From NCBI GenBank assembly GCA_947304395.1, contig CAMZBA010000005.1, positions 1 to 64,000 on the forward strand: 64,000 nt of DNA. Reading direction: 5' to 3'. Below, piece by piece: positions 1 to 64,000 of the stretch. The translations under genes and the position numbers were made by a program. Below the pieces are notes generated by a model. The model saw nothing but the letters and a program-made list of their open reading frames with translations, was not told the DNA's origin and made no database searches. Every line of letters begins with the position of its first letter. Within the stretch, counting starts at the first letter, position 1. Source of the stretch: an uncultured Candidatus Saccharibacteria bacterium. Its GTDB lineage: Bacteria; Patescibacteriota; Saccharimonadia; Saccharimonadales; Saccharimonadaceae.

Positions 1-41
1 TACTTCGGCGGAACGATACAGGTTACATAAATTCTTGCCAT
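1..41 (-). CDS. 5' end of an unknown gene, cut by the window start
   Basis: Reading leftwards from 41, an ATG is preceded by an AAAGGAGT Shine-Dalgarno at about 44-54. The 13 visible codons (MARIYVTCIVPPK) stay open to the window edge. A sigma-70-like promoter lies at 106-134. The monocistronic-looking promoter and strong SD match the style of the accessory genes at 5.5-11 kb. Too little is visible to assign a family. Confidence 0.6.
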   Translation of the reverse strand, partial: MARIYVTCIVPPK

Positions 42-105
42 TCTTACTCCTTTCTGTAGGATCTTGTTCTGCGCTTTGAAATACAAAGCGTTGTGACACA
101 TAGTT

Positions 106-134
106 ATTATGGCATACTTCATGTAAAAAGTCAA
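106..134 (-). promoter_or_regulatory. Sigma-70-type promoter for the partial gene at 1-41
   Basis: On the minus strand, TTGACT (129-134) and CATAAT (106-111) are separated by 17 nt. The inferred leader is about 60 nt and includes an AAAGGAGT SD. Confidence 0.6.
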
Positions 135-325
135 TATTGTTAGTATATTCGCTAAGTATAGAAGGCGATAAGATAGAAAGTCTAGAGGAAATCAATGCGT
201 ATTAACTTTAGAGCCAATCTTTGGCTATTAAAGATGATTTATTGGAGTTTGACCTCGAAAGTCAACAAAATGCAAATGCTAGTATAGCGATTAGCGTAAA
301 AGATTTCACGGATAAGAAGTAAGTA

Positions 326-1540
326 TTAGCGAACTACGGCGAATTTATTCTTGCCTCTTTTGATAAGGCTTGTTTTCTCGATAACTTGGTCTTCTGTCGC
401 TTTGATTCCATTAATGGAGATGGCATTGCTGGCGATGAGTTTGCGCGCCTCTCCTTTACTGGAAGCGAGACTGGTTTGAACAAGAATGTCGACAAGTTTA
501 GCGCCGATTTTGGTAGTAGGGAAACTTTTAGCTAAGAGGTTTAGGTCGGAATCGTTGAGGTCAGTAATTTTACCATCGCCGAAGAGCAGGGCGGTGATTT
601 TGGCGGCTTGTTTGGCGGCCTCTTCGCCGTGAACAACTTTGGTAACTTCCTCGGCGAGGCGTTTTTGGCCGGAACGTGCGCTGGGATTTTTGGCATGTTC
701 GGCGAGGATTTGCTTGAGCTCTTCTGGCATGATGAAAGTGAAGTATTTGAAATAATCCTCAAGAGCCTCATCGGATTGATTGAGCCAGAATTGATAGAAA
801 TCAAAAATGGATGTCTTTTCGGCGTCTAGCCAGACGGCGTTTCCTTCGGATTTGCCAAACTTGCGACCGGTGACTTTGTCGATAATAAGTGGGCAAGAGT
901 AGCAATTAGCTTCGGCGTTTTCGAGGCGCTTAATTAGATGGATGCCGCTAGTACAGTTGCCGAATTGGTCGGCACCGCAAAGCTGAAGGTCGATATTGTA
1001 CGTACGGAAGAGATGGAGGAAGTCGTAGCCCTGAATAAGGGTGTAACTGAATTCGGCATAACTGATGCCGGAACCGCCTTCGCCGATGCGTTTTTGGACG
1101 AATTGGCGATCGAGGAGCTGGGTCATACTGAAGGCTTTGCCGATTTCGCGCAAGAATGGCAAGAATTTGATGTCTTTGAACCAATCGTAATTGTCTACGA
1201 GCTGAGTGCCTTCTGGCGAGTGGGTAACTTTGATGATTTGTTTGGCGAGAGCGACTTTATTCTTCTCGATTTCGTCGAGACCCTTAAGGTCGCGCTCGAC
1301 GGTATCCTTAGGGTCGCCGATTTGACCAGTAGCGCCGCCGACAAGATAGTAAGGAGTATAACCGTGACGAACGAAGCAGGCGCACATCATTAGAGCAGCG
1401 AGGTGGCCGATATGTAGAGAATCGGCGCTTGGGTCGGTGCCCCAATAGAAGTTATGCGGAGCTTTGTCTAAGTCTGATATCTGGTCCAGTGTGTGTTCGG
1501 CAACAAAACCGCGCCACTGGAGTTCTTCGGATAGTTTCAT
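326..1540 (-). CDS. tyrS: Tyrosyl-tRNA synthetase
   Basis: Class I aminoacyl-tRNA synthetase that charges tRNA-Tyr in the cytosol. The 404 residues show the HIGH motif (residues about 43-46, in SLHIGHLAAL), a KMSKS-type loop as KFGKSEG near residue 230, and a C-terminal S4-like RNA-binding segment (ARKLIASNAISINGIK). The length is normal for bacterial TyrS. AAAGGAGT lies just before the ATG at 1540. Several long open frames on the opposite strand are shadows. It is tail-to-tail with a gene-poor stretch at 135-325 in which I see no convincing gene. Confidence 0.97.
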   Translation of the reverse strand: MKLSEELQWRGFVAEHTLDQISDLDKAPHNFYWGTDPSADSLHIGHLAALMMCACFVRHGYTPYYLVGGATGQIGDPKDTVERDLKGLDEIEKNKVALAKQIIKVTHSPEGTQLVDNYDWFKDIKFLPFLREIGKAFSMTQLLDRQFVQKRIGEGGSGISYAEFSYTLIQGYDFLHLFRTYNIDLQLCGADQFGNCTSGIHLIKRLENAEANCYSCPLIIDKVTGRKFGKSEGNAVWLDAEKTSIFDFYQFWLNQSDEALEDYFKYFTFIMPEELKQILAEHAKNPSARSGQKRLAEEVTKVVHGEEAAKQAAKITALLFGDGKITDLNDSDLNLLAKSFPTTKIGAKLVDILVQTSLASSKGEARKLIASNAISINGIKATEDQVIEKTSLIKRGKNKFAVVR

Positions 1541-1622
1541 GAATACTCCTTTTAGTTAGTGATTTTTATATTATACCATCTTTTGCGAGGAGTGGCGAAC
1601 TGGGCGATGCGGATGGCGATGG

Positions 1623-1650
1623 TTGCGTTTTTGGGCAACTGCGATATAAT
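1623..1650 (+). promoter_or_regulatory. Probable promoter of the secreted SGNH-like gene
   Basis: TTGCGT (1623-1628) and a perfect TATAAT (1645-1650) are spaced 16 nt apart, about 36 nt ahead of the ATG at 1687. An AAAGGTC SD-like stretch precedes the start. Confidence 0.5.
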
Positions 1651-1686
1651 ATTGGGCATAAAGGTCAAAAATAAAAAGGTCAAAAA

Positions 1687-3096
1687 ATGAAAAGGTGTTT
1701 TTATGTTCTTGTGGCATTGCTAGCGCTCTTAGCTAATGTACCATTGAAGGCGAGTGCTATATTGCTTCCAGAGTTAGCAATAACGTCGAATAACTATTCC
1801 AAAGGCGATAAAATTTCCCTAGAGGAAACTAGGGATTTAACTGTTGGAGACAAATTGCAGCTGTATGCAATAAGTCAGAGCGGGAGGGATTTTGAGGAAA
1901 ACCCAAACGATTTTGGTATGTATGTGGAGGAGAATGTCTCGGATGCTGCGACCTGGACAAGTAGCAACAATAATATCGCCACGGTAGATAATGGGCTCGT
2001 GACGGGGGTGTCTGAAGGCAGTGTTACTATAACGGCGAAGGTTAATGATAAGTCTGCCAGTTATTTAATGAATGTTGGGGTGATGGATTTTGGGCGAATT
2101 GTTTTTATTGGGGACTCTTATTGTAGGGGGTGGAATATTAAAGAGAATCAAGCGAGCCCAGAATTGTCATGGACGACGAAAACGATCGATGGCCTAGGGC
2201 TGAAAGATTCAGTCGTGAGCTGTCAAGGTGGTTCTGGCATAAGCGTAGAGAAAGAGTTGCAGGACGGAACGAAGATAAAATATATGAATCTTCTAAACCA
2301 GGCAAATGAAAATATTACTGATAAAAATGATGTTAGATGGGTTGTAGTGATGGGCGGCTACAATGATAAGGAAAACGTTAATAATAAAGACTTGTTGATG
2401 AATGAGGGGAACAGTTTAATAACGACAGCTAAAGAGTATTTTCCGAATGCGCAGGTTGTTATTGGAATGTATGGATGGCACAATACGAACGCGACTATCC
2501 AGAGCCAAATGGATGTCATGACTGGATACTATAAGGAGCTAGCTCAAAATAATGGTGTTTTGTATATGGACGATGTCGAGGATGCATTGAGGGGCGGTAA
2601 TGATCTGTTTACGAGCGATAATTATCATCCAAATGAGAACGGGCAAAAACTTATAGCCGATAGAGTTATGGATTATTTGACGAATAATACGACTAACGTT
2701 GTTTTTCATAATTATTTCGAAGGCAAAGACGATGGCGTGGAGAAGGCAATATATATAGCTGGACTAAACGACCAGCGAATGGCGTCAAGAGTGACTTTTT
2801 ATCGTGATTGGCAAGACATTGTAGGCTGGAATAATAACTATAACAGTGACGAAATTCAGTATAGCCCAGACGATAAAATAGATGACAGCTTTATAAAGAA
2901 ATATAAAATATTGAATCTCTATGCAGTTTGGAAACCAGAAGTTCCCCTAGAAGATGGGGTTAGGGTTACCAAAGATGGAGAAACGAAGAATCCAAATACG
3001 AGTGCCGAGGATATTTGTGGAAAGGGTGCTTCGTGTCTAGTGGTCTGCGTAGCTTTATTGACATTAATGTATTGTAATAAGAGTAGAAGAGCGTAA
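1687..3096 (+). CDS. Secreted Ig-like/SGNH-hydrolase-like surface protein with sortase-type C-terminus
   Basis: Residues 1-24 form a signal peptide (basic start, hydrophobic core, KASA). An Ig-like Big_2 segment follows (about 95-142; WTSSNNNIATVDNG, VSEGSVTITAKV). Next is an SGNH/GDSL-like esterase domain: GDSY block I near residue 142, a GGYND block III, and DNYHP supplying the Asp-His pair near residue 315. After it comes an InlB/Listeria-Bacteroides-type repeat (about 340-425) ending in LYAVWK. The C-terminus has NPNTS, a hydrophobic segment and a basic SRRA tail. NPNTS resembles class B sortase signals (NPQTN/NPxTG type), so wall anchoring is possible, with the sortase at 44989 as one candidate enzyme. 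The substrate is unknown; glycan or acyl ester cleavage would be usual for SGNH enzymes. Confidence 0.8.
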   Translation: MKRCFYVLVALLALLANVPLKASAILLPELAITSNNYSKGDKISLEETRDLTVGDKLQLYAISQSGRDFEENPNDFGMYVEENVSDAATWTSSNNNIATVDNGLVTGVSEGSVTITAKVNDKSASYLMNVGVMDFGRIVFIGDSYCRGWNIKENQASPELSWTTKTIDGLGLKDSVVSCQGGSGISVEKELQDGTKIKYMNLLNQANENITDKNDVRWVVVMGGYNDKENVNNKDLLMNEGNSLITTAKEYFPNAQVVIGMYGWHNTNATIQSQMDVMTGYYKELAQNNGVLYMDDVEDALRGGNDLFTSDNYHPNENGQKLIADRVMDYLTNNTTNVVFHNYFEGKDDGVEKAIYIAGLNDQRMASRVTFYRDWQDIVGWNNNYNSDEIQYSPDDKIDDSFIKKYKILNLYAVWKPEVPLEDGVRVTKDGETKNPNTSAEDICGKGASCLVVCVALLTLMYCNKSRRA

Positions 3097-3105
3097 AAGG
3101 CGTTT

Positions 3106-3146
3106 TAAAAAAACAAGGCTGCAATAATCGTAGCCTTGTTTTTTTT
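3106..3146. terminator. Bidirectional intrinsic terminator
   Basis: The stem ACAAGGCT (3113-3120) / AGCCTTGT (3132-3139) is flanked by an A run on the left and a T run on the right. It serves the convergent genes ending at 3096 and 3166. Confidence 0.85.
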
Positions 3147-3165
3147 GTTATGAATAAGCCAAGAG

Positions 3166-3837
3166 CTAATCGTCGTTGTAGCAGTAGTACATATTGTATG
3201 TAGAGACGAAAATAGTAATGGCTTGCTTGCCAGAGGAAGTTTTAGTGATGCCCATTTCCATATCAGATAGGTTTACCTTGGAGGCGTCAGTATCGACCCC
3301 GCCTAAGATATATTCGTCTGTGTCGAACGAGAGCATGTAGTACTTATAACTCCCGTCGGCGGTTTGCTTGTATTCGTCTTTGTAGGTGTAGGTGCCGCCG
3401 TAGTGATTATTAGATAGGTCGCCGTATTGGCCGTATCGGAAAGTCATATCGGGTTTTAGCTCAATGGTGGTCTTAAAGTTATTGCGATCGTCAGTGCTGC
3501 CAGTGCCAGAGGCGCAATTCCATGTGCCAGAAACGGGATTACTAGACAAGGTTCGATTTTTGGCAGGATCGTCGCGGTTGACGGATGGGATGTCTCGGTC
3601 GGTCGCTGGATCAGCTAGGATGTCTGAGGCGATAGAAATAAAGATAAGAGCGAAAATCCCAAAGGCGAAGATTGTAACAATAGATATGACGATAATTATT
3701 ATTAAAAGAGCGCCGTTTTTCTTTTTGGGTTGCTGCGAGGTTAGTGCTTCTTGACTAGTCGCTAGAGGAGGCGGTGTTGGCTGTTGTACTGGTGGGATAG
3801 GGGTTGAAAAATTGTTGTTGTTTTCTTGTTCGTTCAT
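3166..3837 (-). CDS. Membrane-anchored protein with proline-rich cytoplasmic tail and extracellular domain
   Basis: Unknown function, 223 aa. Residues 1-40 are Asn/Gln/Pro-rich and end in a PKKK stop-like signal. One strongly hydrophobic helix follows (about 43-72), then an Asp-rich linker and an outside domain that begins SGTWNCASG. This domain has alternating beta-like strands (MTFRYGQYG, GGTYTYKDEY, YMLSFDTDEY), which suggests a small lipocalin-like barrel. The layout matches the gene at 26176-27219, so the two are probably distant members of one family of tail-anchored surface proteins. Confidence 0.75.
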   Translation of the reverse strand: MNEQENNNNFSTPIPPVQQPTPPPLATSQEALTSQQPKKKNGALLIIIIVISIVTIFAFGIFALIFISIASDILADPATDRDIPSVNRDDPAKNRTLSSNPVSGTWNCASGTGSTDDRNNFKTTIELKPDMTFRYGQYGDLSNNHYGGTYTYKDEYKQTADGSYKYYMLSFDTDEYILGGVDTDASKVNLSDMEMGITKTSSGKQAITIFVSTYNMYYCYNDD

Positions 3838-3935
3838 AATAATACCATTAGCTTTATGTATATATGATAATAGATTTTAAATAAATAGTCGAAGGTAGGG
3901 AATTGTATGGGCGTATGATAAAATAATGCCTAGGC

Positions 3936-4010
3936 GGGCCCATCGTTCAACGGATAGGACATACCCCCTCTAAGGGTACAATGCTGGTTCGATTCCAGCT
4001 GGGCCTACCA
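3936..4010 (+). tRNA. tRNA-Arg(UCU)
   Basis: Full cloverleaf of 75 nt: acceptor GGGCCCA/TGGGCCT with a G1:U72 wobble, a D arm, and a perfect anticodon stem TACCC/GGGTA. The seven-base loop is CCTCTAA, giving anticodon TCT. The T arm is GCTGG/CCAGC with loop TTCGATT, and CCA is encoded. Unusually, position 33 reads C instead of the near-universal U. Confidence 0.9.
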
Positions 4011-4030
4011 AGTTATGACCTAATGACAGT

Positions 4031-4423
4031 ATGATGAAAGTATTGACGCTGAGAGAACCTTATGCGACCTTGGTAAAGAATAAGGTTAAGTATATTGAAA
4101 CAAGAAGTTGGAAGACTAATTATCGTGGCGAATTGTATATTCATTCCGGATTAGCAAGGTTGACTAGGAAAGTAAAAGAAAGAAAAGAATTGTCGGCGCT
4201 GTACAGCGAAGATGATTTGCGGTATGGGTACATTATTTGCAAATGTGATTTAGTAGATTGTATTTACATGACGGAAGAGTTCATAGAGCAAGAAGCTCGA
4301 AAGGATCCGAATAACTTCATTGCGGGATATTATAAAGCTGGCAGATATGCCTGGCTGTTAGATAATATTGAGCCAATTGAACAAATTGAGGCTAAGGGGA
4401 AGTTGGGTATCTGGAATTACTGA
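4031..4423 (+). CDS. ASCH-domain protein
   Basis: A small 130-residue protein that looks like a single ASCH domain. The N-terminus (LTLREPYATLVKNKVKYIET) with the following RSWKTNYRGELYIHSG is the typical ASCH beta-strand/loop pattern, and a G-W/IW-type end (GKLGIWNY) closes the fold. ASCH domains are PUA-like RNA- or nucleotide-binding modules, and the precise substrate is not predictable. No clear SD precedes either Met codon (4031 or 4034). It lies directly after tRNA-Arg and may be co-transcribed with it. Confidence 0.85.
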   Translation: MMKVLTLREPYATLVKNKVKYIETRSWKTNYRGELYIHSGLARLTRKVKERKELSALYSEDDLRYGYIICKCDLVDCIYMTEEFIEQEARKDPNNFIAGYYKAGRYAWLLDNIEPIEQIEAKGKLGIWNY

Positions 4424-4430
4424 ATAGAAC

Positions 4431-4463
4431 AAAAAGAAGCTACGATAATGTCGTAGCCTCTTT
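4431..4463. terminator. Bidirectional terminator
   Basis: The stem GCTACGA (4439-4445) / TCGTAGC (4451-4457) has an A-rich left flank, giving a T run on the minus strand, and CTCTTTC on the right. It separates the convergent ASCH and phosphoesterase genes. Confidence 0.7.
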
Positions 4464-4483
4464 CTACGGGGCGACGCTGCGCA

Positions 4484-5467
4484 TTAAAGACTAATATATT
4501 GATGCTTAATATCGGGTTTGCGAGCGAGGAGCTCGTTTTTAGTAAGTTCGAGTGTGGCAATATTAATTGGAAATAGGCCATTCATGAAGGTGATGGGTTT
4601 TGCGCTGTCTTGAATTGTGGAAACGGCACCAAGCGTGATAATTTTGTCGCTAGGGTTGGTGATTTTGGCACGGGCGTTGCGAGGAAAAAGCTTTTTGCCT
4701 GGAGCGATAAAGCCACGGTCGGAGTGCCAGAAATCGTTTATGATTGGTGGTATGACGCCGTTATGCATGTGGCCAGAGATGAAATAATCGAATTCATAAA
4801 GCTTGGCGGCAACCTGAGAATCGGTTAAGAAAACTGGCGAGTGGATGATAGCAATTCTGGCTTTATGTTTGGGTAGATTGTTAATGAGTTTTTGGTCGAG
4901 TGAATCAAGATCGGAGAGCATAATATCGAGGTCTTCATTGCCGGGGTGAAGGATGGATGAACTATGTTTTTCGTCGCGATTGAACTGAAAGTATTCAGGA
5001 GCTTGCGTAAAGCCGAAAATGTAGACTTTGTCATCTTCGTAGGCCTCATTGTTGAGTAACTGAACGTTGTCTATGGCATTAACGGCGTTGATATACTCGG
5101 CGCCAGTGTCGGAGAACCAGTGGCGTTTGCGGGAGAAGATGCTTTTGTGCTCGGGGTTCTTGCGGTAAAAATCATGATTGCCAAGCCCGATTAGCACGGG
5201 AGCAACTTTACCGAGCTGCTCAAGCCAACTGGTGAGCCGTTTGAGGTTTGATGGATTCTGGATACAATCGAGAGAATCGATAACGTCACCAGCGATAATG
5301 ATGTAATCTGGCTGTTTTTGGCTAGCCTGCTCGGTAATGGCGCGAAGCGTGGCGGATTTGACTTTGTCGCTGAAATGGATATCGCTGATCAAAAAGAAAT
5401 TTAAGGCGTGTTTGATGGAATGATTATAGAAACGGTAGCGAGAATAATAAAAACATTTCATATTCAT
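4484..5467 (-). CDS. Calcineurin-like metallophosphoesterase
   Basis: A 327-aa protein with the metallophosphoesterase metal-ligand blocks in order: SDIH (about residue 29), GDVID (about 61), GLGNHD (about 95), a His-containing IIHSP, and SGHMHNG near residue 233. The spacing fits the YkuE/DNA-repair-exonuclease type of phosphoesterase. The N-terminal 25 residues are basic and aromatic and are not a clean signal peptide. The substrate is unknown. The gene ends at a bidirectional terminator and begins at 5467, next to the terminator of the 5519 gene. Confidence 0.9.
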   Translation of the reverse strand: MNMKCFYYSRYRFYNHSIKHALNFFLISDIHFSDKVKSATLRAITEQASQKQPDYIIIAGDVIDSLDCIQNPSNLKRLTSWLEQLGKVAPVLIGLGNHDFYRKNPEHKSIFSRKRHWFSDTGAEYINAVNAIDNVQLLNNEAYEDDKVYIFGFTQAPEYFQFNRDEKHSSSILHPGNEDLDIMLSDLDSLDQKLINNLPKHKARIAIIHSPVFLTDSQVAAKLYEFDYFISGHMHNGVIPPIINDFWHSDRGFIAPGKKLFPRNARAKITNPSDKIITLGAVSTIQDSAKPITFMNGLFPINIATLELTKNELLARKPDIKHQYISL

Positions 5468-5484
5468 CTATATTCTAGCATGAA

Positions 5485-5513
5485 GAAAAAACCGCCGGCG
5501 ATAACGCTGGCGG
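5485..5513 (-). terminator. Intrinsic terminator of the HIT-like gene
   Basis: The 9-bp stem CCGCCGGCG/CGCTGGCGG (one G-T-type mismatch) is followed on the minus strand by seven T. It sits 6 nt after the stop at 5519. Confidence 0.85.
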
Positions 5514-5518
5514 TGGCG

Positions 5519-5971
5519 TTAGAGCATTTTGCTCAGTAAGGTGCGAATAAGATTAATATCTTCGTCCGTGATAGGCTCGTTTCCCCTATAGAAATCTTCG
5601 TGCTCGCGCGGAGAGGGGAAATAAAGCGACCGGCCGAGGGGTTGTTTTATGGAGTTGTAGGCGCGCCCATAAAAATAGATACAGAACGACGGTTTGGTCT
5701 GATATAGGTCGGACCAGTTGTTGTTGTACTGGATGTTAATCCGACGAACCCTTATGCCGTTTGCTGTAAGTGCCATCTTCATAGCTTTGGCAAGGCGCTG
5801 GATGGCGCCGCCAAGAGCATTAAGCTCTGCTTCATTGAGATCTTCGATGCTCGCGACGCCTGGACGGGTGGCACGAAGGCGAATGTGGCCGCCGTCGAGC
5901 CTGGAAATATGACAGGAGCCGACATATGCCTCGAAGAGATGCTCGGGATCCAAGAATCCGATAACTTTCAT
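5519..5971 (-). CDS. HIT-superfamily-like protein lacking the catalytic histidine triad
   Basis: The 150 residues follow the HIT fold layout: strands around SCHISRL and GHIRLRA, the SIEDLNEAELNAL helix that follows them in HIT proteins, a long helix, then PSFCIYFYGRA where HIT proteins carry HxHxH ahead of a YGR-like turn, and a C-terminal helix (ITDEDINLIRTLL). The His residues of the triad are Cys/Tyr/Tyr here, so nucleotide hydrolysis is doubtful. The ATG at 5971 was chosen; an in-frame TTG at 5980 lies too close to the GGAGGT SD. Promoter and terminator are its own, so it is monocistronic. Confidence 0.6.
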   Translation of the reverse strand: MKVIGFLDPEHLFEAYVGSCHISRLDGGHIRLRATRPGVASIEDLNEAELNALGGAIQRLAKAMKMALTANGIRVRRINIQYNNNWSDLYQTKPSFCIYFYGRAYNSIKQPLGRSLYFPSPREHEDFYRGNEPITDEDINLIRTLLSKML

Positions 5972-6010
5972 TAGGAACAATCACCTCCTGTCTTGGGGAA
6001 TATGGTATAT

Positions 6011-6038
6011 ATTATACCAGCATAATGGCATTTGTCAA
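6011..6038 (-). promoter_or_regulatory. Near-consensus sigma-70 promoter
   Basis: TTGACA (6033-6038) and TATAAT (6011-6016) on the minus strand have 16-nt spacing. The leader to the HIT-like gene is about 30 nt and includes GGAGGT. Confidence 0.85.
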
Positions 6039-6075
6039 TTAGTGGAGGTAATAGCGTTGCGCAATTATTCAAGTA

Positions 6076-6089
6076 CGCTATATATAGCG
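6076..6089. promoter_or_regulatory. Perfect 14-bp palindrome between divergent promoters
   Basis: CGCTATATATAGCG is a perfect palindrome followed by a T run. It lies between the promoter of the HIT-like gene (6011-6038) and that of pyrG (6133-6161). It could be an operator for either gene, or the remains of a terminator. No regulator is identified. Confidence 0.3.
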
Positions 6090-6132
6090 GTTTTTGCAAG
6101 TGTTAAGGCATAAAAAACGCAAAAGTCAGTTC

Positions 6133-6161
6133 TTGTCAAGCGGTCGTTTTTGGCTTATGCT
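6133..6161 (+). promoter_or_regulatory. Probable pyrG promoter
   Basis: TTGTCA (6133-6138) and TATGCT (6156-6161) have 17-nt spacing. The transcript would have a leader of about 35 nt with an AAGGAGGT SD before the ATG at 6202. Confidence 0.6.
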
Positions 6162-6201
6162 AAGGGTGTAATTTAAGGTGGGCTAAAAAAGGAGGTGCCC
6201 A

Positions 6202-7797
6202 ATGAAAACAAACACGAAATATATTTTTGTTACGGGGGGCGTTATTTCTGGCGTCGGTAAGGGAATTATGGCGGCCAGTATCGGTGCAATATTAAAAGCA
6301 AAGGGTCTAAAAGTTTCGATGCAGAAATGTGACCCTTATTTTAATGTTGATGCAGGGCTTTTAAACCCGCGTGAGCATGGAGAATGCTTTGTGACGCGGG
6401 ATGGCGCGGAGACGGATCTTGATTTGGGGCATTATGAGAGATTCCTCGATGAAGAGATGACGGGCGATTCGATTTGGACGTCGGGAAAATTATATAAGAA
6501 ATTAATCGATGATGAACGGGCGGGGAAGTTTGGCGGCAAGTCGGTGCAGTTGGTTCCGCATGTGACTGGGTTGGTTCAGCAGACTTTTTTGGACAATGCG
6601 AAACATTTCGGCTCGGATGTGCATATTGTAGAGATTGGTGGTACGATTGGCGATCTAGAAGGGCCGCATTTTGTGGAAGCGATTCGCGAATTTGGTACTA
6701 AAGTTGGGCGCGAAAACTGCCTCTATGTGCATGTATGCTATGTGCCATGGCTGTCGACTTCGCAGGAATTCAAAACGAAGCCGGCACAGAACTCGTTAAG
6801 AGATTTACGTGAACTAGGGATTATTCCGGATATGGTGGTGGCAAGAATGGATGTTGACCGGGTGATTAAGGCTCCGCAAATTGCAAAGAAGTTGGCAACA
6901 TTTTGCGCGGTGAGTGAAGATGCAGTAGTCCTGATGCCAGATGCGAAGTCTGTTTACGAAGTGCCGTTGAACGCCGTAAAGGGCGGTGTTTTGGCGCCAC
7001 TAGAGCGCTTCATTGACCATGGCGATCCAGACATGAGCCAGTGGGAAGAGTTAATGAGGAATATTGAATCTAACTCTGGCAAAGAAGTCAAAATTGGGCT
7101 AGTGGCGAAATATATCGACAATACTGACACGTATTTGTCGGTAACGGAGGCTCTGAAGGCGGCGGCATGGAAAGTTGGCGCAAAACTGAATACGATTTGG
7201 ATTGATGCCGAGAAAGCGACGGAAGAAGATTTCGCGAACGTTGACGGTATTGTGGTGCCGGGCGGTTTTGGTGTACGCGGCGTAGAAGGGAAGATTGCGG
7301 CGGGTAAGTATTGTCTGGAGCATAACAAGCCATATCTTGGCTTGTGCTTAGGTTTGCAAACGGCAGTGATTGCGGCGGCGCGACGCGGTGGGGTTGAGAA
7401 TGCGAACTCGGAGGAATTTGATGCTCCGACAGGCGCGAACGTCGTGTATATTATGGAAGGTCAAAAGGGAAAAGAGAGTACTGGTGGAACGATGCGCCTT
7501 GGTGATTGTCCGGCCGTATTGATAAAGGGGAGCAAAACGGCCAAATTATATGGTACAGAGAAAGTAGTCGAGCGACACCGCCATCGCTATGAGGTGAATC
7601 AGAAGTTCTTGAAAGAAATTGAGAAGGGCGGACTGGTCGTTTCAGGAGTTTCGCCGGACGGAAAGTTGGTGGAATTCGTTGAGGCGCCGAACTGTGACTT
7701 CTTTATTGCTACGCAGGCGCATCCGGAATTTAAGAGTAGGCCATATCGAGCGCATCCGCTATTTGAGGGGCTGTTGAGCGCGGCTAGTAAAAAGTAA
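6202..7797 (+). CDS. pyrG: CTP synthase
   Basis: Converts UTP to CTP using ATP and glutamine, the last step of pyrimidine nucleotide synthesis. The 531 residues contain the N-terminal synthetase domain (KYIFVTGGVISGVGKG, a P-loop-like start) and a class I glutamine amidotransferase domain. In the latter, GLCLGLQ carries the nucleophilic Cys (about residue 380), and the C-terminal His-Glu are in HPEFKSRP. ERHRHRYEVN is the typical PyrG block. A strong SD lies before the start. The minus-strand open frames inside it are shadows. Confidence 0.98.
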   Translation: MKTNTKYIFVTGGVISGVGKGIMAASIGAILKAKGLKVSMQKCDPYFNVDAGLLNPREHGECFVTRDGAETDLDLGHYERFLDEEMTGDSIWTSGKLYKKLIDDERAGKFGGKSVQLVPHVTGLVQQTFLDNAKHFGSDVHIVEIGGTIGDLEGPHFVEAIREFGTKVGRENCLYVHVCYVPWLSTSQEFKTKPAQNSLRDLRELGIIPDMVVARMDVDRVIKAPQIAKKLATFCAVSEDAVVLMPDAKSVYEVPLNAVKGGVLAPLERFIDHGDPDMSQWEELMRNIESNSGKEVKIGLVAKYIDNTDTYLSVTEALKAAAWKVGAKLNTIWIDAEKATEEDFANVDGIVVPGGFGVRGVEGKIAAGKYCLEHNKPYLGLCLGLQTAVIAAARRGGVENANSEEFDAPTGANVVYIMEGQKGKESTGGTMRLGDCPAVLIKGSKTAKLYGTEKVVERHRHRYEVNQKFLKEIEKGGLVVSGVSPDGKLVEFVEAPNCDFFIATQAHPEFKSRPYRAHPLFEGLLSAASKK

Positions 7798-7813
7798 AAA
7801 ACCATTAGACATG

Positions 7814-7842
7814 AAAAAAGGCGGTCAGCTAGGCTGACCGCC
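7814..7842 (-). terminator. Intrinsic terminator of the 7861 gene
   Basis: A perfect 9-bp stem GGCGGTCAG/CTGACCGCC with a 5-nt loop is followed on the minus strand by six T. Confidence 0.9.
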
Positions 7843-7860
7843 GTGTTGTTGGAGGTTAAG

Positions 7861-8559
7861 TTATACGAAGAGTCCGGGATCTACGCATACGTGCTCGAGC
7901 CACGTTTCGAAGGTGGAGAGCTTATCGTTGATGAAGTCGCGCATCTCCTGTGTGTTGCTTTCCGTGGCATAAGAGCTGGTCGTCGCGTCGCAGGCTTTGA
8001 GCAATGTGCCGAGCTTTTTGCAGCCGTCCCTCATGTTGAGGATGAGGTCTTCGATCTGCTCCTGGGTCTGTTTCATCTGCTCTTCCAGGGTCGACATTGC
8101 GACCTGAGCTTTCTTCGTAGCTGCAGCCGTAGCAGCGTCGTCTGCGGCGACTTCTTCGGCGATTGCGGCTTCGCGTCTGTCTGCGAACACTTTGCTTGCC
8201 TTAGTCTTGCCGTGGCCGCCACGTTTCAGCTTGTCCGCTTCTTTCTTGGCGAGTTTAAGCTCGCTGATGATCTCGGAGAGCCTTCTGAAGTTGGCGTCAA
8301 TTCCGAGCTCCTTCAGCTTATTTTTGAGAGAGCGGTTCTTGCCGTCGCTGCTCAGGAATGCCTCGACTACTGTTCTGTGGTCAAGGACGAGAGCGCGTTC
8401 CGGCAGACCCTCGAGCTGATCGGGGTTCAGTCCACGAGCGCGGAGCTCGCGACGAAGACGGAAGATCTCTTCCGCTTCTGCACGAGAGAGATTGGAGCTC
8501 TCCTTTTTATCGGAAAGGTTAAGAAAATACGATGCCTTATCGAAGTAACTCATTGCCAT
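7861..8559 (-). CDS. Unknown coiled-coil-rich protein, island family A
   Basis: Not recognised; 232 aa from the ATG at 8559, chosen because AGGAGG lies 9 nt upstream. It is strongly charged, predominantly helical, Ala/Lys/Glu-rich in the middle (about 105-150), and has no signal peptide or membrane helix, so it is probably cytosolic. Two short blocks, LSRAEAEEIFRLRREL and LKELGIDANFRRL, recur as LNRAERQEITNLRRKL and LRDIGIDPNYRKL in the next gene (8785), so the two are paralogues. It is monocistronic with its own consensus-like promoter and terminator. The third positions look more GC-rich than in the neighbouring core genes. The 254-codon open frame on the other strand is a shadow: promoter, SD and terminator all point leftwards. 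Confidence 0.8.
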   Translation of the reverse strand: MAMSYFDKASYFLNLSDKKESSNLSRAEAEEIFRLRRELRARGLNPDQLEGLPERALVLDHRTVVEAFLSSDGKNRSLKNKLKELGIDANFRRLSEIISELKLAKKEADKLKRGGHGKTKASKVFADRREAAIAEEVAADDAATAAATKKAQVAMSTLEEQMKQTQEQIEDLILNMRDGCKKLGTLLKACDATTSSYATESNTQEMRDFINDKLSTFETWLEHVCVDPGLFV

Positions 8560-8621
8560 ATATCTTTTCCTCCTAATATGCTTGTTTTGCGCGTTGTTGC
8601 GCAGTAACACGGTATGTTTAT

Positions 8622-8650
8622 ATATTACCATACTTCTATCAAAAAGTCAA
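8622..8650 (-). promoter_or_regulatory. Sigma-70 promoter of the 7861 gene
   Basis: TTGACT (8645-8650) and TAATAT (8622-8627) on the minus strand have 17-nt spacing. The leader of about 55 nt holds a small GCGC-NNNNNN-GCGC hairpin and an AGGAGG SD. Confidence 0.8.
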
Positions 8651-8687
8651 TAGTGTTTGTGCTTTTTTTGTGAATTTTAAGATATAG

Positions 8688-8771
8688 AAAAAGGCGCCCT
8701 GTATAGTAGGGCGCCACCCTTGCTCCTTTAATTAGGAGAAGGGGTTTGTCAGCCTAAGTGGCGTAGGCTGG
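8688..8771 (-). terminator. Terminator region of the 8785 gene (two hairpins)
   Basis: Reading leftwards from the stop at 8785, the first hairpin is CAGCCTA/TAGGCTG (8749-8771). The second is GGCGCCCT/AGGGCGCC (8693-8715), followed by a T run (8688-8692). The second is a standard intrinsic terminator. Confidence 0.8.
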
Positions 8772-8784
8772 CAGGAGGATATAA

Positions 8785-9372
8785 TTAGGACGTCGGTGCC
8801 ATGTTGGCAATGATGGTGTCCTCGTAATCGGGATATGCCCGGATCAGCTGCTCTGTGTCGGTAAGTGTAACGGGAACGGACGCTTCAGGATATCTCTCCG
8901 CGAAGGTCAGATTATCCGGATCGACCGCCGCCGGCATTGTGGCTGCAGTAGTGCGTTCTGTTGCGTGGCGACCGCGGATGCTTGCGGGCCTTCTTCTGCC
9001 GTGGACACGACGATGGTTGCGTGTGTCGCGTGCGGTATTCTTGGTGCGCGCGATTTCGGCCACCTGCCTCTGCAACTTTCTGTAGTTGGGATCGATGCCG
9101 ATATCTCGGAGCTGCGCCTCCACGTGTGGCTGAACTTCCCAACCGGGATGACTGGCTGCTTTATCGCAGGCCTCGATGTACTTTCGTACGGTCCCGATGT
9201 TGTCGGCAATAAGTGCCGTCTGCATGGGCGAGGAGCCCTTGCAATTTACTCCGAGACTTTTCAGTTTCCGCCGAAGGTTGGTAATCTCCTGCCGCTCCGC
9301 TCTGTTCAGGGGCCTTTTCTTCTCGGCCTTTTCCAGATCGTTAAGCCTTTCCATTCTACTTGTAGCTGACAT
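8785..9372 (-). CDS. Unknown basic protein, island family A paralogue
   Basis: 195 aa, not recognised. The N-terminal half is helical and charged and shares two motifs with the gene at 7861 (LNRAERQEITNLRRKL at about 22-37; LRDIGIDPNYRKLQRQVAEI at about 88-107). A strongly basic Arg/His-rich stretch follows (about 110-140), then an acidic C-terminus. The basic segment could bind nucleic acid, which is only an inference. The ATG at 9372 has an AAGGAGGT SD 3-4 nt upstream. The gene is GC-rich and monocistronic, with an unusually long structured leader. Confidence 0.75.
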   Translation of the reverse strand: MSATSRMERLNDLEKAEKKRPLNRAERQEITNLRRKLKSLGVNCKGSSPMQTALIADNIGTVRKYIEACDKAASHPGWEVQPHVEAQLRDIGIDPNYRKLQRQVAEIARTKNTARDTRNHRRVHGRRRPASIRGRHATERTTAATMPAAVDPDNLTFAERYPEASVPVTLTDTEQLIRAYPDYEDTIIANMAPTS

Positions 9373-9517
9373 AATACCTCCTTAAGGTGCGGGAGCTTTC
9401 GCTCCATTTCTTGTGCGTAATCACGTCACCAACGGGCCCTCGCAGGCGCCGCCAGTGACGGACAAAACGCTGCACTGTGCGGTTATTTGCATAACCAAAA
9501 ACACAGTATATGCAGGT
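9373..9517 (-). promoter_or_regulatory. Long, structured 5' leader of the 8785 gene
   Basis: From the inferred start site near 9518 to the ATG there are about 145 nt with several pairings. An outer stem near the 5' end (CTGC..ACTGTG with CACAGTGCAG) encloses GGTTAT-GCAA-ATAACC. A GTCAC...GTGAC arm encloses GC-rich sequence. A perfect GGAGC-GAAA-GCTCC tetraloop hairpin sits just before the SD. It could be a cis-regulatory RNA or an mRNA stabiliser. It matches no riboswitch I know. Confidence 0.45.
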
Positions 9518-9524
9518 ATTCTTT

Positions 9525-9553
9525 ATAATATCAAAGTTTTGTTAATTTGTCAA
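9525..9553 (-). promoter_or_regulatory. Near-consensus sigma-70 promoter of the 8785 gene
   Basis: TTGACA (9548-9553) and TATTAT (9525-9530) on the minus strand have 17-nt spacing. Confidence 0.85.
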
Positions 9554-9578
9554 TAGCACTTTAGTGTTCTGTGCTAGT

Positions 9579-9605
9579 AAAAAGGCGGCCAGATTGGCCG
9601 CCTTT
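9579..9605 (-). terminator. Intrinsic terminator of the 9636 gene
   Basis: The stem GGCGGCC/GGCCGCC with a 5-nt loop is followed on the minus strand by five T. Confidence 0.85.
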
Positions 9606-9635
9606 GCAGAAAGGAAGGTATCGACACGAGCCTCT

Positions 9636-9839
9636 TTACTCCTTGTTGGGAGGGTGGCTTCTTGCGCGAAGAGCTGCTTCGATGCGCCTGCGCCAGTTGG
9701 ACTTGCAAGTCTCTCTTACGGACATTCCTGCCATCTGGTCGGTGAACATCCGCAGGAGTTTGTCTTCGGGCGCTTCCGTTGCCGAAATCATACCCTGGAC
9801 ATAGTCGCCTGTTCCGGGCATTGTCGTGGATCTTGCCAT
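9636..9839 (-). CDS. Small unknown protein (67 aa) of the accessory island
   Basis: Not recognised. 67 residues with a polar Gly/Thr-rich N-terminus, then one helical segment (EDKLLRMFTDQMAG) and a basic helix (NWRRRIEAALRARS). No membrane segment. The start is supported by AAAGGAGGT 8 nt upstream. It is bounded by its own promoter and terminator, and this complete transcription unit is the main reason to believe so short a gene is real. Confidence 0.65.
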   Translation of the reverse strand: MARSTTMPGTGDYVQGMISATEAPEDKLLRMFTDQMAGMSVRETCKSNWRRRIEAALRARSHPPNKE

Positions 9840-9916
9840 TTTTGAGACCTCCTTTTGGTAGGTGCGACTCCGCTTTTGGCGGAGTAATTAATGCGGCGTG
9901 ATGGCCGCCAGTTACA

Positions 9917-9975
9917 TTTAGTCAGGGTTGACTAAACATGTTTTTATTGTATCATATTCTTTTAATTAGTCAACC
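9917..9975 (-). promoter_or_regulatory. Promoter of the 9636 gene flanked by TTGACTAA inverted repeats
   Basis: TTGACT (9968-9973) and TACAAT (9946-9951) on the minus strand have 16-nt spacing. The 10-mer GGTTGACTAA (9926-9935) is repeated in perfect inverted orientation at 9966-9975, so the two copies bracket the -10 element. The downstream copy also folds with TTTAGTCA (9917-9924) as an 8-bp hairpin at the 5' end of the transcript. The -35 overlaps the TGA stop of the upstream gene. Confidence 0.6.
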
Positions 9976-10467
9976 TCTTTGCGGAGCATTCTCGCTGGTT
10001 TTATTAATAAGAATTAGGTCAGGCAACCGCCGAATTCGCAGTTCTCGTAGGATTTGTTCCATAAGAAAGGGGGCGTCAATTATTCTCAAAACTGTCGATT
10101 CGACTACGATTACGGGAAGATTACTAGTCTCTTTGACGAGATGTTGGTAATCTTTGAGGTGAGGGCTATTTTTTGAGTGAATTTTTCTCTCGAAGCGCCT
10201 GAGACTGGCCTTAAAATCCTCAATGCTACAAGTGGCTTGTTTCATGAAGGAGCCGAGTTCGTCTTCTGTTAAAAAAGGGCAAACATACAGGGCTCGCCTA
10301 TAGAAGTTATCGGCTTTTTTCTGACTAAAATGTCCTAAAAGCGCAGTATGGGCTTGTTGAACATTATCTTTGCGTTCGAGGCTTCGCTGAAATGCCCTCC
10401 TGAATCTTTCTAGATCTTGACGTTTCGTGCGACCGCCGTGTCCGATGGCGCCAATGTGTATTTGCAT
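9970..10467 (-). CDS. Unknown basic helical protein, island family B
   Basis: 165 aa, not recognised. It is Arg/Lys-rich and mostly helical, with FYRRALYVCPFLTEDELGSF (about 56-75) recalling LYQRALHLEPNL in the gene at 10609, which hints at a shared ancestor. The C-terminal part alternates hydrophobic strands (LPVIVVESTVLRII) with helices. There is no signal peptide or membrane helix. The SD AAGGAGG lies 5 nt from the ATG at 10467. It has its own promoter. I see no terminator before the next promoter, whose -35 overlaps this stop codon, so some read-through into the 9636 gene is likely. Confidence 0.7.
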   Translation of the reverse strand: MQIHIGAIGHGGRTKRQDLERFRRAFQRSLERKDNVQQAHTALLGHFSQKKADNFYRRALYVCPFLTEDELGSFMKQATCSIEDFKASLRRFERKIHSKNSPHLKDYQHLVKETSNLPVIVVESTVLRIIDAPFLMEQILRELRIRRLPDLILINKTSENAPQRG

Positions 10468-10512
10468 CGCTTCCTCCTTTTGAATGTGCTAGCTTGTCCG
10501 AACTATTTTATT

Positions 10513-10540
10513 ATAATAACATGATTATGCCATTAGTCAA
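10513..10540 (-). promoter_or_regulatory. Sigma-70-like promoter of the 9970 gene
   Basis: TTGACT (10535-10540) and TATTAT (10513-10518) on the minus strand have 16-nt spacing. A TATAAT 3 nt further on is an alternative -10 with a poorer spacing of 19. Confidence 0.7.
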
Positions 10541-10555
10541 ATAGCTTTTGACGAT

Positions 10556-10597
10556 AAAAAAACGACCGGTCGTGCCGGTCGCCCCCCCGTAAGGGGG
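10556..10597 (-). terminator. Terminator of the 10609 gene
   Basis: A C-run/G-run hairpin (10583-10597) lies nearest the stop. It is followed by CGACCGG/CCGGTCG (10563-10581) and then seven T on the minus strand. Confidence 0.85.
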
Positions 10598-10608
10598 TTG
10601 AAAGAGGA

Positions 10609-11031
10609 TTAGTAGTCGTCATCATCGTCCCAGCTGACTTCTTCCCAGACGACTCCTTCCAAGCCGTCGCCGTCATCGTCCCGGTTGTTGTCGTCCCAGT
10701 CGTCGTCATCATTCCTGGCGCGGTTCTCCCAGTAGTTGATGATTTCGTCGGCCCAATCCGGTATCGTATGAAGCTCTCTCTCCATCGTATATCTTTCCTT
10801 TTCGGGAAGGCGATTTATGAACTGCTGGATGCGTCGATCTCTGATGAGCTTCTCGTAGCCGTCGAGGATTTCGCCGGCATAATCCGGCTCCTCGTACAGA
10901 AGGTGCCACATCTCTTTCGCTTCGACGTCGCCCAGATTGGGCTCGAGGTGGAGAGCTCGCTGATACAGCTTGATCTTCCGGACTTCTTCTTCGGTTAAGA
11001 AGTAAGCAACGATGTTATTCATGATATTCAT
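10609..11031 (-). CDS. Unknown protein with very acidic Asp-rich tail, island family B
   Basis: 140 aa, not recognised. The N-terminal 105 residues are helical and tryptophan-containing (EEVRKIKLYQRALHLEPNL, DYAGEILDGYEKLIRDRR). The last 30 residues are nearly all Asp/Asn/Glu/Trp, ending WDDDDDY, and resemble acidic tails that mimic nucleic acid or bind basic partners. The ATG at 11031 has GGAGGAAAAAGC ahead of it. The leader carries two hairpins, one near the start site (ATGAG..CTATC/GATAG..CTCAT) and one GGGG/CCCC. It is monocistronic under a perfect consensus promoter. Confidence 0.75.
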   Translation of the reverse strand: MNIMNNIVAYFLTEEEVRKIKLYQRALHLEPNLGDVEAKEMWHLLYEEPDYAGEILDGYEKLIRDRRIQQFINRLPEKERYTMERELHTIPDWADEIINYWENRARNDDDDWDDNNRDDDGDGLEGVVWEEVSWDDDDDY

Positions 11032-11126
11032 GCTTTTTCCTCCGTTAATGTGCGAGAAAGGGGCGGACCCCAGTTATATCTATATAAAATGAGTATCTAT
11101 CGCGAGATAGGCTCATGTATGTCTAT

Positions 11127-11155
11127 ATTATATCAAATATTCATGTTTTTGTCAA
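11127..11155 (-). promoter_or_regulatory. Perfect-consensus sigma-70 promoter
   Basis: TTGACA (11150-11155) and TATAAT (11127-11132) are exactly 17 nt apart on the minus strand. It is the strongest-looking promoter in the window and drives the 10609 gene. Confidence 0.9.
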
Positions 11156-11200
11156 TAGTAAGAGTTTGAAACAGGGGTGAAAAGATGGTAAAATATGAAT

Positions 11201-12886
11201 ATGATGGATAATCTTAAAGAAACAATCAAAGGAGCTATCAAAGACTTATATGGGGTCGACGATATTGCTGTCGATTTTGCCGATGTGCCGGCGGAAATTG
11301 AAGGTGATTACTCGACTAATATTGCGATGCGTTTGGCGCGTCAGGCAGGCAAAGCTCCACGTATGATTGCGGAAGAGATTATTGAGAAGATAGGGGATTG
11401 CGGCTTTAAGCTTTCGATTGCGGGACCGGGTTTTATAAATGTGGCGGTGTCTGGCAAAGTTTTACAAAAGCAATTAGCAGATGAGTGGTCGGATCATTAT
11501 GGCGATAACGATTCTGGAAATGGCAAAGTCGCCTTAGTGGAATATCCAAGTACAAATATGGCGAAGCCGTATTCAGTAGGACATTTGCGCCCTGGTACGC
11601 AAGGATGGGCGGCAAAGAAGCTGCTAGAAGCAAACGGTTGGAAAGTAATTACAGATAATCACCTTGGTGATGTGGGCACGCCGTTTGGGATATGGGCGAC
11701 GGGCTTTAAGCGTTCTGGTTTAGATTTCGATAAGGTTACAGTATATGATCTCGGGAATATCTATATTGAAATGAAGGCCGACATGAAGGCAGAGGAAAAA
11801 GCTGGTAAGCATGACTTAGCTGATGAGGCGCAGGAATGGTTAAAGAAGCTAGAAAACAAAGATCCAGAAGCCGTAAAGATGTCGAAGCATTTTAACGAGA
11901 TTTCGATTAATCACATGCACGAGGTGATGAAACGCCTTGGCATTTCTACCGACTATGAGATGGGGGAGAGCCAATTTGTCGAAAGTGGAAAAAAGGCGGT
12001 AGAGAAATATGTTGCAGAAGGGGTGTTTGAAAAAAATGAAGACGGTTCGGTGATATGTCGTCTTGATGAATACAAGATTGATGTACCGATGCTGATGCTA
12101 AAAAGTAATGGTACTGCGCTGTATGCGACGACGGATTTAGGATGTATGTTGTATCGAGTGGAACATTTTAATCCAGACCTAATTATTATTAATACTGGGA
12201 TGGAACAGAAGTTCTATTTTGAGCAGCTTTTTGCGATGGCGAAAAAGATTGGCTTGGCGGTAAATAACTACCATTTGAACTTTGGTATGATTGACCAAAT
12301 AGGTCCCGACGGGAAACGTGAGAAGATGTCTTCGCGTAAGGGCGTAGTTTTGATGGAGGCATTGTTGGATGATGCTGAAAAACGCGTGCGAGAAAATTTT
12401 GGGGATGGTGTGTCGGATGAGGATATTCGTAAAATAGCTGTCGGCGCGATTAAGTTTTCAGATTTTGTGGCGGATCGTAAAACAGGGATTTTGTATGATC
12501 CGGACAAGATATTTGCTTTGACTGGACAATCGGGGCCATTTTGCCAATATGCATGCGTGAGGATGCGTAGAATTCTGGAAAAAAATGCCGATTTTGAGCG
12601 AGTTGATTTTGCTGGCTATGACTTTGATGCTGAAAAAAATGTTTTACGATTATTGTTGGCATTCCCGGAAATAGTTGCGGGGGTGGTTGATGGTTTTGCG
12701 ATGCACAAGATAGCTGGTTTTGCATTTGAATTGGCGCAAGAATTGAATAGGTATTATGAGAAAACGCCAATATCGTCTGCGGAAGATATTGAGCGTTCGG
12801 CGCGTTTGTGGATGATTGAGCGTGCGGACTATGTGTTGGCGCGGGCGTTGGATTTGCTTGGCGTTGAAATCCCGTCAAAGATGTAA
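11201..12886 (+). CDS. argS: Arginyl-tRNA synthetase
   Basis: Class I synthetase for tRNA-Arg, about 561 aa. It shows the HIGH-equivalent SVGHLRPG (about residue 125), KMSSRKG as the KMSKS-type loop (about residue 376) and a C-terminal DALR-type anticodon-binding domain. No SD is present. A TAAAAT -10 at 11189-11194 places the start site at about 11201, so the ATG at 11201 (or 11204) is likely a leaderless start; the in-frame ATG at 11195 would lie upstream of the RNA. This window also encodes tRNA-Arg(UCU) and tRNA-Arg(CCU). Confidence 0.95.
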   Translation: MMDNLKETIKGAIKDLYGVDDIAVDFADVPAEIEGDYSTNIAMRLARQAGKAPRMIAEEIIEKIGDCGFKLSIAGPGFINVAVSGKVLQKQLADEWSDHYGDNDSGNGKVALVEYPSTNMAKPYSVGHLRPGTQGWAAKKLLEANGWKVITDNHLGDVGTPFGIWATGFKRSGLDFDKVTVYDLGNIYIEMKADMKAEEKAGKHDLADEAQEWLKKLENKDPEAVKMSKHFNEISINHMHEVMKRLGISTDYEMGESQFVESGKKAVEKYVAEGVFEKNEDGSVICRLDEYKIDVPMLMLKSNGTALYATTDLGCMLYRVEHFNPDLIIINTGMEQKFYFEQLFAMAKKIGLAVNNYHLNFGMIDQIGPDGKREKMSSRKGVVLMEALLDDAEKRVRENFGDGVSDEDIRKIAVGAIKFSDFVADRKTGILYDPDKIFALTGQSGPFCQYACVRMRRILEKNADFERVDFAGYDFDAEKNVLRLLLAFPEIVAGVVDGFAMHKIAGFAFELAQELNRYYEKTPISSAEDIERSARLWMIERADYVLARALDLLGVEIPSKM

Positions 12887-12934
12887 ACGTATTACAGATG
12901 TGGTATATTTTAATTAAGTTAAAAGAGGAATAGT

Positions 12935-13309
12935 ATGGCTGAAGTTAAAGAAAAATCAAAAGAGCTTGCGAAGGCTGGTCTTGGCAAAGTAAAAGGTGCC
13001 GGTAGTGGCTTTATGACTTTTATTAAAGAGCAAAATGTCGTTGGTCTTGCGGTAGGCTTAATTCTTGGTACAGCCGCAAGTGGACTAGTGAATTCTTTAA
13101 TTAATAATGTGATTATGCCGCCACTTGGATTTTTGCTTGGTAGCGCAGAGGGTATTCGCGGATTAGTCTTGACGATGGGTACTACTCCTACTGGTGAAGT
13201 TGCCGTCTTGCGGTATGGTGAGTTTATTAATGATTTAATTAATTTCTTAGTCCTAGCGCTAGTTATTTATTGCGTAGTAAAAGCTTTGAAGTTAGATATT
13301 AAGAAATAG
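12935..13309 (+). CDS. mscL: Large-conductance mechanosensitive channel
   Basis: A 124-aa homologue of MscL, the homopentameric emergency valve that opens on hypo-osmotic shock. An N-terminal Lys-rich stretch (about 1-25) is longer than usual. TM1 follows (NVVGLAVGLILGTAASGLVNS, with the Gly/Ala-rich pore pattern), then the short periplasmic-type loop, and TM2 (YGEFINDLINFLVLALVIYC) followed by a basic end. AAGAGGAATAG serves as SD. orn follows after one nucleotide. Confidence 0.93.
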   Translation: MAEVKEKSKELAKAGLGKVKGAGSGFMTFIKEQNVVGLAVGLILGTAASGLVNSLINNVIMPPLGFLLGSAEGIRGLVLTMGTTPTGEVAVLRYGEFINDLINFLVLALVIYCVVKALKLDIKK

Positions 13310-13310
13310 T

Positions 13311-13847
13311 ATGGCAAAAACATCTGAGAGAGCTACGTTACTTTGGGTGGATCTTGAGATGACTGGATTGTCGCCAGAAGAAGATAGAATTCTGGAAGTG
13401 GCGGCAATTGCAACGGACTGGGATTTTAAGGAGTATGATACTTATACTGCCGTAGTGAAATGTGATGAAAAATTAATGCGCGAGCGCATGGTGGGGGAGT
13501 TTTGGGAGAAGAACAAAGAATCGTTCGATGCATTGATGGCGCAAAATTCTGACGGTAAGGCGCCGACGGTGGTCGAGAAAGAATTATTAAAGTTCATCAA
13601 AAAGAATTTTGGCGATACGGTATATTTAGCGGGAAACTCTATCCACCAGGATCGGAAGTTTATTGAGCGCGAATGGCCAAAGTTAAATGCTAAATTGCAT
13701 TATCGGATGTTGGATGTGAGCGCATGGAAGATATATTTCGAAAACGCGTTGCATCGTAGTTTTGCGAAACCAGAGAACCATCGTGCACTTGATGATATTC
13801 GCGGTAGTATAGAGGAGTTGAAGTGGTATCGGAAGATGATATCTTAG
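13311..13847 (+). CDS. orn: Oligoribonuclease
   Basis: A DEDDh 3'-5' exonuclease that degrades 2-5 nt RNA fragments and linear dinucleotides such as pGpG. At 178 aa it has the normal length. Motif I is WVDLEMTGL, motif II lies around the GNSIHQDRKFIEREWP block, and motif III is HRALDDIRGSIEEL with the catalytic His-Asp. It starts 1 nt after mscL and overlaps the next gene by 25 nt, so it is probably translated from the same mRNA. Confidence 0.95.
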   Translation: MAKTSERATLLWVDLEMTGLSPEEDRILEVAAIATDWDFKEYDTYTAVVKCDEKLMRERMVGEFWEKNKESFDALMAQNSDGKAPTVVEKELLKFIKKNFGDTVYLAGNSIHQDRKFIEREWPKLNAKLHYRMLDVSAWKIYFENALHRSFAKPENHRALDDIRGSIEELKWYRKMIS

Positions 13848-14140
13848 CGTATATTGCTAGATTAGAAGACGTGTCGGAGCGTCGAGAAAATGATATGCGA
13901 ATTTTTTCTCGTGGCGAAAGGATTTTTCTAATAATCGAGACGGAGACTTCGCCGTTGAGGATTGAGACGCGTTGTGATCGCAAGTTGAGTAAAACTTTGC
14001 AAGAGCGATATGAAAGCGTAATGACGAGCCGTTTGCTGGGAAATAACGGCATAGAAATAATATGCAGTGGCCAATTAACTAAGGACGAAGTATTGGATTT
14101 GGTTCGACATAGTTTTGAAATATCTAAAGCTATAGAATAA
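13823..14140 (+). CDS. MmcQ/YjbR-like (DUF419) protein
   Basis: A 105-residue protein resembling the MmcQ/YjbR family, a small double-wing fold of unclear role, possibly DNA binding. The pattern IETRCDRKLSKTLQERYESV, followed by a strand and then LTKDEVLDLVRHSFEISK, matches the family core (cation-rich strand, tyrosine helix, C-terminal Ser-Tyr/Phe helix). The start overlaps the end of orn, suggesting translational coupling. A strong terminator follows. Confidence 0.65.
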   Translation: MVSEDDILAYIARLEDVSERRENDMRIFSRGERIFLIIETETSPLRIETRCDRKLSKTLQERYESVMTSRLLGNNGIEIICSGQLTKDEVLDLVRHSFEISKAIE

Positions 14141-14170
14141 AAAACTCTCCCCGCGAAGGGGAGAGTTTTT
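14137..14170. terminator. Bidirectional terminator
   Basis: AAAACTCTCCCC / GGGGAGAGTTTT with a short GCGAA loop, A run on the left and T run on the right. It separates the convergent genes ending at 14140 and 14185. Confidence 0.92.
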
Positions 14171-14184
14171 GGTCTCGGAAAGAA

Positions 14185-14802
14185 TTATAAAGAATCGTTA
14201 AAGCCTTGGAATAGTTCGTAGAGTTCGTCGAGGTCGCGAACGGATTGCTCGAGGACGGGTGTGAGTGATTTGTTGGTGGTTTTCTTGATGATTTGCCGTT
14301 CGAGTGTTTTTAGCTTCATGATTTGATTGGCGGTTTGGCTGGAATAGTAGGCGTCCATTTGGCCGCTGATGGAAGCTTCTTGTAGTCGGGACATATAGCT
14401 ATTGAAAGCGGTGTTTTCCTCGGTTTTCACATCTTTTGTAAGCTTATCCTTAGAGACATTGAGGCTGCTCCAGATACCACTGAGACCATTGTTTGTGTTA
14501 GTGATGGAAGTTTCTAGTTGGCTGGCATAGGATCGTAGCTGAGAGGAGCTGATGTACTTAGAATAGGTTTCGTAAGGACCTTTTTTGCCACAAAATTGAG
14601 TAACGCGAAGGTAGAGTCTTTCGTAGGATTGAGTCAATTTTGCGTTTGTATTGTTAATCATTACAGCAACAATGACGATAGTAATGAGAGTAATAAGGCC
14701 AGCAATTAATATCTTAATCATGACAGGAGTAAGTAGCGGTTCGTGGTTGACGGTTTTCTTGCCTTTGACGGCGATTTGATCAAGATAAGCTTTATTGTCC
14801 AT
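14185..14802 (-). CDS. Membrane-anchored helical protein of unknown function
   Basis: 205 aa. A short cytoplasmic N-terminus is followed by one membrane helix (about 27-50; MIKILIAGLITLITIVIVAV), then a long external helical region with heptad-like spacing and Ser/Thr/Gln-rich character. One Cys occurs (QFCGKKG). No recognised domain. A TATAAT at 14809-14814 lies 6 nt before the ATG with no SD, so the mRNA is probably leaderless. Divergent from dnaG. Confidence 0.75.
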   Translation of the reverse strand: MDNKAYLDQIAVKGKKTVNHEPLLTPVMIKILIAGLITLITIVIVAVMINNTNAKLTQSYERLYLRVTQFCGKKGPYETYSKYISSSQLRSYASQLETSITNTNNGLSGIWSSLNVSKDKLTKDVKTEENTAFNSYMSRLQEASISGQMDAYYSSQTANQIMKLKTLERQIIKKTTNKSLTPVLEQSVRDLDELYELFQGFNDSL

Positions 14803-14912
14803 GATGATATTATAGCATAAACAGAATTGGCATTAGTATACTTTTGGGGGTGCGCCGAGAGCTCTTTTCGTATGGGGTCGTATATCTGTTGTAGAGATGA
14901 TATAATTTTTGT

Positions 14913-16535
14913 ATGGAGGATGCTAAGGAAGAGATCCGGGCGAGGTTGGCAGTAGAAGATGTAGTCGGGCAATACATCGAGCTGAAGCGTGCTGGAAGAA
15001 ATTTCAAAGGGCATTCACCTTGGGGGACTGATCGTACACCTAGCTTTATGGTTTCGCCAGATAAGGGAATTTGGCATGATTTTTCTAGTAATAAAGGTGG
15101 TGATATTTTTACTTTCGTGATGGAGATGGAGGGGTGCACCTTCAGAGAGGCGCTTGAAAAACTGGCGCAGCAGGCGGGTGTGGAGCTTAAACGGTACAAT
15201 AGCGATGATCGGAAGCAGGCTGCACATAAGCAGAGGATTCGGGATTGCTTGGAGCTAGCGACGAAGTATTTTCAGTTTTGTTTGACAAAAAACAAAGCTG
15301 TGATGGAATATGTTTTTTATAAAAGGAATCTAAATAAGAAAACGGTAGAGAATTTTCGAATTGGCTATGCGCCAAAATCCGGACGAGCGTTGGTGGATTT
15401 TCTGAAAAAACGGGGTTTTACGGCTAAAGAAATGGAAGATGCCGGATTAGTGAATCGTTTTGGGGGTGATTTATTTAAAGGTCGAATGACGGTTCCGTTA
15501 ATGGATATATCTGGCAACGTAATTGGCTTTACGGGTAGAATTATTGAGAAAGATGATAATTCGCCAAAATATTTGAATACTCCAGAAACGATTCTATACA
15601 ATAAAGGTCGGCATATTTTTGGGCTTTCGCAGGCAAAAGACGCAATTAGGCGGACGGACTTTGTGGTGGTGGTGGAAGGAAATATGGACGTGATATCTTC
15701 ACATCAGGCAGGAGTGAATCAGGCGGTAGCAACAGCTGGGACGGCAATGACGGAGATGCACCTAAAGAGTTTCTCGCGATTAACTAAAGATATTCGTCTG
15801 GCCTACGATGGAGATGAGGCGGGCGTGCGGGCGGCCGAACGGGCAATTTCGATGGCTTCAAAATTCGGTATCTATTTGTCGGTTATTGATGATTATCATG
15901 GATGCAAAGATGCGGACGAGTTGATACAGAAAGATCCAAAGTTGTGGCAAGAAGCGGTTGAGAATTATCAGCCCGCTTTGGAGTGGCTACTAGAAAAATA
16001 CGTCGGAAAGTATAATTTGAAGACAGAAAAGGGCTTCCAAGAATACGCTACGGAGGCGAAGCGCCTGATAGATCAAATCGATTCAGAAGATGTAGTGTTG
16101 CGTGAGAAATATGAAAGAATTGTAGCGGATAGGCTAGGTATATCGCTGGAGGCCTTTAGGGCAAAGAAAGTCGTGCAGCCAGAGAAGAAAAAATTAAAAA
16201 AGGCTAATATCTCTGGCGATGCCGTAATGGAAAGCAAAGTAGAGAAGAATTTAGCGGCATTAAAGATTCATGGCGGAGTGGATTTGGGGGGCTTTGAGAT
16301 ACGGGATTATAATGTAGATGAACTTGGGCTGATTTTTGAGGAACGATATGAAAAATGGGCGCCAGCCGATTTACAAAAAGAAGCAATGGAATTAATAAAG
16401 AAAGCAGAGTCGGAACGTTTGGATTTAGAAAGAAAAGAGTTGGAAGATCAAATTCGTCAGGCTGAAGAAAAAGGTGACGAGAAGCTAGAAAACGAACTAA
16501 TGCTAAAATTAAGCAAAATCTTGCGTCGAAAATAA
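14913..16535 (+). CDS. dnaG: DNA primase lacking zinc ligands
   Basis: Makes RNA primers for replication. The N-terminal CHC2-type domain (about 1-95) keeps its framework (TPSFMVSPDK, KGGDIFTFVMEMEG). However, all four zinc ligands are replaced: S35, G38, D56 and S59 stand where C, H, C and C are expected. The catalytic core and TOPRIM follow (VVVVEGNMDVISSHQ near 250; LAYDGDEAG near 298). The C-terminal part is short and Lys/Glu-rich, consistent with a reduced DnaB-interacting domain; 540 aa is at the short end. TATAAT at 14901-14906, 6 nt before the ATG, implies a leaderless mRNA. Confidence 0.95.
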   Translation: MEDAKEEIRARLAVEDVVGQYIELKRAGRNFKGHSPWGTDRTPSFMVSPDKGIWHDFSSNKGGDIFTFVMEMEGCTFREALEKLAQQAGVELKRYNSDDRKQAAHKQRIRDCLELATKYFQFCLTKNKAVMEYVFYKRNLNKKTVENFRIGYAPKSGRALVDFLKKRGFTAKEMEDAGLVNRFGGDLFKGRMTVPLMDISGNVIGFTGRIIEKDDNSPKYLNTPETILYNKGRHIFGLSQAKDAIRRTDFVVVVEGNMDVISSHQAGVNQAVATAGTAMTEMHLKSFSRLTKDIRLAYDGDEAGVRAAERAISMASKFGIYLSVIDDYHGCKDADELIQKDPKLWQEAVENYQPALEWLLEKYVGKYNLKTEKGFQEYATEAKRLIDQIDSEDVVLREKYERIVADRLGISLEAFRAKKVVQPEKKKLKKANISGDAVMESKVEKNLAALKIHGGVDLGGFEIRDYNVDELGLIFEERYEKWAPADLQKEAMELIKKAESERLDLERKELEDQIRQAEEKGDEKLENELMLKLSKILRRK

Positions 16536-16563
16536 ACTTGTGGTATAAAAATACTGAAATCAG

Positions 16564-16679
16564 CTGGAAAAGCGGACTTATTTTGATAGTAGTCCTTCCA
16601 GGAGAAAGTATAGATTGATCAAGAATATACAAAAAACTATCAGAAATAAAAAACTTGCAAAAGCACGGGGCTTTTGTGT
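16564..16679 (+). promoter_or_regulatory. Structured leader between dnaG and rpoD
   Basis: The 165-nt gap holds two hairpins. One is CTGGAA..GGACT paired with AGTCC-TTCCAG (16564-16601). The other is CAAAAGC-ACGGG-GCTTTTG (16658-16676), about 20 nt before the rpoD SD. Neither has a long T run, so they look like a leader or attenuator rather than a plain terminator. Confidence 0.4.
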
Positions 16680-16700
16680 GCTAATAAAATAAGGAAGGAC

Positions 16701-17672
16701 ATGGACGAAGACGAAAAAGATTTACGCATCGATGACGAGCTAGATGAGCCTACGCTAGATGAGATGGGCGAAGAAAGCGAAGAGGATTATAATATCGATT
16801 TTGAGTCTGCCACCTATGATGAAGTGGCGGACGATTCAGTAAAACTATATTTGCGCGAAATTGGCAAAATTCCATTGTTGTCAGCTGAAGAAGAGTTTGA
16901 GTTGGCGCAGAAGATTATCAGCGGCACAGAAAAAGAGAAGAAGAAGGCTAAGGATAAAATGGCCGAGTCGAATATGCGTTTGGTGGTTTCAATTGCGAAG
17001 CGATATTCTGGACGCGGACTAGACTTCTTGGATTTAATTCAGGAGGGTAACACTGGTCTTTTGCGCGCAGTTGAAAAGTTTGACCCGGATAAGGGCTTCA
17101 AGTTTTCAACTTATGCGACATGGTGGATTCGTCAGGCAATTACGCGTGCGATTGCAGATCAGGCGCGTACGATTCGTATTCCAGTGCATATGGTTGAAAC
17201 GATTAACAAAGTTTTGCGTACGCAGCGTCGTTTGACGCAAGAGTTGAACCGTGAGCCTTCGACGGAAGAAATTGCGAAAGCAATGGGAATGGAGCCAGAA
17301 AAAGTTGAGTATGTAATGAAAATCAAGCAGGATATCGCCTCCTTGGATGCTTCGGTTGGGCGTGACGGCGAAGATGACGATTCATCGCTGGGCGATTTTA
17401 TCGAAGATGAAGATCGTGTTTCGCCAGAAGATTCTGCGGCTACGCAACTTTTGAAAGAGCAAATAGCTTCGATTTTGCAGACTCTGACTGATCGTGAACA
17501 AAAGATTATTAAAATGCGTTTTGGTATAGGTGGCGGTAAGAGTCATACGCTCGAAGAGGTGGGCGCAGAGTTTTCGGTCACACGTGAGCGTATTCGCCAA
17601 ATTGAGGCGAAAGCTTTAACGAAATTACGTAAAAATAAAGATACAAAGAAGTTACACGAGTATTTGAAGTAA
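16701..17672 (+). CDS. rpoD: Primary sigma factor (sigma-70 family)
   Basis: Housekeeping sigma subunit that recruits RNA polymerase to -10/-35 promoters. About 323 aa from the ATG at 16701, chosen for the AAGGAAGG SD; an upstream TTG frame at 16674 has none. A short acidic N-terminus replaces region 1.1. Region 1.2 ([15 protein letters not shown]), region 2 ([32 protein letters not shown], the -10 helix), region 3 and region 4 ([20 protein letters not shown], the -35 helix-turn-helix) are all present. It fits the many TTGACA/TATAAT promoters in the window. Confidence 0.96.
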
Positions 17673-17698
17673 AAGTTGGCACACAGTTGTTAATTAAG

Positions 17699-17734
17699 AA
17701 ATATTTCAGGCAAGTGTCCTGAAATATTTTTTTA
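17699..17734 (+). terminator. rpoD terminator
   Basis: A perfect 10-bp stem ATATTTCAGG/CCTGAAATAT is followed by a T run. Confidence 0.88.
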
Positions 17735-17795
17735 AAATATTGCATTTAATAATAAAAAGTTTGATTTTTGCACTAAACATAAGTACAATAGTGTT

Positions 17796-18941
17796 ATGGA
17801 ACAAAGTGGGCAGGTGAATAATTCTGTTTCGGCAGCGGGAGCTCCGGCGATGTCGATGGCTACGCCGACAATTTCGAATGCGGACGTTCGTATCGAAAGT
17901 CTCTTGGAGGAATGCGTTAGGACGAAGGCAAGCGATTTGCATTTGCAAGTAGGGTTGCCGCCGATTCTACGTATTGATGGCGCATTGCAACCGGTTTCTG
18001 GTTACGGAAACTTGGATGAGCCAACGGTTGAGCGATTAATTTTTTCGACGCTCGAAGAAGACCAGAAACAGATTCTGATTAAAGATAAAGAGTTTGACTA
18101 TTCGTTTTCGTTTGGCGATTTAGGTCGTTTTCGCGTAAACGCCTTCCATGAGAAGGGCAATTTGGCTGGTGCATTTCGCTTAATCCCGAACGAGATTCAG
18201 TCGATTAATGAGCTAGGTATGCCGTCGGTAGTGACGAGCTTCGCAGATTTTCCGCGTGGATTAGTGTTAGTAACTGGCCCAACTGGTTCAGGTAAGTCTA
18301 CGACGCTAGCGGCTTTAGTTGACAAGATAAACCGCGAAAAATCCGTTCATATCATTACAATCGAGGACCCGATTGAGTTTACGCACAAATCTTTGCGTTC
18401 AGTGGTTGTGCAACGTGAGGTACACTACGATACTTATTCATTCTCGGCAGCTTTACGCTCGGCACTTCGCGAAGATCCGGATGTAGTACTAATTGGTGAG
18501 ATGCGCGATCTCGAGACAATTTCGGCCGCTATTACGATTGCGGAAACTGGGCACTTAGTTTTTGCGACGCTGCACACTAACTCAGCTTCGCAGAGTATTG
18601 ACCGTATGATTGACGTATTTCCGCCACATCAGCAACCGCAGGTCCGCTCTCAGCTGTCAAACATTTTGCAGGCAATTTGCGCTCAGCGCTTGGTGCCGGC
18701 GATTGGTGGTGGACGCGTAGTTGCAGCAGAAATCTTGATTGCAAATCCAGCAGTGCGCTCGGTGATTCGTGAAGGGAAAACGCATCAGCTTGATACGATT
18801 ATTCAGACTGGTGCTGATCAAGGTATGCAGACGATGGATCGTACTTTGGTTAAACTAATTCAGACCGGTGCGATTACTTATGATAGTGCACGCGAATTTG
18901 CGGTAGATTTGCAAGAATTCGAGAGGTTAGCTAGAGGATGA
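17796..18941 (+). CDS. pilT: Type IV pilus retraction ATPase PilT
   Basis: A cytoplasmic hexameric ATPase that depolymerises type IV pili, giving twitching or DNA/host capture. 381 aa. The N-terminal domain starts near ASDLHLQVG. Walker A is GPTGSGKST (about residue 165), followed by an Asp box and Walker B (DPDVVLIGEMRD). The His box is ETGHLVFATLHTNSA. PAVRSVIREGKTHQL corresponds to the AIRNLIRE motif that marks PilT rather than PilB. TTGATT-17-TACAAT ends 6 nt before the ATG, so a leaderless start is likely. It overlaps pilC by 4 nt. Confidence 0.94.
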   Translation: MEQSGQVNNSVSAAGAPAMSMATPTISNADVRIESLLEECVRTKASDLHLQVGLPPILRIDGALQPVSGYGNLDEPTVERLIFSTLEEDQKQILIKDKEFDYSFSFGDLGRFRVNAFHEKGNLAGAFRLIPNEIQSINELGMPSVVTSFADFPRGLVLVTGPTGSGKSTTLAALVDKINREKSVHIITIEDPIEFTHKSLRSVVVQREVHYDTYSFSAALRSALREDPDVVLIGEMRDLETISAAITIAETGHLVFATLHTNSASQSIDRMIDVFPPHQQPQVRSQLSNILQAICAQRLVPAIGGGRVVAAEILIANPAVRSVIREGKTHQLDTIIQTGADQGMQTMDRTLVKLIQTGAITYDSAREFAVDLQEFERLARG

Positions 18942-20137
18942 AACGTTTTACCTACAAGGCCAAAGAGCAGAGTTCTGGCAAGGTTATTAAGGGCACGATT
19001 CAGGCAGAGACTGAACGTGTTGCTGGAAAGCTCTTGGTTGATCGCGGATATGTTCCGGAATATATCAAAGAGGAAGGTGGCGGTCTTGCTGATAAGATGA
19101 ATAAAGTTACGTCGAAAGACCGTATTAACTTTACTCGTCAGTTCGCGACTCTTGTAGGTGCAGGTTTACCAATTGCGCAGTCTTTACGCTCAGTTTCAGA
19201 ACAGACCCAGAATAAATCCATGAAGGCAATTATTGAAGAGATTTTGGCCGACGTGGAAGCGGGGCGTCCGCTTAGTACGGCTTTCGCTAAACACCCAGAT
19301 ACATTTAATAAAGTATATCTATCTTTGATTAAGGCAGGTGAAACTTCTGGTACGCTAGATCAAAGTTTGCGTCGTATTGCGGAGCAGGAAGAGAAGGACC
19401 AGAAGATGCTCGGCAAAATTAAGAGTGCCATGACGATGCCGTTAATTACTTTATTTGTAATTATTGTAGTGTTTATTTATATGATGCTTGAAGTCGTTCC
19501 GCATGTTGAGTCTCTGTACAGTGACCTCGGTGAAGAGTTGCCAACATTAACTTTGATAATGGTAGGCATTAAAGATTTCTTAATAAACTTCTGGTGGTTG
19601 GTAATTGTTATTCTAGGTGTGATGGTTGCCTTCTTTATGCAGTGGCGTAAGACGGATAATGGTATACATGTGATGGCGACAATTAAATTAAATGTGCCGA
19701 TGTTTAACGGGTTGTTTAGAATTCTTTACATGTCCCGTTTTGCACGTATTTCACAAATTTTGCTTTCCACTGGTGTTGCGGTGCTGGATACGATGAATAT
19801 CGCTGGAGAGGCGACGGCAAACGTGGTTATCCAGGAGAAGATAGATGCGGCAGGGGAAAAAGTTCAATCAGGTCGTCCGCTTTCAGAAGCGTTGAAAGAG
19901 CAAGAATATATTGATCCATTAGTATATCAAATGGCGGCGATTGGTGAGCAGTCTGGTAAAATGGACGAAATGCTAGGTAAAGCCGCGCAGGTGTTTGAAG
20001 ATGAGCTTGACGAGAAGATTGCGACAATTTCGGCAATGATTGAGCCAGTAATGATGATTATGCTTGCAGTCGTAGCGGGCTTGTTGGTAGGTGGCGTTTT
20101 GTTCCCGATCTACTCCTTGGTCAACTCGATTGGCTAG
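18938..20137 (+). CDS. pilC: Type IV pilus inner-membrane platform protein
   Basis: PilC/GspF-family polytopic protein that couples the pilus motors to pilin assembly. 399 aa with two T2SSF repeats (about 70-190 and 270-395), each with a TRQFATLVGAGLPIAQSL / FARISQILLSTGVAVLDTM type helix and a TSGTLDQSL or QSGKMDEML turn. Three membrane segments are seen (near 165-190, 215-237 and 365-390). The ATGA overlap with pilT indicates coupled translation. Confidence 0.95.
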   Translation: MKRFTYKAKEQSSGKVIKGTIQAETERVAGKLLVDRGYVPEYIKEEGGGLADKMNKVTSKDRINFTRQFATLVGAGLPIAQSLRSVSEQTQNKSMKAIIEEILADVEAGRPLSTAFAKHPDTFNKVYLSLIKAGETSGTLDQSLRRIAEQEEKDQKMLGKIKSAMTMPLITLFVIIVVFIYMMLEVVPHVESLYSDLGEELPTLTLIMVGIKDFLINFWWLVIVILGVMVAFFMQWRKTDNGIHVMATIKLNVPMFNGLFRILYMSRFARISQILLSTGVAVLDTMNIAGEATANVVIQEKIDAAGEKVQSGRPLSEALKEQEYIDPLVYQMAAIGEQSGKMDEMLGKAAQVFEDELDEKIATISAMIEPVMMIMLAVVAGLLVGGVLFPIYSLVNSIG

Positions 20138-20177
20138 AAGACGTATAAATAAATTTATAAATTGTTAAAAAATAAGC

Positions 20178-20206
20178 TTGATTTTAGCATAAACATTTTG
20201 TATAGT
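20178..20206 (+). promoter_or_regulatory. Promoter of the major pilin gene
   Basis: TTGATT (20178-20183) and TATAGT (20201-20206) have 17-nt spacing. The leader of about 90 nt contains ACAGAG/CTCTGT and GCAAT-type pairings and ends in an AAAGGAGT SD. This separates pilin expression from the pilTC unit. Confidence 0.65.
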
Positions 20207-20303
20207 TAGTGCAGATGCAGTTTTGCAGTTGGCAATCACAGAGTGGGTATCTCTGTAGCCAAAGGGCAATTGCTGATTGCAAAAATAAAAAAGGAGTATC
20301 AAA

Positions 20304-20834
20304 ATGACAAACAAAAATAAAAAAGGCTTCACGATCATTGAGGTAGTCTTGGTTCTTGCCATCGCAGGTCTTATCTTCTTGATGGTATTCATTGCGCTTC
20401 CTGCTTTGCAGCGTTCACAACGCAATACACAGCGTGAAGATGATTTGGCACGTATTATTACTGCCGTTAACAACTATCAGTCTAACAACCAAGGTAAGGT
20501 TCCATTCAAGAACGGTACGACCCAAGCTCAATTGGCTCAGTTCGTGAGCCGCTATATTGATAGCACCTGTGAATTGGATGGTACAGATATCAAGTGTAGC
20601 GACAACTCCAACGAGTTCCGCGATCCACAGGGTGACACCTATAAGATTGAAAGCATGGGCTTAGCTACTGACGGTGAAGACGTAAGCGGCTCTATGCAAG
20701 AAAAGACTTTCTACGGTTACTACAACGCTACTTGTGGCGATGAAGGTATCGTAAAGTCTGGTACTGGTGACCGCGATGTTGCTGTCTTCATGAAGCTAGA
20801 AGGTGGTGCTATCGCTTGTAACGATAACCACTAA
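20304..20834 (+). CDS. Type IV pilin
   Basis: Structural pilin subunit, 176 aa. A short basic leader MTNKNKKG is followed by the class III cleavage site G/FTIIE and the hydrophobic N-terminal helix (VVLVLAIAGLIFLMVFIALPAL). Glu at position +5 is present. Four Cys (STC, IKC, ATC, IAC) suggest two disulfides in the head domain. It has a strong SD, its own promoter and terminator, and codon choice that looks more biased than its neighbours, all consistent with high expression. The PilD-type peptidase next to it would process it. Confidence 0.92.
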   Translation: MTNKNKKGFTIIEVVLVLAIAGLIFLMVFIALPALQRSQRNTQREDDLARIITAVNNYQSNNQGKVPFKNGTTQAQLAQFVSRYIDSTCELDGTDIKCSDNSNEFRDPQGDTYKIESMGLATDGEDVSGSMQEKTFYGYYNATCGDEGIVKSGTGDRDVAVFMKLEGGAIACNDNH

Positions 20835-20851
20835 TATCTGTCTAGATATTC

Positions 20852-20879
20852 AAAGGAGCTCCGTATGGGGCTCCTTTTT
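20852..20879 (+). terminator. Pilin gene terminator
   Basis: The hairpin GGAGC/GCTCC (20855-20859 with 20870-20874), extended by flanking A/T pairs, is followed by TTTTT. Confidence 0.85.
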
Positions 20880-20896
20880 GTGGTAATATAAGAGGT

Positions 20897-21700
20897 ATGG
20901 AAAGCGTAGGCGTAATATTATTATTGTTTATCTTAGGCGCAACGCTGGGGTCTTTTGGTTGCTGTCAGGCTTGGCGGATTCATAAGAACGATAAGTCAAA
21001 ATGGTCACATTGCATGAAATGTAAATACCAGTTGCAATGGTATGATAATATTCCGATAATTAGCTGGGTGACATTAGGGGGCAAATGCCGCAAGTGCCGA
21101 AAACCAATTGGCTACTCCGAAATACTATCAGAGGTTGGCCTAGGGCTAGCCTTTGCGGCTGCTTTTTGGTGGTGGCCATCAAAAAACGATTTAGTAATGG
21201 GTGATTTTGCCGAAGTGCTAAAGTTTGGGCTATTTTTGGTTAATTTAGTATTGCTGCTTATTTCATTTGTGTATGATGCGAAATGGAAAGAGTTGCCTGT
21301 AGGGATATTAATAGCTTCATCGGCGTTGGCGCTGGCCTTTTTGGGGATAGATATTTTTACGGCGTATGGAGTGGTTGGTTCTTTCGATTGGCTCAGTTTG
21401 GGGGGTGCGATTGTGATTCTGCCGGTATTTTATTATTTGATGTATAAAGTTAGTAAGGAGCGCTGGGTAGGTGGGGGAGATTGGATACTGTGTGTGCCGT
21501 TAGCGTTGATGTTGGAAAATTTTTGGTTAGCTCTTTTTGCATTATTTATTTCGAATATTATAGGAAGCGTGATATCTTTGCCGATATTGATTAGGGCGAA
21601 AAATAGAAAGATGACAATTCCGTTTGGCCCGTTTTTGATTTTGGGTTTTTTGGTTGTGTTCTTTTTGCAGGCGCAAATATTGCAGCTAATAACGGTATGA
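20897..21700 (+). CDS. pilD: Prepilin peptidase / type IV leader peptidase
   Basis: A membrane aspartyl protease that cleaves prepilin leaders and N-methylates pilins. 267 aa. An N-terminal helix (GATLGSF) precedes a cytoplasmic loop with two CxxC pairs (HCMKC, KCRKC) of the zinc-binding A24A type. About seven membrane helices follow. The catalytic Asp pair lies in FVYDAKWKELP and GGGDWI. TAATAT at 20884-20889, 7 nt before the ATG, suggests a leaderless mRNA. The start of the next gene is 6 nt after the stop. Confidence 0.93.
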   Translation: MESVGVILLLFILGATLGSFGCCQAWRIHKNDKSKWSHCMKCKYQLQWYDNIPIISWVTLGGKCRKCRKPIGYSEILSEVGLGLAFAAAFWWWPSKNDLVMGDFAEVLKFGLFLVNLVLLLISFVYDAKWKELPVGILIASSALALAFLGIDIFTAYGVVGSFDWLSLGGAIVILPVFYYLMYKVSKERWVGGGDWILCVPLALMLENFWLALFALFISNIIGSVISLPILIRAKNRKMTIPFGPFLILGFLVVFFLQAQILQLITV

Positions 21701-21706
21701 GAATAA

Positions 21707-22645
21707 ATGTACGTAGCAGATTTGATTAACGAATTCTTGGAATCATTGGAAGTAGAAAATGGTCGTTCGCGTTACACAACGAGAAACTACGAGTTATATT
21801 TGGCGCGAATAGTCGAGTTTAGCCAGGAGTCGAATCCGGAAGACGATTTAAAGCCAATCGATATAACTCCAGAGTGGTTGAGAGAGTATCGATTGTGGTT
21901 GAATCGTTATATTACGGAACGTGGCAAAGGTTTGTCGGTAATGACGCAGAACTATCACTTGATCGCATTGCGCGGTTTTTTGAAATATTTGGCGAAGAGA
22001 AATATCAAGTCGTTGGATCCTGTACTAGTAGAGCTTCCGCGTACACATCGCGCACAAGTGACGTTTTTACATGTAGATGAGATTGACCGAATTTTAGCAG
22101 AAATACCGCTGGATACAGAAGATGGCTTGCGCGATCGGGCAATTTTTGAATTGTTGTTTTCGACGGGACTACGCGTGTCGGAGCTAACGAATTTGAATCG
22201 TGACCATGTAAATCTGGAGCGACGAGAATTTATGGTGCGTGGAAAAGGGCAGAAAGACCGACCGGTATTCGTATCGCAGTCGGCGGCGGATGCGGTACGA
22301 GATTATTTAGATGAAAGAAAGGACTCGTTGCCGGCATTGTTCTTGAATAACTCGCGAAATCAACCAATGGCGGGGACGTCGGGGGACTATAGAAGATTGT
22401 CGCCGCGAAGTATTGAGAGAATTATTAACAAGTATGTACGGGCGGCCGGAATAACAAAACACGTAACGCCGCATACTTTGAGACATTCGTTTGCGACAGA
22501 CTTATTGATGAATGGAGCGGATTTGCGTTCGGTACAATCACTACTTGGTCACTCGAATATTTCGACGACGCAAATATATACGCACGTAACGGATCCGCAT
22601 TTGCGCGAAATACATGAAAAATTCCACAGCGAAGTAGATAAGTAG
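21707..22645 (+). CDS. xerD: Xer-type tyrosine recombinase
   Basis: Site-specific recombinase of 312 aa, probably the single Xer that resolves chromosome dimers. The N-terminal SAM-like DNA-binding domain spans about 1-105. The catalytic residues are all present: Arg in STGLRVSELTNL, Lys in VRGKGQKDRPV, HxxR in TPHTLRHSFATDLL, His in LLGHSNISTTQ, and Tyr in IYTHV. The sequence is that of a housekeeping XerC/D, not a phage integrase. It follows pilD closely and may be in the same operon. No dif site was identified in the window. Confidence 0.9.
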   Translation: MYVADLINEFLESLEVENGRSRYTTRNYELYLARIVEFSQESNPEDDLKPIDITPEWLREYRLWLNRYITERGKGLSVMTQNYHLIALRGFLKYLAKRNIKSLDPVLVELPRTHRAQVTFLHVDEIDRILAEIPLDTEDGLRDRAIFELLFSTGLRVSELTNLNRDHVNLERREFMVRGKGQKDRPVFVSQSAADAVRDYLDERKDSLPALFLNNSRNQPMAGTSGDYRRLSPRSIERIINKYVRAAGITKHVTPHTLRHSFATDLLMNGADLRSVQSLLGHSNISTTQIYTHVTDPHLREIHEKFHSEVDK

Positions 22646-22653
22646 AGTCTGCA

Positions 22654-22757
22654 TTGACAATATGATGTTTTTGTGGTAGTGTAATAAGTAATCGAGCGAG
22701 CTCGGGATTGTTTTCTCGCGTTCCTCAAGAGAGAAGCTCCTTGATGGGGGCTTCTTT
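22654..22757 (+). ncRNA. Candidate small RNA or terminated leader upstream of ndk
   Basis: TTGACA (22654-22659) and a weak TAGTGT -10 (22677-22682) with 17-nt spacing are followed by a short non-coding stretch. It has CGAGCGAGCTCG-type pairing and ends in the hairpin GAAGCTCC/GGGGCTTC with TTTT (22731-22757). A second TATAAT at 22763-22768 then starts the ndk mRNA. A short RNA of about 65 nt is possible. It matches no known family. Confidence 0.35.
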
Positions 22758-22787
22758 TGGTATATAATGGTGAAAAGGGAGAAAAGT

Positions 22788-23402
22788 ATGGCAGAGAAAA
22801 AAGAAGCCGAAAAGAAAATTGGAAAAGCAACCGCAAAGGTAGCAGCCGAGAAAAACGCGACAGCAGCGAACGTTGGTTTTACGAAAGAGAATAATCCGAA
22901 TGGCCTAGTGCAGCGTACGCTAATTGTGTTCAAGCCAGATGCAGTACAGCGAGGTATTGTCGGCGAGATTCTGAGCCGATTTGAGCGTGTTGGTTTGAAG
23001 ATTGTAGGCGCCAAGATGGTCAACCCTGACAAAGATCATTATTACCAGCATTATGAAGGCATTTCGAAGATGATTTCACGCCGTGGTCAGAAGACGTTTG
23101 ACATTACCTTGAAGTTTATGACTTCTGGTCCTGTAATCGCAATGGTCCTAGAAGGCGTAGAGGCGGTGCCGCTTGTGCGTAAGATGGTTGGTTCGACTGA
23201 GCCGATGGCGGCGGACATGGGTACAATTCGTGGTGATTATGCGCATATTTCCTTCGGTTATGCGGATGCGCACGATGAAGCGGTGCCAAACTTGATTCAT
23301 GCTTCTGGTAATCCAGAAGAAGCGGAAGCTGAGGTTTCCTACTGGTTCAAGCCGGAAGAGATCCAGATGTATCATACTTTGAGCGAAAAGTTCACGCGCT
23401 AG
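22788..23402 (+). CDS. ndk: Nucleoside diphosphate kinase with N-terminal extension
   Basis: Transfers phosphate from ATP to other NDPs through a phospho-His intermediate. 204 aa from the ATG at 22788 (SD AAGGGAG); the in-frame ATG at 22767 lies inside the promoter. About 45 Lys/Ala/Glu-rich residues precede the usual start (RTLIVFKPDAVQRG). The catalytic His is in NLIHASGNPEEAEAEV. The C-terminal helical segment (YWFKPEEIQMYHTLSEKF) is also somewhat longer than in minimal enzymes. The extension could be a flexible tail, and its role is unknown. Confidence 0.95.
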   Translation: MAEKKEAEKKIGKATAKVAAEKNATAANVGFTKENNPNGLVQRTLIVFKPDAVQRGIVGEILSRFERVGLKIVGAKMVNPDKDHYYQHYEGISKMISRRGQKTFDITLKFMTSGPVIAMVLEGVEAVPLVRKMVGSTEPMAADMGTIRGDYAHISFGYADAHDEAVPNLIHASGNPEEAEAEVSYWFKPEEIQMYHTLSEKFTR

Positions 23403-23416
23403 TTATTGCGCACTTT

Positions 23417-23445
23417 AGACACCTCGCTTGCTGGGGTGTCTTTTT
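23417..23445 (+). terminator. ndk terminator
   Basis: AGACACC / GGTGTCT stem (23417-23423 with 23435-23441) followed by TTTTT. The next 150 nt (23446-23600) hold no gene I can support. Confidence 0.85.
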
Positions 23446-23601
23446 GTTGGAGTGAACATGGTATATTTATAAATATGAGGAATGGCGAGCTAGCCGGTAG
23501 GAAGTCGGATGGTAGAGTGGAAAGATTTGAAAGCTATTCATTTAGAACTCCGATGCCAGGTAGGTAAAGGTAGCGCGTAAGTGTGCTAAAATATAGACGT
23601 T

Positions 23602-23677
23602 GGCCCAGTAGCTCAATGGATAGAGCAGCTCCGTCCTAAGGAGAAGGTTGTGCGTTCGACTCGCTCCTGGGCTACCA
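23602..23677 (+). tRNA. tRNA-Arg(CCU)
   Basis: 76-nt cloverleaf. Acceptor GGCCCAG/CTGGGCT has a G1:U72 wobble, as in the other Arg tRNA here. The D arm is GCTC/GAGC. The anticodon loop GTCCTAA gives CCT. The T loop is TTCGACT with one mismatch in the T stem. CCA is encoded, and a TAAAAT -10 lies about 10 nt upstream. Confidence 0.9.
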
Positions 23678-23780
23678 AAAGATAACGATTGATCACGCGT
23701 ATGCGGCGATTTTTTATTTGGATTTAAGTTGAAGCGTGAGGGGGGGCGATAGATATGGACGCTTATGGTAAAATATAGGT

Positions 23781-24272
23781 ATGGCGACTACTTTTGAGGG
23801 GCAACGAGCAAACGAGGAAGTTGTCTATATATTTCGGCGACATATTTTGACATCAATTAAGGGTTTCTTCTTTCTGGTCTTTATGACGGTGATTGGCTTC
23901 TTGCCAAAAATAATGTGGCCGAATAATGATAGGATGATATTTGTTTGGATGGGGGCGGTGATAATTGGCTTGTTGGGGATGGGGTATAGCTATCTGCTAT
24001 GGTATTTTAGCTTTTATATAGTGACGAATCAGCGTTTACGTCAGACGCGCCAGAAGGGGTTGTTTAAAAAGACAGTCGTAGATCTGAGCTTAGAAAATGT
24101 GCAGAGTGCGTCATTCGGTGTGCCGGGTATGTTTGGTGCGATGTTTGATTATGGCACAATTTTGATTCAGACGGGTGCGGGCGACCTGGTGCTGAGCATG
24201 GTGAGCCATCCCGAAACAGTGTATAATGAGATAGAGAACGCGCGCCATGAAGTGCAGCCTCAGCAAGAATAG
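23781..24272 (+). CDS. Membrane protein with bacterial PH-like domain
   Basis: 163 aa. Two membrane helices (about 25-42 and 52-75) are followed by a bPH_2/DUF304-like domain (YIVTNQRLRQTRQKGLFKKTVVDLSLENVQSASF), the typical strand pattern of YdbS/YdbT-type proteins. The role is unknown; these domains are often envelope-associated. TAAAAT at 23769-23774 is 6 nt before the ATG with no SD, so the mRNA is likely leaderless. The next gene starts 2 nt after the stop and is probably co-transcribed. Confidence 0.85.
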   Translation: MATTFEGQRANEEVVYIFRRHILTSIKGFFFLVFMTVIGFLPKIMWPNNDRMIFVWMGAVIIGLLGMGYSYLLWYFSFYIVTNQRLRQTRQKGLFKKTVVDLSLENVQSASFGVPGMFGAMFDYGTILIQTGAGDLVLSMVSHPETVYNEIENARHEVQPQQE

Positions 24273-24274
24273 TT

Positions 24275-25372
24275 ATGAAGAAGATAGTTGAAAAAATTAA
24301 ATCACAACGTGCGAAGAAAAAAGATATAAGCATTACACAACAGAACCTCGAGGAGAGCCGCGAGGAGATTTTGGCAAGGGGGAAGAGCTTTAAGTATCCA
24401 TTCCAGTATGCAAAACATCGAATTGTGATTTTGACGATCATTATTTCAATAGTAGCTATTGGGACCTTTGTAGGAATTGGTTGGTTTCAGCTGTATAGGG
24501 TACAGAATACCGGTGAGGTGATGTATCGTTTTACTAAGGTACTGGGATTGCCAGTTGCAGAAATTGACGGACACAAAGTACTCTATAGTGACTATCTTAT
24601 GCTATATCGCAGCAGTATAACTTCGATAGAACGACAAAAAGGCACGTTAGATGACAGCGACAAAGAAGTTGCAAATCAGAAGTTGTTTTACAAACGGCAA
24701 GCTTTGAATGACGCGGAAATGTATAGCTATGTTTTGGCGGAATTAGAGGCGCGAAAATTGACGGTTTCTACTAGTGAAATTGACGAGGTAATCGACGAGC
24801 ACAAGAGCATCAATGGCGAAAAGCGTAGCGATGAAGCTTTTGAGGGTATAGTTAGGGACAACTTCGGTTTGACTATGCCAGAATATCGCCGCCTGGTGAT
24901 GCTGTCTTTGGCGAAGCGTAAACTGTCTATAGAAATTGATAATGAGGCTAAAGAGACGGCTGAGAAGGTTGAGGCTTTGTTGCAGGCGAACGGCAACGAT
25001 TTTGCTAAGGTAGCGGATGCATTGAAAGATAATGAGATTTTGGGATATGAATCGGCGGGAAATGCTGTTGAGGTATCAAATCTAGATAGTGGTCGCGCTG
25101 AAGTGGCGATAAAGCTAGAAAAGAAAGGCGATGTTTCGGGGCGCTTTGTATCTAAGAATGGTGACGGATATTATTACGTGCGGTTAGTATCAAAAGAAAA
25201 TAATAAGGTCAGTTATGAGACGCTTTCGATTCGTTTTTCTAAGATTGATAATGAGGTTAGAAAGTTACGCGAAGATGGCAAAATTAAAGAAAAGATTGAA
25301 GTTGCGATTGAACAAAGCGACGAAGAGATGTCGTCGCAAAGCCCAGATATAGACGAAAACACCAATAAATGA
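24275..25372 (+). CDS. SurA/PrsA-like peptidyl-prolyl isomerase, membrane anchored
   Basis: 365 aa. A basic cytoplasmic N-terminus (1-48) precedes one membrane helix (about 49-70), then an external SurA-N-like helical domain (DGHKVLYSDYLMLYRSS..., KRQALNDAEMYSYVLAELEARKLTVSTSEID). The C-terminal region has parvulin-like strands (GDVSGRFVSKNGDGYYYVRLVSK). It probably acts as an extracytoplasmic folding chaperone for secreted and surface proteins, fitting the many secreted proteins in this window. PPIase catalytic residues are not clearly identifiable, so it may be chaperone-only. Confidence 0.7.
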   Translation: MKKIVEKIKSQRAKKKDISITQQNLEESREEILARGKSFKYPFQYAKHRIVILTIIISIVAIGTFVGIGWFQLYRVQNTGEVMYRFTKVLGLPVAEIDGHKVLYSDYLMLYRSSITSIERQKGTLDDSDKEVANQKLFYKRQALNDAEMYSYVLAELEARKLTVSTSEIDEVIDEHKSINGEKRSDEAFEGIVRDNFGLTMPEYRRLVMLSLAKRKLSIEIDNEAKETAEKVEALLQANGNDFAKVADALKDNEILGYESAGNAVEVSNLDSGRAEVAIKLEKKGDVSGRFVSKNGDGYYYVRLVSKENNKVSYETLSIRFSKIDNEVRKLREDGKIKEKIEVAIEQSDEEMSSQSPDIDENTNK

Positions 25373-25383
25373 TGATGTGCTAG

Positions 25384-26135
25384 GTTATTGTAATTTCTGG
25401 CGGAAATTATACATAGCTACGCCGGCTGCGATAGATAAGTTTAGGCTGTCAACCAATGGAGTTTGAGAGATAAAAGACGGCTTGAGTTTTGTCGGCAAAT
25501 TCTTGAGGTAGGCCAGAAGCTTCATTTCCGAAAATCAGAGAAAATGAACCATCGTTTAATGTTACATCTGCGAGATTGACGGCTTCTGGATTAATCATGA
25601 AAGAATAGAGAAGGCGTTTTCGTGATGAGTTTATGGTTTCATATTTTGCCAGATAGTCGTCAAACGAGGCAAACAGCTCAATATTAATGTGAAATATTGC
25701 GCCCATCGAAGCACGAACGACTTTGGGGTCGAAATGATCTGTCGCTGGAGTAATGATGGCTAAGTTATTATAGCCGAAGGCGACGGCTGAGCGGATGATC
25801 GTGCCAAGGTTGCCAGCGTCAGAGGGATTAACGAGTACGATATGAGGTGTTTCGGCGGTTGCTTCTAGTTGCATGACGGGTTTGTCAAATTCGGCGATTA
25901 TTAAACAGTTATCTTTTGCGCCGAGAATGTTGAACGCTTTAGTGTTTTCGATGATGGGAATATTGAATGCTGTTAATTGAGCAATGATGGAGTCTATACC
26001 ATGACTATGTTTTTGATTTGGGCGTAGAAAAACACGTTTAATAAGACTAGGGTTTACTTTGAGTAATTCGTAAGTGAGCGTAGCTCCGAAAGCATAAGAA
26101 ACAGGGGAGCTGCGCTTGTAGCGGGGAAGCTTCAT
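25384..26135 (-). pseudogene. SpoU/TrmH-family RNA 2'-O-methyltransferase with a frameshift
   Basis: An SAM-dependent SPOUT enzyme methylating rRNA or tRNA ribose. An N-terminal substrate-binding part is followed by motif 1 (NPSDAGNLGTIIRSAVAFG) and motif 2 (IFGNEASGLP). The uninterrupted frame ends at 25449 after YLSNSIG, before motif 3. Removing one base from the AAAA at 25472-25475 joins it to ISQTPLVDSLNLSIAAGV and on to a stop at 25384. That is exactly the missing motif 3, including the knot-forming SLN. So a one-base insertion (mutation or assembly error) truncates it by about 30 residues. TATAAT lies 8 nt before the start. Confidence 0.88.
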
Positions 26136-26175
26136 ATATTTCTATTATATCATGAAATACTGATTTTTGCAATAG

Positions 26176-27219
26176 CTAGAAACGTTGTGGGGTCTCGGTC
26201 GAACCTTGAATAGTGCGAAATGTCCCTGTGACGCGATAGCTGATATTATCTGTTCGAACAATCACGAATGCCCAACTTGAGACGGTGTTATCCATATTGC
26301 AGAAGCCGTTATCTAGCAAAAAGAGATTATAAGGACTATTTTTTAAAGCGCAGTAGCTTGGGAAGTTTGCTATTTTGGCCGCTTGCATTTGGGTGGCTAG
26401 TTTTGCTTCGTCAAATAGTAGGCTGTAGTTAGTGTCGCAAATATAGCTGTCTGCATTTGTCATATTATTATTTGAGTAATCGGCATGGCAGTATAAATGA
26501 TCGATGCGTATTTTTTCAAAATTGGGTACTTCTGGTTTTTTGACGGTGTTGAGATAATTGCTTAGAGCAACAGTAATATTCGGCATGGCTTTGCTGAATT
26601 GGAGTGAGTCGAAGTAGACGGCAGTCTTGTTCTTGCTGACGCGGTCGGTGCTTTTTACTAGGTAGTCACCTGTGATTTGGAAGGATTCATCATTACTGAG
26701 CGTGATAGTCGACCCTTTCACGGTGTAGTCGCCAGCCTCAGTACTTGGTTGGAGCTTTTTGCGGTCAGCATTAGGTTCGCGATAGTATGAAAATTCATAT
26801 TTAGAATCAGTAGTAAAAGTGATGAATTCATCGTGGCTAGGGTTAATGGCGAAAGTGCGGCCAGCGAGAGCGCTTTTTAGAATATCCTCTGGGGAGCCGT
26901 CAGGGATTTTAATCTGAGAGAGCGGAGTGGAGGGCTGTGCATTTAGAGCGTGCGTCTCGTTTTCGCCGGTTGGTTTCTTGTTGATGACTTTGTCGACAAC
27001 GATATAGGCGACCAATCCAAGTGTGGCCAAGCCAAAAATAACTGCTAATAATAGGCTAAGATGACCTTTTTCTTTTTTAGCCTGTGGGATGGGCGTGGTT
27101 TGGTAGTTTGCGGGTAATGTGTTCTGCGGTGGAAGGGTGTTTGGTTGAGGTGCGGGTTGGACTGGTTGAGGTTGCATTGGTGCCATATTTGGCTGAAATT
27201 GCGTGTTGTTTGGTTGCAT
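26176..27219 (-). CDS. Membrane-anchored protein with proline-rich tail and external beta domain
   Basis: 347 aa, function unknown. A Pro/Gln/Asn-rich cytoplasmic N-terminus (1-50) ends in AKKEKG. One membrane helix follows (about 53-75), then a basic linker and an external region. ALAGRTFAINPSHDEFITFT and alternating strands (YEFSYYREP, GDYTVKGSTITL) suggest a lipocalin-like barrel. The Cys-containing C-terminal part (about 235-330) looks like a second domain. The layout parallels 3166-3837. Confidence 0.75.
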   Translation of the reverse strand: MQPNNTQFQPNMAPMQPQPVQPAPQPNTLPPQNTLPANYQTTPIPQAKKEKGHLSLLLAVIFGLATLGLVAYIVVDKVINKKPTGENETHALNAQPSTPLSQIKIPDGSPEDILKSALAGRTFAINPSHDEFITFTTDSKYEFSYYREPNADRKKLQPSTEAGDYTVKGSTITLSNDESFQITGDYLVKSTDRVSKNKTAVYFDSLQFSKAMPNITVALSNYLNTVKKPEVPNFEKIRIDHLYCHADYSNNNMTNADSYICDTNYSLLFDEAKLATQMQAAKIANFPSYCALKNSPYNLFLLDNGFCNMDNTVSSWAFVIVRTDNISYRVTGTFRTIQGSTETPQRF

Positions 27220-27353
27220 GATTAACTATATTTTAACATAAACGAAATGAATTATGATGATTCGGTGTGCTTGTTTCGATTTGCAGTTTATTTTAAAATA
27301 AGTGTAAGTGAATTGCGCGTTTTATTGTCGCAGTGAAGGAGAACAGAATTATA

Positions 27354-29189
27354 ATGCGGAAAAAGATTATCATAAGCGCAGCTGTTATAGGGTTGGTTTT
27401 GTTCTTTGGGGCTTTCCTTGCTCATAATTTGTATGCTGAGGATGCTTGTTCTATCAATAAGGTGAACGATCCGTTGCTGTGCGGCACTCCTAGAAGCGAC
27501 GAAGAGGTTGCGATTATGCAATCCGTAGAGAGCACTTTGAACGTAACATATCTTTGGATTGGTATCATTTCGGTAATCGTGGTCATTATTGGCGGCATTA
27601 ATTACATGACGTCGGTTGGCGATGCGAATAAGATTAGGCAGTCTAAAAATATAATTTTCTATGCGATTTGCGGTTTGATTGTAACTTTGGCGGCTTTTGC
27701 GATTACTAATTTGGTTCTTGATGCGATAGAGGGTGCGACAAGTGTTCAGGATAGATCGGACGGTAGTGGCAGTAACATTCCGCTGGGCGAGGGACGCTAT
27801 AAAGTCCGTGCGATAGATGCAATTAGTCATACGAGCTTAATTGTTGGCCAAACAATAACCATTAAAGCAAGAGTGATCCCGGATTATGCTAAGGATCATA
27901 GTTTAACATATAAGTCGAGCGATGATTCGATTGCGGTAGTGGATCGGTCTGGACTAGTGAAGGCCAAGAGGGAGGGGAAGGCAACGATTACGATTAGCTC
28001 AAATGATGGGCCTTCGAAAGAGGTTGCGGTGACGGTACTGAAGCCGATTCCGGTTACTTCGATTAAGATAGATAAAAGTTCCGTGACGCTAAAAAAGAAC
28101 AAAGAAGTAATAGTTCAAGCGACGCCATATCCGACAAACGCGACAGACAAAACCTTGATTTGGGCAAGCGAAAATACGAAAGTTGCTACGGTTGACCAGA
28201 CGGGGAAGATAAAAGGAATTAGTTATGGGGATACCATTGTGACGATAACGGCGCGTAACAAGACGGAAGTTGCCGTAAATGATAGCGGCATTACCTTGTC
28301 GGCTGCAACCTTGGCGGCTAACGAGAACGCGGTTGTTGCTAAAGTCAAAGTTACGGTTGAAAGCGAGTACTATGCGTGTCAACCTGCGACTTCCGCGAAA
28401 AAATTCTCTGGCGATTTAAATATTCGATCAATAACGATGAAATATCTTGAACCTCATGCAAAGGATTTTTATTATTCAAATTTCTCGGGTAGGATTAACG
28501 AATTTGGTGGCTATACTAGCTATGTGAAGAAGCTTGGCGGAATTCATACGATGTACGCTGGAAAAGATAAAAAGATAAAGACGAAGTCGGCTTGCGATTT
28601 CCAGGCGGCGGCAGAATATGCGTATGGTTTATGGATGGCGTACGGTGTGGATTACGACAATGGAAACACGTATCATAGGTGGGGCGATGAGACTGCTGAC
28701 CAGTCGGATGCGTATTGGAAGGGGTCGGGTTCACGTTATGCGGGTGCCGGGTATGGCTATAAGGACATTGATACGAATTTGTCTGAGGACCCGGGTAGGT
28801 TTAGGACGAACTGTAATTATTCTTGCGATGCAATGGCACAAAAGACAGATTTGTACTTCGTGAGCAATCTCTGTACTTCTTGGAAATCTGGACCATCAAA
28901 GTCGCCGGTAGGGAAGATAACAGACACTGCCCAGTTGCAAGTTGGGGATATGCTTCACTACTTTAGGGATGGCGACTGGAAGCACGTGGCGGTGGTTGGT
29001 GAGGTATATAGTGACTATATTGTTACCTATGATGGTGGCGGCCGCTTTATTAGCTCAAAACAATATAAAAAGAAAATAAAACGTGGCGGGTCAATGCTTA
29101 ATGGCACTACGTATAGTAGTTATGATTACTGGTTTGGCGTTCGTCTTTGGAAAATTGACCAAAGTAGAACACTTGAAGGATTAAAATAA
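27354..29189 (+). CDS. T4SS-pilin-domain / Ig-like / CHAP-NlpC-like surface protein
   Basis: 611 aa from the ATG at 27354 (GGAGAA SD). Domain order: signal peptide (1-28, ending LYAED); a two-helix T4SS-pilin-like domain (about 55-125; TYLWIGIISVIVVIIGGINYMTSVGDA, IIFYAICGLIVTLAAFAITN); two Big_2 Ig-like domains (about 150-240 and 242-330); and a C-terminal domain with CNYSCDAMAQ, GDMLHYFRDGDWKHVAVVGEV and a Trp/Tyr-rich end. The last resembles CHAP/NlpC-P60 cysteine peptidases, with Cys and His in the right order. It may cut peptidoglycan during attachment to or exchange with a host. Function is inferred from domains only. Confidence 0.75.
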   Translation: MRKKIIISAAVIGLVLFFGAFLAHNLYAEDACSINKVNDPLLCGTPRSDEEVAIMQSVESTLNVTYLWIGIISVIVVIIGGINYMTSVGDANKIRQSKNIIFYAICGLIVTLAAFAITNLVLDAIEGATSVQDRSDGSGSNIPLGEGRYKVRAIDAISHTSLIVGQTITIKARVIPDYAKDHSLTYKSSDDSIAVVDRSGLVKAKREGKATITISSNDGPSKEVAVTVLKPIPVTSIKIDKSSVTLKKNKEVIVQATPYPTNATDKTLIWASENTKVATVDQTGKIKGISYGDTIVTITARNKTEVAVNDSGITLSAATLAANENAVVAKVKVTVESEYYACQPATSAKKFSGDLNIRSITMKYLEPHAKDFYYSNFSGRINEFGGYTSYVKKLGGIHTMYAGKDKKIKTKSACDFQAAAEYAYGLWMAYGVDYDNGNTYHRWGDETADQSDAYWKGSGSRYAGAGYGYKDIDTNLSEDPGRFRTNCNYSCDAMAQKTDLYFVSNLCTSWKSGPSKSPVGKITDTAQLQVGDMLHYFRDGDWKHVAVVGEVYSDYIVTYDGGGRFISSKQYKKKIKRGGSMLNGTTYSSYDYWFGVRLWKIDQSRTLEGLK

Positions 29190-29217
29190 TTAGTTTCTGT
29201 AAGATTCTCTAATAACT

Positions 29218-29820
29218 ATGTCGGAGCAGAGTAGTAGAAATAGATTTATGCCAATGAGGCAATATAAGCATGAGGATTTTGTTGATTTGGTGAGCGGTTT
29301 GGACGAGAGAGGCTTGCTGGAGTTGAGCGCAAATTATGGTGGGTACCCAGTGCTATTCAGAATGTCGCTCGATCAAAGGTTAAGTCATATTCCTTTTATT
29401 CAAACTGGAGCGGCTGTTGCGGTTAGAAACGAGAAAGGTGAAATATTATTACAGCAGAGGTCGGATAATGGCTTGTGGGGGTTGCCGGGTGGGTGTCAAA
29501 ATTTAGGAGAAAAACTTGAAACTACCGCCGTGAGGGAGCTATACGAGGAAACGGGGATAAAAATATCAGAAGACGATTTGTTTTTGATTAACACGCTATC
29601 CGGGGAATCAAGAAGGAGAGTTTACGCTAATGGCGATATTGTCTACAATAATACGTCACTTTACTTAGCTAACATCAAGTCTGAGGACGTAGTCCTAAAG
29701 AAAGATTCAGAGTCGCTGCGATTGGCCTATTTTAATGTTGATAACTTGCCGAGTGAAATGAATGATGAAGATTTGGTTGCGGAGTATATAAAGTATAACG
29801 CTTCGCCCAGCTCCTTCTAG
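29218..29820 (+). CDS. Nudix hydrolase
   Basis: 200 aa. The Nudix box is complete: GCQNLGEKLETTAVRELYEE followed by TGI (about 98-120), within the usual alpha/beta/alpha fold (AAVAVRNEKGEILLQQRSD upstream). The N-terminal 65 residues (RQYKHEDFVDLVSGL) are an added helical part. The substrate is not predictable; nucleoside diphosphate derivatives or oxidised nucleotides are typical. TAATAA lies just before the ATG with no SD. Confidence 0.92.
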   Translation: MSEQSSRNRFMPMRQYKHEDFVDLVSGLDERGLLELSANYGGYPVLFRMSLDQRLSHIPFIQTGAAVAVRNEKGEILLQQRSDNGLWGLPGGCQNLGEKLETTAVRELYEETGIKISEDDLFLINTLSGESRRRVYANGDIVYNNTSLYLANIKSEDVVLKKDSESLRLAYFNVDNLPSEMNDEDLVAEYIKYNASPSSF

Positions 29821-29884
29821 CACGAACAATGTCCATTTATTTGGGAAGTATAAAAAGTGACCCACTAGGTCATGCTTTATGCTT

Positions 29885-29959
29885 TGGTGCGGGTGGAGAG
29901 AGTCGAACTCTCGTCTTATCCTTGGGAAGGATACATAATAGCCGTTATACGACACCCGC
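29885..29959 (-). tRNA. tRNA-Gly(CCC)
   Basis: 75-nt cloverleaf on the minus strand. Acceptor GCGGGTG/CACCCGC, anticodon stem TATCC/GGATA with loop TTCCCAA (anticodon CCC), T arm GAGAG/CTCTC with loop TTCGACT, and encoded CCA. Confidence 0.92.
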
Positions 29960-30006
29960 GTTATCACTATTTTAGCATAGTTTTTTCTTTTTGATATTAT
30001 AGAGAT

Positions 30007-30525
30007 ATGATGGAAGCAAAAAAGACAACAAAGAAAAATACATTTGGAATAGTAGCGATGGTTACAGCTGGAGTAGCCATATTAATAGGCATAGTGGCGG
30101 CAATTGTATTCTTAGTTGGAGGACAAGCGAAGACGCGCGATGGTTCGATTGTGGAGTTTTCGTTTGGACACGGGGGTGGCATGAGCGGAGACGTTCAGTA
30201 TACGCTGAAGAGGCAAGATAATTTAGCATTGCTTTCGATAAATAGAACGGGAGCTCTTTACGATAAAGGCGGGAACGTTGAGAAAACTGTAGACGGTAAG
30301 TATCTTGATAGATTGGCGGATATTATTAATGAGAATGAAGTAGCAAAGTGGGATGGGTTCGATAAGAGCGCCCACGGTATTCTTGATGGTGGCGGTTTTG
30401 TCCTGAAAGTGACCTATGATGACGAAAAAACGATTGAAGCGCATGGATATATGATGTTCCCAGATAATTATGCTGTGGTTTCGGATAAGTTTGAAGAGTT
30501 ATTTTCGGAAATTGAAAATCTATAA
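30007..30525 (+). CDS. Single-pass membrane protein with external domain, unknown
   Basis: 172 aa. A Lys/Thr-rich N-terminus precedes one membrane helix (about 13-38; Ala/Ile/Val-rich), then a Gly-rich linker and an external alpha/beta domain (YTLKRQDNLALLSINRTG, FVLKVTYDDEKTIEAHGYMMFPDNY). Not recognised. TATTAT at 29995-30000 lies 6 nt before the first ATG, implying a leaderless transcript. Confidence 0.75.
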   Translation: MMEAKKTTKKNTFGIVAMVTAGVAILIGIVAAIVFLVGGQAKTRDGSIVEFSFGHGGGMSGDVQYTLKRQDNLALLSINRTGALYDKGGNVEKTVDGKYLDRLADIINENEVAKWDGFDKSAHGILDGGGFVLKVTYDDEKTIEAHGYMMFPDNYAVVSDKFEELFSEIENL

Positions 30526-30554
30526 ATAATTGGTTATTCGCCATAAAACAAAAA

Positions 30555-30580
30555 CATCTCCAGAAAATGGAGATTTTTTG
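30555..30580 (+). terminator. Terminator of the 30007 gene
   Basis: The stem ATCTCC/GGAGAT with an A-rich loop and a T run ends exactly at the tRNA-Asp 3' end on the opposite strand. Confidence 0.75.
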
Positions 30581-30657
30581 TGGCGGGCCCGACGCGACTC
30601 GAACGCGCGACCTCCTCCGTGACAGGGAGGCGCTCTAACCAACTGAGCTACGAGCCC
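30581..30657 (-). tRNA. tRNA-Asp(GUC)
   Basis: 77-nt cloverleaf. Acceptor GGGCTCG/CGGGCCC, D arm GCTC/GAGC, anticodon stem CCTCC/GGAGG with loop CTGTCAC (anticodon GTC), T arm GCGCG/CGCGT with loop TTCGAGT, G73 and encoded CCA. Confidence 0.95.
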
Positions 30658-30778
30658 TTGTGTAAGCCATTATATACGAATGCGGCCGAAATTACAAGGG
30701 CTTTATGTGGTCGTTTCGGGGTTGGTAAAGCTAGCATTAGATACTTTTAGATAGTTGTGTTATAATTGCAGAGGAGAT

Positions 30779-30854
30779 GCCGTTGTAGCTCAGTTGGCAG
30801 AGCAGCTCATTCGTAACGAGCAGGTCGCTGGTTCGACCCCAGTCAACGGCTCCA
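30779..30854 (+). tRNA. tRNA-Thr(CGU)
   Basis: 76-nt cloverleaf. Acceptor GCCGTTG/CAACGGC, anticodon loop TTCGTAA (anticodon CGT), T arm GCTGG/CCAGT with loop TTCGACC, and encoded CCA. The stem base nearest the loop (A31-C39) does not pair. TATAAT at 30761-30766 serves as -10. Confidence 0.93.
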
Positions 30855-30871
30855 GGGATAGTTTGATCAAT

Positions 30872-30912
30872 AAAAAAGACGTCAATTGCGCTGAAGCGAC
30901 TGGCGTCTTTTT
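30872..30912. terminator. Terminator after tRNA-Thr and rdgB
   Basis: AAAGACG/CGTCTTT arms with inner pairing, an A run before and T run after. It can stop both the tRNA-Thr transcript and the convergent rdgB transcript. Confidence 0.8.
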
Positions 30913-30923
30913 CGTGTAAATAA

Positions 30924-31562
30924 TTAGTCTATTGTAGCTAGGCGGCGAATTGCTTTTCTTAAAGATTCAAAGCGATAAGTGTGTTTTAGTGCGTCGCCGC
31001 GTAATTGGCCAAATGCGACGTCAAACCCATCTGGGACGAAAATTGAATAAAAGAATGGCTTTTCGATTATTTTTGGTATTTCGCTCATAATAGTGCCGTT
31101 ACTTTCGCCTAGTTCTTGAAAGTATTTTCCATCTGGAGTCATGAGTGTTATACAAGATTTGTATTTTGCGTGTCTATTTGTAGTATTACGCATTTTCTCG
31201 ATTAGTTTTATGATACATTGATAGCTCGGTAGACTGGGATTGGCTGCGATTTCTGCATCGGCGTATCTAGCAGTATGGACGCCGGGCTCGTCCCCTAGTA
31301 TGTCGACGAATAGACCAGAGTCGTCGGAAATAATAGGGAAGTGGATCTGCTTTTCTTTGCAAAATGAAAAGACTGCTCGCGCCTTCGTGAGAGAATTATC
31401 CTGAATCGTAGTTCCTTTTTCCTCAATTTCACCTCTATCCCAATCGATGTCATTTAAGTTTAGGATTCCCATATCTAGGCCCAACTCGTCAATTATGCGC
31501 TGGAGGTCTTCAATTTTTCTTTGGTTTGTAGTTGCGAAGATGATTTTTGATTTATCTGACAT
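30924..31562 (-). CDS. rdgB: RdgB/HAM1-type non-canonical purine NTP pyrophosphatase
   Basis: Hydrolyses ITP, XTP and dITP to monophosphates, keeping deaminated purines out of nucleic acids. 212 aa. The family blocks are present: FATTNQRKIEDL at the N-terminus, then ISDDSGLFVDILGDEPGVHTARYAD (general base Asp and Lys/Ser loop), and a FDVAFGQL block replacing the usual FGYDPIF. The C-terminus (ALKHTYRFESLRKAIRRL) corresponds to the SHR region. The divergence in the FGYDP-like region leaves the exact substrate uncertain. Confidence 0.88.
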   Translation of the reverse strand: MSDKSKIIFATTNQRKIEDLQRIIDELGLDMGILNLNDIDWDRGEIEEKGTTIQDNSLTKARAVFSFCKEKQIHFPIISDDSGLFVDILGDEPGVHTARYADAEIAANPSLPSYQCIIKLIEKMRNTTNRHAKYKSCITLMTPDGKYFQELGESNGTIMSEIPKIIEKPFFYSIFVPDGFDVAFGQLRGDALKHTYRFESLRKAIRRLATID

Positions 31563-31626
31563 ATAGTTTCTCGTTTTTTATTATGCTGACTGAATTATTC
31601 GTAATGTCAGCGTCCATTTATATCCT

Positions 31627-32112
31627 TTAAATTGTACTCCAATCTGATAAGTTTAGGTTTGCTATTTGATTGCGCGGTATGATTGCGACGAAGTACCAAA
31701 AAACCATATCATCAGTGCCGATTTCGGGTCTATCGGTACTAATTGTAAAATTGACAGTGTTGTTATTGAGATTGACACTTTCGAGCTTGTGATTAATACT
31801 GCCAGACGATTCGCTTTGAACTTGAATAAAAATATCATTATGTTTGAAATATTCAACATTTATAGCTAATACATCGGAGTATTTCTTATAAAAGCGATTA
31901 AGTTCCTCGGGGGAAGTGATGCGATATTTCGAATTATCGGGATAATCACTAAAGACTTCGTGTGTTTGTAGTTCATATTTGACGATTTGATTGTCTGGCG
32001 CTGAGCTTTCGACTTTTTTGTAGTCGTAATACAGCCAGGCGCTGCAACCGCAAATAATTAGAATGAGTAACAACGCAGTTGCTGCAATAATTTTATGTTT
32101 GAATTGAAACAT
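31627..32112 (-). CDS. Membrane-anchored extracytoplasmic protein, unknown
   Basis: 161 aa. An N-terminal hydrophobic segment (about 8-25) ends IICGCSAW. This is close to a lipobox but has Cys at -2, so lipoprotein processing is possible though not certain. A small external domain follows with strands (DIFIQVQSESSGSINHKLESV, NTVNFTISTDRPE). It lies 10 nt after the gene at 32123 on the same strand and is probably co-transcribed with it. Confidence 0.7.
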   Translation of the reverse strand: MFQFKHKIIAATALLLILIICGCSAWLYYDYKKVESSAPDNQIVKYELQTHEVFSDYPDNSKYRITSPEELNRFYKKYSDVLAINVEYFKHNDIFIQVQSESSGSINHKLESVNLNNNTVNFTISTDRPEIGTDDMVFWYFVAIIPRNQIANLNLSDWSTI

Positions 32113-32122
32113 TTTTGGGGTG

Positions 32123-33241
32123 TTATTTTATTTCAGATCCGCCCCATTCGACGACAGTAAAGCCGTTTCGTGTCGGAGTTGAGAGAGTTTGCTCTTTAAC
32201 GTCGATTGGCGTGTCGAGTGGCTTGTAGTCCATATATACACGAATCATAGTGTCAGCTTTTGGAGTGGTAGTTAGAGGCATGTATGAAGCGATTTCGGAT
32301 TGTGTCTCGAAGCGGATGTAGTTGTAATTGTTGTGCTCGAGTTTTGGCAACCAGTAGATGATAAACTCTTCGGCCTCGCGGTAATTTAGGCCAAGCGTGG
32401 ATAGCTTATCTTCTAGGAATTTTGCTGTCTCTTTGCCTTTTACAATGAAGCCGTCTTGTTGAACTGACGCGTAATGGTTTTTGCCTTCCCAATAGAGGGA
32501 GTAGAGCTTGTTTCCGGTCTTTTTGTCTGTAAGCTCGCCAGTTGGTTCCGCTGTGACATCCCAGCCTTTTTGATATTGTGGATAGCTAGTGGTTATTAGT
32601 TCGGGATGGCCAAGAGCTACATTGATGTCTGTAGTTTTGGTTGGGTAAAGATAGATAATAGGCTTGTATACTACCGAAGAGTCACATTCAATAGTATTGC
32701 GAGAGTGGTAATTGACGACAATGTCACCGCTCGTAACGCTTTTATCTAGCTTGAAAGCATAGAAACGATAGGTTGGGGCGCAGAAGCCGCATTTTGAGTC
32801 GTAGTCGAAAACAACACTAACTTGGCCATTGGACATATCAAACTTGCTTGGCTCGATATTTTCTTCGGAGCAGGAGTCATAGCGAACGGCTACAAGCGCA
32901 TAATTATTGCCTTCAAAGTCTGTCGGCGAAAGTGTCTTGTCGCCATTTTCTAGGTTAATATCTCGCATGGCAGAGGTATATTCGTCGTAGCTGGATACAA
33001 TTTGGTCTGGTATGGCTGATTCTGTGTCGTAAATATTTTTGCCATTACCGATATAGATATATCGGCCTTTAGTTTCGTCGATTTCTTTTTTGTGCTTAGC
33101 GTTATGGATTGTGTTAATTGCTAGGATCGAAAGGAGGATTATTATTGCGAATATAGCAATAGACATATAGAATAAAGGATTCTTGAGTACGTTCTCGCTT
33201 TTTTTGTTTGATTTTGCTTTGGTTGACTTCTTGGCGTTCAT
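32123..33241 (-). CDS. Membrane-anchored protein with conserved KPIIYLYPTK-type surface domain
   Basis: 372 aa. A Lys/Ser-rich N-terminus precedes a membrane helix (about 25-45), then a Cys-containing middle domain (CSEENIE, CGFCAPTYRFYAF). The C-terminal domain begins KPIIYLYPTKTTDINVALG and has QYQKGWDVTAEPTGELTD and YSLYWEGK. I recognise this as a widespread but uncharacterised module in secreted proteins of Gram-positive and CPR bacteria. TAAGAT lies 6 nt before the ATG with no SD, so it is probably leaderless. Divergent from the acyl-ligase operon. Confidence 0.75.
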   Translation of the reverse strand: MNAKKSTKAKSNKKSENVLKNPLFYMSIAIFAIIILLSILAINTIHNAKHKKEIDETKGRYIYIGNGKNIYDTESAIPDQIVSSYDEYTSAMRDINLENGDKTLSPTDFEGNNYALVAVRYDSCSEENIEPSKFDMSNGQVSVVFDYDSKCGFCAPTYRFYAFKLDKSVTSGDIVVNYHSRNTIECDSSVVYKPIIYLYPTKTTDINVALGHPELITTSYPQYQKGWDVTAEPTGELTDKKTGNKLYSLYWEGKNHYASVQQDGFIVKGKETAKFLEDKLSTLGLNYREAEEFIIYWLPKLEHNNYNYIRFETQSEIASYMPLTTTPKADTMIRVYMDYKPLDTPIDVKEQTLSTPTRNGFTVVEWGGSEIK

Positions 33242-33318
33242 AACTATATCTTAGCATAAACGTGTTAGTAATAGGAGAAAAAGAAACATTGAGGCGTTTA
33301 ATATATAATAGATACATC

Positions 33319-34914
33319 GTGAGTAGAAAAACGAATACTAGCTATGATTATTATGATGTGCCAAAGTTGGCAAATTTGTGGGATTTGATAACTTATCGCA
33401 AAAATTTGGAAAAGACTGCGTTTGCGTGGCGCGAAGACGGCAAGCTGCGTCGGAAGAGCTTTGCAAATGTTTTTGATGACGTGAAGGCGTTGAGCGGCTA
33501 TTTTTACGCAAATTATCAAGGAAAGAATATAGCTGTAATTGGAGAGGATAGCTATACTTGGTTGATAATTGCGTTGGCAATTATCGTGAGTGGTAATGTG
33601 TGTGTGGCACTAGATAAAGATTCGGATCTGGAATTGTTAAGAAAACAACTAAAACAGGTGGACGTAAAGGCAGTATATTATTCTTTGGATTATTGCGGTG
33701 AAATCGGTGAAGCGTTCCGCGAGAGTTATCCTCTTGAAGAAGTGGAAGATTACATTAATCTTGGGAAAAAACTACACAATAAAAATGCGCAGGACATTCA
33801 AAAGGATGCGATGATATTCTTTACTTCTGGCACTACGGGCTATGGCAAGGCTGTGGTTTTGTCGCAAAAAAATATCATGGCAGACCTGTATGGGGCATCA
33901 TCTATTTATCGCCCAAGAGGTCGAGCGGCTAGTTTTTTGCCGTACCATCATGCATTTGGGTTTGTAACGTCGCTATTAATGCCGTATTATTACGGATGCT
34001 ATACTTTTATTTCCGGTAGCTTAAAACGTTTACTGGACGACTTTAAAGATGGGAAGCCAGATACTATATTTGCTGTACCGATGGTTGTTGAGACGATGTA
34101 TCGCCAAATATGGCGTACGGCAAGACGTGAAAAGCGAGAAAGAAAGCTGAGTCGTGGAATTAAAGTTAGTAATGCTCTAATGAAGATTGGAATAGACTGG
34201 CGGAAAAAGTTTTTTAAGCAAATCTTGGACGAGTTTGGCGGAAATGTTGATTATATAATTTGTGGTGGCGCGGCGCTCGATGTGAAGTATATAGAGTGGT
34301 TTAGGAGTATAGGGATAGAGATTTTGGTCGGGTACGGCATTACTGAATGCTCGCCGGTAGTCGCAGTAAATCGCAACCATCATAAACGCGATGGCAGCGT
34401 TGGGCAAATATGTCGAGATGTGAATGTAAGAATAATTGACGATGAAATTGTTGTTAGCGGCGACATTGTAATGAAGGGGTACTATAAGGACCGTAAGTCG
34501 ACGGAAGAAGTATTGAAAGATGGACGTTTTTATACGGGAGATTTGGGAAGGTTTGATGAGGATGGTTTTCTGTTCGTGACAGGACGAAAAAAGAATTTGA
34601 TTATTTTGAGTAATGGAGAAAATGTAAGTCCGGAAGAAATAGAAGCAAAGTTGGCTAACGATAATGGCGTGGCCGAGGTAATGGCATACGAAGATAACAA
34701 TAGGATAATCGTATCGATTTATCCAGAAAAGAGTTATATGGGCGACCAGGATTATTTTGATGAACTAATAGGGGAGTATAATAGGGAAAAGCCTAAAAAT
34801 CGACAAATTGCATACGTGCGGTTAAGGACGGCGGAGTTTCCGCGTAACAATAATGGAAAAATAATAAGATCAAAAGTAATAGAGGAAGAGACAAATGGAG
34901 AAAGAAGTAATTGA
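33319..34914 (+). CDS. AMP-forming acyl-ligase (fatty acyl-ACP/CoA synthetase family)
   Basis: An ANL-superfamily adenylating enzyme that activates a carboxylic (probably fatty) acid and loads it on a thiol carrier. Motifs: P-loop-like FFTSGTTGYGKAVVLS (about 170), the core VGYGITECSPV, TGDLGRFDEDGFLFVTGRKKN, and the C-terminal catalytic Lys in NNNGKIIRSKV. The GTG at 33319 is preferred: a TATAAT at 33304-33309 precedes it, whereas upstream in-frame codons from 33262 would be untranscribed. It overlaps the following ACP gene by 20 nt, so the ACP is the likely acyl acceptor. No fatty-acid synthase genes are present in the window. Confidence 0.88.
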   Translation: MSRKTNTSYDYYDVPKLANLWDLITYRKNLEKTAFAWREDGKLRRKSFANVFDDVKALSGYFYANYQGKNIAVIGEDSYTWLIIALAIIVSGNVCVALDKDSDLELLRKQLKQVDVKAVYYSLDYCGEIGEAFRESYPLEEVEDYINLGKKLHNKNAQDIQKDAMIFFTSGTTGYGKAVVLSQKNIMADLYGASSIYRPRGRAASFLPYHHAFGFVTSLLMPYYYGCYTFISGSLKRLLDDFKDGKPDTIFAVPMVVETMYRQIWRTARREKRERKLSRGIKVSNALMKIGIDWRKKFFKQILDEFGGNVDYIICGGAALDVKYIEWFRSIGIEILVGYGITECSPVVAVNRNHHKRDGSVGQICRDVNVRIIDDEIVVSGDIVMKGYYKDRKSTEEVLKDGRFYTGDLGRFDEDGFLFVTGRKKNLIILSNGENVSPEEIEAKLANDNGVAEVMAYEDNNRIIVSIYPEKSYMGDQDYFDELIGEYNREKPKNRQIAYVRLRTAEFPRNNNGKIIRSKVIEEETNGERSN

Positions 34915-35128
34915 ACTAATATCGAGTACTTTAGAGGTGGACAAAAAGTCCATCAGTAAGGATACGGATTTACTCAATGATTTAGATGTGGAATCGTTAG
35001 ACTTGGTAGATTTGGTCACGGCATTTGAGGATAAGTATAATGTTGAAATTGCCGATAAAGACATTAAGGATTTGCATACGGTTGGCGATATTGTTAATTA
35101 TATCAAGAAGCGCCAGGATGAAGCTTGA
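34895..35128 (+). CDS. Acyl carrier protein
   Basis: A 77-residue four-helix carrier. The phosphopantetheine-bearing Ser34 lies in VESLDLVDL, where Glu replaces the usual Asp of the DSL motif. Acidic helix II and the IADKDIKDLHTVGDIVNYI helix are typical. Its start overlaps the end of the acyl-ligase gene, implying translational coupling. Activation would need a 4'-phosphopantetheinyl transferase; a candidate lies at 52398-52859. Confidence 0.93.
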   Translation: MEKEVIELISSTLEVDKKSISKDTDLLNDLDVESLDLVDLVTAFEDKYNVEIADKDIKDLHTVGDIVNYIKKRQDEA

Positions 35129-35180
35129 ATTGGCCGAATAGCATCTTTTTCAGCTTTTTGCTATAATTTATAAAGTTGTT

Positions 35181-35993
35181 ATGAATATTTTGTATTGTGG
35201 CGACCGGAATATCTTAGATGGATTGATCATCTCGATACTATCATTAGTAAAAAATACTTCTAGGCCATTGAAGATTTTTATTTTGACGATGCGTTTGAAG
35301 GGTTTTAAAGAAGTGCCAGAGAGCGCTATAGAGAATTTGGAGAAAATAATAAAAGCAAAGGACGGGCGGCACTCAATTAAGCTAATTGATGCTACGGATG
35401 CTTTTAATTCGGATATGCCACGAGCTAATTTGAAGACTTTTTTTACACCATATTGTCTATTGAGGTTATATGCTGATTTGATAAAAGAGCTACCCAAAAA
35501 AATTCTATATTTAGATACTGATGTTGTAGCGCTAAAAGATCCGTATGAGTTATATAAGATGGATAATACTGAATATGAACTGATAGGCGCGGTAGATTAT
35601 TATGGGCAGCATTGGCTAAGGACGAGCTTATTTGAGAAAACATATTTAAATTCTGGCGTATTGCTAATGAATCTAGAGCTAATTAGGGAATCGGGATTGT
35701 TGCGACGGACGCGTCGGCGCGTGGCGAAGACAAAAATGCTATTACCGGATCAGACGTCATTAAATGTTTATTCGCGTCGCAAGAAGATTATTGACCGGCG
35801 CTTTAATGAACAGAAACGAGAGACGACGGACACCGTGTTTCGACATTTTTCGACTACTTTTCGTTTTTGGCCGGTTTTTCATACGCAGAAGATTAAACCA
35901 TGGAATATAGATAAAGTTCATAATGTGTTAAAATGCCATGCGTTCGATGACGTATTAGAGGAGTATCTAAAGGTAAGAAAGAAGGTAAAGTGA
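35181..35993 (+). CDS. GT8-family glycosyltransferase
   Basis: Retaining glycosyltransferase of 270 aa, the LgtC/glycogenin-like GT8 type. The DxD metal motif is YLDTDVVAL (about 112), and the TYLNSGVLLMNLELI and LLPDQTSLN blocks are characteristic. A nucleotide-sugar (often UDP-Glc/Gal) donor is expected, with a glycan or glycolipid acceptor. It overlaps the next GT8 gene by 4 nt. TATAAT at 35162-35167 gives a short leader. The C-terminus is basic and may associate with membrane. Confidence 0.9.
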   Translation: MNILYCGDRNILDGLIISILSLVKNTSRPLKIFILTMRLKGFKEVPESAIENLEKIIKAKDGRHSIKLIDATDAFNSDMPRANLKTFFTPYCLLRLYADLIKELPKKILYLDTDVVALKDPYELYKMDNTEYELIGAVDYYGQHWLRTSLFEKTYLNSGVLLMNLELIRESGLLRRTRRRVAKTKMLLPDQTSLNVYSRRKKIIDRRFNEQKRETTDTVFRHFSTTFRFWPVFHTQKIKPWNIDKVHNVLKCHAFDDVLEEYLKVRKKVK

Positions 35994-36949
35994 TGAAAAA
36001 GATGACTGTGCCGGTATTCTTTTCTGCTGACGAGAAGTACGCGCCGTACTTAGCTGTTGCAATAGCCTCTTTGATCGACCATACGAATCCGGCATATAAG
36101 TATGAATTGCATGTGGTTTACCACGATATGAAAAAACGGACAGTGCGCAGGATAGCAAGCTTGGGCGATGGGCATGAAAATATTGAAGTTTTAATGACTG
36201 AAATGAAGGATACTTTAAGTGGTATTTCAGATCGCAAAGAGACGCGCCTGAAGGGTGATTATTTCACTCCTACAATTTATTATCGGATTTTTTTGCCAGA
36301 GATGTTCGAGGATTGCGAAAAAGGTATTTATCTCGATAGCGATATTGTCGTGCTAGGCGACGTGGCGGAGCTGTATAAGGTGGATTTGAGCGGTAATTTA
36401 ATTGGGGCTTGTTCTGATATTTCGGCAAACAATAACGAATTGTTTTGTGATTATTTTGAACAGGTAGTGGGGGTGGACAGCAAGAAATATATAAATTCTG
36501 GCGTACTGCTGATGGACTTCAAAAAGATGCGCGAAGAAGAATTTGTGGAAAGATTTTTGTATTTATTAAATACGTACGACTTTGATACTGTGGCGCCAGA
36601 CCAGGATTATTTAAACTCAATGTGTTATGGTAGAATTTTGCATCTAGATCAAATTTGGAATGCGATGCCGACGCCGACGAAAAAGTTTGTACGTAACCCG
36701 ATGATTGTGCATTATAATATGTTCTTTAAGCCGTGGCATTATGATGGGACAATGTATGAAGAATTCTTTTGGAAATATGCTAACGAGTCAAGCTTCTTGA
36801 AAGATATACAGCATGAAAAAAGGAATTTTACGCGTTGGGATAAGAAAGGCGACGAAAAACGTTTGCAATGGATGGCTGATCGTGTAACGGAAATATTGGG
36901 CAATGAAGTTACATTCCGTACAGTCATGCGTGGACTGGATAAGAAATGA
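35990..36949 (+). CDS. GT8-family glycosyltransferase (second)
   Basis: 319 aa. VPVFFSADEKYAPYLAVAI starts the fold. The DxD motif is GIYLDSDIVVL (about 116). KYINSGVLLMDFKKM, VAPDQDYLNSMCYG and the metal-binding HYNMFFKPWHYDG complete the GT8 signature. It is a paralogue of the preceding gene and overlaps it and the downstream acyltransferase by 4 nt each. Glycolipid or surface-glycan synthesis is the most plausible shared task. Confidence 0.92.
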   Translation: MMKKMTVPVFFSADEKYAPYLAVAIASLIDHTNPAYKYELHVVYHDMKKRTVRRIASLGDGHENIEVLMTEMKDTLSGISDRKETRLKGDYFTPTIYYRIFLPEMFEDCEKGIYLDSDIVVLGDVAELYKVDLSGNLIGACSDISANNNELFCDYFEQVVGVDSKKYINSGVLLMDFKKMREEEFVERFLYLLNTYDFDTVAPDQDYLNSMCYGRILHLDQIWNAMPTPTKKFVRNPMIVHYNMFFKPWHYDGTMYEEFFWKYANESSFLKDIQHEKRNFTRWDKKGDEKRLQWMADRVTEILGNEVTFRTVMRGLDKK

Positions 36950-37821
36950 TTATAGGTGGCGATAAAACTGCGGTAGTAAAAAATATACGCAAAAACATAA
37001 AGGCGGGGAACTTAAACGCGAAAGTTGAGGTTGGCGATCCGGTTTTTTCTGATGAAGAAGCTGAGCGCGCTATAAAGAATCTGAAAGATTTTCGGAATAA
37101 TCATAAGATTAAATATTGGTTCCGTAGTCGTGGCGCAGTTATTACGCAACAAACTTTCGGCATTGCTATGAGCCCTTCAATCAAAATCGAAGGAATTGAG
37201 AAATTGGATCGCATAAAGAATGGCGCAATTGTCACTAGTAATCATTTTAATCATCTTGATAGCATGTGTGCGCGCAAGGTGATTAAAAAACAGTTCCGTA
37301 AGACTCCGTATATCGTAATTCAAGATACGAATATTGCGATTCCTGGTCCGATTGGCTATCTGATGAATAATTTAAAAACCTTACCGTTAAGAAAAGGACC
37401 TAATTATATTATTAAAGAATTTGTCCCAGAGCTAAAACGTTTAGTTGACTGTGGTGAATTCGTTTTAATATATCCCGAAGAGGAAATGTGGTACAACTAC
37501 CGTAAGCCACGCCCATGTAAACGTGGGACATATATGTTTGCGGCGATGGTAAAAGCGCCGGTAATTCCAATATTTGTTGAGCTAATAGATACAGGTAAAG
37601 ATGATAATGGCCAATTTAATAAGCTAAAATTTGTTGCGCATGTATTAAACCCTATCTTTCCGAACACAAAAAAGAGTGTACGCGAGAATAGTATAGAAAT
37701 GGCAAGAACAGACTACGAGCAGCGCGTAGCGGCCTATGAAAAAATATATGGTAAAAAACTTGATTATAAATTCTCAATCGACGATATTGTTGGCCTGAAG
37801 ACGAAAGAGCGAAATCAATAA
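36946..37821 (+). CDS. PlsC-like lysophospholipid acyltransferase
   Basis: LPLAT-family acyltransferase, 291 aa. HxxxxD is HFNHLD in TSNHFNHLD (about 100), and YPEEEMWYNYRKPRP corresponds to the EGTRS-type motif III. PVIPIFVEL is motif IV. It lacks a long N-terminal membrane helix and may be peripheral. Fourth gene of the acyl-ligase/ACP/GT8 operon, it would esterify acyl groups, possibly from the ACP, onto a glycerol- or glyco-lipid. Confidence 0.88.
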   Translation: MIIGGDKTAVVKNIRKNIKAGNLNAKVEVGDPVFSDEEAERAIKNLKDFRNNHKIKYWFRSRGAVITQQTFGIAMSPSIKIEGIEKLDRIKNGAIVTSNHFNHLDSMCARKVIKKQFRKTPYIVIQDTNIAIPGPIGYLMNNLKTLPLRKGPNYIIKEFVPELKRLVDCGEFVLIYPEEEMWYNYRKPRPCKRGTYMFAAMVKAPVIPIFVELIDTGKDDNGQFNKLKFVAHVLNPIFPNTKKSVRENSIEMARTDYEQRVAAYEKIYGKKLDYKFSIDDIVGLKTKERNQ

Positions 37822-38583
37822 TTATTCTTTGGGAAGATATTTTATATATTCGTAGGTGCTGAGTTTAGCGCGTTTTTTCATGATTGATTCTACGCTATTC
37901 TGCAGAAAGCGAATTTTTTCTTTACGCGAGAGGTTGTTGGGGATTTTGACGGGCCCGTCTATATAGATGGTTATTTTTGGTTTTTTGCGGAATTTAGTCT
38001 TTTGATATGTGGTGGTAGCTACAAATACTGGAGCTTCGATAGTGATTGGAAAATGAAAAGCGGCTAACTTCATTGGTCTGATGCTGGTATACCATGGCCA
38101 AACATGAGCTTCTGGGTAAGTGATGACGGCTTTCTTTTGCGAGATACGAGTGCGGACTGCGTCGTTGAATCTTTGTAGTTGGCGAATATTATCGGGGATT
38201 GGCAGGGCACCGGCAAGCGGGAGATATTTTCCGACGGCGACAATTCCGAGATTTGCTGGACTACATATAAGGTAGGGGTGTTTTGGGAAAGTAGTAATGA
38301 AGTGGTTAATGACGTCGCCAAAGACTTGTGTGTGGCTAGAGTATAAATAGTAACCTTGATGTCTGGCTGCTTTAAGGGCGTTGCGATTTATGATTTTGAT
38401 GCGGGCGTAAAATTTTTGATAGCAAAAGACATATATAACGATAATTGGGTAGAGTATAATTTCCAAGAGACGTAGAAAAGGGTGACGGCTAATCCATTCG
38501 TAGTTTTTTGGTAACTTATAGTTTTGCTGCTTGCTTTCGGAAAAATCTTGCTCGAAAAAACTATAGTATCTTATTTCACTCAT
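37822..38583 (-). CDS. PlsC-like acyltransferase with altered catalytic spacing
   Basis: 253 aa, convergent with the previous gene and abutting its stop. LPLAT pattern: YLYSSHTQVFGD in place of HxxxxD (five rather than four residues between His and Asp, or Gly at the Asp position), AGALPIPD as motif II, and YPEAHVWPWYTSIRP as motif III. A membrane helix near 33-52 precedes the domain. The changed spacing may mean altered activity. It overlaps the znuB stop by 4 nt on the same strand, and a TATAAT 8 nt before the ATG could drive it separately. Confidence 0.75.
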   Translation of the reverse strand: MSEIRYYSFFEQDFSESKQQNYKLPKNYEWISRHPFLRLLEIILYPIIVIYVFCYQKFYARIKIINRNALKAARHQGYYLYSSHTQVFGDVINHFITTFPKHPYLICSPANLGIVAVGKYLPLAGALPIPDNIRQLQRFNDAVRTRISQKKAVITYPEAHVWPWYTSIRPMKLAAFHFPITIEAPVFVATTTYQKTKFRKKPKITIYIDGPVKIPNNLSRKEKIRFLQNSVESIMKKRAKLSTYEYIKYLPKE

Positions 38584-39392
38584 TGTATTTTATTATATAA
38601 CCAGGATAAGGTTAGCGCGATTAAATTAGCGAGAACGATAGTCGCGCCAGTTGGCGTACTTAGAATATATGAAAACGTCAGACCGACAATGAAACAAATT
38701 GCGGCTAAGATGACAGAAGCGATAATGTTGCCGCGGAATGTTTTGCTGAGATAGAGTGCGGACAAGCAAGGAAAAATGATTAGGCTTGAGATAAGTAGCG
38801 CGCCAAGCATACGCATGCCGATTACTATAATTAGTGAACAGAGCGTAGCTAAAATAGTGTTGTATAACTGAACTTTAATGCCAATTGCTTTTGCGAAGTC
38901 TTCATCGAATGTAATAGCAAATATTTGACGCCTAAATAATAGAAAAACAAAAATGATAATGATTCCCACGATGATGCAGAGTTTTAAGTCATGTTCGCTG
39001 ATAGCGAGAATACTTCCAAAAAGGTAAGAGTTTAAATCGATATTTACGCCTTTATTTATAGAAATAAGGAATGTACCTAAAGCGAGGGCGGACGCCGACA
39101 GTACGGCGATTGCGGCGTCGCCGTTAATTTTAGCGTTTTGACTAAGGCGGAGGATTAAGATAGCCGATATTGCAACGATTGGGATAGAGAATTCTAACGG
39201 CGCAATGTTAAGAATAGTAGCGATTGATGCGGCTCCAAAAGCAACGTGGGACAGTCCGTCGCCAATCATTGATTGTTTTCGAAGAACAAGACTAGATCCG
39301 ATAAGCGCAGAACATATCGTAATAATGATTCCCGCCATTAATGCGCGGAGGATAAAATCGTAATTTAGCATTTCGATTAAACTAGTGAGCAT
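38580..39392 (-). CDS. znuB: Zinc/manganese ABC transporter permease
   Basis: ABC-3 family permease, 270 aa from the ATG at 39392 (AGGAG SD 5 nt upstream), with about eight membrane helices. GLSHVAFGAASIATIL is the typical conserved segment (GDALSHAVLPG-like) that contacts the ATPase. It overlaps the ATPase gene end by 11 nt. Specificity is assigned from the operon (Fur-family regulator with CxxC zinc sites and a ZnuA-like binding protein); manganese is the alternative. Confidence 0.9.
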   Translation of the reverse strand: MLTSLIEMLNYDFILRALMAGIIITICSALIGSSLVLRKQSMIGDGLSHVAFGAASIATILNIAPLEFSIPIVAISAILILRLSQNAKINGDAAIAVLSASALALGTFLISINKGVNIDLNSYLFGSILAISEHDLKLCIIVGIIIIFVFLLFRRQIFAITFDEDFAKAIGIKVQLYNTILATLCSLIIVIGMRMLGALLISSLIIFPCLSALYLSKTFRGNIIASVILAAICFIVGLTFSYILSTPTGATIVLANLIALTLSWLYNKIQ

Positions 39393-40050
39393 GGATTCTC
39401 CTAACATATTCTTTGGTGGTTCCAAAGAATGGCAGGTTTGGATCGAGGGAGAGGATTTTGTTTCCGATTAGGTTGTTGTGGTCGAGGTCGTGCGTGACCA
39501 TAAGTATGGTGGTGGATTTATTCAGTTTTTCTAGGGTACGATAAAATTCCTGTTTCGAGTTATAATCGAGGTTATTTGACGGCTCGTCGAGTATTAACAG
39601 ATTAGAGCTTGCAACGAGGGCTCGAGCGAGTAAAACACGTTGACGTTGTCCGCCTGACAATGTGCTAAATTGTTGGCGAGCGATGTCCGTTATGCGTAAT
39701 GTGCCAAGAGCTTTTTCTATTTTTTGTTTCGGATACTTGGAAAATAAACCGATTTGGTTTAGGCTGCCGGATGCTACAACTTCGTATACGGAGGCGGGAA
39801 AGGAAGGATTATAATGCGGGTTTTGTGGCAAATAGCCTATTACTTTACGTTGGGAATGATTTTCAAATTGAATTTCTCCTTGGTTTGGCTTGATTTCTCC
39901 AAGTAAACATTTGAGAAGAGTCGATTTGCCGCTCCCGTTAGGACCAACAATACAGAGAAAATCATTCTTTTCGACGGCGAAAGACAAGTTGCGGAAAATA
40001 TAATGATTCCCATATTTAAGACTAAGGTTTTTAATTTGTAGTACGGTCAT
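39382..40050 (-). CDS. znuC: Zinc ABC transporter ATP-binding protein
   Basis: 222 aa. Walker A is GPNGSGKST (about 36-44), the Q-loop is YLPQNP, the signature is TLSGGQRQRVLLARAL, Walker B is LLILDEPSNNLD, and the switch His is in MVTHDLDH. Energises metal uptake with the adjacent permease. Overlaps znuA by 20 nt and znuB by 11 nt, indicating tightly coupled translation. Confidence 0.94.
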   Translation of the reverse strand: MTVLQIKNLSLKYGNHYIFRNLSFAVEKNDFLCIVGPNGSGKSTLLKCLLGEIKPNQGEIQFENHSQRKVIGYLPQNPHYNPSFPASVYEVVASGSLNQIGLFSKYPKQKIEKALGTLRITDIARQQFSTLSGGQRQRVLLARALVASSNLLILDEPSNNLDYNSKQEFYRTLEKLNKSTTILMVTHDLDHNNLIGNKILSLDPNLPFFGTTKEYVRRIHAH

Positions 40051-40987
40051 GAAGAGCCTTGTCGAGGTTGCTTAAATTATCAGTCATAATGTCAACATAT
40101 GAATATCCAGCGTTGAAGTCTTCTAGGGAGACATTGTGGAGAGAATGCCAAGTTAGTTGGTGGGCGCCGGTGGATTCTGCGAGCGTTTGAGCAATTTTAG
40201 TGTTCGTTAGCTCCAGATGAAAAATGATTTTTTCGTGGTTTTGTGCAATTATTTTGCTCAGTTCTGCAATCGTCTTTGCGGAGGCCTCGGTCTGCTCGGA
40301 GCAACCTGGGAAAGCAGCGATATAGTCGAATCCGTATTCTTCGACAAAATACTTAAAAGGGAATCGATCTGCGACTATTAGTGTGCCGGTCTTTTTATCG
40401 GCTAACCGTTGGAATTTTTTGTCTAGCTCGTTAATTTCTTCAGTAAGTTGCTCTAGGTTCCGTTGATATGTGGCAGTACTGTCGGGATTGCTGTTCTTAA
40501 AGGCTTGAGCAATTGTTTTTGCTATTTTAATAGTATTTTTGGGGCTAGTCCAAATATGCTCGTCGTATTCTTCTTGTTCGCCTTCTTCTTTCTCTAAGAC
40601 ACCGTCTATGTTTTCTGTTTTTAGCTCAACCGAATCCATCATGCGAATTATGATGGTGTTTGCCGTGTTGATTTCTGATATTATTTTTTCGACCCATTCC
40701 TCTGATTCTCCGCCATTGTATATGAAAATGTTTGAGTTTTTTATATCCACAATGTCTTGAGGTGAGGGTTCGTAACTGTGAAGATCGGATCCTGGCTGTA
40801 TGAGCATTTTATTTTGAACGTCGGTGTCTTTGCTAATGCTACGCGCTAAGTCGTAGGCAGGGAAGATGGTTGCAACTACTTTGATTTCGTGTTTTTCTGG
40901 TTCCTGTTCATTGATTGGTAGGAAAAACAGAGTAGAGAAGATGCCGATTAGCGAGAGGATAAATAATACCTTTATAAATGTTTTCAT
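40031..40987 (-). CDS. znuA: ZnuA-like metal-binding protein
   Basis: Extracytoplasmic solute-binding protein, 318 aa from the ATG at 40987. A membrane/signal helix (about 4-25) has no clear lipobox Cys. Metal ligands are expected from His in PGSDLHSYEPSP and in YDEHIWTSP, an acidic EKEEGEQEEYDEH loop that could scavenge zinc, and ADRFPFKYFVEEYGFDY in the second lobe. PGCSEQTEASAKTI is a block seen in Gram-positive ZnuA-like proteins. It starts 1 nt after the regulator stop. Confidence 0.9.
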   Translation of the reverse strand: MKTFIKVLFILSLIGIFSTLFFLPINEQEPEKHEIKVVATIFPAYDLARSISKDTDVQNKMLIQPGSDLHSYEPSPQDIVDIKNSNIFIYNGGESEEWVEKIISEINTANTIIIRMMDSVELKTENIDGVLEKEEGEQEEYDEHIWTSPKNTIKIAKTIAQAFKNSNPDSTATYQRNLEQLTEEINELDKKFQRLADKKTGTLIVADRFPFKYFVEEYGFDYIAAFPGCSEQTEASAKTIAELSKIIAQNHEKIIFHLELTNTKIAQTLAESTGAHQLTWHSLHNVSLEDFNAGYSYVDIMTDNLSNLDKALHDRTTN

Positions 40988-40988
40988 A

Positions 40989-41399
40989 TTATTCGGCTTC
41001 CTCCTGGCATTTCTCGCATATGCCATTAATTATAAGGTCGTAATTGGTAATTTTGAATAGGTGCTTTTTTGCGATATGTTTTGAAAAGCTGCGCAAGTGC
41101 CGGCAGTCCAAGTGATAGATGTAATGGCATTTGCTGCATTCTAAATAAAAATGATTTTCATTTTTGCATGGCTTCATGTAAAAGTAGCATGCCGTATTGT
41201 CTGAGGCAAGACTCTTATAGAGAACGCCCTTAGCCGAAAAATCGTCAAGAAGACGATATATCGTACTGGTTCCCATGGGGTTTTCATTCTCAACTAATCT
41301 AGCAGCGATTTCTTTAGCAGTGAAGGGCTTGTGAAATGATTGGGCGGTTTGCAGAAAGTAATCTCGGTTGATGGTGTGGTATTTTGTACGGCTTGACAT
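40989..41399 (-). CDS. zur: Fur-family metal regulator, probably Zur
   Basis: 136 aa from the ATG at 41399 (AAGGAG SD); the longer frame to 41429 would start inside the operator. The winged-helix part includes GTSTIYRLLDDFSAKG. Structural zinc site: CSKCHYIYHLDC and CEKC, i.e. two CxxC pairs. First gene of the zur-znuA-znuC-znuB operon, so it probably represses its own operon when zinc is replete. Fur (iron) specificity cannot be excluded from sequence alone, but the transporter type favours zinc. Confidence 0.9.
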   Translation of the reverse strand: MSSRTKYHTINRDYFLQTAQSFHKPFTAKEIAARLVENENPMGTSTIYRLLDDFSAKGVLYKSLASDNTACYFYMKPCKNENHFYLECSKCHYIYHLDCRHLRSFSKHIAKKHLFKITNYDLIINGICEKCQEEAE

Positions 41400-41417
41400 A
41401 GGCTCCTTAAATTTGGG

Positions 41418-41461
41418 AATGATTATCATTTTAGTATATGGCGAATTATCATATCTGTAAA
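41418..41461 (-). promoter_or_regulatory. Zur operon promoter with palindromic Fur-type box
   Basis: On the minus strand, TTTACA (41456-41461) and TATACT (41433-41438) are 17 nt apart. Immediately downstream, AATGATTATCATT (41418-41430) is a perfect 6-1-6 palindrome closely matching the classic Fur box core and covering the inferred start site. A bound regulator would block initiation. Confidence 0.8.
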
Positions 41462-41524
41462 GCGTTTTTAAGTAGTTAATGCCTTATCAATATTTGCCGT
41501 TTATGATAAAATGGTGGGGAAGCT

Positions 41525-41890
41525 ATGAAAGAATTAGCGGAAGATTATAAGGCAATTTGGAAAAAGGATCGTGGCCTATTGTGGTGGATGGGGGCGAATT
41601 TTTTGCTTAATTTGTGGCTTTTTCTTGTTCCGTTTTTTAGCTTAGATTCGTCGCATCCGAAGATTTGGGCGCGCTATTCTGATATTAGTAATGGTTACCA
41701 GCAAAGCGAATGGTGGTATTTGTTGTCTTTCTCGATAATTGCGATAGCCATAGGTGTAGGGCACACGATTATTGGGGCGCGGATCTTTTCGAAACGCGGC
41801 AAAGATATTGCTAGATTATTCTTGGGTGTCAGTTGCGCAATTACGATTGTAGCATTGCGCTTCTTGATGAGTATTCTTGGAGAGGGATAA
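41525..41890 (+). CDS. Small polytopic membrane protein
   Basis: 121 aa with three or four membrane helices (about 20-38, 60-80 and 95-117). Not recognised. The stop is directly followed by the start of the GT2 glycosyltransferase, so the two are one operon. The protein may be an accessory subunit of that enzyme, an inference from position. Confidence 0.7.
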   Translation: MKELAEDYKAIWKKDRGLLWWMGANFLLNLWLFLVPFFSLDSSHPKIWARYSDISNGYQQSEWWYLLSFSIIAIAIGVGHTIIGARIFSKRGKDIARLFLGVSCAITIVALRFLMSILGEG

Positions 41891-43513
41891 ATGTCAAAAG
41901 TTGTAGAAATACCGGTGGGAAAACGTAAGCCACTGTATCGTTTTTTTGAACTATTGCCTGGATTACTAAGCTATGGAATGATTATTCTGTTATTCGTTCT
42001 CTCGGCGATAAATCCAATTTTGGGTTCATGTTATATTTTGCTGATTGTAATTATGAACTTAGTTAAGGCGATAGGGATTGCTTTTCGAACTGTGCAAGGC
42101 TATAAGGCAATAAAGCGATGCATTCGTGTAAATTGGCGCAAGAGGCTAGACGATCTAGAGAATCCTGCTGATAGTTACGATAGACTAGCGGGGACGAAGA
42201 GTAGCTCCTATGAATATGGGCAACATTTAAATAATCTTTGCATGATGGCTGCGGCCGAGGATGGTTTTTATCCAAAGCCAAGTGAAATATATCATGCCGT
42301 AATTGTTGCAATGTATAACGAATCGCTTGATGTATTAGTTCCGACTATGGAGTCTTTGTTAAGAACAACTTATGAAAAAAAGCGTATGATTGTGGTGATT
42401 GCATATGAAGAGCGAGGTGGTCCAGAAGCAGGAAAAGTTGCGAAAACATTAGAAAAAAATTACCGAAAGAGATTCGGTGCTTTTATTATAGCGAAGCATT
42501 CAGACGGCATTAAAAATGAAGTAGTTGGTAAAGGAGCGAATATAACAAATGCTGGTCGCGTAGTGCAAGAATACGCCAAAGAACATAATATTCGTTATAG
42601 TAATGTGATAGTAACAACCTTAGACTGCGATAATAAGCCGCATCGGGTTTATTTTGACAATGTGGCGTACGAATACATTGTTCATGAAGATCGAAAGAGG
42701 ATGAGCTATCAGCCTGTTTCGTTGTTTACGAATAACATTTGGGATGCTCCGGCAATTTCACGCGTTGTGGCGTCAACGAATTCATTTTGGAACGTAATTT
42801 GTACGATGCGACCTCATATGTTGCGTAATTTTGCATCGCATTCACAACCACTCGATGCGCTTGTAGAAATGGATTTTTGGAGCGTGCGCACGATTGTTGA
42901 GGATGGACACCAATATTGGCGAAGTCTGTTTTATTTTGATGGAGACTATGAGGCATTACCGATTAGAACGCCGATTTATCAAGATGCAGTATTGTCGAAT
43001 ACGTTATGGCGTACGCTGAAAGCACAGTGGGTACAGTTACGGCGTTGGGACTATGGTGCAAGTGATGTGGCCTTTGTGGGTACTTATATGCTTTCAAAGA
43101 AACGAACTATAAAACTGAGTTCGTTAGTGCCGAAGTTTATACGTTTGTTGGATGGTCACGTGACTCTGGCGGCGATTGCGCCAATAATTGCATTTGGTGG
43201 CTGGGTGCCATTAATATTCCATTACGATACGCGCGATTTGCTATCACATAATTTGCCAATGGTAGTAAGTTATATTCAGACGGTCGCGACGGCTGGCTTG
43301 TTTGTTTCGTTGGTATTGTCTCTAAAAATGTTACCAGAACGTCCAGCGCGCTATCCAAAAAGTAAAAAGATATGGATGGTGCTGCAGTGGATTTTGGCAC
43401 CACTGACGGCTATCGTATATTCTTCGTTCTGTGCTTTCTATTCGCAAACGCGTTTGCTTCTAGCGTTATATATGGAAAAGTTTGATGTTACTGAGAAAGC
43501 CGTTAAAAAATAA
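41891..43513 (+). CDS. Processive GT2-family membrane glycosyltransferase
   Basis: 540 aa. Two N-terminal membrane helices are followed by a family 2 catalytic domain and a C-terminal group of helices. VVTTLDCDNKPHRVYFD carries the DxD, VEDGHQYWR stands for the TED motif, and WVQLRRWDYG is the QxxRW motif of processive synthases such as cellulose, hyaluronan or exopolysaccharide synthases. The product cannot be told from sequence; a surface polysaccharide or glycolipid is likely. Confidence 0.85.
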   Translation: MSKVVEIPVGKRKPLYRFFELLPGLLSYGMIILLFVLSAINPILGSCYILLIVIMNLVKAIGIAFRTVQGYKAIKRCIRVNWRKRLDDLENPADSYDRLAGTKSSSYEYGQHLNNLCMMAAAEDGFYPKPSEIYHAVIVAMYNESLDVLVPTMESLLRTTYEKKRMIVVIAYEERGGPEAGKVAKTLEKNYRKRFGAFIIAKHSDGIKNEVVGKGANITNAGRVVQEYAKEHNIRYSNVIVTTLDCDNKPHRVYFDNVAYEYIVHEDRKRMSYQPVSLFTNNIWDAPAISRVVASTNSFWNVICTMRPHMLRNFASHSQPLDALVEMDFWSVRTIVEDGHQYWRSLFYFDGDYEALPIRTPIYQDAVLSNTLWRTLKAQWVQLRRWDYGASDVAFVGTYMLSKKRTIKLSSLVPKFIRLLDGHVTLAAIAPIIAFGGWVPLIFHYDTRDLLSHNLPMVVSYIQTVATAGLFVSLVLSLKMLPERPARYPKSKKIWMVLQWILAPLTAIVYSSFCAFYSQTRLLLALYMEKFDVTEKAVKK

Positions 43514-43582
43514 CGCACTCATGCTTTATTGCCCCATCTTTTTAGATTAAATTTAGAGTATTAATTAATTTGGAGGTAAAAA

Positions 43583-43624
43583 ATGAAGTCTGGGCCGTGA
43601 TTTTTTGATGCTATTTGTAAATAA
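43583..43624 (+). other. Possible leader ORF upstream of the pilin gene
   Basis: An ATG 5 nt after a strong TGGAGGT opens MKSGP, then TGA, then FFDAICK and TAA. The TAA lies 4 nt before the pilin SD. A five-codon (or, with TGA read through, 13-codon) leader peptide could couple translation to the pilin gene. It is very short and could be chance. Confidence 0.25.
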
Positions 43625-43638
43625 TATTGGAGGTAATT

Positions 43639-44715
43639 GTGAGACATATAGAGAAATATGGATTAATATTTAGTTTTTTAATGGCAGTTTTTGTGGCTCC
43701 GTCGGTTGGTGCGACTAGCGCGAGGGTAGCGGATAATCCAAATAGTGCGCAATGAATTGGCGTTTCGCACAGTATGACCGGCTTAACGAATTCTGCAAAT
43801 AATAGTTATACATTCAATATAATTCAGGACGAACAGAATCCGGCCATAGTAGAAAATATGCCGACCGAGCTAGAAATGAGTTTTCGCGGTTCGCCAGATG
43901 AGAACGGTATAGTTAACGTAACGAGCCAACTCGATATTGGACAATTGGATTTTACGGCTTTGGGCGATTATAAGTTTTCAATACGCGAGGTAGCATCTTC
44001 CGATGCATCGAATTACCCAGTCGATAATGATGATGAGTTTTTCTTTTATGTTAGCGTACGAAATAAATTAGATGAGAATAATCATCCAACTGGCGAATAT
44101 ATAGCAAGCTTGAGTAGCCAAGTAAAGAATCATGATACTGGCGAAAAAGAAGATGCGATATTTCAGTCGAGCGCGACTAGAAGCTATGTGCGAGTAACAA
44201 ATAAAGTGACTGGTAATTTGGCAAATGAAAACGATTATTTCAAGTATCGAATTGAGTTCGAAAATGCACCAGAAGGTGATGAATATGTAGTTTCTGGACA
44301 GGATGCGGTAGTAAATTATAAAGGCGAATCAATTTCGACTGTTAGTAAAATAGTTGTTGGCCAGGATAACTATATATACCTAAAGCACGGCCAGACAGCA
44401 ACGATTGGCTTGAACGGCAATTACGATGAATTGCCGATTGGGCTTAGCTATAGGCTAGTTGAGGTTGAGGGGAACGGCTATGCGCAGTATGTTGATGGTG
44501 TGGCCGGCGATACTTCAGCTACGAAGACTGTCGCGGTAGATGCGGATAGTAGCGGAAATATTGTAAGCTTTATTAATCATAAAGAAGGCGATATCTTGAC
44601 TGGCATAGTAATGAATGTTCTGCCATATCTGCTAGCTATTAGCGCGATCGGCGGTCTGGCGTTGGCATGGAGGGTGATTAAGAAAAAACATAAAGAAACA
44701 AAATGCTCAAGATAA
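43639..44715 (+). CDS. Spy0128/FctA-like sortase-dependent pilin with in-frame TGA
   Basis: The GTG at 43639 lies 4 nt after GGAGGT. A signal peptide follows (1-26, ending SVGATSA), then a TGA at codon 39 (43753-43755), then an open frame to codon 358. The body has a Spy0128-type pilin domain (LGDYKFSIREVASSDASNYP, FFFYVSVRN) and a second, Cna-B-like region. The C-terminus reads GDILTGIVMNVLPYLL plus membrane helix and IKKKHK. It lines up with the EVPTG...APY...KKK sorting signal of the streptococcal backbone pilin, with LTG for PTG. It overlaps the next gene by 13 nt. The TGA means either pseudogene, read-through or a sequencing error. A start at the internal ATG 43774 would lack the signal peptide. 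Confidence 0.72.
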
Positions 44716-45005
44716 GAAACAAGGCGTGGCGAGGGTGGGCGCGCCTGGTGATGAAAGTATTATTTGTTAGCGGATCAATTTATTTGTTGTTTGGAGTATT
44801 ATTTGGGGTTGCTCGCGGGGTAGGGGCGTCTGACGGGGAAATGTTACTGTATTGTAGAATATGCAGACAATATGTGGCCGGAGATGTCTTATTAATGAGT
44901 GATGGGCGTTGCGTTGAATATGGCAATGGTGGCGGTGGGATGGTGGCGGGAAAGATTATAGCTCAACTAGGCGTGCGGAATTTTACGTATGAAACTAGTG
45001 AATAA
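44703..45005 (+). CDS. SipA-like signal-peptidase homologue (probably non-catalytic)
   Basis: 100 aa. One N-terminal membrane helix (about 17-38) is followed by a short region with YVAGDVLLM, like the GDVVLV loop of type I signal peptidases, and MVAGKIIAQLG, like the later KxVAxPG strand. The catalytic SM and Lys boxes are not apparent. In streptococcal FCT pilus loci a catalytically degenerate signal-peptidase homologue (SipA/Spy0127) sits beside the backbone pilin and sortase and is needed for assembly. The position and overlaps here (13 nt with the pilin, 17 nt with the sortase) fit that role. Family assignment is tentative. Confidence 0.5.
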   Translation: MLKIRNKAWRGWARLVMKVLFVSGSIYLLFGVLFGVARGVGASDGEMLLYCRICRQYVAGDVLLMSDGRCVEYGNGGGGMVAGKIIAQLGVRNFTYETSE

Positions 45006-45699
45006 CTTACTAAACTTTATTATATACGTAGCATTAGCGCCGCTTGTCTTGGTTAGTTTATATGTGATATATGATAGCTGCAAGGTTTCTAAATCGGCCG
45101 TTATAGACGCTTCATTAGTATCATTAGTAAATCAAGATGGAGATGAAGTTTTTGACGCTTTGGAAGAAGAAAGTGAGTATACGATTGCTTGGTTACGAAT
45201 TGAAGGGACTAATATAAATTATCCAGTAGTGAAAGGAAAAGATAATGCTTGGTTCTTGAATAGAAACTATAGGGGAGAATTTGCGACTGCAGGGAGTCTA
45301 TTTTTAGATTATAGAAATGAGGGTGATTTTAGTGACGCCTTCTCGATTATTTATGGTCACAGGATGGGGAATGGCGAGATGTTTTCTGACATACAAAAAT
45401 TCAAAAATGACGATTTCTTCAGTGCACACAAAGGGGGGGTATTGAAGCGGCGAGGTGGCAGTTATGGGTTGGAAATATCTGCTTATGCAGAGGTAAATTC
45501 GAAAGACTGAAATATATATAATACCGAAGTGAGTCGCAACAATAATAGCTTTGCCGTAACGAAGATGATATTTGATAATGCGATTCATAAGCGCGGTCGC
45601 GGGGATAGTGGTCGCTTTATATTGTTATCGACATGCGACGGCGAGAGTAAGGATAGGCGAGACGTGTTGCTTGTTCGTATAATGGATGACGATAGTTAG
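44989..45699 (+). CDS. Class B-type sortase with in-frame TGA before the catalytic Cys
   Basis: Membrane transpeptidase. One N-terminal helix (about 6-26) precedes a sortase domain of class B type (IAWLRIEGTNINYPVV, DNAWFLNRNYRGEF, LFLDYRN). The catalytic His124 lies in IYGHRMGNGEMF. A TGA at codon 174 (45508-45510) interrupts it. The same frame then continues through IYNTEV to LLSTCDGE (Cys216) and RDVLLVRI (Arg230) and stops at TAG 45697-45699. The stopped product would lack Cys and Arg. Streptococcal pilus polymerase Spy0129 is also class B, matching the pilin/SipA context. Confidence 0.78.
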
Positions 45700-48600
45700 A
45701 GGTCCCACCAGGTTGGTCTTGTAATTTCGGAAGGAATATTGAGGAACATGTTGCCTTTTTCGAGTACGCTTGACGTATCCCAGCCGTTAAGAACGGTGAG
45801 CGATGTTATGCCGCTATCGTAGGCAAACATATAGCTCATATTAGTCACGTTTGATACGTCCCAGCCGCTTATTCCGGAGATATCTGTCAGCCCGCCGAGA
45901 TTCATGTAGGACATCTCATTCATGTCTGTGACGCTGCCGGTGTCCCAGTTGGAAAGATCATTGAAGTCGGTGAGATTTGCATATTGGAACATGCCGCTCA
46001 TGTCTGTAACGTTACTAACGTCCCATCCCTTTATTCCATCGCCATCTTGGAATCCTGTTGCATAGAACGTCCCGTGCATGTTTTCTACGTTGCTGGTATT
46101 CCAGTTTGTTAGGCCAGAAATATCCGAAAGCTCATTTACCGCAGAGAACATATCGCTCATATCGGTAACGTTGCTAGTGTTCCATTTTCTTAATGCATCA
46201 ACGTCTGCAAAAGCGCATTCAGAGAACATGTAATACATACTTGTAACGCTACTAGTATCCCAGTTTTCTAGCCCATCAATATCTGCTAAATTGCGAGCTA
46301 GGCCAAACATACTTCTCATATCTTCTACCTTGCTTGTGTCCCATTCGCTTAGGCCATCAACGTTCGTAATACCGGATTCTCTAAACATACTAGACATAGA
46401 TATTACCTTGCTCACATCCCAGTTCGCTAAGCCGTCGACGTTCGTGATGGATCTAGCCCCTTGGAACATGTTACCCATGGATTCGACGTTGCTTACGTCC
46501 CAATTTGCTAGAGGATCGAGACTCGTTGCACTCATGATGCCGTAAAATGTATAATCCATTTCGACCACGTTGCTCACATCCCAGTTGGCTAGCGGGCTTA
46601 AATCTTCTACTCTTTCTACACCGCTAAACGTCCCAAACATTGTTACTAGACTGCTAGTATTCCAGTTTGCTAGGCCAGAAATATCCTCTAAGCGCCAGTT
46701 GACGTATAATAGCCCATTCATGTCTTCAACGTTGCTTACGTCCCAATCTGACAAGAAGTCGACATTTTGGAAGTAGCAGTTGGCAAAAGAGAATTCTAGA
46801 GATGTAGTTTCGCTCATGTCCCAGTCCGCTATTCCCGATGCGTCGGATAACTCAGTGAAAGCATAGAATAATTGCGACATGTCTGGATTTCCTTTGATAG
46901 TGCTAGCTTCGGAGTAGATATAGATAGTGCCGTCATTGTCGTCAAACCAGGCATAAATTGGAATCTCCGAGTCGGGAGAAGAGATGTCTATAGCGTTCGC
47001 CATTTGCGCGGCAGATATGGAGTTGGCGGACTTGATGGCAGTTATTGTTTCGTTAGGCTCTGTGTAATCGGTAGTATTTTGGCCAGACAGACCCTTTAGC
47101 GCTAGATTGATGTTTATTCCCTCGTCTAGCTGCGCCGCTGTTCCTCCTTGGACGGCGCCATCCATGGATTTCTTGATATTAACCTTGGACCAAATTCCTT
47201 TAAGGGTGATGTCGTTATTTTGTATTCTTATGTAGTCGCCATTTAGTATACCGAGCGAGCCGTTAGCATCCTGCCAGCCTATAAAGTTGTATCCGTCGCA
47301 AGAGATAGAGTCAGCAGGGACTAATACGGTGGATAATGGTGTATAGTTGCCGCCTTGAGGCAAAGTTCCGTCATACGAGTCACAGCTGGCGGGCATATTG
47401 GCGTCATAAGTTACCTTATACTTGGCTTTTAGTACTGGGGTGGCGGTACTCACTACATTTTCATTAGGAATGTCTACCATCGTGGATGTTACGGATTCGT
47501 GCGTGTTGGTTGGGAGATAAGTGTTTTCGTCGTATGTAGTATTGTCTTTTAGTTGGACGTCTATGGTGAGTTCTGCGGATGCACCAGAACCGAACTCGTC
47601 AGAGAGGTTCCAAGTTATATATTGTCCTTCGTCGTCTTCTGCTAGCTCAAATTCGCCAGCAGAGGCGCTAATATCGGACGAGTTGGCAACCTCCCAATAG
47701 TCGTTATTAATATAATCCGTGAGGATGAAGTCACCAAATACGACTGGCTCATATAGTGATGTAACGAGGATGTTGTCTAGGGTGCCCATGTCTGCTGCGA
47801 ATTGCTGGTCAGAGATGTTTTTGACAGGTTCCAATATGTCACTGTCCATTTCGTATTGGATGCCGCTAATGAGCATATTTGGGTGGTTAGCTTTTAGAAT
47901 CCTATAGGTCGCCTCTTCGTTGGGCGTATCGAGATTTGGATAGCCGTCGGTTAGAAAAAGTAATGTAAGCTTACGTCCAGGCTGAGACTGGTATTCGGCG
48001 AGAACCTCACTAGCTTTCGTAAGACCAGCATTATAGTTGGTTTCGCCTATGGCGGTGAGGTTATCAATGGCGTCGTCAAGCTCATTTAGGTTATTGGTGA
48101 ATTCGCTTTGAATAGTTGCTGATGTACTGAAGTTTATTATTGCAACTCGACCATTATGGTTTGTTACTACTTCTTCGACTAGGCCCATGGTGTCGTTTTT
48201 CATTTGCTCAATCTTCTGCCCAACCATAGAGCCGGACGTATCTATAACTAATACGACATCGATTCCAGAGTTGTCTCTAACTTTGGCGATAGTGTCGACA
48301 TTGAACGTTATCTGAGCCGTATCGCCGCTAGTCCACTTAGCGCTCTTGGTTACATTCCAGGCGCCACCTTCATTGTTCTCAAAGCTAGTATGGGCGGAAG
48401 TTAAGGCAATGGATCTAATAATCTCCGTATAGTCTTCGGCGGAAGCATTATGAATAATGAAGCTGCCGGCAACTAGGAGTATAGCCAAAGTGGCGTAGGC
48501 GATGCGAGCAGGGATTCTTTTTGCACTCTTTGATGCCGATTCGATCTTTTGGAGTAGTTCTGCGGCGTAATTGCGTTTTTTATTCAGTAAAATGAGGGCT

Positions 48601-50460
48601 AAAATTGGTCCGCCGAGGGCGAAAGTGATCATGCCGACATATGGAAGAGCATCAAAGATCACGCCTGTAAGCGGGGCGGGTTCGGCGACGGTAGTGAAGG
48701 TTACGCTGGCGGTATATTCTTGGCTTTGATCAAGAACCTGGTTGTTGTCGGCAAGGGCACCAGTGAGTTTTACGGTGTTAGTGAGAGTTTGGCTCACGTT
48801 CTGACGGACGCGGTAGCTGGCGAAGATTTCCACGCTGGCGCCTGGAGCAATGCTAGCAATAGATGCAGTATCACTACCAACGATACCGTAGCTACCATTT
48901 GGCGATTCTTCAATAACGGCGCCAGCGAGAAGCTCACTGACGTAGACATCATGGATGGCGTACTCGGCAGTGTTAGTAATGGTAACTTTGAACTGGACAG
49001 TGTCACCGTAATCGTATTGATCCTTAGGATTTAGAATAACCTTCGTGAGAGTGGGGGCGAATTTGCCGGCGGGCGCAAGGCCCCATTCGCCATAGATAAC
49101 AACGTTCTTTTCTGGCATGGTAAAGGTGGCATTCTTGTACCAGCCGACAAATTCGTAACCTTCAGCGGTAGGATTAGCGGCAGTAGTGACCGTATCGCCA
49201 GGATAATGGTCAGTACAGGCCGGAAGAAGTGATTCAGCATTGGGTGGCAGAGTAGAGCCTTCAAATTCGTAACAGACCGTGTAGGAGATGCGAGTAAAGC
49301 TACCGTGAATAGTGACGTCATTTTCAGGCATAGTGAAGCCGGAGCCTGAGATGGTAGCGTCGGTAGTAGTCCAGCCGGAGAAACGATAGCCATCAATAAC
49401 ATCACCAGCTTGAAGCTCATTGAGAGATACTTCGCTACTAGCAGCATAGCTCTTTGGCCCTGGGGCAAGATAATCTGCTGGAGCGGCACCATCAATGGCG
49501 TAAGTGACGGTATAGGTTGGTACTACGGCATCTTTAACCCAAATACCAACAAAGTTAACGGCTTGGGTTGGCATAGCAAAAGAACCGTTTGTGACAGTCG
49601 TATCGGTGGTAGTCCAACCAGAGAAGGTATAGCCAGCCAAGGTTGGTGAGGTGGCGACAGTAACGGCCGTACTGGCAGGATAGCTTTGCGCGGTTGGTGC
49701 AGCAGGGGCGCCAGCTGGTACATCGCCAGTATAGCTATAGGTGACGGGGTAAGTAAGGGTTTCCACGCTTTCAATATATGCATGGACAGTATTGGAGATA
49801 GACGTAAGATCTTTCTCGGATGCTAGGGCGTTATTGTAAAAGTCGCGACGAGTTTCAGTAGCAGGAGTAGATGGATTATCGACGGAGCTAGGGGTCTTAG
49901 TAATAATGCCAACAGTAAGTTCGCAACCAGCCTTAAGTCTTTCGACCTTGAAGCTAACGGTACGAGTAGCGACGTCATAATGGAGGCCATGGTAGTAATA
50001 GGCGGTATCGTCGTTATTCCAGGTGCCAGCGTCGACTGCGGCCTCGTTAGTGTCATCAACGACTACACCAGAACAAGCAATGGAACTATCCGAACGTGAT
50101 GAGGCGCCAATTTTACCATTTGGCGTAGTGACAAAACCTTGAAAGATGAGTCCATCTGGGATACGGTCAGTAACGCTAATGCGACCGCTAGTGAGGTTAG
50201 CCATTTGAGTGTCGCTAGACTCAACACCATCAACATCAACGCCATCTTCTTGGACGGTGAGGTAATAGGTTAGGCGAGAGTTAAGTCTAACCTCGACGTC
50301 ATTGTCCGTAATGATGTCTGCAAAAATATTTACGGCGACTACCGTCAATATGGCTAAAAGCAAAAAAAGAGACAAAAAGGCTACGTGCTAAATGTCTTCT
50401 TTGATTCCCAATTCTGCGTGGCACTCCCCATCTCCTGGTGGGGAGAAAGCGGTTTGACAA
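45696..50460 (-). CDS. Giant surface protein: InlB repeats, internal sorting signal, second signal peptide, VWA, BspA-like repeats
   Basis: An unbroken frame of 1,559 codons runs 50375-45696. Its natural start is probably the TTG at 50460 after AGGAGG, which encodes a basic N-terminus (SNRFLPTRRW...) but is out of frame unless one T is removed from the T5 or T7 tract (50362-50378). Order (numbered from 50375): membrane/signal helix (5-22); conserved domain (30-200); three InlB-type repeats (205-430); DUF11-like domain; APLTGVIFDALPY plus helix and NKKR (about 568-600); a second signal peptide ending NASAED (about 645); VWA with intact MIDAS DTSGS (about 711); another InlB-type repeat; 14 BspA/DUF285-like repeats of about 28 aa (NWDTSxVxxMxxMF). 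Likely an adhesin. Confidence 0.82.
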
Positions 50461-50540
50461 AACACCTCCTAGTCTCGCCGTTTCCTTTTAAATATTTGCC
50501 ACACACTCACACGAGCTAATACTGGATTAGCATTAACGGT

Positions 50541-50569
50541 ATTGTAACATGATATATAAACAATGTTAA
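50541..50569 (-). promoter_or_regulatory. Promoter of the giant surface-protein gene
   Basis: TTAACA (50564-50569) and TACAAT (50541-50546) on the minus strand have 17-nt spacing. The leader of about 75 nt ends in AGGAGG at 50465-50470. This supports a start near 50460 rather than at 50375. Confidence 0.55.
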
Positions 50570-50618
50570 TAGTATTAAATTAACAAAAAAAGGACCTTGC
50601 GGCCATTCACTGAAGGTT

Positions 50619-50694
50619 TGGTGGAGTGTAGGAGATTCGAACTCCTGACCTACTGATTGCGAACCAGTCGCTCTACCAACTGAGCTAACACCCC
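50619..50694 (-). tRNA. tRNA-Ala(CGC)
   Basis: 76-nt cloverleaf. Acceptor GGGGTGT/ACACTCC contains the G3:U70 alanine identity pair. D arm GCTC/GAGC, anticodon stem ACTGG/TCAGT with loop TTCGCAA (anticodon CGC), T arm AGGAG/CTCCT, and encoded CCA. An ACCTT/AAGGT hairpin with a T run follows on the minus strand. Confidence 0.92.
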
Positions 50695-50720
50695 AACGGA
50701 TGAAGATATTATAGCACTAA

Positions 50721-51305
50721 ATGTTTAAAAAATGCTATGATGAGTGGATAGCTATGATAGCTAGTTCTTCTGTAAAAAACTGTATGAAATGGGGGGGTGA
50801 TATGTTGGCTTCGGTTACAGGCTTAAGCTATCGTGATTCGGTGTTATTGTTTGCACATGAACTGGGATTCATACGAGTAGTTAGAGATAATGTGCGCTAT
50901 TTTTTGTTGGACGATATTGTATCTTATTATGGAGAAAATATGCGTGAGCAGAATATTGAGCACAAAAACTTAGATTCGATTATTGCTACGTATGATATTT
51001 GGGGTTGCATATTGCAGCTAAAAGTCGAAATAAAAAAGGAAAAATCTTTTGTTTGGACTATCTTAAGGATGTTGCATTTAGTATTTCCTAAAGCAGATCT
51101 CAGTTTAAAGATAACGGAAAAAGGAATCGATAGCGAAAAGCAGTATGGGTATTTTCGAGAGGAAGTACTTCCGTTTTCTGGCGGTATAGAATATCGTTGT
51201 GTGGCGCTCGGAAGGGTTGCGTTAAGTAAGGATCAGGTAATTCGGATAATTTATCGTCTTAACGAACTTCAGGAAAACCATGAGCGATGGGCATATACTG
51301 ACTAG
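50721..51305 (+). CDS. Unknown cytosolic protein
   Basis: 194 aa, no recognised family. Mixed alpha/beta, with no signal peptide and no clear membrane helix. The N-terminal part (about 1-75) has a helix-turn-helix-like spacing (MLASVTGLSYRDSVLLFAHELGFI), which is only suggestive. TATTAT at 50707-50712 is 8 nt before the ATG with no SD. By context it is a single gene between tRNA-Ala and a kinase-like gene. Confidence 0.65.
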   Translation: MFKKCYDEWIAMIASSSVKNCMKWGGDMLASVTGLSYRDSVLLFAHELGFIRVVRDNVRYFLLDDIVSYYGENMREQNIEHKNLDSIIATYDIWGCILQLKVEIKKEKSFVWTILRMLHLVFPKADLSLKITEKGIDSEKQYGYFREEVLPFSGGIEYRCVALGRVALSKDQVIRIIYRLNELQENHERWAYTD

Positions 51306-51380
51306 ACTATAGTTACAAGAAGTGCAGTATGATATTGCGGCCGTTTGGTCGCAATTTTTAATTGATATAATTTTAAATGT

Positions 51381-52190
51381 ATGGAAGAAAAAGTTGAAGC
51401 GATTATTAAAGACGTTGAACTATATACAGGAAATTATTTAGGTAATGCCGAGAAGCGATATTATACGGATGGCGCAACCGACGCGAAGGTCTTTAGCTTG
51501 GCGAAAAAGTATTTAATAAAAATTACAGATTTAAATACGATAAAAACTCAGGTCGAGTTTTTTAGGCAAAATCACGACGCTGTATTCCAAAACCTAGTTT
51601 GCTACAGTGAAAATCTTGGATATTTGTGTTTTGATTTTATTGATGGGGAACGTTTTTTGGATAGTGAAATAAGCCCCGAAGAGACGATTAGGCAACTATT
51701 TAGAATTGTCGGTAGTTATTGCAGGTATCCGCATGATGGGTACGGATTCTTAAATGAAGAACACGTTTCTTGGCGGGCGTTTTTATTGGACGAAATAGAA
51801 TATGCGCGTAGGAATATCGGTGAGATATCTACTGAAAAAGTAATGGCCGCATTGGATATTGCGGGAAGGCATAACCCAGAACAGTTTTTGATGCATGGTG
51901 ATTTTGGGTCACATAATTTTTTGGTTGAAAAAGGGAAGATTAGAGTGATAGACCCCATGCCGTTGGTAGGAGATTATTTGTATGACTTTTATTTTGCGTT
52001 ATTGTCTAATAATAAAATATTTGGCGAATTAGGGACGGAAGCAATATATCGGTATTTTGGCGAGCGTGATTTTGGCTATCGGCGAGCGCTTATGGTGGTT
52101 GCTTTATATGTACGTATGAGTAGGGCGGCCATTTATGACGAAGAACATCTTCAAGCCTACATTGACTTATACAGGAACATTGCAGTTTAG
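51381..52190 (+). CDS. APH/choline-kinase-like phosphotransferase
   Basis: 269 aa. The kinase-like fold shows the catalytic loop FLMHGDFGSHNFLV (HxDxxxxN, about 175) and the metal-binding Asp in RVIDPMPLVGDYLYDFYF. The ATP-binding Lys is probably in KYLIKITD. The substrate may be a small amine, sugar or aminoglycoside-like compound, and cannot be called. TATAAT (51366-51371) gives a leader of at most a few nucleotides. It overlaps the 3' end of the small minus-strand gene at 52187. Confidence 0.8.
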   Translation: MEEKVEAIIKDVELYTGNYLGNAEKRYYTDGATDAKVFSLAKKYLIKITDLNTIKTQVEFFRQNHDAVFQNLVCYSENLGYLCFDFIDGERFLDSEISPEETIRQLFRIVGSYCRYPHDGYGFLNEEHVSWRAFLLDEIEYARRNIGEISTEKVMAALDIAGRHNPEQFLMHGDFGSHNFLVEKGKIRVIDPMPLVGDYLYDFYFALLSNNKIFGELGTEAIYRYFGERDFGYRRALMVVALYVRMSRAAIYDEEHLQAYIDLYRNIAV

Positions 52191-52345
52191 TGTTCGCTTG
52201 CGGTAGTTGGGGCTTCAGTGGATAGTTGTTGGTGCTGAACGAATATTGCCGTAAAGGTAAAGATTGTAACAGCTATAATTATTCCAACCATGCCCACCAA
52301 CCAAAGTTTTGACTCTTTTTCTTGACTATTGTGAGTTTGGCTCAT
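52187..52345 (-). CDS. Small single-pass membrane protein (52 aa)
   Basis: Reading leftwards from the ATG at 52345: a polar N-terminus (MSQTHNSQEKESK), one hydrophobic helix (LWLVGMVGIIIAVTIFTFTA), then a polar tail ending TTASEH and a TAA. A TAAAAT lies 6 nt before the ATG, giving a leaderless arrangement seen repeatedly in this window. The clean charge/helix/tail layout and promoter support it despite the size. Function unknown. Confidence 0.6.
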   Translation of the reverse strand: MSQTHNSQEKESKLWLVGMVGIIIAVTIFTFTAIFVQHQQLSTEAPTTASEH

Positions 52346-52397
52346 GGTTTGATTTTACTATAAATACGTTATAATTAGTGCAATTTTAAATGAAATA

Positions 52398-52859
52398 ATG
52401 AAGATTCTAATATTCGATACTGGAGATGATAACGCCGCGAGGGTATCGGCTACCTTATTTGAAGAGAACTTTTTGCGCGAAACGGGAATAGCAGTGCAGT
52501 ATAAGGAAATACGGAGAAGTGAATATGGCAAGCCATTGCCAATAGCGCAATGGCATTACAACTTGAGCCATAGCGGACATTTTTGGACGATGGTGTTAAA
52601 TAAAAATACTGAAGTGGGGGTGGACATAGAAATGCGTCGTGTTTTGCGGGATAGGATGAAACGGAGAGTGTTAGCATGCAATGAAGAAGCGCTGAATGGA
52701 GAGTTATTACGGAGTTGGGTACTAAAAGAGGCGTACGCGAAAAAACTGGGCTTGGGGCTGTCGTTAGATTTTCGGACTTTTACAGCAAATGATGTTTTTA
52801 AGCACTGTGCGGTGGTTGATTATTCGACTGATCAATATTTTTGCTATACGGTGTATTGA
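52398..52859 (+). CDS. Sfp-type 4'-phosphopantetheinyl transferase
   Basis: 153 aa, short for the family. The Mg-binding GVDIE (about 75) and the WVLKEAYAKKLGLGL block (about 108) are the two diagnostic ACPS motifs; YNLSHSGHF supplies the first conserved His region. It would attach phosphopantetheine to Ser34 of the ACP at 34895-35128, the only carrier protein in the window. The 3' end overlaps the convergent gene at 52798 by 62 nt. Confidence 0.9.
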   Translation: MKILIFDTGDDNAARVSATLFEENFLRETGIAVQYKEIRRSEYGKPLPIAQWHYNLSHSGHFWTMVLNKNTEVGVDIEMRRVLRDRMKRRVLACNEEALNGELLRSWVLKEAYAKKLGLGLSLDFRTFTANDVFKHCAVVDYSTDQYFCYTVY

Positions 52860-54069
52860 TAGTAGCATTTAGTTCTTCGCCGCTATCTGATGGGAGGAAG
52901 AATGATATGATAGTTGCTGCTAGGGCCCATAAGATGAAGCCAATAACGATTTCTATGATGCGTTGTTTTGCTTTGGTAACTTGAGCTTGATTCTCACGTG
53001 CTGTCATAAAGAGGAATCCACTATAGATAATACCAATTGTACCAAGTACGGTAATTCCTACGGTAATTGTGCCAATAACGAATCGAATTATGGAGTTGAT
53101 AGTAGCCTCTCCGTCGTCTTCGGCTTTTTCGCACCATGGCAATAGAATAGTTGCACACTGGGCTTTTCTTGGCGGAGCTATAATAACTTCAGGGTCTTCG
53201 TCTTGTCCGCCAGAACTGCCACCGCCGCCAAGGTCGCTAGCAATAACGCTACCTTTGACCCTATACCAGGACAAAGTGTAGGGGTGATGGCCGTTATAAT
53301 AAATATATAAATCGCCATTAGAATCAAAAGAGACGTCTTCAATTTCGCCATCCACGAGGGATTTTGGTATATGAAGAGTCTTATGGAGTTGCTTGTCTTT
53401 GGTCTTATAGATAAAGACGGCATTTTCGTTTTCTTGATAAGATATTTTTTGACCAAAGGCGGTGCAGTGACAATCCCAAACCGCCAATGCGACATACTCT
53501 TTAAATTCGGCTCTTCCTTGCCAGGTTAGGCCACGTCCCATCCCGCCCCAGGCGGCGGCGCCTTCTTTCTTGCAGGGCACCAAGTTGCCGTTGACTCCGC
53601 TATAACACTTAGTTGTCTCATCTACTAAAAAGGCGTCAGTATCCCAACTGTAGTAGAGAGAATTTTGGTGTTTCCAGTTGCCACTAATGACTTTTTGGAC
53701 TTTATAAGGAGATTTTCGATCGGCGAAATAGATAAAGTTATTGCCGTTATCGCCATTGAATACGGAAAAAGCTAAGTAGTTTTTAGTAATTGTGCCACCT
53801 TGTCCATAATAGGTCGTGGGGTAACATATGGTGCCTACGCCGTTTTTTCGGCCAGGACACTTCGAGCTATTGCCGCTAGAGCTAGGATAGTATTTGATAA
53901 CCGTTTCTAACTCTTTTGCAGTGAGGGTTTGCATTTTCCATTCACTCTTATAATCTGCTGGCCAGTTTTTGTACGAAAAGGCATTAACTGGTTGACTGAG
54001 CCCGACGGCGAAAAATAATGCGCCAATTCCGGCTAGTAGTGATAATTTGGCTAGTTTTCTGTCTGACAT
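52798..54069 (-). CDS. Secreted beta-rich protein with C-terminal T4SS-pilin-like membrane domain
   Basis: 423 aa. A signal peptide (about 1-30, ending PVNAFS) precedes a beta-rich, Cys-containing region resembling a propeller-like or lectin-like ectodomain (YYSWDTDAFLV, AVFIYKTKDKQLHKTLHIP, DLYIYYNGHH). A Gly/Ser-rich linker follows, then ILLPWCEK and a two-helix T4SS-pilin-like domain (about 325-395; GTITVGITVLGTIGIIYSGF, IIEIVIGFILWALAATII). The C-terminal tail is Asn/Pro-rich. The pilin-like domain is the same type as in 27354-29189 but at the other end of the protein. Function unknown. Confidence 0.75.
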   Translation of the reverse strand: MSDRKLAKLSLLAGIGALFFAVGLSQPVNAFSYKNWPADYKSEWKMQTLTAKELETVIKYYPSSSGNSSKCPGRKNGVGTICYPTTYYGQGGTITKNYLAFSVFNGDNGNNFIYFADRKSPYKVQKVISGNWKHQNSLYYSWDTDAFLVDETTKCYSGVNGNLVPCKKEGAAAWGGMGRGLTWQGRAEFKEYVALAVWDCHCTAFGQKISYQENENAVFIYKTKDKQLHKTLHIPKSLVDGEIEDVSFDSNGDLYIYYNGHHPYTLSWYRVKGSVIASDLGGGGSSGGQDEDPEVIIAPPRKAQCATILLPWCEKAEDDGEATINSIIRFVIGTITVGITVLGTIGIIYSGFLFMTARENQAQVTKAKQRIIEIVIGFILWALAATIISFFLPSDSGEELNATINTPYSKNIDQSNNQPPHSA

Positions 54070-54090
54070 GTTTATAATATATTATAATTC

Positions 54091-54149
54091 AAAAAATCCT
54101 TACTCGAAACATTATCTTTTTAAAATAATGGCTTGAGCAAGGATTTTTT
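54091..54149. terminator. Long bidirectional terminator-like hairpin
   Basis: AAAAAATCCTT..CTCGAA pairs with TTGAG..AAGGATTTTTT, with ATTAT/ATAAT pairing in the loop. It lies between the start region of the 52798 gene and tRNA-Val, and can terminate the tRNA-Val transcript. Confidence 0.65.
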
Positions 54150-54225
54150 GGTGGGTCGCGAGGGGCTCGAACCCCCGACCTCCTCGGTGTAAACGAGGCG
54201 CTCTAGCCAACTGAGCTAGCGACCC
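54149..54225 (-). tRNA. tRNA-Val(UAC)
   Basis: 77-nt cloverleaf. Acceptor GGGTCGC/GCGACCC, D arm GCTC/GAGC, anticodon stem CCTCG/CGAGG with loop TTTACAC (anticodon TAC), T arm GGGGG/CCCCT with loop TTCGAGC, and encoded CCA. Confidence 0.95.
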
Positions 54226-54248
54226 ATTAAATTGTTAATCTCTAACCA

Positions 54249-54329
54249 AGTTGGCTAGAGCGCTGGGCGCTCGTTCTTTTATTAACTCGGCGCAAATGCG
54301 CCTCGGACAGCAACTGAGCTGGCGACCCA
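54249..54329. repeat. tRNA-Val-derived partial duplicates
   Basis: A 15-bp piece of the tRNA D-arm region (54198-54212) recurs perfectly inverted at 54249-54263. The 19-nt tRNA 5' end region (54208-54226) recurs directly at 54311-54329 with one mismatch. A GGCGCAAATGCGCC hairpin lies between. These look like remnants of a duplicated or rearranged tRNA-Val copy, not a functional tRNA. Confidence 0.65.
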
Positions 54330-54475
54330 TACGATTTAATTATTTTAGCATATTATTTCCAAAAAGAAAACTTTGCGAACGATAAGTAAATATGGCCATC
54401 TTTTAATGTGAGTGATGGAATTGAAAAAATATGGTAAAATAACAGATATAAAATTAATTAATAGAAAGGGCAGCG

Positions 54476-56281
54476 ATGTCAGATATACAACATATTGAGA
54501 AAATGCGTCATTCGCTTAGCCATATTATGGCGGCGGCGATTAGGAACTTGTATACTGACACAACAACAATTAAGTTCGGTGTTGGCCCAGCTATTGATAA
54601 TGGTTTTTATTATGATATTGATTTTGGCGGCGTGAAGGTTTCTGAAGATGATTTCAAGAAAATTGAAAAAGAAATGCGCAAAATCATCAACAAGAAAATG
54701 CCAATTGTGCGAAGCGAAAAGACTCGCCAAGAAGCATTGAAATGGGCTAAGGATAATAAGCAGAAGTATAAAGAAGAATTAATAAAAGATCTTCCGGAAG
54801 ATGAGACTATCTCTTTCTACACGTTGGGGAATTTTGAGGACTTATGCAAAGGGCCTCACGTAGAGAATACTGGAGAGGTTGGTGTATTTAAGCTTGATAA
54901 GGTCGCGGGTGCATATTGGCGCGGTGACGAAAAACGTGAGATGCTGACGCGTATTTATGGTCTAGCATTCGAAACGCAAGAAGAGCTAGATGAGTATTTG
55001 AAGCAACAAGAGGAAGCAAAGAAGCGTGATCATCGCAAGATTGGTAAAGAGTTAGGGTTATTCTGTTATTCGGAATTGGTCGGAGCGGGCTTACCGTTAT
55101 TTACTCCTAAGGGCACGATTTTGCGCGACATGGTTGCGGCTTTGGCAAATAGCTATCGCGAGCGTTGTGGTTATCAAAAGGTTTGCATTCCGCATATCGC
55201 AAATATCGATCTCTATAAGACATCTGGTCACTTTGAAAAATTCCCAGAGATGTTGCGCTTCACTAGCACTGAAAGTGGCGACGAACTAGCCTTGAAGCCG
55301 GTTAACTGTCCACACCATAGTCAGATTTTTGCGAGCGTGCCGCGTTCTTATAAAGAGCTGCCAGTTAAATTCCTCGAAACTACGATGGTCTATCGTGATG
55401 AGCGTAAAGGCGAGCTTGGCGGATTGAGCCGCGTTCGTGCTATCACGCAGGACGATTCGCACGTATTTTGTACGGAAGAGCAAATTGGCGATATCTTTGG
55501 CGAATTAATCGAATCGGCAAAAGATTTATATAAGCGCATCGATATGCAACTAAAGTTGCGTTTATCATTCCGCGACGACGGCGATGGCTATATCGGTACG
55601 CCAGAGATGTGGGAAAAGGCGCAGAACGCCATTAAGGATATGGCTGAGAAATTTGAGATGGATTATTCTATCGGCGAGGGCGAGGCGGCTATGTATGGCC
55701 CAAAGATGGATTTCATGGCAGTAGATGCGCTTGGCCGCGAATGGCAATTAGCGACCGTTCAGCTAGATTATGCAATGCCGACGCGTTTTGGCTTGGAATA
55801 TACGGCTGAGGATGGTAGCAAGAAAACGCCAATCATGATTCATTGTGCTTTGTTGGGTTCAATCGAACGTTTCTTGAGCGTATTCATTGAGCATACGGCG
55901 GGGTGGTTTCCAGCATGGTGCGCTCCGGAACAAATACGCATCTTGACCTTGAATGATAGTGTTGCGGATTATGCTCGGAAAGTTGAGGATGCAGTCAAAC
56001 ATGTACGGACATCCTTCTTTGATAGAGATTATAAAGTGCGCTATACGATTGATGATCGGAATGAAAGTCTCGGTAAGAAAATCCGTGAAGCGGTAAAGAT
56101 GAAGATTCCTTTTGTTTTAATTGTGGGACCGAAAGATGCTGAAGCGGGAGAGGTATCGATACGTTGGTCAGAAAATGGCGAAGAAAGTAAGATAGACTTA
56201 GGCAGTGTTAGAGAGTATGTGTTGGAAAATATCGAAAGAAGTTTTTATACGGATAAAGAATTTTTCGACCTTGCCGATTAA
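54476..56281 (+). CDS. thrS: Threonyl-tRNA synthetase without TGS domain
   Basis: Class II synthetase for tRNA-Thr, 601 aa. The N-terminal TGS domain is missing. The protein begins directly with the editing domain (RHSLSHIMAAAI giving HxxxH; LCKGPHVENTG). Catalytic core: VNCPHHSQIFAS, motif 2 (ETTMVYRDERKGELGGLSRVR), TQDDSHVFC, and motif 3 near GSIERFLSVFIEH. The C-terminal anticodon-binding domain starts at WCAPEQIRIL. The SD AGAAAGGGCAG precedes the ATG. Confidence 0.96.
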   Translation: MSDIQHIEKMRHSLSHIMAAAIRNLYTDTTTIKFGVGPAIDNGFYYDIDFGGVKVSEDDFKKIEKEMRKIINKKMPIVRSEKTRQEALKWAKDNKQKYKEELIKDLPEDETISFYTLGNFEDLCKGPHVENTGEVGVFKLDKVAGAYWRGDEKREMLTRIYGLAFETQEELDEYLKQQEEAKKRDHRKIGKELGLFCYSELVGAGLPLFTPKGTILRDMVAALANSYRERCGYQKVCIPHIANIDLYKTSGHFEKFPEMLRFTSTESGDELALKPVNCPHHSQIFASVPRSYKELPVKFLETTMVYRDERKGELGGLSRVRAITQDDSHVFCTEEQIGDIFGELIESAKDLYKRIDMQLKLRLSFRDDGDGYIGTPEMWEKAQNAIKDMAEKFEMDYSIGEGEAAMYGPKMDFMAVDALGREWQLATVQLDYAMPTRFGLEYTAEDGSKKTPIMIHCALLGSIERFLSVFIEHTAGWFPAWCAPEQIRILTLNDSVADYARKVEDAVKHVRTSFFDRDYKVRYTIDDRNESLGKKIREAVKMKIPFVLIVGPKDAEAGEVSIRWSENGEESKIDLGSVREYVLENIERSFYTDKEFFDLAD

Positions 56282-56349
56282 AGCGATTCCCAAAGAGTAA
56301 GTGCCGAGTAGCTAGCGAAAATGCGAGGTATTATAAAAATCGCATCGAA

Positions 56350-56380
56350 GGCCCGCCGTTATATGGCGGGCTTATTTTTA
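56350..56380 (+). terminator. thrS terminator
   Basis: Perfect 7-bp GCCCGCC/GGCGGGC stem followed by a T-rich tail. Confidence 0.85.
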
Positions 56381-56433
56381 TTGCGATTATGTTAAAATTA
56401 GAGTAAGTAATTTTGATAGTTGGGAGAAAAATA

Positions 56434-57468
56434 ATGGCAAAAAGGATGGGCGAGTTTGAGAAGCGGCCACCGGTGAAAGAGGCAACTCCTATTCCGTTGC
56501 AGAGAAGAAGGCCGATTGGTTGGATGGTTGCAACGGCTGTTTTTGCAGTTATTGCGATGGCCGCGATAAGCTATATCATTGTTAATGAAATGGAGTCGAG
56601 TAAATCGAGACGTATTATTTCGTCAGCAAAGGGAGTGGATAGATGTGCGTCTGCGAACAGGTCTGAAAAAGAAAAGCGCAATAAAGAAGACGTGTTGGAT
56701 GACGAAGATGATGAGTCGGAGCAGGAGCTTGAACTAGAAATACCAGTCGAAGTGCCCGTAAATGGCTTTAGGAAGAAGGAAGATTACGATGGATTGCTAA
56801 AAAACGTTTCAATAGCATTAAGAAATAAGATTAGTAAAGATGATGCTATAGAGCTGGATGAATATAATAGAGGGCCGGAAGTTAAAGTTGATGAGGGTGT
56901 ATATACGTCTTTGGACTATAGCAGAAATCTTAACGTTTCATACTATGACGGCCTTTACGAAGAGATTGGCGATGATTGGGATAATAATCTTGAAACAATT
57001 TTGACAAAATACGGTTTCAAGCGAGATAACTCAGTGGATGGTCTTCGCGAATATTATAAAGATGGTAATGGTTCGATTTGCGCGGTCGATACAAGTGGCA
57101 ATATATTCATTGATTGCGGCCACGAATCGTGGTTAAGCGAAGAGAATAGGGCTTTAGTTAAGGCAATTTGGCCAGATTATAAAGCAAAGACGAAGAATAC
57201 GATGGTTATATTAAACGCAAAAGTTGCTGATATAAAAAACAGTTCCATATCTGGATATCAAAGATTGGGGGTCGATGAGCATTATATGTCTATTGGCGTG
57301 GGGGCTGTAGCCTTATTCTATAAGAAGGATGGCGGTTCATGGCAGTACTTTACTAGCGCGCAGGCAGTTATGTCTTGTAAATATTATAAGGGCGATATAG
57401 CAAAAGCCTTTGCGGATGATTATTGCCTCGATGAGACGGCGGGGAAAAACCGAAAAGTTGGACAATAG
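56434..57468 (+). CDS. Single-pass membrane protein with acidic linker, unknown
   Basis: 344 aa from the ATG at 56434, which has GGGAGAAAAATA ahead of it (an in-frame upstream start at 56413 lacks an SD). A Pro/Arg-rich cytoplasmic tail precedes a membrane helix (about 29-53), then a Lys/Glu/Asp-rich external linker with a run of acidic residues (about 80-105). An external alpha/beta domain follows, with Trp/Cys motifs (WDNNLETILTKYGF, FIDCGHESWLSEENR, GVGAVALFYKKDGGSWQYF). Not recognised. Monocistronic between thrS and uvrD. Confidence 0.75.
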   Translation: MAKRMGEFEKRPPVKEATPIPLQRRRPIGWMVATAVFAVIAMAAISYIIVNEMESSKSRRIISSAKGVDRCASANRSEKEKRNKEDVLDDEDDESEQELELEIPVEVPVNGFRKKEDYDGLLKNVSIALRNKISKDDAIELDEYNRGPEVKVDEGVYTSLDYSRNLNVSYYDGLYEEIGDDWDNNLETILTKYGFKRDNSVDGLREYYKDGNGSICAVDTSGNIFIDCGHESWLSEENRALVKAIWPDYKAKTKNTMVILNAKVADIKNSSISGYQRLGVDEHYMSIGVGAVALFYKKDGGSWQYFTSAQAVMSCKYYKGDIAKAFADDYCLDETAGKNRKVGQ

Positions 57469-57512
57469 CTGACTGGAGCGACTTTTAAGGTAGTTTGCGG
57501 TAAAATAGAAGC

Positions 57513-59534
57513 ATGTCAAAGATTTTGGAGGGATTGAACTCTGCGCAAAAAGAGGCTGTTGAGACTTTGTCTGGGCCGGTTTTAATTTTGGCGGGTGCAG
57601 GATCGGGAAAAACGAAGACCTTAACCCATCGAATTGCGAATTTGATAGCGAACGGAGTGGCGCCATACGAGATTTTAGCGCTAACTTTCACGAATAAAGC
57701 AGCGCGCGAGATGCGTGAGCGTTTGGCGCGGTTGCTCGACATGGACAATAACTTCAGTTTTATGCCATGGATGGGGACTTTTCATTCGATTTGTGTGAAG
57801 ATTCTGCGAATTGAGGCGGAGAACGTTGGCTTATCCAAAAGTTTTGTAATTTACGATACGGACGATCGGTTAGCGTTAATTAAGCGCGCAATGAAAGAAT
57901 TGCACGTAAGTGACAAAAATATCAAACCGCGAGCGTGTGAGGCGGCAATTTCAAAGGCGAAGAATGAGGGAGAAGATCCTGATGAAATGCTAGCGAAGGC
58001 ATTTTATCCAAATCAGAAGCAGATTGCGGAAGTCTATGAACGCTACGAAGACATGCGTATGAAAGCGGATGCGGTAGATTTTGATGACCTACTTTTATAT
58101 GTAGCGAAGTTGTTGCGTCAGCGTACGGATATTCGCGCGAAGTGGCGTCGAAAATTTCAACATATTTTAATTGACGAGTATCAGGACACAAACCACATTC
58201 AGTATGAAATTGTGAAGCTGCTGGTGAATGACGAACGTAATATTTGTTGCGTGGGAGACGATTGGCAATCGATTTATTCTTGGCGTGGGGCGGATTTTAC
58301 GAATATCTTGAATTTTGAGCGAGATTTTCCTGGTGCAAAAGTGATAAAACTGGAGCAAAATTATCGGTCGACGCAGAATATTCTTGATGCGGCGCAGAAA
58401 GTGATTACGAAGAATACGCAGAGGAGCGACAAAGAGTTATTTACGGAGATTGGGAAAGGTGCGCCAGTAGAGATATATGGTGCGCGTGACGAACAGGATG
58501 AGGCGCGCTATGTGGCGGGAATGATAAAAAAGAGCGGGCGGCCCCTGAATGATTTTGCAGTGTTATATAGAACAAATGCACAATCACAAGCGTTTGAGAA
58601 GGCTTTTATGGAATATCGGATTCCATATAAGCTAGTCGGCGGGGTGCGCTTTTATGATCGTAAAGAAATTCGTGACATTGTGGCTTATTTGCACTTGATT
58701 GTAAACCCGCGTGACATTATTTCTTTTACGAGAGTAGTAAATGTGCCGGCGCGGGGGATTGGCGAGAAGTCGGTGCAGAAGATTTTAGCGGGAGACATAG
58801 ATGGTTTGACGGTGAAGGCGGCGAAGGCATATTTGCAATTTGCGGATACGTTAGAGGTGCTTCGGAAGAAGAGTGCTAATGGCGCAAACCCAGCGGATAT
58901 TATTGAAGAGTTACTGCGGAGAATTGATTATAGGGGGTATTTGAACGATGGGGATAAGCTGAAAGCCGAGGAGCGAAATGAGAACTTGACAGTGCTTATT
59001 GGTGAAGCCGGCGCATATGCGACTTTAGATGAGTTTTTGGCTGATGCGGCCTTGATGTCTTCGGCGGATGAGGAATCGGGAAAGGACGCGGTGACATTAA
59101 TGACTTTACATGCGGCGAAAGGTTTGGAATTTCCGATTGTATTCTTGGTTGGTATGGAAGAGGGACTATTGCCACACGTGCGATCGATGGATGAATCGGC
59201 CGAAGATGTAGAAGAGGAGCGACGTTTGGCTTATGTTGGCATGACAAGGGCAATGCGAGAGCTGTTCTTGACCTATGCGCAGTCGCGCTTTGCTTATGGC
59301 GGGCGGAGCTATAATTTTCCGTCACGTTTTTTGCAAGATTTAGGCTTTAACCCGTACGGGAACCATGATTTAGATGGCGATGGTTTTACGGATGACGATT
59401 TTGGCGAAGATGATTTTGGTGGCGGTTCAGATGGCTTATGGACAAGGAAGCCTAGTAGGCGAAGTTTTGCGCCGGAAGGGCATAGAGAAGAGGGCTACGA
59501 TCCTTTTCCGCCGGATTTGCCAGTTTATGATTGA
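57513..59534 (+). CDS. uvrD: UvrD/PcrA-type superfamily 1 DNA helicase
   Basis: 3'-5' SF1A helicase for repair and replication restart, 673 aa. Motifs in order: Q-motif LNSAQKEAVE; I, GAGSGKTKTL; Ia, LTFTNKAAREMRERL; II, HILIDEYQDTNH; III, GDDWQSIYSWRGA; IV, QNYRST; V, TLHAAKGLEFPIVFLVG; VI, VGMTRAMREL. The C-terminus is a short Asp/Gly-rich linker and basic tail. TAAAAT at 57501-57506 is 6 nt from the ATG, so it is probably leaderless. Confidence 0.96.
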   Translation: MSKILEGLNSAQKEAVETLSGPVLILAGAGSGKTKTLTHRIANLIANGVAPYEILALTFTNKAAREMRERLARLLDMDNNFSFMPWMGTFHSICVKILRIEAENVGLSKSFVIYDTDDRLALIKRAMKELHVSDKNIKPRACEAAISKAKNEGEDPDEMLAKAFYPNQKQIAEVYERYEDMRMKADAVDFDDLLLYVAKLLRQRTDIRAKWRRKFQHILIDEYQDTNHIQYEIVKLLVNDERNICCVGDDWQSIYSWRGADFTNILNFERDFPGAKVIKLEQNYRSTQNILDAAQKVITKNTQRSDKELFTEIGKGAPVEIYGARDEQDEARYVAGMIKKSGRPLNDFAVLYRTNAQSQAFEKAFMEYRIPYKLVGGVRFYDRKEIRDIVAYLHLIVNPRDIISFTRVVNVPARGIGEKSVQKILAGDIDGLTVKAAKAYLQFADTLEVLRKKSANGANPADIIEELLRRIDYRGYLNDGDKLKAEERNENLTVLIGEAGAYATLDEFLADAALMSSADEESGKDAVTLMTLHAAKGLEFPIVFLVGMEEGLLPHVRSMDESAEDVEEERRLAYVGMTRAMRELFLTYAQSRFAYGGRSYNFPSRFLQDLGFNPYGNHDLDGDGFTDDDFGEDDFGGGSDGLWTRKPSRRSFAPEGHREEGYDPFPPDLPVYD

Positions 59535-59666
59535 TTGGTGCTTTTTGGGTTTAGGTATTTTATTTTAAAATGATTATGCTATCATAGTATTAGTACCAAT
59601 GGGAGGTACTTGGTAGTGTAGAGTTCTTCAAATTTCAATTACTGCGAGAGAAATGGAGAATGATCG

Positions 59667-62600
59667 ATGTTATTCAGGAGGAGTCCTGTAGCATCTCGCG
59701 CCAAGGAGCGCAAAACAAAAAGAGAGAAAAACGACAAGCTAGTCCGTATTTTGGTGGCTACGTTCTTGGGTGTTTTTGTCTCGGTCCTTTTTGTGAACCT
59801 GATTATTATAGGATATAGGACTTCCGTGGCTGAGTCTCTCGAGAATGGAACGCGCATCGAAGAAGAATCGGAGTTAGTATATTATCTAACGGTAAAATAT
59901 GATGGCGTTGATAAGTATGGCATAGAATCCAGTGATGCAGTTACTTCAAATATTAAGAGCGGAATAGTAGAGGTCGTTGATCGTATTCCAGATGGTCTTG
60001 AGTTTGTTGGCTTTCAAACAACGCAAACTGGACTTATTGGTGCGGTCAATCGTAGCGATGATACCATCTCTTGCCCTGGTCGCGTAATTGATGATACTAA
60101 CGAACAGTCCGCTGAGGCGGGGGTATGGAACGCGGCTCGCACGGAATTCACTTACCATGGATTGCATTATTATTCTGACACCAGAACGATAAAGTTTAAG
60201 GCAATAGATATTCAAGCCGGTTGTGATTTAGTGGTAGGTATTATTACAAAGACTCCATCTCTTGGAGACAGGGAGCGTATGGATTTTTATAATACTGGCA
60301 GGGTTGGCGAGAAACTCATCAATAAGGACTCGAACACTGTTCATGTCTGGATGGGTAAAGATACCACACCGTCAACTTATAATGTAACCTACAGCTATAC
60401 TGGCGATATACCGGAGGGCGCCCCTACGCCGCCTAGCAATCAATCATATACGCAGGGTTCGACTGTTGGTGTAGCCATGGAGCCGTCCATTGATGGATAT
60501 GAATTTTCAGGGTGGACGACGTCTGATGCTACTGTTAGCGATGGGGTGTTTACTATGCCAAGTAATAGTGTAAATTTTGTGGGTATCTTCACTGAAAAGC
60601 AGGACACTACGAAATACGCGGTCACTTACGCGATAAATGGCGATGCTCCAGCAGGTTACATTGCCCCTAAGGAAAAGTTTTACGAGGCTGGTGAAATTGT
60701 TAATTTAGATTCAACCCAAGCTAATGATGTTATTGATGATTATATTTTCTCCGGATGGGCATCCGACGGGTTGAATATAATTAATGGAAGCTTTGTGATG
60801 CCTGAAAGCAACGTTACTTTTACGGGCAGCTTTGCTCGTCAGACCTACAGTGTTACTTACGCTTTTGAGGGTGATATCTTACCGCCAAATGCGTCAACAT
60901 TGTTGCCCGAAACAGTAAGCTACCATGCTGGAGATGTCGTAACTCTCGCCGCTAATCCAAGCGCGGACGGCTATTACTTCATGGGGTGGTATAGCAAGTC
61001 GTCCTTTACTATGCCAGCAAATAATCTTGTAATATATGGCGAATGGATGGTTCAGGCGGGCGTTTTTTCGCCAACTATTTCGGTCAGTATTCCCAATCAA
61101 GAAGATAGTTATCATATTGATCAGACCGTAGAATTCGACGTTATTATTACGAATACAGCAGATTTTCCAATTACTAACGTTCAAGTGGTTGAGCAACTCG
61201 ACGGCGCAGTATTTATAACTGGAGCTGGCTATACTCTCTCGGAAGATTACCTTGCGACCATTCCTATTCTTGCTGCCGGCGAGAGTATTACACTAAAGGC
61301 GCAGTATGAGATTACGAAGGATGAGACTGGCGAGATTGCGAACGTCGTAGCTATATCTGGAGCTACGGCAGGTGAAGCGAATTATAATATCGACACGACC
61401 AAAGACTATACGGCTTCCGTTACTTTTAATACGAAAAGCTGGCAGGATATCCCAGTCCTAACTGGCGTGCGTATGGGCGATATATTATCATATGTGTCAA
61501 TCATAGTAATAGGAATAATTTGTATCAATGTACGAAAGATAACTACTCGCGAATCTAGTCTTTGGAAGTGGAGGACGAGCCTCTTCATTATTTCGAAATC
61601 GCGCCTTTATGCTTTCGTCGGTATATTTGTAATTATTTTAGTGTCTTCCTTCTCGATTTTTTTGGTTAGTAAAGTTTTCGCTACACCAACCGAGCCAATT
61701 CCGTCTATTGAGTTAGTATCGCAGCATGTCAGTTATATAAACGGCGAGTCGGGCGCATGGAAGGTGAATAAGCGGGCTGGCTGGACTGGTCGTAATACAG
61801 CCAGGATTATTATTGACGTAGATTCTCGGATGAAACTCCAAAACGAGGCTAATGATGTTCTTCTTGTTGTGGATAATGGCAATTCGATGGGAGGGGATAG
61901 GCTACAAGCGGCGAAAGGTGCTTTAATTAGTTTTACGAACGACTTCCTGGACGAAGGAGACAATAATAATATCGCTATTGTCACATTTAACCACGATTAT
62001 AATATTGAAACCGGTTTCACTAACGACCGCGATTTATTGCTGTCGGAAATTTCGAACATTACTACCGAAGACGCCATCGACGGCGGTGAAAAAACAAATT
62101 ACTATCAAGGGCTAAATGGTGCCGAGCGCTTACTGCGTGATTACATCCAACGCGATAATCGAAATGTAACGATTGTTTTCTTGACCGATGGCATTCCAAA
62201 TGAAGAGCTCTTGTATCAAAATGCAGAATATCAGCTTATTAAGCACAAATATTCTTTTGTTACTATTAATGCTATTCAATATGAAATGGGTGACGCTGTT
62301 ATTAGAGATTTAGCCGCAATATCGGATAGTCAATTCGTTGCGAGCAGGAATAACCTTGTTGATGTAATACCCGAGGCATCTATCGCCCCATATAAATATG
62401 ACGAATTTGTCCTTACGGATCATATAGATGATGAATTCTTTACAATTTCGGGTCTCGATGCCATTCGCGCAAATAGGGGCACGGTAACATTAGAATACGA
62501 AGGCTCTACTCCTGGAATAATGTGGGATATAAGCGGCGCACTTCGCTCTGGGTTTTCAGCTCACATGGAGATAGATATAAGACTCAAAGACGAATATATC

Positions 62601-64000
62601 GCCGAGCCAGGGCTGTATTCGACTAACAAAAATGCATCAGTAATATCATCCTTGTATGATACTGCTAGCGAAAACGTAACTACTGAGTCTACGCCAGTAC
62701 TTAAGACTGACTATAATGTCACCTATATACCTAATGCTCCAAGCGATTGTAGTGTGTCTGGCATACCAAACCAAGAAACCCATTTCGTATATACGGCCGT
62801 AGAAATAGCAGATACTGTCCCAACATGTAGTGGGTATAATTTCGCCGGCTATGAGATTGTGGAAAACCAAGTTACTAGACTTAATGACGATTATTTTCGC
62901 ATGCCAGACAAGAACATTACGCTCGGTGCGACTTGGACAAAAGTTGATTTAGGAAAGCGCATGGAGGGCACGGTTCACGTTGCTAAGACTCTTTATAACG
63001 AAATCGCTAAAAGGTCTATTGCGCAGGGTTCCAATGGTGGATTCAATTTAGATAGTGGGCTCAACTTCGGCAACGCTTCGTCTGCTACTAATGGTGATGG
63101 CGCTAATACCGTCGCGTCAACGGCGAGCGACGAGTATCCGATTCATTATTTCCGTGGTGCCGTCGCGGACAATAATGTACTATTCGCAGGTATTTGTTGG
63201 AAGGCCCTACGCACCACTAGCACGGGTGGCGTAAAACTGGTATATAACGGGAAAGTGGGTGGCGATAATCAATGCGACAATTCCCGCGGCACGCATGATG
63301 GTTTTGGCAATAGAACATCGCTGAGTCTTCCTGATAATTATTACTACGGTACTGACTATATATATAATGAGAACACCAAGACTTTCGTTCTATCGGGCGT
63401 AAAATATCTTGCTAGATGGGATGCTACCACGGGCGACTCGCTCGTAGGGAAATATACCTGCAGGAGCGCAAACGAGAATGGCTCTTGTGCGACTATGTAT
63501 TATGTGGAATCTAGACGAGATGATAGCTCTGCTTTTGTTTTGCCGTTAAGCTCTTCTATGTCATATTACGCGATTGGTAAAATGCAGTTTAATCCTAGCA
63601 CCGATTCTATGGCCTATGTTGGATATATGTATGGGGATGTCTACTCTCGTGACAATATGACTATTTCCTCATCGCAAAGTTATGTATCGGATGCAGCAAT
63701 TCTTTTCGAAACTTCACTTAGCGCCGATTTCTACTATGCCGATAATATGACTTACGGCACTGAGGTGGCGGGCAAATATAGTCTCGTTAATCCATATCAA
63801 GTCGGATCCGCTTCGGACTATGCTAGCCTAGTCGGGAAATATACTTTCCGCGCTAGCCAGAGCGACTACAGCAATAATGTCATCTACTATATTGTCGCCG
63901 TGGAAGACTCCAAGATGTATTATCTTGAAATGCGAGACGGCGAAACCCTCCCAGATGTTGATACTAGTTATATGGTTGGCGACACTATTTTAGATAATGG
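59667..64000 (+). CDS. Giant surface protein (paralogue of 45696-50460), running off the window
   Basis: Open for at least 1,444 codons from the ATG at 59667 (GGAGAA SD 6 nt upstream) to the window end; I read every codon and found no stop. Order: basic N-terminus and signal/membrane helix (about 30-50); domain shared with the paralogue (60-210); three InlB-type repeats (about 235-465); DUF11-like domain; PVLTGVRMGDILSYV plus helix and NVRK (L598); a second signal peptide ending KVFA/TP (about residue 672); VWA domain (MIDAS reads DNGNS at 736-740); an InlB-type repeat; then from about 1,130 a different C-terminal part with HYFRGAVADNNVLFAGICWK, a module I recall from Firmicutes and TM7 surface proteins. 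Probably an adhesin. Confidence 0.85.
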   Translation, partial: MLFRRSPVASRAKERKTKREKNDKLVRILVATFLGVFVSVLFVNLIIIGYRTSVAESLENGTRIEEESELVYYLTVKYDGVDKYGIESSDAVTSNIKSGIVEVVDRIPDGLEFVGFQTTQTGLIGAVNRSDDTISCPGRVIDDTNEQSAEAGVWNAARTEFTYHGLHYYSDTRTIKFKAIDIQAGCDLVVGIITKTPSLGDRERMDFYNTGRVGEKLINKDSNTVHVWMGKDTTPSTYNVTYSYTGDIPEGAPTPPSNQSYTQGSTVGVAMEPSIDGYEFSGWTTSDATVSDGVFTMPSNSVNFVGIFTEKQDTTKYAVTYAINGDAPAGYIAPKEKFYEAGEIVNLDSTQANDVIDDYIFSGWASDGLNIINGSFVMPESNVTFTGSFARQTYSVTYAFEGDILPPNASTLLPETVSYHAGDVVTLAANPSADGYYFMGWYSKSSFTMPANNLVIYGEWMVQAGVFSPTISVSIPNQEDSYHIDQTVEFDVIITNTADFPITNVQVVEQLDGAVFITGAGYTLSEDYLATIPILAAGESITLKAQYEITKDETGEIANVVAISGATAGEANYNIDTTKDYTASVTFNTKSWQDIPVLTGVRMGDILSYVSIIVIGIICINVRKITTRESSLWKWRTSLFIISKSRLYAFVGIFVIILVSSFSIFLVSKVFATPTEPIPSIELVSQHVSYINGESGAWKVNKRAGWTGRNTARIIIDVDSRMKLQNEANDVLLVVDNGNSMGGDRLQAAKGALISFTNDFLDEGDNNNIAIVTFNHDYNIETGFTNDRDLLLSEISNITTEDAIDGGEKTNYYQGLNGAERLLRDYIQRDNRNVTIVFLTDGIPNEELLYQNAEYQLIKHKYSFVTINAIQYEMGDAVIRDLAAISDSQFVASRNNLVDVIPEASIAPYKYDEFVLTDHIDDEFFTISGLDAIRANRGTVTLEYEGSTPGIMWDISGALRSGFSAHMEIDIRLKDEYIAEPGLYSTNKNASVISSLYDTASENVTTESTPVLKTDYNVTYIPNAPSDCSVSGIPNQETHFVYTAVEIADTVPTCSGYNFAGYEIVENQVTRLNDDYFRMPDKNITLGATWTKVDLGKRMEGTVHVAKTLYNEIAKRSIAQGSNGGFNLDSGLNFGNASSATNGDGANTVASTASDEYPIHYFRGAVADNNVLFAGICWKALRTTSTGGVKLVYNGKVGGDNQCDNSRGTHDGFGNRTSLSLPDNYYYGTDYIYNENTKTFVLSGVKYLARWDATTGDSLVGKYTCRSANENGSCATMYYVESRRDDSSAFVLPLSSSMSYYAIGKMQFNPSTDSMAYVGYMYGDVYSRDNMTISSSQSYVSDAAILFETSLSADFYYADNMTYGTEVAGKYSLVNPYQVGSASDYASLVGKYTFRASQSDYSNNVIYYIVAVEDSKMYYLEMRDGETLPDVDTSYMVGDTILDN

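What the first reader, a model, noticed from the sequence alone, without database searches (positions are those of the whole stretch)
43639..45699. FCT-like sortase pilus trio in a Patescibacterium
Three overlapping genes encode a Spy0128/FctA-like pilin, a small signal-peptidase-like protein and a class B-type sortase. In Streptococcus pyogenes FCT loci the backbone pilin (Spy0128), SipA (Spy0127) and class B pilus sortase (Spy0129) form the same functional set. The pilin C-terminus also lines up with the streptococcal EVPTG..APY..KKK signal, with the variant LTG. This would give a CPR organism a covalent pilus as well as its type IV pilus, perhaps by transfer from a Gram-positive host.
Basis: partly seen in the sequence, partly recalled or inferred. 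Interest (0 to 1): 0.7.

Follow-up and report, generated by a model that had tools for sequence, protein, structure and literature searches.

The report
Pilus and DNA-uptake genes crossing UGA
A rumen Saccharibacterium carries a streptococcus-like covalent pilus operon whose genes, like its DNA-uptake (competence) genes, contain internal UGA stop codons that appear to be read as tryptophan, although UGA is an ordinary stop in the rest of the genome; this suggests that a whole group of genes is expressed through stop-codon readthrough.

Summary
The trio is real. The pilin model's best PDB match is Streptococcus pyogenes Spy0128, the sortase is class B, and the 100-aa protein is a shortened SipA-like protein. 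These are not errors or pseudogenes. The pilin UGA is present in all 8 species carrying the trio (48-96% identity), and all 8 sortases have at least one UGA at Trp positions. A genome-wide comparison found internal UGA in very few conserved genes: this pilus operon, a cutinase-like surface protein, and the competence genes comEC, comFC and comM (dprA, absent from the comparison genome, has it too). comFC has it in 36 of 39 congeners and 0 of 33 outgroup genomes. UGA exchanges with UGG at shared Trp columns and is enriched for +4 A/C, the readthrough-prone context. Yet UGA ends about 15% of genes, RF2 is intact and no tRNA(UCA) was found. UGA is therefore sense in one functional gene set and stop elsewhere. 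Best explanation: these genes are translated by UGA-to-Trp readthrough in a particular physiological state. The codon evidence is strong; the decoding mechanism and its control are inferred.

The parts
43515..43528 (+). promoter-like element GCACTCATGCTTTA shared with the other UGA-containing genes
   Evidence: a matrix trained on pilin loci only ranks dprA, comEC, comFC, comM and the cutinase gene 14, 54, 32, 3 and 3 among 623 ORFs; not exclusive to UGA genes
43583..43624 (+). micro-ORF with its own GGAGGT site, MKSGP-UGA-FFDAICK, UGA at 43598-43600
   Evidence: ATG AAR TCT GGN CCN TGA in all 8 trio loci (L006-L013); differences before the UGA are synonymous
43639..44715 (+). FctA/Spy0128-like backbone pilin, with signal peptide, LTG sorting signal, TM helix and Lys tail; read through one UGA
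43753..43755 (+). in-frame UGA (codon 39, just after the signal peptide), followed by A
   Evidence: same position and always TGA in 8 species
44703..45005 (+). SipA-like protein (TM helix plus shortened signal-peptidase-like domain, about 100 aa)
44989..45699 (+). class B sortase (His in IYGHRM, Cys in LSTC); read through one UGA
45508..45510 (+). in-frame UGA (codon 174) at a Trp position, upstream of the catalytic Cys
   Evidence: UGA or UGG in all orthologues
45696..50375 (-). convergent giant surface protein (InlB-type repeats, internal LTG-TM-Lys signal, VWA, DUF285 repeats), possible sortase substrate; no internal UGA
   Evidence: role inferred from the shared LTG[IV]xxxxLPY signal
41891..43513 (+). 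glycosyltransferase-like membrane protein, always directly upstream of the trio
   Evidence: synteny in L360, L361, L363-L366; functional link not shown

Best explanation
The trio is an FCT-like covalent pilus operon of a rumen Saccharibacteria genus. It belongs to a small gene set (pilus, cutinase-like surface protein, ComEC, ComFC, ComM, DprA) in which UGA is used inside genes as a tryptophan codon, although UGA is a normal stop elsewhere in the genome. SHOWN from sequence: the UGAs are conserved over deep divergence, exchange with UGG at shared Trp columns, are almost never replaced by UAA or UAG, sit in readthrough-prone +4 contexts, and are confined to these genes and (in the sample) this genus. 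INFERRED: near-cognate tRNA-Trp(CCA) decodes the UGA in competition with RF2, efficiently only in a particular physiological state (for example nutrient limitation or an RF2-poor, host-free stage). Without that state the ribosome stops and neither pilin, sortase nor the DNA-uptake channel is made, so the UGAs act as a shared translational gate on top of a shared promoter element. The micro-ORF MKSGP-UGA before the pilin may sense the same signal. Sortase B would then polymerise the pilin through its LTG signal with the help of the SipA-like protein (from known FCT pili).
For: Eight trio pilins keep TGA at one site; all 8 trio sortases have 1-2 TGA. tblastx against genus-mate G020 (480 conserved genes) finds genuine internal TGA only in comEC, comFC, comM, the cutinase-like gene, pilin and sortase; dprA has it too. 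ComFC 36/39 congeners vs 0/33 outside; DprA 20/41 vs 0/82; ComM 15/36 vs 0 outside. All 22 ComEC genes read in the UGA-bearing clade carry 1-6 UGAs. DprA column 35 is U (11) or W (8) and nothing else. +4 base A45 C24 G11 T10 vs UGG in the same kind of genes p=3e-7, vs real TGA stops p=4e-4; +4A favours tRNA-Trp misreading, +4C weakens termination, +4U strengthens it (PMC5289835). Nutrient scarcity raises UGA readthrough, with Trp inserted, in E. coli (PMC11126739). RF1/RF2 genes have no internal stop in 37 congeners. Shared promoter-like element.
Against: No expression or protein data; Trp insertion is inferred. No dedicated decoding factor was found: RF2 is intact, tRNA-Trp has a normal 5-bp anticodon stem, and no tRNA(UCA) was found. 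In dprA, comEC and sortase the number of genes with at least one UGA is about what random UGA/UGG usage would give; only comFC shows a significant excess, and that weakens to P=0.05 if its own UGA frequency is used. Gating is therefore less certain than sense decoding. The promoter element also precedes genes without UGA.
Confidence: 0.58

Rival explanations
1. Constitutive leaky readthrough without a switch: these genes are needed at very low level, so one or more leaky UGAs are tolerated or set a low expression level.
For: UGA is used about half as often as expected from A-ending synonyms (26% of Trp codons vs 59% A-ending for Lys/Gln/Glu), as for a costly but tolerated codon; com genes were not essential for growth in a cultured Saccharibacterium (PMC10633639).
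Against: ComEC of G006 has up to 6 and G024 5 in-frame UGAs, which low constitutive readthrough could hardly pass; other low-expression genes do not show UGA.
Confidence: 0.2
2. A dedicated but unrecognised factor makes UGA mean Trp in one state: C34 modification or deamination of tRNA-Trp, mRNA A-to-I editing of UGA to UGI, or an unusual tRNA missed here.
For: Multi-UGA genes need efficient decoding; no conventional suppressor tRNA or altered tRNA-Trp was found.
Against: No candidate enzyme identified; UAG, which A-to-I editing could also turn into UGG, is almost absent in frame; the +4 bias fits competition with RF2.
Confidence: 0.17
3. Pseudogenes, strain decay or assembly errors.
For: The genomes are metagenome assemblies and two genes are interrupted under table 11.
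Against: Only UGA occurs, conserved across independent studies and assemblers and deep branches; proteins stay under constraint on both sides of the UGA; +4 bias; 36/39 comFC.
Confidence: 0.02
4. Split proteins: translation ends at the UGA and restarts downstream, giving two working fragments.
For: Several UGAs are followed directly by ATG or ATA.
Against: The pilin would lose its signal peptide and the sortase its catalytic Cys; UGA positions differ between species in comFC; no conserved restart site.
Confidence: 0.03

Closest known systems
FCT pilus of Streptococcus pyogenes (Spy0128/FctA, SipA/Spy0127, class B sortase Spy0129)
   Same: Same three components in compact order; pilin fold matches Spy0128; sortase matches Spy0129 structure 3psq at 1e-34.
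   Different: LTG instead of the streptococcal [EQ]VPTG signal; SipA-like protein shortened to about 100 aa; no obvious FctB/Cpa in the operon; genes crossed by UGA.
Stop-to-Trp UGA reassignment (genetic code 4; Patescibacteria family JAKLIH01, PMC13092985)
   Same: UGA read as Trp inside genes.
   Different: JAKLIH01 lost RF2 and UGA stops and has tRNA(UCA) in some genomes; here RF2 and UGA stops are present, no tRNA(UCA) was found, and only one gene set has sense UGA.
Single-gene UGA readthrough by tRNA-Trp and RF2-dependent recoding (phage Q-beta A1, prfB autoregulation)
   Same: UGA outcome decided by competition between RF2 and another event; +4 context matters.
   Different: Those are single sites in single genes (general knowledge; prfB also in PMC5289835); here a functional gene set has many UGAs, up to 6 per gene, with shifting positions.
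Context-dependent stop codons in ciliates (PMC4967479, title and abstract seen)
   Same: The same codon is sense and stop in one genome.
   Different: There the position near the mRNA end decides and all genes are affected; here the gene set differs and the organism is bacterial.

Membership tests
FCT-type class B sortase pilus | Spy0128/FctA-type backbone pilin | tested here: met
   Foldseek best match 3gle/3b2m, E 2e-16; profile hits T3.2 and T13 at 2.7e-5 and 1.5e-4
FCT-type class B sortase pilus | class B sortase with catalytic His, Cys, Arg | tested here: met
   (TIGR03064, 153.6 bits vs cut-off 153.75); only after reading one UGA through
FCT-type class B sortase pilus | SipA (signal-peptidase-like) component | tested here: inconclusive
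   top PDB profile hit is SipA 4n31 but E 0.32; full-length homologues are Peptidase_S26 with the usual Lys position changed; fold search of a poor model uninformative
FCT-type class B sortase pilus | [EQ]VPTG sorting signal | tested here: not met
   conserved LTG in all 8 pilins; TIGR03065 below cut-off
FCT-type class B sortase pilus | minor pilins and covalent polymer formation | not testable with these tools
   no FctB/Cpa recognised; polymerisation needs experiment
Genetic code 4 organism (UGA=Trp genome-wide) | UGA not used as terminator | tested here: not met
   96 of 630 ORFs end in TGA; 60 of 480 conserved genes
Genetic code 4 organism (UGA=Trp genome-wide) | RF2 lost | tested here: not met
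   RF2 intact
Genetic code 4 organism (UGA=Trp genome-wide) | tRNA-Trp(UCA) or 4-bp anticodon stem tRNA-Trp | tested here: not met
   only tRNA-Trp(CCA) with 5-bp stem
Selenocysteine insertion | UGA for Sec with Cys in homologues, tRNA-Sec | tested here: not met
   homologues have Trp at shared columns; no tRNA-Sec found
Regulated UGA readthrough | full-length product depends on condition | not testable with these tools
   needs proteomics or ribosome profiling

The most novel reading that the evidence does not exclude
A switchable genetic code: in one bacterial genus the meaning of UGA changes from stop to tryptophan in a particular cell state, and this switch turns on a coherent programme of DNA uptake, a sortase-built pilus and surface enzymes.
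Probability: 0.45. Interest if true: 0.96.

Novelty: categorically new. Interest (0 to 1): 0.9.

Why it matters
No bacterial system is known to me, and none was found in the papers searched, in which one functional gene set uses a stop codon as sense while the rest of the genome uses it as stop. If true, it links competence, adhesion and translation termination in host-dependent Patescibacteria, offers a directly testable intermediate in genetic code change, and means that gene callers truncate or miss comEC, comFC, dprA, pilin and sortase in these genomes.

Tried and rejected
Pseudogene or error: rejected because only UGA occurs, over deep divergence and independent assemblies. Genome-wide code 4: rejected. 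tRNA(UCA), tRNA with intron, Hirsh-type or 4-bp-stem tRNA-Trp: not found. A second tRNA-Trp copy as correlate: only in G000, identical elsewhere. An ab initio codon-usage scan for internal TGA was too noisy alone. The promoter matrix was first trained on all sites (circular) and then repeated with pilin sites only. Fold search of the 100-aa model gave nothing. Avoidance of TGA as terminator in these genes is suggestive but few and phylogenetically dependent.

Full report
WHAT IS IN THE WINDOW. Three + strand frames lie at 43639-44715, 44703-45005 and 44989-45699, overlapping by 13 and 17 bases. Frame 1 has a signal peptide, two beta domains and a C-terminal LTG-TM-Lys signal. Its second domain matches DUF7601 (E 5e-11). 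A profile of 8 orthologues hits the S. pyogenes T-antigen pilins T3.2 and T13 (2.7e-5, 1.5e-4), and an AlphaFold2 model (pLDDT 82) has S. pyogenes Spy0128 as its best PDB match (E 2e-16). Frame 3 is a class B sortase (best PDB hit 8e-38 alone, 2.9e-44 as a profile; Spy0129 3psq at 1.3e-34; TIGR03064 just under its cut-off). Frame 2 is a TM helix plus a small domain. The only sensible PDB profile hits are SipA and LepA, not significant. Its homologues in the genus' second pilus loci are 165-200 aa Peptidase_S26 proteins (E 5e-20) in which the usual catalytic Lys position carries other residues (by inspection).

Frames 1 and 3 are each crossed by an in-frame TGA: codon 39 of the pilin (43753-43755) and codon 174 of the sortase (45508-45510, before the catalytic Cys). 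TGA is a real stop in this genome: 96 of 630 ORFs of at least 200 aa end in TGA, and RF1 and RF2 are intact. Only tRNA-Trp(CCA) with a normal 5-bp anticodon stem and C11-G24 was found, no tRNA(UCA).

THE UGA IS CONSERVED. Of 150 relatives searched, 43 hold a related pilin or fragment of one, all but one of them congeners. In the eight species with the trio (48-96% identity to ours) the pilin TGA is at the same place in all eight. Every one of their sortases has one or two TGAs, at different Trp positions: KD-U-NIYN in some, IA-U-L in others where the rest have TGG. The SipA-like protein of G042 has TGA where others have TGG Trp. More distant class B sortases of the genus also have TGA in the frame (G016 three). 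The genomes come from independent rumen and gut studies and assemblers.

IT IS A GENE SET, AND IT IS COMPETENCE. I rebuilt nearly all of G000 (1.01 Mb) and most of G020 (0.79 Mb) and compared them by tblastx with TGA read as Trp. Of about 480 conserved genes, genuine internal TGA occurs only in comEC, comFC, comM (YifB), a cutinase-like surface protein, the pilin and the sortase. dprA, missing from the G020 assembly, has it too. Counts of congeners with in-frame TGA versus genomes outside the genus: comFC 36/39 vs 0/33; dprA 20/41 vs 0/82; comM 15/36 vs none; comEC 11/45 inside the Pfam domain vs none, and 22/22 when the full gene of species in the UGA-bearing clade was read, with up to 6 UGAs (in G026, G027 and G029 the early UGA is codon 3 and could lie outside the true start). 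The RF1/RF2 control has none in 37 congeners. The species without UGA are consistent between genes: G002 and G044 lack it in comEC and comFC, and G013 in comFC, comM and dprA. A comEC tree puts the UGA-bearing species together with G002 outside and G044 nested as a probable loss, though the basal node has modest support.

IT READS AS TRYPTOPHAN. In DprA one column holds UGA in 11 and UGG in 8 congeners and nothing else, Tyr/Phe outside; strongly conserved ComEC Trp columns (AWQLS, WYFGR) are UGA in some congeners. In-frame UAA or UAG is almost absent. After removing near-identical species, 26% of Trp codons in dprA, comEC and sortase are UGA and half in comFC.

CONTEXT. The base after the internal UGA is A45 C24 G11 T10 (90 contexts), against C59 G46 T42 A31 after UGG in dprA, comEC, sortase and pilin (p=3e-7), and differs from real TGA stops (p=4e-4). 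Related species are not independent, so these p-values are indicative. +4A promotes misreading of UGA by tRNA-Trp, +4C weakens termination and +4U strengthens it (PMC5289835). Such a bias is expected if the codon is decoded against competition from RF2, and not from random decay.

REGULATION. All these genes have a promoter-like element near ACTC[AG]TGCTTT, mostly 43-61 bases before the start. A matrix trained on pilin loci only ranks dprA, comEC, comFC, comM and the cutinase gene 14, 54, 32, 3 and 3 among 623 ORFs. Other genes also have it, so it is not exclusive. Before the pilin, a micro-ORF with its own ribosome site, ATG AAR TCT GGN CCN TGA TTT or TAT, is present in all eight trio loci, with only synonymous changes before the UGA. 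Pro-UGA is, from general knowledge (TnaC), a slow context for RF2; a sensing role is a guess.

IS THE UGA SELECTED FOR. In comFC all 19 distinct species of the clade keep at least one UGA although its position moves between lineages (codons 40-52, 67, 91, 129, 138, 185-191). At the UGA frequency of the other genes the chance is 2e-5; at comFC's own frequency 0.05. In dprA, comEC and sortase the number of genes with UGA is what random UGA/UGG use gives. So sense decoding is well supported; selection for a gate is likely in comFC, pilin and micro-ORF but not proven in general.

MECHANISM. Shown: conserved, restricted, Trp-equivalent internal UGA. Inferred: near-cognate decoding by tRNA-Trp when RF2 is limiting. 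Nutrient scarcity raises UGA readthrough, mainly inserting Trp, in E. coli (PMC11126739), and ComEC is required for transformation in a cultured Saccharibacterium, where the com genes are not needed for growth (PMC10633639). A starvation- or host-free-state programme that makes the DNA-uptake machine, a covalent pilus and a surface cutinase is therefore the simplest coherent picture. A dedicated tRNA modification or RNA editing is not excluded.

KNOWN OR NEW. Full UGA reassignment is known in another Patescibacteria family that lost RF2 (PMC13092985). Single-gene UGA readthrough is known. Searches of open papers for Saccharibacteria with readthrough, UGA and competence, or in-frame stops found nothing like this; subscription papers and preprints were not searched. 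I file the pilus itself as an FCT-like variant (works like one; the signal differs and polymerisation is untested) and the gene-set-specific UGA use as a new kind.

Noticed in passing
45696-50375 (-): A 1559-aa ORF looks like two surface proteins in one frame: repeats ending in an internal LTG-TM-KK sorting signal, then a second signal-peptide-like segment, VWA and DUF285 repeats.
   Followed up: partly
50330-50470 (-): The true N-terminus of that protein (MSNRFLPTRRWGV...) is in another frame, joined at a run of seven T: sequencing error or phase-variable tract.
   Followed up: no
G000 C15:10060-11571 (L389): Cutinase-like surface protein with two UGAs and a C-terminal VQTGV-TM-KK signal, a likely sortase substrate; host-envelope lipid target possible.
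   Followed up: partly
G000 C8:47359-49646, C5:65423-67627, C1:119501-120382: Further FctA-like pilins, two with nearby class B sortases and full-length SipA-like proteins, none with internal UGA; the genome has five sortases.
   Followed up: partly
G000 C21:1811-1886 and C16:1951-2026: Two tRNA-Trp(CCA) genes differing by one T-loop base; other congeners appear to have one.
   Followed up: partly
G006 C4:17947-18036: The tRNA-Trp match is 90 bases long, about 14 bases longer than in congeners; G006 also has the most UGAs (6) in comEC.
   Followed up: no
G000 C4:34504-36858 and C2:91880-92209: A UvrD-like helicase frame with in-frame TGAs and a short frame with good codon usage on both sides of a TGA: possible further members or decayed genes.
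   Followed up: no
comEC of G026, G027, G029, G037: ATG-NNN-TGA at the very start of the gene, resembling the UGA micro-ORF before the pilin.
   Followed up: no

What the first reader, a model, noticed from the sequence alone, without database searches (positions are those of the whole stretch)
45696..50460. One ORF encoding two secreted passengers: internal sorting signal followed by a second signal peptide
Within one frame, a first secreted module (InlB repeats, DUF11-like) ends in APLTG, a hydrophobic helix and NKKR. This is a complete sortase-type sorting signal located about 570 residues into the protein. Some 45 residues later a basic stretch (KSAKRIPAR) leads into a second hydrophobic segment ending NASA/ED, which looks like a normal signal peptide, and then VWA and BspA-like repeats. 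Cleavage by sortase and signal peptidase would release two separate surface proteins from one translation product. Without cleavage it would be a hairpin membrane protein displaying two large ectodomains. Sorting signals are normally strictly C-terminal. The paralogue at 59667 has the same plan, so this is not an assembly fusion.
Basis: partly seen in the sequence, partly recalled or inferred. Interest (0 to 1): 0.75.

Follow-up and report, generated by a model that had tools for sequence, protein, structure and literature searches.

The report
Two surface proteins fused in one gene
In a genus of tiny gut Saccharibacteria, two neighbouring pilus-operon surface proteins have been joined into one long gene that keeps the first protein's wall-sorting signal and the second protein's secretion signal in the middle, so one translation product may be cut into two separate surface proteins.

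Summary
Confirmed. ORF A (45696-50375, -) and paralogue B (59667 onward, 1836 aa in full) read: signal peptide, InlB/DUF11 ectodomain, APLTG or PVLTG + helix + basic tail, linker, second signal peptide with A-x-A, VWA ectodomain. I found 27 such ORFs in 11 of 45 genomes of the genus, so this is no assembly join. Four relatives encode the modules as adjacent, translationally coupled genes; gut Bacilli have them separate, module 1 ending in a canonical C-terminal LPNTG signal. The fused gene is therefore two surface-protein genes joined with both signals kept. In 12 aligned A-type fusions the residue before the predicted signal-peptidase cut is always Ala and the sorting TG is in 11, while the linker is 21% identical. 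Fusions sit where module 1 normally sits: first in operons with pilin, SipA-like protein and class B sortase. Best reading: a surface polyprotein cut by sortase and signal peptidase I. Cleavage itself is inferred. Internal sorting signals are known (IgA1 metalloproteases); two large passengers plus a retained signal peptide is a new variant.

Side finding, possibly more novel: the neighbouring pilus operon has a conserved in-frame UGA in both pilin and sortase in the same 8 genomes, which looks like programmed readthrough.

The parts
45696..50375 (-). Fused ORF A, 1559 aa from TTG: (partial) SP1 - module 1 - sorting signal - linker - SP2 - VWA/BspA module 2
48678..50318 (-). Module 1 ectodomain (InlB/Flg_new and SHIRT repeats, DUF11), about residues 20-566
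   Evidence: Pfam; homologues
48573..48677 (-). Internal sorting signal APLTG-helix-NKKR (residues 567-601)
48504..48572 (-). Basic cytoplasmic linker (602-624), no in-frame ATG/GTG/TTG; 21% mean identity among relatives
48438..48503 (-). Second signal peptide, IAYATLAILLVAGSFIIHNASA, predicted cut before ED
45699..48437 (-). Module 2: VWA domain plus DUF285/BspA-type repeats; no C-terminal anchor
50362..50368 (-). T7 tract separating the GTG-started basic n-region (50424, SD AGGAG) from ORF A by one frame
59667..63998 (+). Paralogue B (runs off the window; 1836 aa in full), same plan with intact SP1
61452..61538 (+). B internal sorting signal PVLTG-helix-RK
61599..61682 (+). B second signal peptide, ...SKVFA/TP
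43639..44715 (+). Pilin gene (DUF7601, C-terminal LTG signal), GTG start 43639, in-frame TGA at 43753-43755
44703..45005 (+). Short S26/SipA-like protein (assignment by position and visual resemblance)
44989..45699 (+). Class B sortase with in-frame TGA at 45508-45510 upstream of the catalytic Cys/Arg

Best explanation
The gene is a head-to-tail fusion of two neighbouring surface-protein genes of a sortase-pilus operon. Its product is made as one chain and exported twice. Signal peptide 1 starts export of the InlB/DUF11 ectodomain. The LTG helix stops transfer, and its basic tail plus linker stay in the cytoplasm. Signal peptide 2 re-enters the translocon and exports the VWA/BspA ectodomain. 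A class B sortase most likely cuts at T/G and transfers module 1 to a pilin or the wall, probably as the tip or accessory adhesin. Signal peptidase I cuts after A-x-A and frees module 2, giving the same two products that relatives make from two coupled genes. Shown from sequence: the plan, its conservation, the split relatives, the operon slot. Inferred: topology, both cleavages, pilus attachment.
For: 27 fused ORFs in 11 of 45 genomes. xTG directly before the first helix in 22 of 27, and a PKTxD variant in 2 more; Ala at -1 after SP2 in 26 of 27 (9 of the 27 are near-copies in one genome). In 12 aligned A-type fusions mean identity is 1.00 at -1 Ala, 0.83 at TG, 0.21 in the linker and 0.13 at +1/+2, the pattern expected if the cut sites rather than the linker are selected. 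Four relatives (G015, G029, G040, G043) carry module 1 and module 2 as adjacent genes overlapping or within about 10 nt; G015 differs by one in-frame TAG. In gut Bacilli module 2 and module 1 are separate genes, module 1 ending LPNTG-helix-KKKR in several. Fused genes head operons with pilin, S26-like protein and class B sortase (L054, L066), the same slot as stand-alone LTG-ending module 1. The window sortase resembles solved class B enzymes. The genome has a signal peptidase I with Ser/Lys motifs. A and many homologues have no start codon in the linker, so internal initiation is unlikely.
Against: No cleavage data exist. Five of 27 fusions lack TG at the junction (L061, L075, L067, L063, L043), so the hairpin can persist without a clear sorting motif. 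Module 2 has no C-terminal anchor, so full cleavage would leave it unanchored. The pilus-locus S26-like proteins lack the catalytic Lys, so they probably do not make the cut. Copy A itself may have a broken signal peptide 1. The module trees do not fix the number or direction of fusion events.
Confidence: 0.55

Rival explanations
1. Uncut hairpin membrane protein: both central segments are plain membrane helices and one chain displays two linked ectodomains.
For: The two-helix hairpin is present in all 27 fusions, including five with no TG at the junction. A permanent link gives strict 1:1 display, and module 2 has no other anchor.
Against: -1 Ala is invariant beside variable +1/+2, and TG is conserved while the linker is not. 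Split relatives make module 2 with an ordinary signal peptide of its own. The fused gene heads operons with a dedicated class B sortase.
Confidence: 0.25
2. M26-protease-like: sortase cuts at LTG, but SP2 stays as a signal anchor, so module 2 remains a type II membrane protein.
For: IgA1 metalloproteases carry an N-terminal LPXTG followed by the rest of the enzyme (PMC9637739). It would anchor module 2, which has no other anchor.
Against: SP2 has a short h-region, a polar c-region and a conserved A-x-A, as a cleavable signal peptide has.
Confidence: 0.15
3. Decaying or artefactual fusion without function.
For: Copy A lacks an in-frame basic n-region, split by one base in a T7 tract.
Against: The fused plan is open in 11 genomes over wide divergence (25-53% identity to A in the alignment) with both signals conserved; B is intact.
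Confidence: 0.05

Closest known systems
Gram-positive M26 IgA1 metalloproteases (streptococcal IgA1P/Zmp, Gemella)
   Same: A sortase motif near the N-terminus with a large domain after it (PMC9637739).
   Different: Here a ~540-residue ectodomain precedes the motif, a second A-x-A signal peptide follows the helix, and there is no M26 or G5 domain.
Streptococcus pyogenes FCT pilus operons (tip adhesin, major pilin, SipA, class B sortase)
   Same: Operon content: adhesin-like LTG protein, pilin, S26-like protein lacking a catalytic residue, class B sortase (PMC4049620; PMC3019223 title).
   Different: Saccharibacteria; first gene fused to a VWA protein; pilin is DUF7601 type.
Bacterial polyprotein with an internal cleaved signal sequence (Bradyrhizobium FbcH cytochrome b/c1; own knowledge, not found in the library)
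   Same: One translation product cut by signal peptidase at an internal signal sequence following a membrane segment.
   Different: There a respiratory enzyme precursor; here two surface ectodomains plus a sortase site.

Membership tests
Sortase substrate (cell-wall sorting signal) | LPxTG-like motif + hydrophobic helix + basic residues | tested here: met
   APLTG/PVLTG-helix-basic; 22 of 27 fusions have TG
Sortase substrate (cell-wall sorting signal) | Signal lies at the C-terminus | tested here: not met
   ~960 residues follow in A; the signal is C-terminal in stand-alone module 1 of relatives and Bacilli
Sortase substrate (cell-wall sorting signal) | Cleavage by sortase | not testable with these tools
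   needs proteomics
Secretory protein with SPase I site (internal) | Basic n-region, h-region, A-x-A site | tested here: met
   -1 Ala in 26 of 27
Secretory protein with SPase I site (internal) | Cleavage | not testable with these tools
   needs N-terminal mapping; SPase I gene present
M26 IgA1 protease / Zmp | M26 peptidase and G5 domain | tested here: not met
   Pfam: none
Sortase-assembled pilus operon | Pilin(s) with sorting signal, pilus sortase, adhesin in one operon | tested here: met
   L054, L066 with fusion; L068, L069, L071, L074, L087 with stand-alone module 1
Sortase-assembled pilus operon | Covalent polymer on cells | not testable with these tools
   needs microscopy or ladders

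The most novel reading that the evidence does not exclude
A natural bacterial surface polyprotein: one gene makes a pilus adhesin and a VWA partner in 1:1 ratio, separated outside the cytoplasm by sortase at an internal sorting signal and by signal peptidase at an internal signal peptide.
Probability: 0.5. Interest if true: 0.75.

Novelty: new variant of a known kind. Interest (0 to 1): 0.62.

Why it matters
It would show that a sorting signal can act in mid-protein with a second signal peptide behind it, so a bacterium can deliver two surface proteins from one reading frame in fixed ratio. Relatives with the same modules as two genes give a ready-made comparison. It also describes sortase-pilus operons in Saccharibacteria, for which I found no dedicated paper in the library. 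The side finding, conserved in-frame UGA codons in the pilin and sortase of the neighbouring operon, would if confirmed be a rare case of stop-codon readthrough gating a bacterial surface machine.

Tried and rejected
Assembly or sequencing fusion: rejected (27 fused ORFs, 11 genomes). Internal translation start for module 2: rejected for A and many homologues (no start codon in the linker; only a TTG inside SP2 of A); some homologues do have in-frame ATG/GTG/TTG there. Local S26-like protein as the cutting peptidase: doubtful, its catalytic Lys position is Ser. Code change (TGA=Trp) for the operon: rejected, 12 other window ORFs end in TGA, RF2 present, no tRNA with UCA anticodon among 39. Selenocysteine: no such tRNA found. 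Four-base-pair anticodon-stem tRNA-Trp (PMC13092985): both tRNA-Trp copies have five pairs. An automated TGA-extension scan of all loci was too noisy from antisense frames and self-overlaps to give genome-wide rates. Literature searches for bacterial polyproteins or FbcH returned nothing useful. Structure prediction was not used because it would not decide cleavage.

Full report
WHAT IS THERE. ORF A (45696-50375, -) is one open frame of 1559 aa from TTG. Pfam places InlB/Flg_new, SHIRT and DUF11 domains before residue ~546 and a VWA domain plus DUF285 (BspA-type) repeats from ~700 on. Between them lie APLTG (567-571), a hydrophobic helix ending NKKR (601), a basic linker, and a second hydrophobic segment ending NASA (646) before ED. 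Paralogue B (59667, 1836 aa in full) has the same order.

NOT AN ARTEFACT. A search of 45 genomes of the genus found homologues in 30. Among fetched loci, 27 distinct ORFs in 11 genomes carry module 1 and module 2 in one frame (L073 was added by eye from its junction and VWA-like sequence; nine of the 27 are near-copies in G030; a few are cut by contig ends beyond the junction). In a profile search of 394 genomes of the family, full-length matches across both modules were found only in this genus; elsewhere matches were partial.

HOW IT AROSE. In G015, G029, G040 and G043 module 1 and module 2 are adjacent separate genes, overlapping by about 10 nt or separated by less than 10 nt; in G015 they are in the same frame with only a TAG and two codons between. 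In G002 module 2 is the last gene of the pilus operon; in G028 and G044 the order is reversed; in G010 the genes lie apart. Gut Bacilli MAGs have module 2 then module 1 as separate genes (L192, L196-L199, L201), module 1 ending in LPNTG-helix-KKKR type tails in some and a PNTxD variant in others. So the fused gene looks like two surface-protein genes joined, each keeping its own signals. The trees need 3 (module 1) or 4 (module 2) changes between fused and split, of which strongly supported branches force 2; rooting and the number of fusions remain open.

ARE BOTH SIGNALS KEPT? xTG sits directly before the first helix in 22 of 27 fusions; two others have PKTxD, a tail also seen on stand-alone module 1. 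After SP2 the -1 residue is Ala in 26 of 27. In 12 aligned A-type fusions mean pairwise identity is 1.00 at -1 Ala, 0.83 at TG, 0.21 in the linker and 0.13 at +1/+2. Linker net charge is about +3 to +8 in fusions where the script placed the two helices correctly (it misplaced L063 and L070), and A's linker has no start codon. This is the pattern expected if the two cut sites are under selection.

CONTEXT. Stand-alone module 1 is the first gene of operons module1 - pilin (DUF7601 type) - S26-like - class B sortase (L068, L069, L071, L074, L087; truncated in L039, L040, L042). Fused genes take the same place in L054 and L066 (B), and are followed by the pilin in L049, L050 and L065. The window sortase matches solved class B sortases. 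The S26-like proteins lack the catalytic Lys; S. pyogenes SipA, a signal-peptidase-like protein essential for pilus polymerisation, likewise lacks catalytic residues (PMC4049620). A housekeeping signal peptidase I with GGSM and KRVI motifs is present at C3.

MECHANISM. I infer two rounds of export from one chain, sortase cutting at T/G so that module 1 can join the pilus or wall, and signal peptidase I freeing module 2. Steps shown by sequence: plan, conservation, split relatives, operon slot. Steps inferred: topology, both cuts, fate of module 2. An uncut hairpin, or an M26-like form with SP2 as anchor, is not excluded.

KNOWN PARALLELS. IgA1 metalloproteases have an N-terminal LPXTG with the enzyme after it (PMC9637739). 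I know of no described case with two large passengers and a retained second signal peptide; this rests on the held library and my own knowledge.

COPY A. Relatives have a basic n-region before SP1. In A that region is in another frame, from GTG 50424 (SD AGGAG), ending at a T7 tract (50362-50368); ORF A begins at TTG 50375 just after a TAG. This may be a phase-variable tract, a real mutation or a sequencing error.

SIDE FINDING: UGA IN THE NEIGHBOURING PILUS OPERON. The convergent operon at 43639-45699 encodes a pilin, a short S26-like protein and a class B sortase. The sortase has an in-frame TGA (45508-45510) before its catalytic Cys. All eight orthologues of this clade (G000, G003, G017, G019, G023, G030, G038, G039; the other seven 51-96% identical to the window copy) have a TGA at a Trp position: six at one site, and the two that have TGG there have TGA at another Trp site. 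G030 has a second TGA near its N-terminus. Sequence after the TGA keeps the catalytic motifs and shows an excess of synonymous over nonsynonymous change in the diverged pairs. Pilins in the same eight genomes each have one TGA, all at the same column just after the signal peptide, where non-TGA pilins have varied residues; among the other pilins listed only one shows a TGA, and not at that column. TGA ends 12 other ORFs in the window, RF2 is present, and the only tRNA-Trp genes found are two CCA copies. A few sortases of other clades also have TGA at Trp positions. I read this as programmed UGA readthrough; it is untested.

Noticed in passing
window 44989-45699 (+), TGA at 45508-45510: Class B sortase interrupted by an in-frame TGA before the catalytic Cys; all 8 orthologues in its clade have a TGA at a Trp position (6 at this site, 2 at another Trp site), with coding constraint continuing after it. 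Suggests UGA readthrough as Trp.
   Followed up: yes
window 43639-44715 (+), TGA at 43753-43755: The pilin of the same operon also has one in-frame TGA shortly after its signal peptide, at the same alignment column in the same 8 genomes, where other pilins vary. Pilin and sortase together look like a UGA-gated operon.
   Followed up: yes
L252, L253, L254, L265: Sortases of other clades (G035, G013, G028, G027) also carry in-frame TGA at positions that are Trp in relatives.
   Followed up: partly
window 50362-50368 (-): T7 tract inside signal peptide 1 of ORF A separates the basic n-region (GTG 50424) from the ORF by one frame: possible phase variation or sequencing error.
   Followed up: partly
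L061, L075, L069, L071, L072, L076, L198, L199, L201, L205: Tails with P-[KNST]-T-x-D in place of LPxTG precede the helix in both Saccharibacteria and Bacilli/Clostridia module 1: a possible alternative sorting motif.
   Followed up: no
L275 and L276 (G000 C16 and C21): Two tRNA-Trp(CCA) genes, 75 of 76 bases identical with different flanks, in a 1 Mb genome with 39 tRNA genes found.
   Followed up: partly
L192, L196-L199, L201: Uncultured gut Bacilli carry the same module pair, some with a class B sortase gene nearby, suggesting exchange between Bacilli and Saccharibacteria.
   Followed up: partly
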